Below are positions 1-11,129 of a DNA stretch of 11,129 nt, one piece after another (position 1 is the stretch's first letter; each line of letters opens with the position of its first letter). A program made the translations under genes and the position numbers. The notes under the pieces are model-generated. The model searched no databases, was not told where the DNA came from, and worked only from the letters and a program-made list of their open reading frames with translations. This stretch comes from an uncultured Rhodanobacteraceae bacterium (GTDB taxonomy: Bacteria > Pseudomonadota > Gammaproteobacteria > Xanthomonadales > Rhodanobacteraceae): the NCBI GenBank assembly GCA_913053815.1, contig CAJXGK010000037.1, forward strand, positions 1 to 11,129. Direction: 5' to 3'.

Positions 1-675
1 GTTGTGGCCGGGCACGGCTTCGCGAATCAGATTCACGCTTTCCACCGTCTGGCCGAGTCGATCTCGAATCACCTGTTGCAACCCGGGGCGACCCGAAAGC
101 CAGTTGTTATAAGCCAGCTCCAGACCTTCCTGGCCATGATCGTCGATGTTGGTAAAACCTATGACGTGAGCGCTGACCTCTCCAGATGGGTAATAGCGCC
201 GATATTCGCGCTGCTTGTAAACGCCGGGAATATCCAGTGCCAGTATGACCTGAGCGGCTTGCGGACTCATCATCCTGCGCAGGTACACAAAATCGCGAGT
301 GGCGCGCTCTTCAAGACGCCGCTGCAAGCGCGGCGCACTCACCCCCAGAGCCTTGGCAAGTTCGGGGATGCGGTCCGCATGCTGCAGCAACTCAGTCGGA
401 TGGGTCCACAGTGAGTCCACCGGCGTGGACACCGCTAACGGCACCCCATTACGGTCAAAAATACTACCTCGGGATACCGGAATCGATACCTTGCGCAGGA
501 AACGCGCATCGCCCTGCTGCTGCAGAAAGGTTCTGTTGACCACCTGCAGATCCACGGCACGGGCAAGCAGGCCGAAGGCCATCATTCCCAGCAGCCCGGC
601 CACCAGCAGCATACGACGCCACGGATGAGGCGGTGGTGGCATGGAGTGGGCCGGGGAGGCTATAAATACCTTCAT
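1..675 (-). CDS. ftsI: Peptidoglycan transpeptidase FtsI (PBP3), N-terminal part
   Basis: This is the septal class B penicillin-binding protein that cross-links peptidoglycan at the division site. Only the first 225 codons lie in the window; the gene runs off the left edge, so the transpeptidase active-site motifs are not visible. The N-terminus has a short cytoplasmic stretch rich in Pro and Arg, then one membrane segment at about residues 21-40 ([20 protein letters not shown]). The periplasmic class B region follows, with the typical RGSIFDRNG motif near residue 72 and a later [16 protein letters not shown] stretch. The ATG start overlaps the stop codon of the upstream rsmH-ftsL reading frame as ATGA, so translation is probably coupled. 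Position in the dcw cluster directly after ftsL agrees with this identity. Confidence 0.96.
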
Positions 676-950
676 TGGCGCACCACCCGGACCTGGGCTG
701 GATCAGGACTGATCATGCCGAGTTGCGACCGCGCAATAGCTTCGATATGCGCAGGGTCCGCCCAAGTGGCCTGCTCCAGTTCCAAACGCCCAAATTCAAT
801 ATTCAATTGATCGCGGTGATTCTGCAAGCGGGTCAACTGGATAAACAGTTCACGGTTCTCATTGCGCGCCCAGACCACGGCAATGGCACTGCTCATCATG
901 GCTGGCAGCAACAGGACTACGGCAATGAGATCCAGGCGCTGCTTGCCCAT
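672..950 (-). CDS. ftsL: Cell division protein FtsL (domain of the fusion, possible internal start)
   Basis: FtsL is a small bitopic membrane protein that with FtsB and FtsQ activates septal FtsWI. This segment gives a complete FtsL of 92 residues: a short cytoplasmic start, a membrane helix at about residues 8-25 ([19 protein letters not shown]), a periplasmic coiled coil ([19 protein letters not shown]) and the family's C-terminal part with [19 protein letters not shown]. It lies in the same frame as rsmH with no stop between them. The ATG at 950 could serve as an internal start, but the only good Shine-Dalgarno (GGAGG) ends 23 bases before it. That GGAGG lies about 14 bases before an in-frame TTG three codons upstream of the ATG. 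The N-in topology of FtsL is compatible with a cytoplasmic RsmH domain in front. Confidence 0.85.
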
Positions 951-1796
951 GACCCGCAACGGTGATTCAGGCACCTCCGGCGCGGGCAGCCCCCGTGACA
1001 CACGGGGGGCCTGGGGGCCACGCATGAACTGCTTGACGATACGATCCTCAAGTGAATGAAAACTGATCACTACCAGCCGGCTGCCTGGCTTGAGACATTG
1101 ACAGGCCGCCAGCAACCCCCGCTGGATCGACTCCAGTTCCCCATTCACCTGGATCCGCAGAGCCTGAAAAGTCCGGGTCGCCGGATGTCTGCCGGGAATC
1201 CGGTACCGCACCACCTGCGCCACAGCATCGGCCAGTTCACGGGTGCCGGTAAAGGGACGGCCTTGTTCGCGGCTCCCGACTATGACCCGGGCAATACGCC
1301 GACTCATACGCTCTTCCCCATAGCGCCACAACACCTCGGCAATTTCCTTCTCACTGGCACGAGCCAGAAAATCCGCCGCCGATTCGCCGCAACTTGGATC
1401 CATGCGCATATCCAAGGGGGCATCGGTCTGAAAACTAAAACCCCGCCCGCCCTCATCCAACTGCGGAGAGGAAATACCTAGATCAAGCAATACGCCGTCA
1501 AGACCCTCGGCAGCCGCATCCCATTCGCCCAGATCAGCGAAATTGCCGTGCCGGATCACAACCCGAGGGTCGGCGGCAAAGCGCTGATGGGCTACGACAA
1601 TCGCCTGCGGATCTCTATCCATCAATAACAAACGTCCCTGCTGACCCAGACGCGCCAGCAAGACCTCGGCATGCCCCCCACGGCCAAAAGTGCCATCCAA
1701 ATAACGGCCACCAGCGCGCACAGCGAGGCCAGCCATTGCTTCGTTCAGCATCACCGGGATATGTTCCCGCTTCGCCATCGCCGCCACCCCATGCAT
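672..1796 (-). CDS. rsmH: 16S rRNA m4C1402 methyltransferase RsmH fused in frame to FtsL
   Basis: RsmH (MraW) methylates N4 of C1402 in 16S rRNA using SAM. The first 282 residues are RsmH: the SAM-binding DGTFGRGGH at 34-42, then [20 protein letters not shown] at 101-120, and [10 protein letters not shown] near 243. RsmH proteins normally run to about 310 residues and end in an NPRARSAVLRVAE-like tail. Here the frame reaches the LR-x-x-GK motif (LRVMGK, about 280-285) and passes without a stop into a complete FtsL (residues 283-374). About 30 C-terminal residues of RsmH are therefore missing. The start at 1796 has a Shine-Dalgarno AGGGA 7 bases upstream that overlaps the mraZ stop; an alternative ATG lies at 1778. 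Whether the cell makes a 374-residue fusion, a separate FtsL from an internal start, or both cannot be told from sequence. Confidence 0.93.
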
Positions 1797-1806
1797 TGTC
1801 AGATCC

Positions 1807-2253
1807 CTACAGCCTCAATTCCGCCATGTCCTCGCTGATTTCATCCTCGCCAATGGTTTGTCGAATCTTGGCAAGATGCGCTTGTTCACTCCAAAGCTCG
1901 AACTTATTACCCATACCCAGCAACACCGCCCGTTTCTCGATCCCCGAAGCATTGCGCTGACTGGCGGGAAGCAACACCCGACTGGATCCATCGGCTTCGA
2001 GCATGGCCGCCGCACCCACCAACTTCATCTGCAGGTTGCGATGTACGGCCTTGACACTGGGCAAGGCATTGATCTCGTCACGCACTCGTTGCCACTCATC
2101 CTGGGGAAACAGCCACAGACAGCCCTGCTCGAAGGGATTGTAGGTCGCCACCAAGCGGTTGGTACAAACATGTGCCAGCAGATCCCGGTAGGCCACCGGG
2201 ATGGTCAAACGACCTTTGTCGTCGATAGTGACCGCTGTCTCACCTTGAAACAC
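1807..2253 (-). CDS. mraZ: Transcriptional regulator MraZ
   Basis: MraZ is a DNA-binding protein with two AbrB/SpoVT-like halves that represses the dcw operon it heads. The 148 residues match the usual length of about 150. The first half has [14 protein letters not shown] (about 11-24) and the second has [15 protein letters not shown], the two copies of the family motif; NKFELW near 118 is also typical. The start is a GTG at 2253 with a GGGGAG Shine-Dalgarno, and the start fits the family N-terminus MFxGE. The stop lies 10 bases before the rsmH start. Its own operator repeats are visible directly upstream. Confidence 0.96.
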
Positions 2254-2260
2254 AGTAGCT

Positions 2261-2296
2261 CCCCACGAATTCCCACGTTTTCACACTAAATGCCAC
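2261..2296 (-). promoter_or_regulatory. MraZ operator: four GTGGGN-type repeats at 10-bp spacing
   Basis: Read on the minus strand towards mraZ the repeats are GTGGCA, GTGTGA, GTGGGA and GTGGGG. On the plus strand they start at 2291, 2281, 2271 and 2261, exactly 10 bp apart. MraZ is known to bind direct TGGGN/GTGGGN repeats with this phasing upstream of its gene. The two repeats nearest mraZ are perfect and the two distal ones each have one mismatch. The distal repeat overlaps the -10 box, which fits autorepression. Confidence 0.88.
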
Positions 2297-2323
2297 CATA
2301 GTCTCAGGTTTTACGACTGTCAA
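2295..2323 (-). promoter_or_regulatory. Promoter of the mraZ-rsmH-ftsL-ftsI operon
   Basis: On the minus strand there is a perfect -35 box TTGACA (2318-2323), a 17-base spacer and a -10 box TATGGT (2295-2300). Transcription would start near 2288, giving a leader of about 35 bases that carries the MraZ repeats and the mraZ Shine-Dalgarno. Confidence 0.82.
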
Positions 2324-2676
2324 CAATTTTTGCTTGCAGATCAAAGACAAAGCGCATCTTACCGGTATTTCATGCGGGTTCTTATAATGTGTCGTAAAGA
2401 CAATGAAATCATTGAATAAATAGATTGAGTGATTCGGAGTCTACGGTTACACCCCTTTATACTCGTAGCGTTTGTTAGGCCATCAGTCAGGTTCAGACAT
2501 GAGCGGACTATAGAAATGGTACAAAATACTCATGCACTTTCGAATCATTACTTGCTCGGATTCATCCTTTCCAATGAGTTTGCTGCCACACGCATTTCTG
2601 TTGGCTGTGCTGATGGCAACGGGCTCCCATCCCCCTGTAGTAAGCGTCCTCACCACGCCGTAGGTTTGGGGGTCTC
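2324..2676. other. Gene-free stretch with no recognised feature
   Basis: Several short open frames exist on both strands (for example 2429-2683 plus and 2483-2686 minus), but none has a convincing Shine-Dalgarno or a recognisable product. A possible plus-strand promoter is TTACCG (2359-2364) with an 18-base spacer and TATAAT (2383-2388). It would read rightward into the hairpin-rich element that follows. In related genomes mraZ and rnpB usually lie close together, so this stretch may belong to inserted DNA. Confidence 0.5.
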
Positions 2677-2705
2677 CGGGTGACACTGCTCTACGGTGTC
2701 ACCCG
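2677..2705. repeat. 10-bp perfect inverted repeat (hairpin or terminator-like)
   Basis: The arms CGGGTGACAC (2677-2686) and GTGTCACCCG (2696-2705) are exact reverse complements around a 9-base loop and are followed by TTTGT. It is the first of a row of hairpins. It could be a terminator for rightward transcription, an end palindrome of a mobile element, or part of a longer structured RNA. Confidence 0.7.
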
Positions 2706-2710
2706 TTTGT

Positions 2711-3022
2711 AGACGCTCTGCGTCCAGAGCGACAAGCTTCCGCCCACCGGCGGTGGGCGTACTCCTACTCTCACTCGCCTGAGAAAAGAGGCGAAGAGAG
2801 GGCGGCCGGGGTTCGCGCCAGGCGGGTACGTTCGGGACTGCGGGCGTTCGTCGACAGCCCATACCTGGAGCCTGTCCGACCTGGGAAGAATCTACTGCGG
2901 CGGTGGGTGACGGCAGGCGAGGCCCGCAGGGTGGCTGCAGGAATGCGGATCAGACCCGGACGGCACCCACGTACCATGCGGATCTTTACCCCGCAAGGCA
3001 CCCAACCGGGGTGTCCTTGTTT
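2711..3022 (+). ncRNA. Candidate structured RNA, possibly HEARO/omega-RNA-like
   Basis: About 310 bases without a convincing gene hold a series of strong hairpins. These are CGCTCTG/CAGAGCG (2714-2731), CGCCCACC/GGTGGGCG (2741-2759), and a two-part stem CTCTC+CGCCT/AGGCG+GAGAG (2768-2800). A possible long-range pair GTGGGTG/CACCCAC joins about 2904 to about 2963. The last hairpin, CAAGG-CACCC/GGGTG-CCTTG (2994-3019), is followed by TTTT. The size, stem density and the TGAGA...GGCGAAGAG stretch after the second hairpin recall the HEARO/omega RNAs that precede iscB genes, but no iscB follows; this family assignment is from memory and inference. The plus strand is chosen from that resemblance, the T-run and the upstream TATAAT. 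It could also be the end of a degraded mobile element. Confidence 0.35.
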
Positions 3023-3187
3023 TGGTTCACGACTTATATCAAGCACTACTTTGACAGGAAAGTAGTGAACTCGTACGCCGCAGGCGCAGGCAATAACCTG
3101 GAGAAGTCATAGCCCCCCGCTGCGGTGATCCATACGTCAAGTAGGCCGATTCATCGATAACAGGTACCGGTTCTATAAGAAGAAAAG
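3023..3187. other. Gene-free spacer with a 9-bp palindrome
   Basis: The stretch contains a perfect inverted repeat CACTACTTT (3044-3052) / AAAGTAGTG (3059-3067) around the loop GACAGG. It could be a terminal hairpin of a small IS-like element that includes the structured RNA on its left. A GTG-started frame of 33 codons (3011-3112) crosses it but overlaps the preceding hairpin and matches nothing I recognise. No other feature is seen before the rnpB 3' end. Confidence 0.5.
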
Positions 3188-3204
3188 GGTACCCCAAATA
3201 AAAA
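3188..3204 (-). terminator. Possible end of rnpB transcription
   Basis: On the minus strand the closing helix of rnpB is followed at once by TTTTTATTT, then a GGGTACCC palindrome and TTTTCTTCTT. This is the likely region where the rnpB precursor ends, but the stem is weak and the exact point is uncertain. Confidence 0.35.
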
Positions 3205-3550
<346 letters not shown>

Positions 3551-3555
3551 GGTAC

Positions 3556-3561
3556 ATTGTA
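3556..3561 (-). promoter_or_regulatory. -10 box of the rnpB promoter
   Basis: TACAAT on the minus strand lies 5-6 bases before the predicted rnpB 5' end. No good -35 box is visible at 16-18 bases. The upstream part of this promoter would lie inside the 3' end of rsmI. Confidence 0.5.
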
Positions 3562-3577
3562 GCGGTAATACGATCGA

Positions 3578-4405
3578 CTATTCTTTGGCGTCCTCATACA
3601 AGATCCGCCGGGGCGCGCCACTAATAGCTGCGGCCAGCCGTGCCGCCCGTCCTGGAGGCAATTCCCGGCGTAACAGAGCAAAGATGCGCCGACCTTCGCA
3701 GCTTTTGCGCTCCTCGTCACCCCCCTTGGCACCGGCCACCAGCAACACCAATTCACCGCGACATTGATTGTCATCGGCAGCCACCCGGGCCGCCAGCTCT
3801 CCCAGCGACATGGACAACACAGTCTCGTGCAACTTGGTCAGTTCACGGGCCAGGGTCGCTTCACGCTCGGCACCGAAAATGCTGGCAGCATCAGCCAGGC
3901 AAGCACGGATACGATGCGAGGATTCGTAAAAGATCAGGGTCCTGGTCTCTGCCGCCAAGCTGGCCAGGCGCTCATAACGTGCGGTCTGTCTGGCAGGCAA
4001 AAAACCCTCGAACACGAACCGGTCACTAGCTAAACCCGCCACCGACAGGGCCGCGATCAGCGCCGAGGGCCCCGGTAGCGTCGCCACCTTTAGCCCCGCC
4101 TGCCGGGCCGCACGCACCAGCCGATAACCGGGATCACTGATCAGCGGCGTGCCGGCATCCGAGACCAGAGCAATATCCTCACCGGCCTGCAGCCGCTTGA
4201 GCAGCTGCGCCGCGACGTTCTCCTCATTATGCTCATGCATGGCCCGTAGCGGCGTAGCGAGACCGAAATGGGCCAGCAAATGGCGGGTATGTCGGGTATC
4301 CTCCGCGGCGATCAAGGCCACGCTACGCAAGGTATTCAAGGCTCGCGGCGATAAATCACCCAGATTGCCAATCGGTGTTGCCACCACCCAGAGTGTGCCA
4401 TTCAT
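3578..4405 (-). CDS. rsmI: 16S rRNA 2'-O-ribose C1402 methyltransferase RsmI
   Basis: RsmI 2'-O-methylates C1402 of 16S rRNA with SAM, the same nucleotide that RsmH methylates on its base, so both C1402 enzymes are encoded in this window. The 275-residue protein has the tetrapyrrole-methylase fold: LWVVATPIGNLGDLSPRAL at the N-terminus, AAEDTRHTRHLLAHFG, HEHNE, VSDAGTPLISDPGYRLV, LPGPSALIAALSVAGL, FVFEGFLPAR, TLIFYESSHR and ARELTKLHE. The open frame extends to 4465, but the ATG at 4405 gives the usual family start and has AAGG 9 bases upstream. The C-terminus ends 28 bases before rnpB. It is divergent from lpoA. Confidence 0.96.
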   Translation of the reverse strand: MNGTLWVVATPIGNLGDLSPRALNTLRSVALIAAEDTRHTRHLLAHFGLATPLRAMHEHNEENVAAQLLKRLQAGEDIALVSDAGTPLISDPGYRLVRAARQAGLKVATLPGPSALIAALSVAGLASDRFVFEGFLPARQTARYERLASLAAETRTLIFYESSHRIRACLADAASIFGAEREATLARELTKLHETVLSMSLGELAARVAADDNQCRGELVLLVAGAKGGDEERKSCEGRRIFALLRRELPPGRAARLAAAISGAPRRILYEDAKE

Positions 4406-4492
4406 ATATCCATGCCTTGGTATGCCTTTATCTGCTATCGGGGTGCATTGGGCTATCATCGCCAAGCCGCCTCTTTTGTGCAGGATTCGACG
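4406..4492. promoter_or_regulatory. Divergent rsmI / lpoA intergenic region
   Basis: These 87 bases separate two divergent genes and should hold both promoters. No clear -35/-10 pair is seen; TATCAT at about 4454 is a weak -10 candidate for lpoA. The AAGG of rsmI and the AGGA of lpoA are visible at the two ends. Confidence 0.4.
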
Positions 4493-6277
4493 ATGCGTCG
4501 TTACTCTCTCGTGCTTGCCATCTTACTCACCGTGGGTCTTAGTGGTTGTGCCACCCTGGGTGGTGGACCAAGCCCGGCGCAACAGGCAGCCATCGCCCAA
4601 GCCCAGGTATTGGAAACCCGTGGCGATTTCCGGGCGGCCGCCTCGATCTGGCTCAGTTTGGTAAACCAGGTCCCTGCTCAGGCCGATCACTACCGCCTGC
4701 ATGCCGCCGAGGACTGGCTCGCCAGCCAGCAACCCAAGCGTACCCAGCAGCTGTTACAGCAAATCAATACCAAACGGCTGCATGGCAACGACATCGCCCG
4801 TTATAACCTACTGCAGGGTGAATTGGCCGAAAGTGCCGGACATTATCAGCAAGCCCTGGCACTAGCCAGCATGCTACCGCAGACGCTACCGCGACCTTTG
4901 GCCATTCGGCGTGACCAGATGCTGGCGCGGACTGCCGCCGCCAGTGGCGACACCTGGGCCGCCGTGGCGGCCCGTATGCAACTGGATCCACTGCTGCTGG
5001 ATCCTGCCAAGGCCAAAAATGCCGCCCGACTCCTGGCCTTGTTGGGTCGGGTAGGTGTTCAGGGCCTATTACACCAGGCCACCCAACTGCCGACCGGCAA
5101 TCCTCTGCTACCCTGGATCGGTCAAGCTTTGCAGCGTCTCGGCAGCCGCCTGCCCAGCAACATGCCGCAGTTCAATGCCCCCGCGGGCACCCTCCTGGCT
5201 CAAGGCCAACATCTGAAGCGCGAAGGCTTTCAAAGTTATCAGCAGATCGGCTTGTTATTGCCATTGAGCGGGCCACTCTCCGCCGCCGGTAAAGCGGTTC
5301 GCGACGGCTTTCTCGCCGCCTATTTCCAGGCGGGCGATCATGCCGGACCCCGCCCGATGATTCGTATCTACAACACCCAAGGAACTACCGCGGGTACGCT
5401 TGTCGCCTACCATCAAGCCCTTACCGAAGGGGCTGATCTGCTCGTCGGACCCTTACTCAGACCCGCCGTGGATGCGTTGTTTTCTCAAGGTGAACCCGCC
5501 ATCCCGGTACTGGCGTTAAATCAGCCACAGAGCGCCATACCGTCTCCCGCCAATAGTGCTGAATTTGCGCTGATGCCAGAAAGTAATGGGGTGTATGACG
5601 CCGAATATCTACTCAATCACGGCATTCGTCAGGCTATTGTCTTTCATGCCAGTGATTCCAGATCGAGTCGGGCCGCCATAGCTTTTCAGGCCCAATTCGA
5701 AGCCGGCGGCGGAACCGTCAGGGCCGTGCAGACCCTGCCCGTAGGCTCGGTGGACTACGCGGCCCTCATCAAAGCCGCAGCACCCAATCTTGCTGACAAT
5801 GGCGGCATCTTTATTGCAGCACCGCTGGAACAGGCCCGGCTACTGGTGCCGCAAATCCGCGTTGCGCAGCTGCAACAGTTGATTGTCGCCACACCCCAGG
5901 TCTTTTCCACCCACAGCAACCCCGGTTTGGATCGCGACTTGGATGGCGTCGTCTTTCCGGATCTGCCCTGGTTATTCAACACCCAACCCGGTCTGCCGCC
6001 ACGCCAGGAACTGCAGCGCTGGATCCCGGAAATCCGTGGCCCTGGTGCTCGCTTGTTCGCCTTCGGCATGGACGCTTTTTCCCTCAGCCCCTATCTCTCC
6101 TGGCTGCGTACTCATCCCGGCAGTTACATCGGCGGAGCCACCGGCCAACTGACCGTCGATGCCACCGGCCAAGTACAGCGCCTACCGGTATGGGCTCGTT
6201 TCGACTATGGCGTGGCCCACACGATTTCCGGTGATCTGGCCACTAACAACGGGCTCGACGAGCCCAGATCACACTGA
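4493..6277 (+). CDS. lpoA: Penicillin-binding protein activator LpoA (outer-membrane lipoprotein)
   Basis: LpoA is a lipoprotein that reaches from the outer membrane to stimulate the bifunctional peptidoglycan synthase PBP1A. The 594-residue protein begins with a lipoprotein signal peptide: Arg residues, a hydrophobic core and the lipobox LSGC with the modified Cys at position 19. An N-terminal helical TPR-like region follows (EARGDF-type repeats and QALALA segments, about 30-230). A C-terminal periplasmic-binding-protein-like domain starts at about residue 250 with IGLLLPLSGPLSAAGKAVRD and includes DLLVGPLLRPAVD and FAFGMDAFSL. The frame is open to 4412, but the ATG at 4493 places the signal peptide at the N-terminus and has AGGA about 8 bases upstream. 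It is followed 6 bases later by yraN, as is common. Confidence 0.94.
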   Translation: MRRYSLVLAILLTVGLSGCATLGGGPSPAQQAAIAQAQVLETRGDFRAAASIWLSLVNQVPAQADHYRLHAAEDWLASQQPKRTQQLLQQINTKRLHGNDIARYNLLQGELAESAGHYQQALALASMLPQTLPRPLAIRRDQMLARTAAASGDTWAAVAARMQLDPLLLDPAKAKNAARLLALLGRVGVQGLLHQATQLPTGNPLLPWIGQALQRLGSRLPSNMPQFNAPAGTLLAQGQHLKREGFQSYQQIGLLLPLSGPLSAAGKAVRDGFLAAYFQAGDHAGPRPMIRIYNTQGTTAGTLVAYHQALTEGADLLVGPLLRPAVDALFSQGEPAIPVLALNQPQSAIPSPANSAEFALMPESNGVYDAEYLLNHGIRQAIVFHASDSRSSRAAIAFQAQFEAGGGTVRAVQTLPVGSVDYAALIKAAAPNLADNGGIFIAAPLEQARLLVPQIRVAQLQQLIVATPQVFSTHSNPGLDRDLDGVVFPDLPWLFNTQPGLPPRQELQRWIPEIRGPGARLFAFGMDAFSLSPYLSWLRTHPGSYIGGATGQLTVDATGQVQRLPVWARFDYGVAHTISGDLATNNGLDEPRSH

Positions 6278-6283
6278 GCGGCG

Positions 6284-6643
6284 ATGTACGGAAAAGGCTC
6301 CCGCTTCGAGGCCCGTGCCGAAAACGCCCTGCAACAGGCCGGCCTCGGCACCGTGCAGCGCAATTACCGCAGTCGCTTCGGTGAAATCGACCTGATCATG
6401 GAGGATGGAACCACCCTCGTGTTCATCGAAGTCCGCTACCGCCGCCATTCCGGCCAGGGTGGCGCCGCCGCTTCGGTCGGCCCCCGCAAACGCCAACGTC
6501 TACTGCGTACCGCGGCCCTGTTTCTGGCCGAACATTCCCGCCATGCCCAACGCCCCTGTCGTTTTGACGTGGTCAGCTTCGACGGACCCGAAAATGAAGC
6601 TCGCCTCCAATGGCATCGCGCCGCCTTTGAAACCACCGGATAA
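6284..6643 (+). CDS. yraN: YraN family (UPF0102) endonuclease-like protein
   Basis: This 119-residue protein belongs to the UPF0102 family, which has a restriction-endonuclease-like fold; its cellular role is not well established. The family core is intact: G-x-x-x-EARAENALQQAGL, then NYRSRFGEIDLIMEDG and LVFIEVRYRRHSGQGGAA, carrying the E-I-D ... E-V-R/K-Y-R residues of the nuclease-like site. SVGPRKRQRLLRTAALFL and RFDVVSF complete it. It starts 6 bases after lpoA and ends 7 bases before the oxidase gene, so all three are probably one operon. No frame damage is seen. Confidence 0.93.
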   Translation: MYGKGSRFEARAENALQQAGLGTVQRNYRSRFGEIDLIMEDGTTLVFIEVRYRRHSGQGGAAASVGPRKRQRLLRTAALFLAEHSRHAQRPCRFDVVSFDGPENEARLQWHRAAFETTG

Positions 6644-6650
6644 TCCCTAC

Positions 6651-8033
6651 ATGAAGTCCACTCCGCTCCCCCCCAGCCTGCTCGAAAGCCTGAAGAAGTC
6701 ACTCCCTGATGGCTGTTTTATCCAGGATCCAGCCACCTGCCTGAGCTATGCCTACGACAACTCCCGCCGTCAGGCCTTACCCCAGGCAGTGGCCTTGGTC
6801 GATCGCCATGAACAGGTGGTGAGTATCGTCCGTGCCTGTCACCAACACCGGGTGGCACTGACCGCCCGAGGCCGGGGCACCAATACCACCGGGGCGACGG
6901 TACCTATTGCCGGCGGCGTCGTCATCTCTTTCGAGCGCATGACCCGGATTCTACGGATCGCCCCTGAAGACCGGATTGCGGTCGTCGAACCCGGCGTGCT
7001 CAATGCCGACCTGCAGGCGGCCATCGCCCCCAGCGGCTTTTTCTGGCCGCCCGATCCGACGTCAGCCCCCTACTGCAGCATCGGCGGCAATCTGGCCTGC
7101 AACGCCGGTGGCCCACGGGCAGTCAAATACGGGGCGACCCGCGACAATGTGCTGGGCCTGCGTGCAGTGAGTGGCGATGGCCGTGAGTTCCGTTGTGGCG
7201 GCACCACCACCAAAGGGGCCACCGGCTACGATCTCACCCGACTGCTGATCGGCTCTGAAGGGACCCTGGCCCTGATTACCGAGGCCACCCTCAAACTCAC
7301 CCCCCGAGCCGAGGCCCTGGCCACCCTGCGCGCCGAATTCAGCGATGTCAGCGCTGCCGCCGCGGCGGTGGCCCGAATCATGGCCCAAGCGGTCACCCCC
7401 TGTGCGCTTGAATTTCTCGATGATGCCTGCCTGGATCTGGCCCGCCAACGTGAACCCGAGGTGCTACCCAACGACACCGGCGCCTTGCTGATGATCGAGG
7501 TGGACGGTCAGGCAGCCACCCTGGAGCATGCTGTGAAAGCCGTTTCCAAGGCCGCCGCAGGCAAGGGCCTGCTGCGCCTCCAGGTGGCCAGCGACCGCGG
7601 CGAAGCGGCCCAGTTATGGAGGGTCCGCAAGGCCTTGTCACCGGCACTGCGTGATCTTTCGCCCCACAAGATCAACGAAGATGTGGTGGTCCCGGTCAGT
7701 CAGGTCCCAGCTCTGATTCAAGCTACTCGCGAATTGGCCTCGCGTTTCGAATTTCCCATCGTTTCGTTCGGCCACGCCGGCAACGGTAACCTGCATGTCA
7801 ACCTGCTGCCCCGCAACACTGCAGAACTGGCCCGCGCCGAAGACTGCCTGGCCAGCCTGTTCGCAACGGTCATCGAACTCGGAGGCACCCTGTCGGGCGA
7901 ACACGGTATCGGCCTGAGTAAACGGGATTTCATGCCCCAGGCCGTGGACCCGAATGCGCTGCACCTGATGCAGGCCCTCAAGCAGAGCTTCGATCCACAC
8001 GGCATTCTCAATCCCGGCAAGCTGCTGCCCTGA
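6651..8033 (+). CDS. FAD-linked oxidase of the GlcD / D-2-hydroxyacid dehydrogenase type
   Basis: The 460-residue protein is a flavin-dependent oxidoreductase of the GlcD family (glycolate oxidase subunit, D-lactate and D-2-hydroxyglutarate dehydrogenases). The N-terminal FAD-binding PCMH domain shows LTARGRGTNTTGATVPIAGG (70-89), VVEPGVLNADL, the PPDPTS...SIGGNLACNAGGPRAVKYG stretch (134-161) and TGYDLTRLLIGSEGTLALIT (191-210). The C-terminal domain has GHAGNGNLHVN (374-384) and GEHGIGLSKR (416-425), whose His residues are typical of the active and metal site, and ends with FDPHGILNPGK. The frame is open further upstream through yraN, but the ATG at 6651 gives the right length. The substrate cannot be told; a GlcD-like enzyme usually works with GlcE/F, and none are seen here. 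Confidence 0.9.
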   Translation: MKSTPLPPSLLESLKKSLPDGCFIQDPATCLSYAYDNSRRQALPQAVALVDRHEQVVSIVRACHQHRVALTARGRGTNTTGATVPIAGGVVISFERMTRILRIAPEDRIAVVEPGVLNADLQAAIAPSGFFWPPDPTSAPYCSIGGNLACNAGGPRAVKYGATRDNVLGLRAVSGDGREFRCGGTTTKGATGYDLTRLLIGSEGTLALITEATLKLTPRAEALATLRAEFSDVSAAAAAVARIMAQAVTPCALEFLDDACLDLARQREPEVLPNDTGALLMIEVDGQAATLEHAVKAVSKAAAGKGLLRLQVASDRGEAAQLWRVRKALSPALRDLSPHKINEDVVVPVSQVPALIQATRELASRFEFPIVSFGHAGNGNLHVNLLPRNTAELARAEDCLASLFATVIELGGTLSGEHGIGLSKRDFMPQAVDPNALHLMQALKQSFDPHGILNPGKLLP

Positions 8034-8185
8034 ACCGGCATCACATCGCGATAATCCGGGGTATCTCGAAAACCATGACCAGCGCGCCCAACGCAGAGAG
8101 TCGCACAGTGAGCAACGAGCACCCGACCCCACCATCGGTTTGCACAATAGATTTTTAGCGGTGTTCAGTAGCATCAGCGGCATCT

Positions 8186-8500
8186 ATGAAACTCCACATC
8201 CTCAATGACCTGCACCTCGAGTTCGAGGATTTCGAACCTCCGGCCACCGATGCTGAGGTCGTCATTCTGGCGGGTGACATCGGGGTGGGAATGGGTGGCC
8301 TGCACTGGGCGGAGCATCGGTTCCCGGGCAAACCCGTGATTTACGTGCCGGGAAACCACGAGTTCTACCGTCATGACCTCACCCTGATCGACGAGCTGAC
8401 GACACAGGCGCCGGACCCTATTCATGTTCTGAACGACATGCATATTCCGGCCCAAGATGAACACTCATTCCGGTTCAACGTGAACGCCTGTTCTGGTTGA
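8186..8500 (+). pseudogene. Truncated calcineurin-like metallophosphoesterase
   Basis: The first 85 or so codons match the N-terminal half of a small metallophosphoesterase. It has the metal-binding motifs DLHLE (D-x-H, residues 8-12), LAGDIG (G-D) and VIYVPGNHEFY (G-N-H-E). The family normally runs to about 240-270 residues, with later H and GHxH metal ligands. Here similarity is lost after IHVLND (about residue 87), and the frame ends at 104 residues with an unrelated tail. A functional di-metal site cannot form, so it is best read as a 5' remnant. The break lies within about 80 bases of the left-end repeat of the next cassette. The start codon is the ATG at 8186, with no strong Shine-Dalgarno. 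Confidence 0.75.
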
Positions 8501-8522
8501 ATGGGCAACGGGCAACGATTAA

Positions 8523-8561
8523 TAACTTGAGAAAATGTCAAATGTAAGGTGTGATCCCGTG
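8523..8561 (+). repeat. Cassette left-end repeat, copy 1
   Basis: This 39-bp sequence contains AAAATGTCAAATGTAAGG and ends in GATCCCGTG. It recurs in direct orientation at 9570-9608 with 37 of 39 bases identical; the differences are at 8551 (G versus A) and 8555 (T versus C). Both copies lie just beyond the 3' end of minus-strand cargo genes. Confidence 0.93.
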
Positions 8562-8580
8562 GTCTGCTTTTAATCCCTCT

Positions 8581-9039
8581 TCAGGATTTTTCACCGTAAC
8601 AGGATAATTCTTGAATATGGCCGAATTCTTTTACCTTTGAAATGTGTTTTTTGTCATTCGTTATAAAAATAGCATTACTTGAAATTGCCAACGCATGATA
8701 CAAGCAGTCGGTCAACTCGGGATAACCACTTTTCCTGTTCCCTGTTCTGGCCATCTCTATAGCTTTCATGCGTACTTCAATATTGGGAACAACAATGTGC
8801 AGTATTTCCTGCCTGGCTAGTTCTTCAATATATTTTAGATGCTGTTCTACCTCTTTAATGTCGTCGAGATTACCACAAAGAACTTCTGTGATTTCATCTA
8901 AAACGAGGCCTGGAACTATAATTTGAATTTGTTCTAAAATTGCATCCTTAAGAATTTGTTTTGCGTTATCCTGTAATGGCCGACAGTAGATGTATTCAAG
9001 GAAGACGTTTGCATCCAGGACGTACCGGCTATTTTCCAT
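8581..9039 (-). CDS. PIN-domain toxin (VapC-like ribonuclease)
   Basis: The 152-residue protein is a PIN-domain RNase, the toxin of a type II toxin-antitoxin pair. The acidic residues expected of the metal site are present: D9 in YVLDANVFLEY, E49 in LVLDEITEVL, D111 in ELTDCLYHALA and D129 in AIFITNDKKH. It is longer than most VapC proteins (about 130 residues) but within the range of PIN toxins. The start codon overlaps the end of the antitoxin gene by 11 bases, the usual sign of a co-translated pair. The gene is AT-rich compared with the core genes to its left, which suggests horizontal acquisition. The RNA target cannot be predicted. Confidence 0.88.
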   Translation of the reverse strand: MENSRYVLDANVFLEYIYCRPLQDNAKQILKDAILEQIQIIVPGLVLDEITEVLCGNLDDIKEVEQHLKYIEELARQEILHIVVPNIEVRMKAIEMARTGNRKSGYPELTDCLYHALAISSNAIFITNDKKHISKVKEFGHIQELSCYGEKS

Positions 9040-9331
9040 CTCTGATACTTGCCTTGATTCTTTTTTGTTTACGCATGGATCTTAAAATGTCAACAGGGTT
9101 TTGGTCTACTCCTATCCTCGGTAAACTATTCAATTCTTCCAATAAAATTTTTTGCCTGGAAGTAATTGAAGGGCATCCCGATACGCGGCTGTTTGAACTC
9201 TCAAGAGGGACAATTCTGGCTAAAGGTTTCCCTTTTCTTTCAATAGTGACAATATCGCCCTTGTGAAAAACCTCATCCAGCAAAGTGCCAAATTGTCTGC
9301 GAGCGGCGGTTACATCAATTATTCTTTCCAT
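9029..9331 (-). CDS. Phd/YefM-type antitoxin
   Basis: The 100-residue protein opens with the Phd/YefM DNA-binding pattern (IDVTAARRQFGTLLDEVFHK, then GDIVTIERKGKPLARIVPL), in which the N-terminal half binds its own operator. The C-terminal half (about 55-100) should wrap around the PIN toxin and neutralise it. The ATG at 9331 has GGAGA 7 bases upstream. The order antitoxin then toxin, with a short overlap, is standard for these modules. A strong promoter lies directly upstream. Typical Phd-type antitoxins are 75-90 residues, so this one carries a slightly long basic tail. Confidence 0.88.
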   Translation of the reverse strand: MERIIDVTAARRQFGTLLDEVFHKGDIVTIERKGKPLARIVPLESSNSRVSGCPSITSRQKILLEELNSLPRIGVDQNPVDILRSMRKQKRIKASIRDGK

Positions 9332-9352
9332 AACGTTCTCCGTTAAACCATA

Positions 9353-9365
9353 TTGACTATATCAA
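9353..9365. promoter_or_regulatory. Possible antitoxin operator
   Basis: TTGA and TCAA flank five bases just downstream of the -10 box, in the leader of the toxin-antitoxin operon. The place fits autorepression by a Phd-type antitoxin, but the arms are only 4 bp. Confidence 0.3.
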
Positions 9366-9367
9366 CC

Positions 9368-9395
9368 ATTATAGTTCGAGACCTAACAATGTCAA
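9368..9395 (-). promoter_or_regulatory. Promoter of the toxin-antitoxin operon
   Basis: On the minus strand a perfect -35 TTGACA (9390-9395) is separated by 16 bases from a perfect -10 TATAAT (9368-9373), about 37 bases before the antitoxin start. Confidence 0.85.
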
Positions 9396-9413
9396 TTTCC
9401 AACAGTCCAACTC

Positions 9414-9452
9414 CAACGGGGGGCAACCCATTGAATAACGACAAGAAACCTT
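9414..9452 (+). repeat. Cassette right-end repeat, copy 1
   Basis: The 24 bases at 9429-9452, starting CATTGAATAACGACAAGAAA, are identical to 10923-10946. Just inside, CAACGGGGGG (9414-9423) matches CAACGGGGG at 10898 of copy 2. Copy 1 lacks about 10 bases between the two blocks. It lies upstream of the toxin-antitoxin promoter. Confidence 0.9.
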
Positions 9453-9464
9453 CTCGGGTTCCCA

Positions 9465-9540
9465 CCACGCTCTGCGTGGGGAAAAACGGTTCCACGGGCG
9501 CTTGCGTAGCGATGGAGGGATGCCGTCCAATAACTCCTCT
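9465..9540. repeat. REP-like hairpin sequence
   Basis: CCACG-CTCTG-CGTGG (9465-9479) is a perfect hairpin within GGGTTCCCAC...GTGGGGA. A second weaker hairpin follows, CGCT/AGCG within GGGCGCTTGCGTAGCG (about 9498-9513). The core CGCTCTGCGT also occurs at 2715-2724. Such short GC-rich palindromes in clusters resemble REP elements of proteobacteria. It fills the spacer between the two cassettes. Confidence 0.5.
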
Positions 9541-9569
9541 GCTGACCGTAAAGGTCCTGTTAAGTGTTG

Positions 9570-9608
9570 TAACTTGAGAAAATGTCAAATGTAAGGTATG
9601 ACCCCGTG
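9570..9608 (+). repeat. Cassette left-end repeat, copy 2
   Basis: This is the second copy of the 39-bp repeat found at 8523-8561, in the same orientation, 1047 bp further on. It lies about 70 bp beyond the 3' end of the ATPase gene, as copy 1 lies 19 bp beyond the toxin gene. Confidence 0.93.
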
Positions 9609-9677
9609 TGCCGTGTGTTTCTTTTAAATCACTTAAATTTATGACCCTTAAAGTTAGCGTTCTGATCAGTTTTGTCA

Positions 9678-10844
9678 CTAAAGATCAATGGTATTGCTGA
9701 CCCTGAATGTTTTACTAATGGGTATGTTTTTTGTCGCAGTGGTCAGCGTACATACCTGTTTTACTGTTTCTTCACCAAATATTTTGATCAGCTTTTTGAT
9801 GTTCTTTGGTATTTCACCGCTTTCATCCTGCCATTTACATTCATACAGGTTCAGCAGGTTGCCTTCAGGAATCAGAAAATCCACTTCTCGTCCGTCTTTG
9901 TCGCGGAAATAATAAAGCGCATCTCCTTTCCCCTGGTTATGCAGGCTTCGCAGTAATTGCCCCAGCGCAAAGGTTTCAAAAATCGCGCCAAGTAACGGGG
10001 TGTTTCTTAATATTTCTGTATTCTGAATATTCATCAGATAACAAAGCAGACCGGTGTCCAGAAAATATAGCTTGGGTGATTTGATAATGCGTTTTCCAAA
10101 GTTTTCGAAATAAGGCTTAAGCAGGTAAATAATATTGGAAGCTTCCAGTACGCTTATCCAGCTTTTGATGGTATTGGTACTCACGCCGACTTCGGTGGCA
10201 ATTCGATTCATGGAAAATATTTGCCCCGAGCGTATTGCCAGGAGACGCATAAACTGGTCGAATTGACGGATATTACGAATGTTAATAAGTTGACGTACAT
10301 CACGTTCAATGTACGTTGCCATGTAATCGCTGAAAAATCGACCGGGTTCCAGTGCATGTTGATAGATTTCGGGATAACCGCCTTTGATGATCCAGGTCAG
10401 TATGTTTTCTGGCGTGGGTACCAGCCTGAAATGTTTACTCAATTCTCTGGCAGACAGACTATGTAAATGAATAATCGAAACTCGCCCGGCAAGACTTTCG
10501 GATACCCCTTTCATTGACGGGAACTGCTGTGACCCGGTCATAATGAATTGACCCGTTGCATTGCGTTGCCGGTCAATCTGAATTTTAATGGCCCTGAATA
10601 ATTCTGGTGCATACTGGATTTCGTCAATAACCAGTGGCACGCCATGAGAGGTGAGAAAGAAATCCCCATTCTCACTTGCCTGCCTGGCCTCAAGCGGAAC
10701 ATCCAGGCTGACATAAGGAAGATCAGGGAATAATCGATTCAATAAACTGGATTTACCTGTTTGACGGGCACCGGTTATTAGTAAAGCGGGTCGTGTTGAA
10801 CGGGTTTGCTCGATTAACGATGAAATTTCACGTTTTACCCACAT
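9678..10844 (-). CDS. AAA-type ATPase with DUF4143 C-terminal domain
   Basis: The 388-residue protein belongs to the widespread, poorly understood family of P-loop ATPases with a DUF4143 domain. Walker A is GARQTGKS (25-32), Walker B is LVIDEIQ (71-77), a sensor-like TGSQ is at 103-106 and SLAGR follows. The middle has a helix-turn-helix-like stretch (NRIATEVGVSTNTIKSWISVL). The C-terminal part has GAIFETFALGQLL and REVDFLIPEGNLLNLYECKW, which carries the D...E-x-K pattern of a nuclease-like fold. The frame is open to 11048, but that extension reads through the right-end repeat, and the family start MxVKREI fits the ATG at 10844. No good Shine-Dalgarno is seen. The gene is AT-rich like the toxin-antitoxin pair. 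The function is unknown; some relatives are found in mobile or defence regions. Confidence 0.87.
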   Translation of the reverse strand: MWVKREISSLIEQTRSTRPALLITGARQTGKSSLLNRLFPDLPYVSLDVPLEARQASENGDFFLTSHGVPLVIDEIQYAPELFRAIKIQIDRQRNATGQFIMTGSQQFPSMKGVSESLAGRVSIIHLHSLSARELSKHFRLVPTPENILTWIIKGGYPEIYQHALEPGRFFSDYMATYIERDVRQLINIRNIRQFDQFMRLLAIRSGQIFSMNRIATEVGVSTNTIKSWISVLEASNIIYLLKPYFENFGKRIIKSPKLYFLDTGLLCYLMNIQNTEILRNTPLLGAIFETFALGQLLRSLHNQGKGDALYYFRDKDGREVDFLIPEGNLLNLYECKWQDESGEIPKNIKKLIKIFGEETVKQVCTLTTATKNIPISKTFRVSNTIDL

Positions 10845-10853
10845 GGTTCGGAT

Positions 10854-10882
10854 AATATGCAATGTAAATGCAGATAGGTCAA
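10854..10882 (-). promoter_or_regulatory. Possible promoter of the ATPase gene
   Basis: On the minus strand TTGACC (10877-10882), a 17-base spacer and CATATT (10854-10859); TATTAT with a 19-base spacer is an alternative. Transcription would start only a few bases before the ATG at 10844, so the message would be nearly leaderless, which agrees with the missing Shine-Dalgarno. Confidence 0.4.
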
Positions 10883-10897
10883 TAACTAAGATCAAAG

Positions 10898-10946
10898 CAA
10901 CGGGGGTCGGACCTACGTAACACATTGAATAACGACAAGAAACCTT
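10898..10946 (+). repeat. Cassette right-end repeat, copy 2
   Basis: The outer 24 bases (10923-10946) are identical to 9429-9452. The inner part GGGGGTCGGACCTACGTAAC (10902-10921) is a degenerate reverse complement of the left-end repeat (GTAAGGTATGACCCC), so this cassette has imperfect terminal inverted repeats. Confidence 0.88.
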
Positions 10947-10954
10947 GATATATC

Positions 10955-10983
10955 GGCTGTTTTTCGGCTTAAACAGCCTTTTT
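10955..10983 (+). terminator. Rho-independent terminator (plus strand)
   Basis: The arms GGCTGTTT (10955-10962) and AAACAGCC (10971-10978) are exact reverse complements around an 8-base loop and are followed by TTTTT. It reads rightward, although no plus-strand gene precedes it in the cassette. It may have ended a host transcript before the cassettes arrived. Confidence 0.7.
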
Positions 10984-11129
10984 AAGGGCAAAAACCACGT
11001 TTTAAGGAGGAAACGCATACCCCGTACCTTTCTCACCACTGGAACCACAAACCATGCAGTCTGACCACTACTTATACAAATGAGAAAACCTACAACTTCT
11101 GCTGAAGAGCCAAAAATCTAACACATATG
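10984..11129. other. Gene-free right end with an orphan Shine-Dalgarno
   Basis: No gene is recognised here. A perfect AAGGAGG occurs at 11004-11010, but no start codon follows at a useful distance. The end of the stretch, up to GAAGAGCC at 11104-11111, recalls the terminal inverted repeats of ISL3-type insertion sequences, but no transposase is present and this is weak. Confidence 0.3.

Follow-up and report, generated by a model that had tools for sequence, protein, structure and literature searches.

Di Nocera and colleagues (2013, PMC3733652) describe TIRtrons (with their TIRYT repeats) and REPtrons as inverted repeats that bracket a gene like that of a REP-associated tyrosine transposase (a RAYT-like gene) and that also occur as dimers and clusters; for some TIRs they report an octamer, GGGGWSAS. 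One of the two repeats at the locus analysed here, the left one, belongs to a family (family 1; the names family 1 and family 2 are our own labels) that in other genomes likewise brackets RAYT-like genes in inverted orientation and forms dimers and clusters, but the MAG studied here differs in that it has just two copies, neither with a transposase next to it, and these copies deviate from the octamer at one position and at two positions (GGGGTCAT and GGGATCAC, which match it at 7/8 and 6/8 positions, respectively). Family 1 also forms short inverted dimers, 26–49 bp apart, at three loci in other genomes (L111, L115 and L119), and these are like the REPINs of Bertels and Rainey (2011, PMC3116915), whereas the spacers of the window (the whole 11,129-nt stretch of DNA that was analysed) carry single or composite copies instead of clean dimers.

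Elements of the IS21 family (ISAs29-like) have istA and istB genes and a right end; the window has the left terminal sequence of this family at the boundary of an insertion, but neither istA/istB nor the right end (open reading frames judged by eye). The toxin-antitoxin pair in the window has the same domain content and the same overlapping Phd-PIN gene order as known Phd/PIN modules, and neither this pair nor the AAA_14/DUF4143 ATPase gene beside it shows anything unusual relative to its kind.

Organization of the locus

The host MAG (G000) is 2.36 Mb in size, in 437 contigs, and 81% complete. A first-pass annotation had described two adjacent units (8523–9452 and 9570–10946) with the same left and right ends and different cargo, both AT-rich, with their genes on the minus strand and with no recombinase of their own, and in these respects our analysis agrees with it (Table 1). 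The left pair of repeats is identical at 37/39 positions (E 3.3e-11, BLAST within the window); the right pair is identical at 24/24 positions in its core (9429–9452 and 10923–10946) and at 27/28 when extended (E 2.5e-6, same comparison), and both pairs are beyond chance. Pfam confirms the Phd/PIN pair in the first unit and the DUF4143 ATPase in the second. All three cargo genes (3/3) lie on the minus strand, the GC content of the units is 0.39 and 0.42 against 0.60 for positions 1–8438, no recombinase is evident in the window, and Pfam finds no integrase among the three genes of the block. The ATG start given for the ATPase was picked by comparison with its copy in HyVt-418 (L012, see below); the longest frame reaches 11048.

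Table 1. Features of the window, with stretches compared with other genomes
Feature	Position	Strand	Evidence or remarks
5' part of a gene we take to be metallophosphoesterase-like	8186..8438	+	cut at ~8438, frame continues to 8500
IS21-family left-end stub	8439..8516	+	plasmid matches; G282 98.7% over 78 nt
Left repeat copy 1, repeat family 1	8523..8561	+	GATCCC end faces the gene
PIN-domain toxin	8581..9039	-	Pfam PF01850 6.6e-13
Phd/YefM antitoxin	9029..9331	-	PF02604 (PhdYeFM) 5.4e-8, TIGR01552
Family 2 remnant and RAYT leader, including right repeat copy 1 (9425–9452)	9416..9452	+	alignment
Inter-unit spacer	9453..9569	.	GC 0.58
Left repeat copy 2, repeat family 1	9570..9608	+	repeat comparison
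AAA_14/DUF4143 ATPase	9678..10844	-	PF13635 6.6e-49, PF13173 8.5e-24
Family 2 (10903–10921), 5' leader and ribosome-binding/start region of a lost RAYT gene, including right repeat copy 2 (10919–10946)	10902..11025	+	G282, G323, G346
Stretch common to the window and the HyVt-418 contig	8439..10885	.	99.75%; flanks differ on both sides
Stretch missing where G282 joins the flanks	8517..10901	.	GCAAC at either side in the window

Each repeat is present in exactly two copies in the MAG when up to three mismatches are allowed, and both copies are those shown here. There is no RAYT within the window, and although the MAG gives five Y1_Tnp matches, none was linked to either repeat. Only the second right end shows a clear inverted likeness to the left end (0/1000 shuffles, as against 275/1000 for the first). 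None of the three core patterns that were searched for in viral contigs had an exact match there. When random 24-mers were taken from the window, they were found 0/40 times in 20 control loci, a comparison of little weight since the left core is also found 0 times there. A plasmid search with positions 8500–11129 gave no match; no plasmid relatives of the PIN protein were found, and those of the ATPase (371 records) are each below 60% identity. RNase P was the sole Rfam match at gathering scores, and the folding of spacer B barely exceeds that of shuffles (z -1.18).

The left boundary

The interrupted gene is whole (247 aa) in a member of the same genus (G010), whose likeness to the window (92% identity over 5400–8436, 96.8% over the last 1.75 kb) stops at 8436–8438. 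The name metallophosphoesterase-like is our reading of this gene, as Pfam gives no family for the shortened open reading frame. The rest of the gene was not found in its own MAG, where a query with it matched only the downstream neighbour region, on contig C13 (82–83%), and gave no right junction; the contig stops at 11129, before the insertion has reached its right end. The stub that follows the cut matches 404 plasmid records. The 20 plasmid matches listed all begin at 8439 and cover 58–63 nt at 79–86% identity, and in the two records that were opened both istA and istB are present, with istA starting 221 and 246 nt inside. The left boundary of the block is thus an IS21-family end. An IS21 right end was sought in the window, in L012, L156 and L181, and none was found; it could lie past the contig.

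The left repeat in other genomes

The left repeat (family 1, core ATGTCAAATGTAAGGYMTGACCCC) is absent from the 98 other genomes of a sample of relatives (same genus, family and order). An exact-pattern scan of a one-genome-per-species collection found nine left-repeat loci. They include the HyVt-418 copy of the block, two loci of a single further MAG, and one locus in a Lachnospiraceae MAG that may be a chance match. Among 369 genomes sampled evenly from the class, our own included, 12 have the left core with up to three mismatches (backward control 0). There are 30 copies in G469 and two each in HyVt-418 and our MAG, and in other genomes the repeat may stand beside a RAYT gene, pair up as a short inverted dimer, follow another copy in tandem or be on its own. 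Of 95 family 1 copies, 64 match the octamer GGGGWSAS, and most copies begin with GGGGTCAG.

Among all fetched loci, inverted left-repeat pairs 850–1050 bp apart have a RAYT-like open reading frame inside in 6/6 distinct places, two of these frames being shortened (183 and 225 aa). In 46 loci, several of which were picked for their RAYT, 11 inverted pairs have their CCCC ends outward (five at 903–981 bp, three at 328 and three at 26–49), and the other pairs are 17 and 14 on the same strand and one with ends inward. Against NF047646, the NCBIfam model for REP-associated tyrosine transposases (cut-off 80), the RAYTs that are bracketed by or near family 1 score 76.9, 77.7, 78.5 and 50.8 bits, all below the cut-off (the last is a shortened frame); the L007 RAYT, which is near family 1 and not bracketed by it, scores 81.5 bits, above it. 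Bracketing of a RAYT in inverted orientation is thus found for the left-repeat family elsewhere and not in the window. To judge by these comparisons, the left repeat is a member of a RAYT/TIRYT-linked repeat family of other proteobacteria.

The right repeat and the RAYT leader

Family 2 is GGGGTCGGACCTACGYAAC, followed by a RAYT 5' leader. The stretch 10902–11025 begins with ACGGGGGTCGGACCTACGTAAC, a repeat that in G323 (L161) lies inverted on both sides of another RAYT-type gene, on one side with a mismatch; this family 2 RAYT scores 61.7 bits against NF047646, below the cut-off. Positions 10895–11075 align with sequence that precedes a RAYT start in G323 and a broken RAYT in G346, and with G282. 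The G323 alignment extends through the ribosome-binding site and start, the G346 leader leads into a RAYT start with 17 codons before the break, and the frame that follows the leader in G282 (93.9% over 132 columns in the 10902–11025 region) gives PRAHRY, compared with MPRAHRYF in the G323 protein. These alignments show that the 24–28 bp right repeat belongs to a RAYT leader, which is present in the window once with its repeat (10902 onward) and once as a remnant (9416–9452). The motif ACGGGGG stands to the left of both right-repeat copies, and 10 more nt are present only in the second. A right repeat adjoining a RAYT gene occurs elsewhere; in the window the gene itself has been lost.

Relatives of 10886–11060 were found by DNA search in 6/369 class genomes including our own, those in the others (5/368) being weaker, and where they can be read they are RAYT leaders or repeats; a plasmid search with the same stretch gave no match. 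With up to three mismatches the right repeat occurs in 2 of the 18 left-repeat genomes: in HyVt-418, where it is the same block, and in G282 (three mismatches), where it is the allele with joined flanks described below. The right-repeat pattern gave one backward control match, in G140. The family 2 pattern is at noise level at two mismatches (backward control matches in G430, G360, G345 and G468), so we rely only on its matches with zero or one mismatch.

Mobility of the block

The 5.6-kb contig of HyVt-418 carries the common stretch in other surroundings, with both units together and without the second right repeat. It differs from the window at two positions in the first 26 nt, three in the last 22 and one between. 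The best HyVt-418 match of the adjoining 5400–8438 is 72% over 272 nt, so the simplest reading of the comparison is a recent transfer; being only 5.6 kb, the HyVt-418 contig could be misbinned. In G282, at another place in the genome, the RAYT leader stretch comes immediately after the IS21 stub, with no gene sets between them, and the pentamer GCAAC at this joint is the same one that lies on both sides of the corresponding stretch in the window.

The two block-free alleles that were found break at ~8438 (G010) and at 8516/10897 (G282), and neither breaks at the unit ends 9452/9570 or 10946. The empty sites that the first-pass annotation had looked forward to do exist for the block (in G010 and, at another place in another genome, G282), but none is precise at the ends of a unit. 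The block is foreign, mobile DNA, and alleles without it exist; its foreign origin, its sharing as a whole and the block-free alleles point to the block as that which moves, and each unit is only the gap between repeat-bearing spacers.

Toxin-antitoxin genes near family 1 sites

At 48 family 1 sites not beside a RAYT, 76 of 120 neighbour proteins are at most 200 aa long, and about 14–19 of these 76 fall in toxin-antitoxin families by Pfam (a range, since counts are per family and one protein may be counted twice), against 2/58 at 49 intergenic control sites (HEPN and NTP_transf_2, a nucleotidyltransferase) in 9 of the 14 genomes in which the test sites lie. The excess has a Fisher p of 0.008 to 0.0006, values that are optimistic since sites within one genome are not independent. 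The window, HyVt-418, L111 and L114 (<1.2 kb from a RAYT), RAYT-bracketing loci and proteins >200 aa were left out of the count, as were the general HTH families (HTH_3: five near, two distal); AAA_21 (putative AbiEii toxin; two control proteins in the full set) was treated as a general ATPase. Among all 120 neighbours two match AAA_14 and one DUF4143.

Short proteins at least 1 kb away (L082–L120 only) include about 15/104 in toxin-antitoxin families (p 0.033 against the control), and the near and distal shares do not differ significantly (p 0.54 or 0.085). These figures suggest that toxin-antitoxin genes and family 1 repeats gather in shared accessory islands and not in tight cassettes. Among the titles and opening lines of abstracts that our literature search covered, we found no paper that links toxin-antitoxin genes to RAYT-type transposases, their repeats or MITEs.

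Origin of the shared ends

We think it likely that the shared ends are due to a foreign block that holds repeats of two RAYT/TIRYT families and spreads as a whole, and the gene sets probably do not make up a cassette of a novel type. A foreign accessory block (IS21 end stub, Phd/PIN pair and AAA_14/DUF4143 ATPase) would have broken into the metallophosphoesterase-like gene, carrying in its spacers repeats of two different RAYT/TIRYT transposase families; these would have been laid down in an earlier host, either by transposases that acted in trans or as what is left of the genes for them. The block would spread horizontally whole and be trimmed or extended at its repeats. What laid down the repeats, the order of these events and the way the block moved (an IS21 transposase in trans, recombination between repeats or another process) are what we infer here. 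On this reading the apparent match between the ends of the units comes from the spacers: each gene set is flanked by one spacer whose last part is family 1 and by another whose first part is family 2.

The first-pass annotation saw in the units a family of mobile cassettes, and of this the foreign, mobile character of the DNA and the alleles without it stand, but the single unit with its two ends as the mover finds no support. Single cassettes, bounded by the left and right repeats and moved by a recombinase in trans, would account for the equal order of ends in the two units, for the block-free alleles in G010 and G282, and for a VapBC-like pair (judged by eye) that lies between same-strand family 1 doublets at L097. 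They are nevertheless highly improbable: no further left-gene-right unit was found, the right repeat's two occurrences among the 18 genomes being the same block and a gene-set-free allele; the units sit together in HyVt-418, whose second unit has no right repeat; and the genes inside same-strand family 1 pairs at L103 and L007 do not, by eye, resemble toxin-antitoxin genes. The further left-right pairs around other cargo that the annotation predicted did not appear, the right repeat being missing from 16 of the 18 left-repeat genomes, and scattered, unpaired repeats, which it had named beforehand as a refutation, are what the left repeat shows in other genomes. The ends are instead remains of two known kinds of transposase-linked repeats and are not private to cassettes.

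If RAYT/TIRYT repeats actively recruited or carried toxin-antitoxin genes, with a repeat pair serving as transposon ends, an excess of such genes near family 1 sites (14–19/76 against 2/58) would be expected, but the proteins at least 1 kb away are enriched as well, near and distal do not differ significantly, and no empty site for a gene plus two ends was seen, so we judge this unlikely. It seems similarly doubtful that these repeats are ends which, with a transposase in trans, collect toxin-antitoxin and DUF4143 genes into arrays that are exchanged among distant gammaproteobacteria. IS ends are frequent mis-join points, and in a MAG as fragmented and incomplete as this one, on a contig that ends at 11129, the contig might have been misjoined at the IS21 end or misbinned. 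Such an artefact is improbable, however, as the order of stub and block (in HyVt-418) and of stub and leader (in G282) recurs in other assemblies.

The foreign block with its two repeat families, if correctly read, is one concrete case of transposase-linked repeats that travel within a horizontally moved toxin-antitoxin block. If the local toxin-antitoxin excess persisted in a comparison with island-matched control sites, that would be a hint that RAYT-type transposases do more than spread their own repeats. The case also shows that scattered transposase-linked repeats can give unrelated genes the look of a cassette family.

Family-1 repeats and RAYT remnants at other loci

In a contig of a Methylococcaceae MAG (locus L013, 146-2160), repeated copies of family 1, the family of the window's left repeats, accompany an antitoxin-like gene that is present twice; its first copy is truncated, and after its second come a PIN-like gene and then a group II intron-like reverse transcriptase. 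The gene names at this locus were assigned by eye, and they agree with UPF0175 and DUF3368 matches. In genome G469, two same-strand family-1 doublets, alike but not identical to each other, enclose what by eye is a VapBC-like pair (L097, 34-1325), and at L101 (3915-4425) an ORF that is BrnT-like by eye begins between two same-strand family-1 copies and overlaps the second with its end. At L160 (26-1468), genome G346 carries a RAYT leader together with a RAYT gene that is disrupted after its first 17 codons; downstream lies an apparent antitoxin and PIN-like toxin pair, again by eye.

Coordinates of the inverted family-1 pairs and of the RNase P RNA
Feature	Location	Genome	Strand	Detail
Inverted family-1 pair	L089 2206-2557	G430		328 bp start-to-start
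Inverted family-1 pair	L089 4410-4761	G430		328 bp start-to-start
Inverted family-1 pair	L090 3964-4315	G430		328 bp start-to-start
RNase P RNA (class A)	Window 3203-3548		minus	Rfam 332.8 bits

The spacing of the three inverted family-1 pairs of G430 is exactly the same in each, and the end of the L090 pair falls by eye in an istB-like ORF. These pairs resemble a mobile element without genes.
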